In this document: positions 1-10,137 of the stretch, in pieces
Layout: each line of letters opens with the position of its first letter
Position numbering within the stretch: position 1 is the stretch's first letter
DNA from: Phenylobacterium sp.
Lineage (GTDB): Bacteria > Pseudomonadota > Alphaproteobacteria > Caulobacterales > Caulobacteraceae
Assembly: GCA_025350885.1 (NCBI GenBank)
Contig: JANXXA010000506.1
Span: forward strand, 1 to 10,137
Reading direction: 5' to 3'
DNA: 10,137 nt
The notes under the pieces: model-generated
Databases searched by the model: none
Told to the model about the DNA's origin: nothing
What the model saw: the letters and a program-made list of their open reading frames with translations, nothing else
Made by a program: the position numbers and the translations under genes

Positions 1-249
1 GCGCAGGCGATGGCCTTCTCGAAGACCTCCTTCGAGACCCAGGTCGCCGCCGCCAAGTCGCTGACCTCGGCCAAGAGCGTGCAGGAAGTCGTCGAGCTGC
101 AGACCGCCTTCGCCAAGTCGGCGCTGGAAACCTACATCGCCGAGGTGAGCCGCATGTCCGAGGCCGTCTCCGCTTCGGTGAAGGACAGCATGAAGCCGCT
201 GAACGAGCGGATGACCGCCATGGTCGAGCGCCTGCAGGCCGCCCGCTAA
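1..249 (+). CDS. Phasin family protein, C-terminal part (5' end outside window)
   Basis: The reading frame is open from base 1 and ends at TAA 247-249, leaving 82 residues of a longer protein; the methionine at base 10 is internal. The segment is alanine-, lysine- and glutamate-rich, with no predicted membrane segment. It carries the pattern of the phasin_2 C-terminal helix: FETQVAAAKSLTSAKSVQEV, then ELQTAFAKSALETYIAEV, then a KPLNER motif near the end. Family knowledge: phasins are small amphipathic helical proteins that coat polyhydroxyalkanoate granules, and some members are stress-related granule-free proteins. The granule role is inferred from the family; no PHA synthase is visible here. 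The hairpin at 291-320 probably ends its transcript. The family call is firm, the physiological role less so. Confidence 0.85.
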   Translation, partial: AQAMAFSKTSFETQVAAAKSLTSAKSVQEVVELQTAFAKSALETYIAEVSRMSEAVSASVKDSMKPLNERMTAMVERLQAAR

Positions 250-290
250 GTATCTATCCCGCGTACGGCCTTGCGGCCGATGGGCGTCAG

Positions 291-320
291 GGCCCGGAGC
301 AGCGATGCTCCGGGCCTTTT
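291..320 (+). terminator. Intrinsic terminator after the phasin gene
   Basis: A perfect 10-bp stem, GGCCCGGAGC (291-300) with GCTCCGGGCC (307-316), is extended by an A-T pair to 11 bp. It closes on a GCGA loop of the stable GNRA type and is followed directly by TTTT (317-320). It lies 41 bases after the phasin stop. A weaker 5-bp hairpin (266-270 with 275-279, no T tract) precedes it. The next gene starts about 30 bases further on, so that gene either has a promoter overlapping this hairpin or depends on read-through. Confidence 0.88.
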
Positions 321-351
321 CTCGTGATGAGGTCGGGGCTAGAGCTTGCGG

Positions 352-813
352 ATGTCCAACGTCGAAGATCGCCTGGCCGCCGCGGGTGTTGTCCTGCCGC
401 AGCCGAATCCGCCCGTCGCCAACTACGTCCCGTTCGTGCGGGTGGGCGACCTTGTCCACATCTCCGGCCAGGTGTCGATCGACGCTTCGGGGGGCATCAA
501 GGGTGTGGTCGGCGACGATGTCGACGCCGAGACGGCGCGTCGCGCGGCGCGACTCTGCGGCATCAATCTCATCGCCCAGATGCGGGCCGCCTGCGAGGGC
601 GACCTCGACCGAGTGACCCGCGTGGTCAAGCTGGGGGGCTTCGTCCAGGTCGCCGCCGGATTCTTCGAGATTCCGCAGGTGGTGAACGGGTGCTCGGACC
701 TGATGGTTGAGGCGTTCGGTGACCTGGGACGCCACGCGCGCTCGGCGGTGGGGGTCTATCGCCTGCCGATGAATTTCGCCGTGGAGATCGACGCGGTGGT
801 GGCGATCGCGTGA
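352..813 (+). CDS. RidA/YjgF/YER057c/UK114-family protein
   Basis: A 153-residue protein of the RidA superfamily (long YjgF-like subgroup). Motifs run in order: an HISGQVS strand near residues 37-43, and a C-terminal block with HARSAVGV (128-135) and VEIDAVVAI at the end. Arg130 and Glu145 match the conserved arginine that holds the substrate carboxylate and the C-terminal acidic residue of the family. Known RidA proteins are homotrimers that hydrolyse reactive enamine/imine intermediates from PLP enzymes; members of this longer subgroup are less well characterised, so imine deaminase activity is an inference. ATG 352 was chosen because the family N-terminus fits it and a short AGAG lies 7 nt upstream; an in-frame TTG at 346 would add two residues. 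Its TGA overlaps the next start as GTGA, pointing to translational coupling. Confidence 0.88.
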   Translation: MSNVEDRLAAAGVVLPQPNPPVANYVPFVRVGDLVHISGQVSIDASGGIKGVVGDDVDAETARRAARLCGINLIAQMRAACEGDLDRVTRVVKLGGFVQVAAGFFEIPQVVNGCSDLMVEAFGDLGRHARSAVGVYRLPMNFAVEIDAVVAIA

Positions 814-1556
814 GCCATCCGTTCGGCGAGGCCTGGGAGCGGCTGTTCCACCCGCCGGTGGCGCACCGCGGGCTGTGGACCGCGGACGGTCCGCCGGAAA
901 ATTCCCTGGGCGCCTTCCAGGCCGCCTGCGCCTCCGGCTACAGCATCGAACTTGACGTCCAGCTCTCCGCCGATGGCGAGGCCATGGTGTTCCATGACGA
1001 CGACCTGGCACGGATGACCGGGGTCGCGGGAAAGCTTCGTGACCGAACCGCCGAGGACCTCTCCACTTTGCGGCTCAACGGCTCCGATGAACCTATCCCA
1101 ACCCTGCTGGAAACCCTGGCCCTGGTCGGCCACCGAGCCATGGTGCACGTCGAGCTGAAGACGCCCTACGGTCAGGTGGGACCGCTTGAGCGGCGGACCC
1201 ATGAGGTGCTGATCGACCACAGCGGACCGGTCTGCGTGATCGGCTTCAATCCCTATTCCCACGCCTGGTTCGCCGAACGGTTCCCAGGCGTGCTGCGCGG
1301 GCTCGACAGCTATTCCTACCGGCGCGCGCCGCAGATGGCCGAGGCGCAGCGCGCGAGCTTCGCCAGCCTCGAGCATGTTTCGATCGCCCGGCCGCACTTC
1401 CTGGCGCTGGGCCTCGACATGCTGCCCAGCCCGCGCGCGGCCGACTATCGCGCCAAGGGCATGCCGATCATCGCCTGGACCGTGCGTGATCCCGCGCAGT
1501 GGGAGGCGGTCCACGCGGGTTGCGACAACCTGATCTTCGAGGGCTTCAACCCTTGA
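810..1556 (+). CDS. Glycerophosphodiester phosphodiesterase family protein (cytosolic)
   Basis: A 248-residue TIM-barrel phosphodiesterase of the GDPD family. The N-terminal signature is complete: AHRG with His19-Arg20, PENSLGAF (29-36), and ELDVQLSADGEAMVFHDD (47-64). The catalytic pair is His19/His62, and Glu47, Asp49 and Glu115 (in VELK) are the expected metal ligands. The C-terminal AWTV segment and the DNLIFEGF end fit the last strands. No signal peptide is seen, so it should act in the cytoplasm, cleaving glycerophosphodiesters to glycerol-3-phosphate and an alcohol; the true substrate is not known. The start is GTG 810, overlapping the upstream stop (GTGA). The downstream acyltransferase begins at a TTG overlapping this gene's TGA, so three genes appear translationally chained. 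Length is normal for the bacterial single-domain enzymes. Confidence 0.92.
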   Translation: MSHPFGEAWERLFHPPVAHRGLWTADGPPENSLGAFQAACASGYSIELDVQLSADGEAMVFHDDDLARMTGVAGKLRDRTAEDLSTLRLNGSDEPIPTLLETLALVGHRAMVHVELKTPYGQVGPLERRTHEVLIDHSGPVCVIGFNPYSHAWFAERFPGVLRGLDSYSYRRAPQMAEAQRASFASLEHVSIARPHFLALGLDMLPSPRAADYRAKGMPIIAWTVRDPAQWEAVHAGCDNLIFEGFNP

Positions 1557-2746
1557 AGGAGACCCGGGTCGCGACGCTGAAGCCGGCCGTCAGGGTCTGT
1601 CGCCGGGTCGCGGAGATCGGTCGAGAGGCCTGGGACGCCTGCGCCCGAAACCCTGACTATGCCGGTAACCCGTTCATTCTCTATGATTTTCTGGACGCGC
1701 TCGAACAGTCGAACTGCGCCACCGAACGCACCGGGTGGGGGCCGCAGCACCTGACCGTCGAGGACGTTCATGGTCAGGTGGCCGCGGTCATGCCGCTCTA
1801 CATGAAGTCCCACAGCCAGGGGGAATACATCTTCGACCACGCCTGGGCCGACGCCTATGAACGGGCAGGGGGGCGCTACTATCCCAAGCTGCTCTGCGCG
1901 GCGCCGTTCACCCCAGCCACCGGTGCGCGCCTGCTGGCCCGGCCGGACATCGACGCCGAGGAGGCGCGGCGGTTCCTGCTGGGCGGCGCCCTGACGCTGT
2001 GCGAGCGCCATGGAGCCTCATCCTTCCACGTCAATTTTCCCACCGCCGACGAGTGGCGCTGGATGGGCGAACAGGGCCTGGCGCTGCGCGAAGGCCAGCA
2101 ATATCACTGGGAGAATCGCAGCTACGCGACCTTTGACGACTTCCTGGGCGCGCTGTCCTCGGGGCGGCGCAAGACCATCCGGCGTGAACGGCGCGACGCG
2201 GCCTGCGGGGTCGAGATCCTCTGCCTGACCGGCGCGGACCTGACCGAGGATCACTGGGACGCCTTCTTCGGCTTCTACATGGACACCGGCGCGCGCAAAT
2301 GGGGACAGCCCTATCTGTCACGCGCGTTCTTCTCGCTGCTGGGCGAGCGGATGGCCGACCGGGTGCTGCTGATCATGGCCCGGCGCCCAGATGGCGTCGG
2401 GCGCGGCCGCTGGATCGCCGGCGCTTTGAACCTGATCGGTGACGACTGCCTCTACGGCCGCAACTGGGGCTGCGTCGAGGACGTGCCCTTTCTGCATTTC
2501 GAGCTCTGCTACTACCAGGCAATCGACTGGGCGATTTCCCACGGCCTGTCCCGCGTCGAGGCCGGCGCCCAGGGCCAGCACAAGATCGCCCGGGGCTACC
2601 TGCCCAGGCCCGTCTACTCCGCCCACTATATCGCCGACCCGGCCCTGCGCGGCCCCGTCGAACGCTTCGTCGCCCAGGAACGCGCCGGTGTCGAACAGGA
2701 GATGGAATGGCTGGCGGACGAATATTCGCCGTTCAAGCAGGGTTGA
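1553..2746 (+). CDS. COG3146/DUF482 FemAB-like N-acyltransferase (GNAT fold)
   Basis: About 397 residues, recognised as the COG3146 family of predicted N-acyltransferases, related to FemAB peptidyltransferases. Diagnostic blocks in order: NPFILYDFLDALEQS near the N-terminus; SHSQGEYIFDHAWADAYERA; YYPKL...PFTPATG; SSFHVNFPT; SSGRRKTIRRER; a GARKWGQPYL...FF block; YGRNWGCVEDVPFLHFELCY; and EAGAQGQHKIARGY near the C-terminus. Substrate and cellular role are not established for the family. The frame stays open upstream to GTG 1499, but TTG 1553 is preferred: it has GAGGG at 1539-1543 nine bases upstream and overlaps the preceding stop as TTGA, like the upstream junction. The TGA stop (2744-2746) lies inside the left inverted repeat of the DUF559 cassette, so the last residue or two may have been changed by its insertion. 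Confidence 0.88.
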   Translation: MKETRVATLKPAVRVCRRVAEIGREAWDACARNPDYAGNPFILYDFLDALEQSNCATERTGWGPQHLTVEDVHGQVAAVMPLYMKSHSQGEYIFDHAWADAYERAGGRYYPKLLCAAPFTPATGARLLARPDIDAEEARRFLLGGALTLCERHGASSFHVNFPTADEWRWMGEQGLALREGQQYHWENRSYATFDDFLGALSSGRRKTIRRERRDAACGVEILCLTGADLTEDHWDAFFGFYMDTGARKWGQPYLSRAFFSLLGERMADRVLLIMARRPDGVGRGRWIAGALNLIGDDCLYGRNWGCVEDVPFLHFELCYYQAIDWAISHGLSRVEAGAQGQHKIARGYLPRPVYSAHYIADPALRGPVERFVAQERAGVEQEMEWLADEYSPFKQG

Positions 2747-2814
2747 CCTTCCTTGCCCGCGTAGCGGGAGAGGGGGACCGCCCGCCAAAGAGCGGGTGGC
2801 GGAGAGGGCGAGCC
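2742..2814 (+). repeat. Left 73-nt inverted repeat of the DUF559 cassette (two-hairpin, REP-like)
   Basis: The arm matches the reverse complement of 3206-3278 at 63 of 73 positions with no gaps; the outer 40 nt differ at only three positions. It forms two hairpins. Hairpin 1 is CCCGC-GTA-GCGGG (2756-2768). Hairpin 2 is an 8-bp stem, CCGCCCGC (2778-2785) with GCGGGTGG (2792-2799), closing a 6-nt CAAAGA loop with one G-T wobble. The inner end is GGAGAGGGCGAGCC (2801-2814). The outer end GTTGACC contains the acyltransferase stop codon. Short GC-rich palindromes of this type are widespread in Caulobacterales intergenic DNA; the copy number in this genome cannot be seen from one window. Confidence 0.93.
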
Positions 2815-2825
2815 TCATGCTCCGG

Positions 2826-3200
2826 CTATCCGCGCGCCGCGATCAGCTCCAATGCTCGCAGGATCACACCGTCGGAGACGACGCTGAGATCGTGAAAGAC
2901 AGCTCCGGCGCCGATCCTCAGCACCGTGATTCCGCGCCCCGTCAGCCAAGCATCCCGCGCCTCGTCCTTGGCGCGCTTCTCCTCGCTCCAATGCGTGGCT
3001 CCATCAATCTCCACCGCCAGCTTCGCCGCCGGGCAGTAGAAATCGAAGATCATCGCCTCATAGGCGAACTGGCGGCGGAAGATTGGCTGACCGCGCCCGC
3101 GCCCCTTGAGCCGCGACCACAGCATGATCTCCGGTTCGGTCATGGTCTTCCGGAGAGCCCGCGCCCGTTTGACGATCTTGAGGGCTGCGTTGGACTCCAT
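2826..3200 (-). CDS. DUF559 (Vsr-like) endonuclease-domain protein inside an inverted-repeat cassette
   Basis: A 124-residue protein of the DUF559 family, which shares the Vsr/PD-(D/E)XK-like nuclease fold. Features in order: a basic helix (KIVKRARALRKTM), TEPEIMLWSRLKGR (21-34), FRRQ (41-44), IFDFYCP (51-57), and LAVEIDGATH (61-70). Asp53, Glu64 and Asp66 are the likely metal-binding residues, with His70 nearby. The C-terminus reads VLRIGAG rather than the commoner VLRFWN; I recall related VRI-type members in Caulobacterales. No experimental function is known for small DUF559 proteins. The start is ATG 3198-3200: its Shine-Dalgarno, GGAGAGGGAGAG, sits 7 nt upstream and is the inner end of the right repeat arm. 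A GTG at 3224 would begin within the repeat. The ORF leaves only 5 and 11 bases between itself and the two arms, so gene and repeats form one unit. Confidence 0.88.
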   Translation of the reverse strand: MESNAALKIVKRARALRKTMTEPEIMLWSRLKGRGRGQPIFRRQFAYEAMIFDFYCPAAKLAVEIDGATHWSEEKRAKDEARDAWLTGRGITVLRIGAGAVFHDLSVVSDGVILRALELIAARG

Positions 3201-3205
3201 GCGGT

Positions 3206-3278
3206 GGCTCTCCCTCTCCACCACGCCCTCTTCGGGGCGCGGTCCCCCTCTCCCGCTTCGCGGGAAAGGAAGGTTAAC
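3206..3278 (-). repeat. Right 73-nt inverted repeat of the DUF559 cassette
   Basis: The inverted partner of 2742-2814. On the minus strand it reads GTTAACC, then hairpin 1 CCCGC-GAA-GCGGG (plus-strand 3252-3264), then hairpin 2 CCGCGCCC with GGGCGTGG (plus-strand 3221-3228 and 3235-3242, loop CGAAGA), then GGAGAGGGAGAGCC. Relative to the left arm, hairpin 2 differs at two base pairs, each changed on both sides so that pairing is kept; the wobble is at the same position. The outer GTTAACC contains the TAA stop (3274-3276) of the DUF4287 gene, and the inner end supplies the ribosome-binding site of the DUF559 gene. Confidence 0.93.
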
Positions 3279-3864
3279 TTCGCTCCCAGGCTTGTTTTAG
3301 GAGCGACTCAACGCATGCGTCCACGGCAGCCGGCCCATCCAGCAGCACCTTCGCCTTCAGCCGCTCTGACCAACCTTCAGTCTTCGGCTCGGCCAGCCTG
3401 GGGTCGGCGTCAGGCGTCACGGCCAAGCCCAGCACCGCCCCGCCGCCCTTGGCGGGTTTGATCGCGGCGAACTGGAATTCGCGGGAAAAGGCGTTGAACC
3501 CCTTCCGCTGCGCCGCTACCAGGCCCGGATAGTCGGCGACTGCGGCCTCGACCGCCTGCAGGATCGCCCTTGAGCCGGCATCAGCCCACAGGGCGTCGCG
3601 CAGGTCGCCCGGCCTGGACCACATGGCGGCGGCGGGGAAGGCTCTGCCCAGGATGACGCCGGCGCGGTTGGTTCCCAGCCCGTACTGCGCCTTCAGCCAG
3701 GCTTTGCGCGCGCCCGGCCTGGTTTCCGGACAGGCCCGCGCGATGGCGACCCAGGCTTCGAGGCTTTTGCCGGTCTCGCGCTCCATGCTTTCGACCAACG
3801 AGGCGAACCACTTCTCCTGGCGCGCTGTCATGCTGGCCGGCTTGGTTTCGGAGGATTGCGACAT
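3274..3864 (-). CDS. DUF4287 domain protein with DUF5655-like C-terminal region
   Basis: 196 residues, soluble, with no signal or membrane segment. The N-terminal part matches DUF4287: a METARQ-like start (MTARQEKWF, 12-20), ERETGKSLEAWVAIAR (28-43), ETRPGARKAWLKAQYGLG (47-64). The C-terminal part (about 105-196) resembles DUF5655: FSREFQFAAIKPAKGGG (126-142), a short VLGLAV strand, and a final helix VDACVESLLKQAW. Neither domain has an assigned function; I do not propose one. ATG 3862-3864 is preceded on the minus strand by AAAGGTGA, a clear ribosome-binding site. The stop TAA lies inside the right cassette repeat. It is divergent from the HIT gene with 54 bases between the start codons, which must hold both promoters. 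Confidence 0.82.
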   Translation of the reverse strand: MSQSSETKPASMTARQEKWFASLVESMERETGKSLEAWVAIARACPETRPGARKAWLKAQYGLGTNRAGVILGRAFPAAAMWSRPGDLRDALWADAGSRAILQAVEAAVADYPGLVAAQRKGFNAFSREFQFAAIKPAKGGGAVLGLAVTPDADPRLAEPKTEGWSERLKAKVLLDGPAAVDACVESLLKQAWERS

Positions 3865-3918
3865 TTCACCTTTCCGATGGATTTGCTAGGCGTGGCCGGG
3901 ACTTGCGGAGCGCCGACG

Positions 3919-4356
3919 ATGAGCTTGGACGGGACCTACGACGACGGCAACATCTTCGCCAGGATCCTGCGGGGTGAAATCCCGGCGGCGCGGGTGTTCG
4001 AGGACGAACACGTCCTGGCCTTCATGGACCCCTTCCCCCAGGCCAGCGGCCACACCCTGGTGATCCCCAAACATTCGACGGCGCGCAACCTGCTGGACGA
4101 GGATCCGGCGGTGCTCGCCAACCTGATCCTTGGCGTCCAGCGCGTGGCCCGCGCGGTCCGCGCCGCGCTCAATCCCGACGGCCTGGTGATCACGCAGTTC
4201 AATGGGGCCTGCGCCGGCCAGACCGTGTTCCACCTGCATGCGCATATCATCCCGCGATGGGACGGCGTGGCGCTCGGACGCCACACCGGAGGGGGCATGG
4301 GCGATCCCGCGGAACTGAAGGCGCTGGCCGAACAGATCTCCGCGAAAATCAGCTAA
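3919..4356 (+). CDS. HIT family protein (histidine-triad nucleotide hydrolase/transferase)
   Basis: 145 residues. The N-terminal block DDGNIFARILRGEIPAARVF (8-27) and FMDPFPQASGHTLVIPK (35-51) are typical of bacterial HIT/HINT proteins. The histidine triad is QTVFHLHAHIIPRW (101-114): His105, His107 and His109, with His107 the expected nucleophile; Asn95 is the usual phosphate-contacting residue. Family members hydrolyse purine nucleotide phosphoramidates or dinucleoside polyphosphates in the cytoplasm; the substrate here is unknown. The frame is open back to 3856, but ATG 3919 fits the family N-terminus and has GGAG (3907-3910) eight bases upstream. A hairpin follows 10 bases after the stop. 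It converges on clpA. Confidence 0.93.
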   Translation: MSLDGTYDDGNIFARILRGEIPAARVFEDEHVLAFMDPFPQASGHTLVIPKHSTARNLLDEDPAVLANLILGVQRVARAVRAALNPDGLVITQFNGACAGQTVFHLHAHIIPRWDGVALGRHTGGGMGDPAELKALAEQISAKIS

Positions 4357-4366
4357 CGCGAACGCA

Positions 4367-4394
4367 AAGAGCCCGAGCTTGCGCCCGGGCTCTT
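4367..4394. terminator. Bidirectional hairpin terminator between the HIT gene and clpA
   Basis: A perfect 9-bp stem, AAGAGCCCG (4367-4375) with CGGGCTCTT (4386-4394), encloses a 10-nt loop. On the minus strand the stem is followed by a T-rich TTTGCGTT tail, so it should work best for clpA; on the plus strand the T run is only TT after the stem. It fills most of the 60 bases between the two convergent stop codons. Confidence 0.72.
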
Positions 4395-4416
4395 CCGTCA
4401 GGTGTTCGGGCGACGA

Positions 4417-6741
4417 TCAGTCGACCGGCAGGGCCTCGGCGATGTCTGCTGCCGTCTCGATGATCGGCGCGCCGCGTTCGCGGTCGTCGCCCTCGATGTC
4501 GAAGGCCAGCTTGCCGTCGCGCAGCACGACCTTGACGTGGCCGCCCTTGATCAGCTTGCCGAACAGGATCTCGTCGGCGAGCGGCTTCTTGATGTGCTCC
4601 TGGATGACCCGGCCTAGCGGACGCGCGCCATAGAGTTCGTCAAAGCCATTCTTGGCCAGCCAGTCGGCCGCGTCGTCGGTGGTCTCGATGGTCACGTGGC
4701 GATCGGCCAACTGGGCCTCCAGCTGCATGATGAACTTCTGAACGACCAGCTTGATGATCTCCGGCGTCAACGACTTGAACGCCACCACCGCGTCGAGGCG
4801 GTTACGGAATTCCGGCGTGAACACCCGCTTGATCGCTTCCTCGGCCTCGTCGTCCTGCTTGCCGCGCCCGAAGCCAATTGAATTGCGCTGGGCGTCGGAG
4901 GCGCCGGCGTTGGTGGTCATGATCAGGACCACGTTGCGGAAGTCGATCTTCTTGCCGTTGCTATCGGTCAGCGCGCCGTGATCCATGACCTGCAAGAGGA
5001 TGTTGTAGACGTCCGGGTGGGCTTTCTCGATCTCGTCGAGCAGGACGACGGCGTGCGGATGCTGGTCCACCGCGTCGGTCAGCAGGCCGCCCTGGTCGAA
5101 GCCGACATAGCCGGGCGGCGCCCCGATCAGGCGACTGACCGTATGGCGTTCCATATATTCGCTCATGTCGAAGCGCAGGAGCTCGATACCCAGGGTCGAA
5201 GCCAGCTGGCGCGCGGTCTCCGTCTTGCCGGTGCCGGTGGGTCCTGAGAACAGATAGCAGCCGATCGGCTTGCCCGGATCGCGCAAGCCGGCGCGAGCCA
5301 TCTTCATGGCCGACGACAGCTGGTCGATGGCGTCGTCCTGGCCATAGACCGCGCGTTTCAGGTCGGTCTCAAGCTGCTTCAGCGCCTCGGTGTCGGTCTT
5401 GGAGACCGACTTGGGCGGAATGCGGGCGATCTTGGCGACCACCGCCTCAACCTCTTTCACGCCGATGATCTTCTTGCGCTTGCCTTCGGGCAGCAACATC
5501 TGGCCGGCTCCGGCCTCGTCGATGATGTCGATGGCTTTGTCCGGCAGTTTTCGGTCGTTGATGTACTTGGCCGAAAGCTCCACCGCCGCCTTGATGGCGT
5601 CGTTGGTGTAACGAAGCTTGTGGAATTCCTCGTAGTAGATCTTCAGGCCCTTGAGGATCTTGATCGTGTCGTCGATGGTCGGTTCATTGATATCGATCTT
5701 CTGGAACCGACGGACCAGCGCCCGATCCTTCTCGAAGTGCTGGCGGAATTCCTTGTAGGTGGTCGAGCCCATGCACCGCAGCGAGCCCGAGGCCAGCGCT
5801 GGCTTCAGCAGGTTGGAGGCGTCCATGGCCCCGCCGCTGGTGGCGCCGGCGCCGATCACCGTGTGGATCTCGTCGATGAACAGGATCGCGTCGGGGTGGT
5901 GTTCCAGTTCCTTGACGACCTGCTTCACCCGCTCCTCAAAATCGCCGCGATAGCGGGTGCCGGCCAGCAGCGCGCCCATGTCGAGCGAGAAGATGGTCGA
6001 ACCGGACAGCACCTCGGGGACCTGATTGTTGATGATTTTGCGGGCCAGACCCTCGGCGATAGCGGTCTTGCCGACCCCGGGGTCGCCGACCAGCAGCGGG
6101 TTGTTCTTGGTCCGTCGGCAGAGGATCTGGATGCAGCGTTCGACTTCGCTGGAGCGGCCGATCAAGGGATCGACCTTACCCTGCTTGGCCTTCTCGTTGA
6201 GGTTGACGCAATAGGCTTCCAGGGCCTCTCCGCCGGTCTTGACGGTGGGCTTGTCTTCCTCGTCGGAGGCGCCCTTCACGGGCTTGGTTTCCGTGGCCCC
6301 GGCCTTCTTGGCGATGCCATGGGCGATGTAGTTGACCGCGTCGTAGCGGGTCATGTCCTGCTCCTGCAGGAAATAGGCGGCGTGGCTCTCGCGCTCGGAG
6401 AAGATCGCCACCAGAACATTGGCCCCGGTGACCTCTTCGCGACCCGAAGACTGCACGTGGATCACCGCGCGCTGGATCACCCGCTGAAATCCCGCGGTGG
6501 GCTTGGCGTCCTCGCCGTCGTCGACCACCAGGGAGCGCAACTCGGTGTCGACATAGTTGGTGAGCGTGGTGCGGAGCGCGCCCAGTTCCACCTCGCAGGC
6601 CCGCATGACGCCGGCCGCATCCTCATCGTCGATGAGCGACAGCAGCAGGTGTTCCAGCGTCGCGTACTCGTGCTTTCGCTGATTGGCGTAGGCGACTGCG
6701 CGATGCAGGGACTCTTCGAGAGGTCGCGAAAATGAAGGCAA
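4417..6741 (-). CDS. clpA: ClpA, AAA+ unfoldase subunit of the ClpAP protease
   Basis: 774 residues, close to the 758 of E. coli ClpA. Layout: N-domain with two Clp repeats (about 1-142) that docks ClpS; an acidic/lysine-rich linker (150-170); D1 with Walker A GDPGVGKT (219-226), Walker B ILFIDE (286-291) and an arginine-finger region near 340-346; D2 with Walker A GPTGTGKT (500-507), Walker B VVLLDE (565-570), sensor 2 GARPLGR (705-711). The IGF loop (Ile622-Gly623-Phe624) is the ClpP docking motif. It unfolds substrates and feeds them to ClpP, here with ClpS for N-degron substrates. The start codon is TTG 6739-6741; the [14 protein letters not shown]-terminus matches the family and the next in-frame ATG is at codon 46, inside the domain. 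An AAGGA lies about 10 bases upstream, overlapping the end of clpS, only 6 bases away. Confidence 0.97.
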
Positions 6742-6747
6742 AGGCCC

Positions 6748-7077
6748 TTAATCCTTTTCCATGGTGCACTGCAGCGGGTGCTGGTGCCGCCGCGCTGTAT
6801 CAACAACCTGGGCCACTTTTGTTTCCGCCACCTCGTAGGTGAACACGCCGCAGACCCCTACGCCATGCTGATGAACGTGGAGCATTATGCGAGTCGCATC
6901 TTCGCGCGACTTATTGAAGAATTGCTCAAGCACATAGACCACGAACTCCATCGGCGTGTAGTCATCGTTCAGGATCAGCACCCGATACATCGAGGGCTTC
7001 TGGGTCTTTGGCTTGGTCTGAGTGACCACCGACGACCGGATTCCGGTGTCCTGATCGCCCATCTTACGTTCGGCCAT
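6748..7077 (-). CDS. clpS: ClpS, N-end-rule adaptor of ClpAP
   Basis: 109 residues. The flexible N-terminal tail (1-28), which enters the ClpA pore in known ClpS proteins, is followed by the folded core. [10 protein letters not shown] (37-46) contains the residues that hold the substrate alpha-amino group (Asn37, Asp38, Asp39), Thr41 and the gatekeeper Met43. Val68 and His69 in IMLHVHQ complete the N-degron pocket, and AETKV lies on the ClpA-facing side. All key residues correspond to E. coli ClpS with a +3 offset. It binds proteins starting with bulky hydrophobic residues and hands them to ClpA. ATG 7077 is preferred over the ATG six codons later because a GGGAG and a CAGG lie upstream. The TAA is 6 bases from clpA, so the two genes are surely one operon. 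Confidence 0.96.
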
Positions 7078-7228
7078 CTAAGCCTGTCTCCCGCCGGCGC
7101 CGCCGCATCGCCGTCCGGGGATTAGATATGCAAACGCGACCCATATGGAAGGGTCGAATCGTCACGGGCGCCGCCGAAACGGCCAACTGTGCGAATTTGG
7201 TCAGCGGCCGGGCGGGACTCTCTCGAGC
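7078..7228 (-). promoter_or_regulatory. Probable clpS-clpA promoter region between dinB and clpS
   Basis: These 151 bases are the only non-coding stretch upstream of clpS. They include an AT-richer patch (around 7115-7160, unlike the surroundings) and an inverted repeat CGACCC (7137-7142) with GGGTCG (7151-7156), 8-nt spacer. No convincing -35/-10 pair of the Caulobacter housekeeping type is visible, so a promoter is inferred from gene spacing and base composition only. No clear terminator for dinB is seen, so read-through from dinB is possible. Confidence 0.35.
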
Positions 7229-8518
7229 TCAATCGTCACGCAGAGGGGCCTTGGCGCGAAAGGCGCGGCCGGAGATCACCGCGCCGGCGCCGAATCTCGC
7301 CCGGATCGCATCCAGGGTCTTCTCGCCGGCCAGGGCCCGACGCTCATCGCCTGCGAAGAAGTCGTCCCCCGCCGCATCGGCCTGCACAAGGTCGGCGATG
7401 CCGATGCCGATCAGCCGATAGGGCCGTCCGGTGGCTTCCCTGGCCAGCAGTTGGCGACCGATGGCGAACATCGTCCTGCCCGTCTGAGTCGCCACCGGCA
7501 GGGTGCGTCGGCGGGTGACGATGCGGAAGTCGGCGGTCCGGAGCTTGAGGGTCACCACCCGTCCGGCGAGACCGCTGGCGCGAGCCTGGCGGCCGACCTT
7601 CTCACTCAACAGCGCCAGCACGTCTTCCAGGTCGCCGAGCGCACTCAGATCCTCGTTGAAGGTGGTCTCGGCGCTGATCCCCTTCCGTGCTTCGCCCGGG
7701 TTGACCGGGCGGCTGTCGCGGCCGTGGGCCAGGGCTGACAGCCGCAGGCCCTGCGCGCCATAGCGCTGGACTAGGTCCTTGGGCTCGGCGCGCGCCAGGT
7801 CACCGACGGTTGCAAAACCAGCCTTCTCCAGGCTGGCCGCCATCGCCGGGCCGACGCCGGGCAGGATCCTCACCGGTCGCGGCGCCAGAAACGCCTGCGC
7901 TTCGTCGCCGATCACCGAAAATCCGCGCGGCTTGTCGAGATCGGAGGCCACCTTGGCCAGGAACTTGTTGGTCGCCAGGCCGATGGAGACGGTCAGCCCG
8001 GTCTGCGCCTCGATCCGCGCCTGCAGTCTTGCCAGTGTGACGGCGGGCGGGGCGCCATGCAGCCGTTCGGTGCCCGATAGGTCCATCCAGGCTTCGTCAA
8101 GCGACAGGTTCTGGATCAGCGGCGTCAGCTCGCCGGCCATGCCCAGGATGCGCTGGCTCTCGGCGCGATATTTGGCGAACTCCGGCTTGATGACCACCGC
8201 CTGCGGGCAAAGTTTCAGGGCCTTGAACATCGGCATGGCCGAGCGGACGCCGCTGACGCGGGCGATGTAGCAACAGGTGGTGACCACGCCACGCCGGCCG
8301 CCGCCGACGATCACTGGCACGTCGCGCAGTTCCGGCCGATCCCGCTTCTCGACCGAGGCGTAGAAGGCGTCGCAGTCCATATGGGCGATGGAAAGCTCGC
8401 CCAGCCGTTCGTGCGCCACGATGCGCGGAGAGCCGCAGGCCGGGCATCGCCGGGGCGGCGCCTCTCCTTGCCAGAAACAGTCGCGGCAAAGGGCTTTCAC
8501 GAGCCTGGCTCGGGCCAT
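7229..8518 (-). CDS. dinB: DNA polymerase IV (Y-family, DinB) with N-terminal four-cysteine segment
   Basis: About 429 residues. Residues 1-40 form an extra segment with CRDC (11-14) and CPAC (25-28), a zinc-ribbon-like pattern absent from E. coli Pol IV. The Y-family core follows: HMDCDAFYASVE (46-57) with catalytic Asp48 and steric-gate Tyr53, YIARVSGVRSAMP (84-96), and SLDEAWMDLSG (139-149) with catalytic Asp141-Glu142. The thumb helix-hairpin-helix is ILPGVGPAMAASLEKAG (218-234), and the little-finger domain runs about 280-380. It performs error-prone translesion synthesis in the cytoplasm. The frame is open much further upstream, but that part is antisense-like read-through over the ROK gene. 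ATG 8518 overlaps the ROK end by 22 bases without a good ribosome-binding site; GTG 8500, forming GTGA with the ROK stop, is an alternative six codons in and keeps all four cysteines. Confidence 0.93.
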   Translation of the reverse strand: MARARLVKALCRDCFWQGEAPPRRCPACGSPRIVAHERLGELSIAHMDCDAFYASVEKRDRPELRDVPVIVGGGRRGVVTTCCYIARVSGVRSAMPMFKALKLCPQAVVIKPEFAKYRAESQRILGMAGELTPLIQNLSLDEAWMDLSGTERLHGAPPAVTLARLQARIEAQTGLTVSIGLATNKFLAKVASDLDKPRGFSVIGDEAQAFLAPRPVRILPGVGPAMAASLEKAGFATVGDLARAEPKDLVQRYGAQGLRLSALAHGRDSRPVNPGEARKGISAETTFNEDLSALGDLEDVLALLSEKVGRQARASGLAGRVVTLKLRTADFRIVTRRRTLPVATQTGRTMFAIGRQLLAREATGRPYRLIGIGIADLVQADAAGDDFFAGDERRALAGEKTLDAIRARFGAGAVISGRAFRAKAPLRDD

Positions 8519-9393
8519 AGCCAGGCGGCGCCGCGCACGCCGGACGAATCGCCATGCACCGCCTTGCGCACCGGGGTCGTGAAGACGTCGGAAAACACGT
8601 AGCCGGCGATCGCCGCGGGCAAGTGCTGATACAGTCCTTCGACATTGGACATGCCGCCGCCCAGGACGATGACGTCCGGGTCGAGGATGTCGGCGATCAC
8701 CGCCAGGCCGCGCGCCAGCCGGTCGGTGTAGCGCTCGAGAGCGGCGACTGCGCGGGCCTCGCCGGCCTGGGCGGCGCCGGCGACGGCGGCGGCGGTCGCG
8801 CCGGTCCCATGGTCGCGGGCAAATCCGGGGCCGGAGATCCAGGATTCCAGACAGTTGCGCCGGCCGCAGAAGCAGGCGGGCCCCGGCAGTTCGTCCGAGC
8901 CCGGCCAGGGCAGGGGTGTATGACCCCACTCGCCGGCGATGGCGTTGCGGCCGGCCAGCACCCGCCGGTCCACCGTCACCCCCGCGCCGCAGCCGGTGCC
9001 GATGATGACGCCGAACACCACATGGGCGTCGGCGCCCGCGCCATCCGTCGCCTCGGAAAGTGCGAAACAGTTGGCGTCATTGGCCAGCCGCACCGGGCGG
9101 GCCAGCACGCGCTGCATATCGGTCTGCAGCGGCCTGCCGTTCAGATGCGTGGTGTTGGCGTTGCGGATCAGGCCGCTGGCGGGCGAGGGCGACCCCGGGA
9201 TGCCGACCCCGATGCTGGCGCCGCGGACGCCGGCCTGCCGCTCGGCGTCCGCGATGAGGTCGCGGACCACCTCGAGGCTGTCCTCATAGCTGCCCGGCGA
9301 CCTGGCGCGCACGCGCGCCTGGAAGCGACCCTGCGTGTCCAGCGCCGCCGCCTCGATCTTGCTGCCGCCGAAGTCCACGCCGATCCGGATCAT
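8497..9393 (-). CDS. mak: ROK family sugar kinase, probable fructokinase (Mak-like)
   Basis: 298 residues, very like E. coli Mak (YajF) in length and motifs. The N-terminal phosphate-binding motif is GVDFGGSK (5-12). RLANDANCFALSEATDG (102-118) holds the catalytic Asp106, and VIIGTGCGAGV (129-139) is the second nucleotide-binding loop. The ROK zinc site is GEWGH (154-158) with His158 plus CFCGRRNC (174-181) with Cys174, Cys176 and Cys181. The C-terminus has ILDPDVIVLGGGMSNVEGLY (236-255) and PVRKAVHGDSSGVRGAAWLW. It phosphorylates a free hexose, probably fructose, with ATP; N-acetylglucosamine or mannose cannot be excluded from sequence alone. AAGGTGGGG precedes ATG 9393 on the minus strand. 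It overlaps dinB, so the two are probably co-transcribed. Confidence 0.9.
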   Translation of the reverse strand: MIRIGVDFGGSKIEAAALDTQGRFQARVRARSPGSYEDSLEVVRDLIADAERQAGVRGASIGVGIPGSPSPASGLIRNANTTHLNGRPLQTDMQRVLARPVRLANDANCFALSEATDGAGADAHVVFGVIIGTGCGAGVTVDRRVLAGRNAIAGEWGHTPLPWPGSDELPGPACFCGRRNCLESWISGPGFARDHGTGATAAAVAGAAQAGEARAVAALERYTDRLARGLAVIADILDPDVIVLGGGMSNVEGLYQHLPAAIAGYVFSDVFTTPVRKAVHGDSSGVRGAAWLWPEPGS

Positions 9394-9448
9394 GGCCCCA
9401 CCTTAGCCGCCGTCGATGGGCGTGCGAAGGCGGACGCCGTTTCGCCAC

Positions 9449-9916
9449 CTAGCCGGGGACGCCGGCCTTGCCGAGATTGATCTTTGGGATAGCGGCCCGG
9501 AATGCGCCGCCATTCTTCACTTTGTCCCGCGCCAGGTCTGCCCAGGCGGCCGCGAAGGCGGGCGGTGTCCTGGGTGCGCTGGCGATCCGGGCGAAGGCGA
9601 CCGAACGCGCCTTCAGTGCGGCCGCGAGTTGCGCCCAGAGCTCCAGGTCTTCCGTCGGCGGGTCCGTGGCGTCCATCCGTAAGGGCGCGGCGATGACCAG
9701 CGGGCTTGTGCTTCGCACCTCGACGTATGCGCCGGCGGGTGCGGCTGTCAGCGCCCCGACCAGCCCCGCCAGCGTGACCCGTTCAGCAGACGCCGTGCGT
9801 TCGCCGCCCGCGGCCCCCAGCAAGGCGCGCCCCTCGGCCAGAACATAGGCCCAGCCGCCGCTTCGGAAGGCGGGGTTGTGGGTGATTTCGATCCAGAGTC
9901 TGATGATGTCGGACAT
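9449..9916 (-). CDS. RNase HI-fold protein lacking most catalytic residues (likely pseudoenzyme)
   Basis: 155 residues. The alignment with RNase HI, made by eye, runs end to end. IRLWIE (5-10) is strand 1, GGWAYVLAEG (20-29) takes the place of GGWGAVL, and GGERTASAERVTLAGLVGAL (37-56) matches the GGE...TTNNRMEL..A...AL helix. YVEVRSTSPLV (64-74) matches the EIYTDSQYV strand, ELWAQLAAALKARSVAF (92-108) the LW..L....K...V block, and WADLAR (125-130) the final AD.LAR helix. The catalytic DEDD set is degraded: first Asp replaced by Glu10, MEL Glu by Thr48, the TDS Asp by Thr70; only the last Asp (127) may remain. RNA/DNA hybrid cleavage is therefore unlikely and the actual role is unknown. An AGGG precedes ATG 9916. 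It lies 55 bases upstream of the ROK gene, same strand, and is divergent from cysK. Confidence 0.65.
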   Translation of the reverse strand: MSDIIRLWIEITHNPAFRSGGWAYVLAEGRALLGAAGGERTASAERVTLAGLVGALTAAPAGAYVEVRSTSPLVIAAPLRMDATDPPTEDLELWAQLAAALKARSVAFARIASAPRTPPAFAAAWADLARDKVKNGGAFRAAIPKINLGKAGVPG

Positions 9917-10042
9917 GGGCGTGCCCTATCACCCCAGGTGCGGCGCGCGATAGTCGCTAGACCCACGCATCGGCGGGCAAGGATGTTGCGTTAGGTCCAG
10001 GTGGGGTACTGTCGGGCCATGTCCCAGGGAGTCGGCTGAGCC
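9917..10042. promoter_or_regulatory. Divergent intergenic region upstream of the cysteine synthase and RNase H-like genes
   Basis: These 126 bases separate two divergent starts and should hold both promoters. On the plus strand, GCTAGACC (9956-9963) is close to the Caulobacter housekeeping -10 pattern (GCTANAWC), but no good TTGAC-type -35 lies in front of it. TTGCG (9985-9989) about 16 bases before TACTGT (10007-10012) is another weak pair. AGGGAG (10026-10031), 11 bases before the cysteine synthase ATG, is the likely ribosome-binding site. A tiny frame, ATG 10019 to TGA 10039 (six codons), overlaps it; no evidence that it is translated. Confidence 0.3.
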
Positions 10043-10137
10043 ATGATCGCTGCTGAGAAATCGCTGGGCGTCGCCGCCGCGCCCGCGCCGGTGACCTCGG
10101 CCCTGGACCTGATCGGCCGCACCCCGGTGCTGGAGCT
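10043..10137 (+). CDS. cysK: Cysteine synthase (O-acetylserine sulfhydrylase) N-terminus, truncated by window end
   Basis: 31 complete codons are visible. After a 20-residue alanine-rich lead the sequence reads LDLIGRTPVLE (21-31), the hallmark N-terminal motif of PLP-dependent cysteine synthases (LIGxTPxxxL). The PLP lysine and the substrate loop lie beyond the window. The enzyme would make cysteine from O-acetylserine and sulfide. Cystathionine beta-synthase and other fold-type II enzymes share this motif, so the exact paralogue is unsettled. ATG 10043 is the best start, with AGGGAG upstream. Confidence 0.75.
   Translation, partial: MIAAEKSLGVAAAPAPVTSALDLIGRTPVLE

Follow-up and report, generated by a model that had tools for sequence, protein, structure and literature searches.

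The window analyzed here, a stretch of 10,137 nt, is an entire contig from a fragmented metagenome assembly of Phenylobacterium (3.09 Mb, 598 contigs, 73% complete), and it contains a unit that is probably a REPIN-like mobile element in its gene-bearing form, with a DUF559 nuclease of the EDxHD/Vsr fold as its sole protein. Judged from the sequence comparisons described below, the gene and its two arms form one unit, and arms without the gene form a dispersed population. It is our inference that the arms are cut by the nuclease and owe their spread to it. The features of the unit and of its two neighbors are listed in Table 1.

Table 1. The DUF559 unit and its flanking genes, in window positions.
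Feature	Position	Strand	Basis
Whole unit, ~526 nt, CTTCC to GGAAG	2748–3273		Recurrent repeat of related copies defines the ends; sister species lack the unit here
Left arm, inward-facing; first 5–6 nt probably host, with the femAB stop codon	2742–2814	+	Repeat search, recurrent copies
Left arm, outer hairpin	2751–2773	+	Covariation on 67 arms, columns 11–36
Left arm, inner hairpin	2778–2799	+	Covariation, columns 41–62, four pairs changed two-sidedly
DUF559 (PF04480) nuclease gene, ATG start	2826–3200	-	ORF, profile match, fold, dN/dS ~0.2
Right arm, inverted copy	3206–3278	-	Repeat search
Right arm, outer hairpin	3247–3269	-	Covariation
Right arm, inner hairpin	3221–3242	-	Covariation
FemAB-like flanking gene, stop codon flush with unit	1499–2746	+	Profile match; adjoins next gene directly in sister species
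DUF4287/DUF5655 flanking gene, convergent, stop codon flush with unit	3274–3864	-	Profile match; sister-species junctions

A repeat search over the whole window returned a 73-nt ungapped inverted repeat with arms that are 86% complementary and 391 nt apart, the next-longest repeat being far shorter (34 nt at 71%). This confirmed the original observation of gapless arms around a single DUF559 open reading frame, 375 nt in length when read from its ATG; a start at the in-frame GTG (2826–3224, minus strand) would extend the gene into the right arm. The outermost 5–6 nt of the arms (GTTGAC and GTTAAC) look like host sequence because the stop codons of both neighbors fall there. The recurrent repeat begins with CTTCC at about 2748 and finishes with GGAAG at about 3273, and the resulting length is close to the 525–527 nt of three other gene-bearing units with clear ends. 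An Rfam scan of positions 2600–3400 gave no match. The seven other window genes scanned, all within the first 7.2 kb, encode FemAB, DUF4287, HIT, ClpA, ClpS, GDPD and YjgF, with no cytosine methyltransferase among them.

The window ORF matched PF04480 (DUF559) at 75.8 bits, the cut-off being 20.6. DUF559 proteins are annotated in databases as a domain of unknown function or as a plain endonuclease, and the protein is a single domain of ~130 residues with no obvious extra DNA-binding domain. Its model matched both the homing endonuclease I-Bth0305I (PDB 3r3p) and Vsr, and the presumed catalytic residues D61, E72 and D74 are invariant. The Vsr-like fold proposed beforehand is thereby supported, though the closest characterized relative is the homing endonuclease rather than Vsr. 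We also considered that DUF559 could be a host repair or resolution nuclease, Vsr-like or Holliday-resolvase-like, with the repeats as its regulatory or insulating sequences. The similarity of the Vsr and Hjc folds and the purifying selection on the gene (dN/dS ~0.2) are in keeping with such a role, as is Caulobacter crescentus VsrA, a DUF559 protein reported to cause SOS induction in a methyltransferase mutant (PMC12907096). A host nuclease would nevertheless be hard to reconcile with a gene number that varies from 0 to 13 per genome at non-orthologous positions, with precise empty sites, with the occurrence of frameshifted or truncated copies (G159 holds only a frameshifted one) and with large gene-less arm populations, and we regard this alternative as most improbable. 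A defense system was likewise rejected, as PADLOC gave weak matches only (DpdF, 25 bits; mREase_II, 20 bits). Elsewhere in the same assembly, inspection by eye placed a DUF559 domain (G000:C162:4212–4529; L137, L026) at the C-terminus of a RecQ-like open frame of 747 aa, with a paired palindrome downstream; the joining of a helicase to a nuclease suggests that unwound DNA may be processed.

Each arm consists of two hairpins with strong compensatory changes, and the two arms of the window themselves differ in the inner hairpin by changes that compensate each other. The alignment comprised 67 of 76 arms of 70–75 nt; the nine omitted were removed manually, most of them as near-duplicates, and longer-looped arms were not eligible. 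Bases paired in 98.5% of the 1206 pairing cells (89.1% after shuffling), 102 cells were changed on both sides (22 after shuffling), and eight of the 18 pairs showed two-sided changes (5.8 after shuffling). The covariation score was 0.330; shuffled arms gave 0.146 ± 0.008, and slid partners did not exceed 0.124. Further pair types, 17 in this alignment, were no more numerous than after shuffling (18.8). An alternative stem between arm columns 11–17 and 64–70 also paired in 94.5% of cells, with zero pairs changed on both sides. The pattern of changes indicates that the hairpins of the arms are kept as structures.

As had been predicted, the arms recur as solo and paired copies in the genome of origin and in related genomes. 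Within that genome a search to E = 10 gave 25 arm matches, of which 18 had E below 0.005 (the two of the window included), and a covariance model recovered 37 arms. Inward-facing pairs lacking a gene were read in the sequence of contigs C17, C101, C148, C362 and C481. Of its six PF04480 matches, four (C339, which is the window, C525, C176 and C553) were placed by eye between arms of the window type or related arms, the DUF559 gene on C319 has copies of another palindromic repeat on both sides, and the sixth is the C162 domain described above. The loci on C525 and C176 resemble variants of a single locus; in the latter, one arm contains an additional GC-rich palindrome (L135, G000:C176, ~5450–5570) that its near-twin lacks, perhaps because of a nested insertion or of differences between strains in the assembly. 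Gene-less pairs with clear ends (n = 19) measured 147–201 nt and were REPIN-like, with the same polarity as the gene-bearing units. When one best-arm locus per genome was inspected, the 29 loci comprised seven with DUF559 beside or between arms, 12 with an inward-facing gene-less pair, one with a same-direction pair and nine with a single recognizable arm. The arms end in CTACC in some copies and in CTTCC or CTGCC in others. At one locus (L430, ~3330–3400) a GGAGGA tract at the outer end of an arm immediately precedes the start codon of the following gene in the operon, and an inserted unit may therefore provide a ribosome-binding site.

The number of arms followed the number of nuclease genes. 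Among 81 other Phenylobacterium genomes, arm matches were present in 17 of the 19 that have a DUF559 protein close to that of the window (E up to 1e-30), in 21 of 34 with another match and in six of 28 with none; the arm counts of this survey are lower bounds, as mostly 11 candidates were scored per genome. With the covariance model and 82 candidates scored per genome, the median arm numbers over 59 genomes were 37, 19 and 0 for the 11 close, 29 other-match and 19 no-match genomes, respectively, and the Spearman correlation between arm number and number of DUF559 matches was 0.77. Speaking against a simple nuclease-arm picture, nine of the 19 Phenylobacterium genomes without a DUF559 match still carry 1–31 arms, which may be remnants or may reflect assembly gaps or another mobilizer.

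A gene was scored as bracketed when a local alignment of its two flanks reached 40 or more. Under one setting, 192 of 262 pooled DUF559 genes were bracketed, in contrast to seven of 989 control genes (two of 392 short controls); these controls were genes at least 1.5 kb off, from the same stretches as the DUF559 genes. The predicted enrichment of arms beside DUF559 genes is borne out by these numbers. The pooled set covered 194 genome or record labels, a few of which, named and unnamed, may stand for one genome, and identical proteins were merged. At threshold 30 the counts were 209 DUF559 genes and 31 controls, and at threshold 60 they were 159 and three; 70 of the 262 genes were unbracketed at 40. 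Bracketing was found in 122 of 157 Caulobacteraceae genes (controls 5/676), 40 of 58 from other Alphaproteobacteria (0/195), 16 of 31 from non-alpha Proteobacteria (1/74), five of five from unplaced Alphaproteobacteria, two of two from bins labeled only Proteobacteria, three of three from Deinococcus, three of five from cyanobacteria (one of these inverted) and the only one on a contig labeled Rikenellaceae (L227), which is perhaps misbinned. The association extends to non-alpha Proteobacteria and to eight Deinococcus or cyanobacterial plasmid genes. The cyanobacterial loci L435 and L438 have, by eye, inverted palindromes below the threshold, and those of L440 and L441 are one-sided. As a separate observation, three tandem, AT-richer palindromic repeats lie downstream of a DUF559 gene, on one side only, in a non-alpha proteobacterium (L317).

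In the first round, covering nine genomes, inverted flank matches were found at 24 of 40 DUF559 genes, compared with one of 390 other genes and none of 1268 random windows; of 44 places entered, four dropped out, two because they lay beyond the sequence retrieved and two for want of a flank. Direct matches (6/40 DUF559 genes, 2/390 other genes) were less specific than inverted ones, as they also occurred in 14 of the 1268 random windows. Among the named loci, with either orientation allowed, 57 of 78 genes were bracketed (two of 80 being without flanks) vs. one of 276 controls, and this sole control resembles an acyl-CoA dehydrogenase gene situated between two gene-less pairs. A first look at the best loci scored 21 of 25 in Caulobacter, five of 14 in other Alphaproteobacteria and seven of 15 in non-alpha Proteobacteria. 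In 12-kb regions, eight of 20 loci from other Alphaproteobacteria (controls 0/99) and 12 of 20 from non-alpha Proteobacteria (controls 1/85) were bracketed; the fresh count for the latter is eight of 15, because five of the 20 loci were repeats from the first look, four of them already positive. On plasmids, seven of 14 DUF559 genes were bracketed and four of 47 annotated genes were positive, all four being direct neighbors of DUF559. Relatives are not independent, so that p-values overstate the support and the counts should be read instead. Chance or base composition as the source of bracketing was ruled out by the random windows and control genes. Several Caulobacterales share one DUF559 gene at a conserved locus (L067, L170, L174, L175, L178, L185 and further loci), unbracketed in the first three of these and bracketed in the last three; this gene, at an old locus, is possibly a domesticated copy. 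In summary of what had been set beforehand against the prediction, the arms were not confined to the window, and the clade did show an association between DUF559 genes and repeats.

Co-specificity was assessed on 126 genes with inverted bracketing, using non-syntenic pairs from different genomes. Arms were shared in 71.6% of the 257 pairs with a protein similarity of at least 0.6, and sharing fell to 17% of 1301 pairs at 0.45–0.6, 8% of 2161 at 0.35–0.45 and ~1% of 4062 below 0.35. Arm similarity at the nearest protein neighbor was 0.483, compared with 0.281 ± 0.014 after shuffling, and when arms were permuted within genomes (35 loci) the observed value of 0.441 exceeded the permuted 0.361 ± 0.022, with none of 2000 permutations as high. 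Nuclease type therefore predicts arm type, both at unrelated sites and within genomes, and such matching is the behavior expected from an enzyme and its sites.

This matching bears on a further alternative, that another enzyme, for example a Y1 (RAYT) transposase, moves the repeats and that the DUF559 gene is a chance passenger. Y1 transposases are the proposed movers of classical REPINs, the genome of origin holds two Y1_Tnp genes, and some genomes have arms without a matched DUF559. A carried gene, however, would not match the arm type. Moreover, Y1_Tnp was present in only 10 of 60 sampled genomes of the family and in none of G016, G018, G034, G037, G054 and G058, all of which have bracketed DUF559 genes; of eight Y1 genes tested (20 listed) none was bracketed, the best score being 32; and the two Y1 contigs of the genome of origin lack a window-type arm, one having a 24-nt partial match to another arm. 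A passenger role is accordingly improbable. The rarity of Y1 genes and their lack of bracketing in the eight tested ruled out a RAYT as the mover for most of the sampled genomes.

Junctions of full and empty sites were read by eye. None of the 29 other femAB loci returned had a DUF559 gene in the 1.5 kb examined around each, and in eight of them (L102, L103, L105, L107, L112, L119, L124 and L126) femAB abuts the DUF4287 gene, the two stop codons overlapping (CTAG, TTAG or CTAA) in those empty junctions that were read. The sister species represented by L151 has the unit at the identical place with a protein 83% identical; the insertion therefore predates that split and is old, as opposed to current movement. 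At the same junction in L129 (~1330–1500) there is an unrelated inverted repeat of the TCATCCCGG...CCGGGATGA type. In Brevundimonas, L070 and L075 carry units at a junction, taken by eye to be glyQ/glyS, where L189 and L218 have none; L214 has a different repeat family at a Brevundimonas site. An Asticcacaulis unit of ~480 nt is absent in L186 and L200. Deinococcus species have the DUF559 gene at differing junctions of the hpa cluster, and in D. ficus and D. deserti, which lack it, the oxidoreductase and hpaE genes overlap by 4 nt; in D. wulumuqiensis a 162-nt DUF559 remnant (L443:1862–2023) lies between hpaB and the oxidoreductase gene. Plasmid units were also found inside pnt and suf operons; apart from the Deinococcus comparison, a search for closely related plasmids that lack the gene gave none. 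Precise gain at sites empty in sister species, the remaining expectation, was thus seen at the window, Brevundimonas and Deinococcus sites.

No target duplication reaching 5 nt was seen in any of 22 units with clear ends (mean after shuffling 0.77), and short flanking duplications were found at 4 nt in three units (shuffled 1.97) and at 3 nt in eight (7.4). Of the 44 ends of these units, 22 had the stop codon of an open frame no more than 8 nt away and 16 had one no more than 1 nt away. By comparison, the counts for 4000 random positions outside called ORFs were 235 within 8 nt of a stop and 41 within 1 nt, and those for 4000 random positions of any kind were 122 and 12 (L061–L100). This proximity may reflect a target preference or selection against disruption. 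Taken together, the junctions indicate precise gain of the unit at sites that relatives have empty, and target duplications were not detected.

The nuclease fold makes homing, by gene conversion, the leading competing explanation. Here the nuclease would cut empty or gene-less sites and break repair would copy the unit, with the arms as homology and the gene-less pairs first dispersed otherwise. An orthologous site with a gene-less pair of the same family would favor homing; none was seen by eye, L129 and L214 differing in repeat. The units are instead at many non-homologous sites, and the empty junctions read (the eight loci for the window site, L189, L218, D. ficus and D. deserti) are without arms; arm homology could therefore not have guided those insertions. 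Since the numbers of DUF559 genes and of arms also rise together, we consider homing unlikely.

We thus return to a nuclease that mobilizes its own arms. Its target would be the pair of hairpin arms, probably in a cruciform or as single-stranded DNA folded on itself, and cuts at the ends of the unit would allow the unit, as well as versions derived from it that lack the gene, to be copied or inserted at new sites. Pairs without a gene would depend on the nuclease in trans. Many units adjoin stop codons directly or lie in gene junctions of operons, and insertion would be tolerated there because both neighboring reading frames stay closed. Counting against this reading are the 70 unbracketed genes, the low shares of the first look outside Caulobacteraceae, the possibly domesticated copies, the arms in genomes without a matched DUF559, the age of the window insertion and the single-domain protein with no obvious extra DNA-binding domain. 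Whether this extends to a bacteria-wide group is, in our estimation, an even call: DUF559 nucleases of the EDxHD/Vsr fold would be the mobility enzymes of RAYT-independent, REPIN-like elements in Proteobacteria, Deinococcota and Cyanobacteriota, the common palindromic repeats with C/G tracts in these phyla would be non-autonomous copies, and each nuclease would read its own double-hairpin arm. If correct, this would assign a function to DUF559 and explain where a common class of dispersed bacterial repeats comes from and what moves it, and it would bear on what spreads such repeats where no RAYT exists; it could be tested with a protein of ~130 residues and synthetic arms.

Our searches of open-licence papers found nothing linking DUF559 to dispersed repeats. 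In print DUF559 is described as a Vsr-like domain (PMC12907096), and by our model the DUF559 protein shares its fold with Vsr; the window gene has bracketing arms, which may set it apart from Vsr and C. crescentus VsrA, and its seven scanned neighbors include no cytosine methyltransferase. I-Bth0305I is described as an EDxHD homing endonuclease with long DNA-binding regions (PMC3943268, PMC9403480), and DUF559 is placed in the EDxHD homing family in one of them (PMC9403480). The catalytic fold is shared, again by model, but the protein here, at ~130 residues, lacks such long regions, is framed by hairpin arms and occurs at many unrelated sites. Insertion at the homologous site of a target gene or intron, as for EDxHD homing endonucleases, was not encountered, the units being intergenic at many unrelated positions. 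MITEs of DDE insertion sequences are short non-autonomous units with terminal inverted repeats, and the DUF559 units resemble them in these respects; unlike MITEs, they have no detected target-site duplication and no DDE transposase, and each arm is a double hairpin.

The closest parallel is with the REPIN/RAYT system. In P. fluorescens SBW25, inward-facing pairs of hairpin repeats lie in intergenic DNA with a gene beside the same repeat, and RAYTs are described as single-copy and apparently not self-mobile (PMC3116915); another paper describes a constant tag, GTAG or CGTC, at the end of the repeat (PMC3733652). The DUF559 system is alike in its dispersed inward-facing pairs, its single-arm remnants, the one gene beside the same repeat, hairpins conserved as structure (covariation 0.330 vs. 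0.146 shuffled) and a cognate gene flanked by a repeat whose type is matched to that of the enzyme. It differs in that the enzyme is an EDxHD/Vsr-fold nuclease and not a Y1 HUH protein, that the gene is often exactly between the arms, has several copies in a genome and is itself acquired as a unit, and that the arm ends vary (CTACC, CTTCC, CTGCC), with no constant GTAG/CGTC tag. The DUF559 system works like RAYT/REPIN but is not a member of it, because the defining Y1 enzyme is absent; should the nuclease prove to be the mover, the REPIN way of life would have arisen with two unrelated enzymes.
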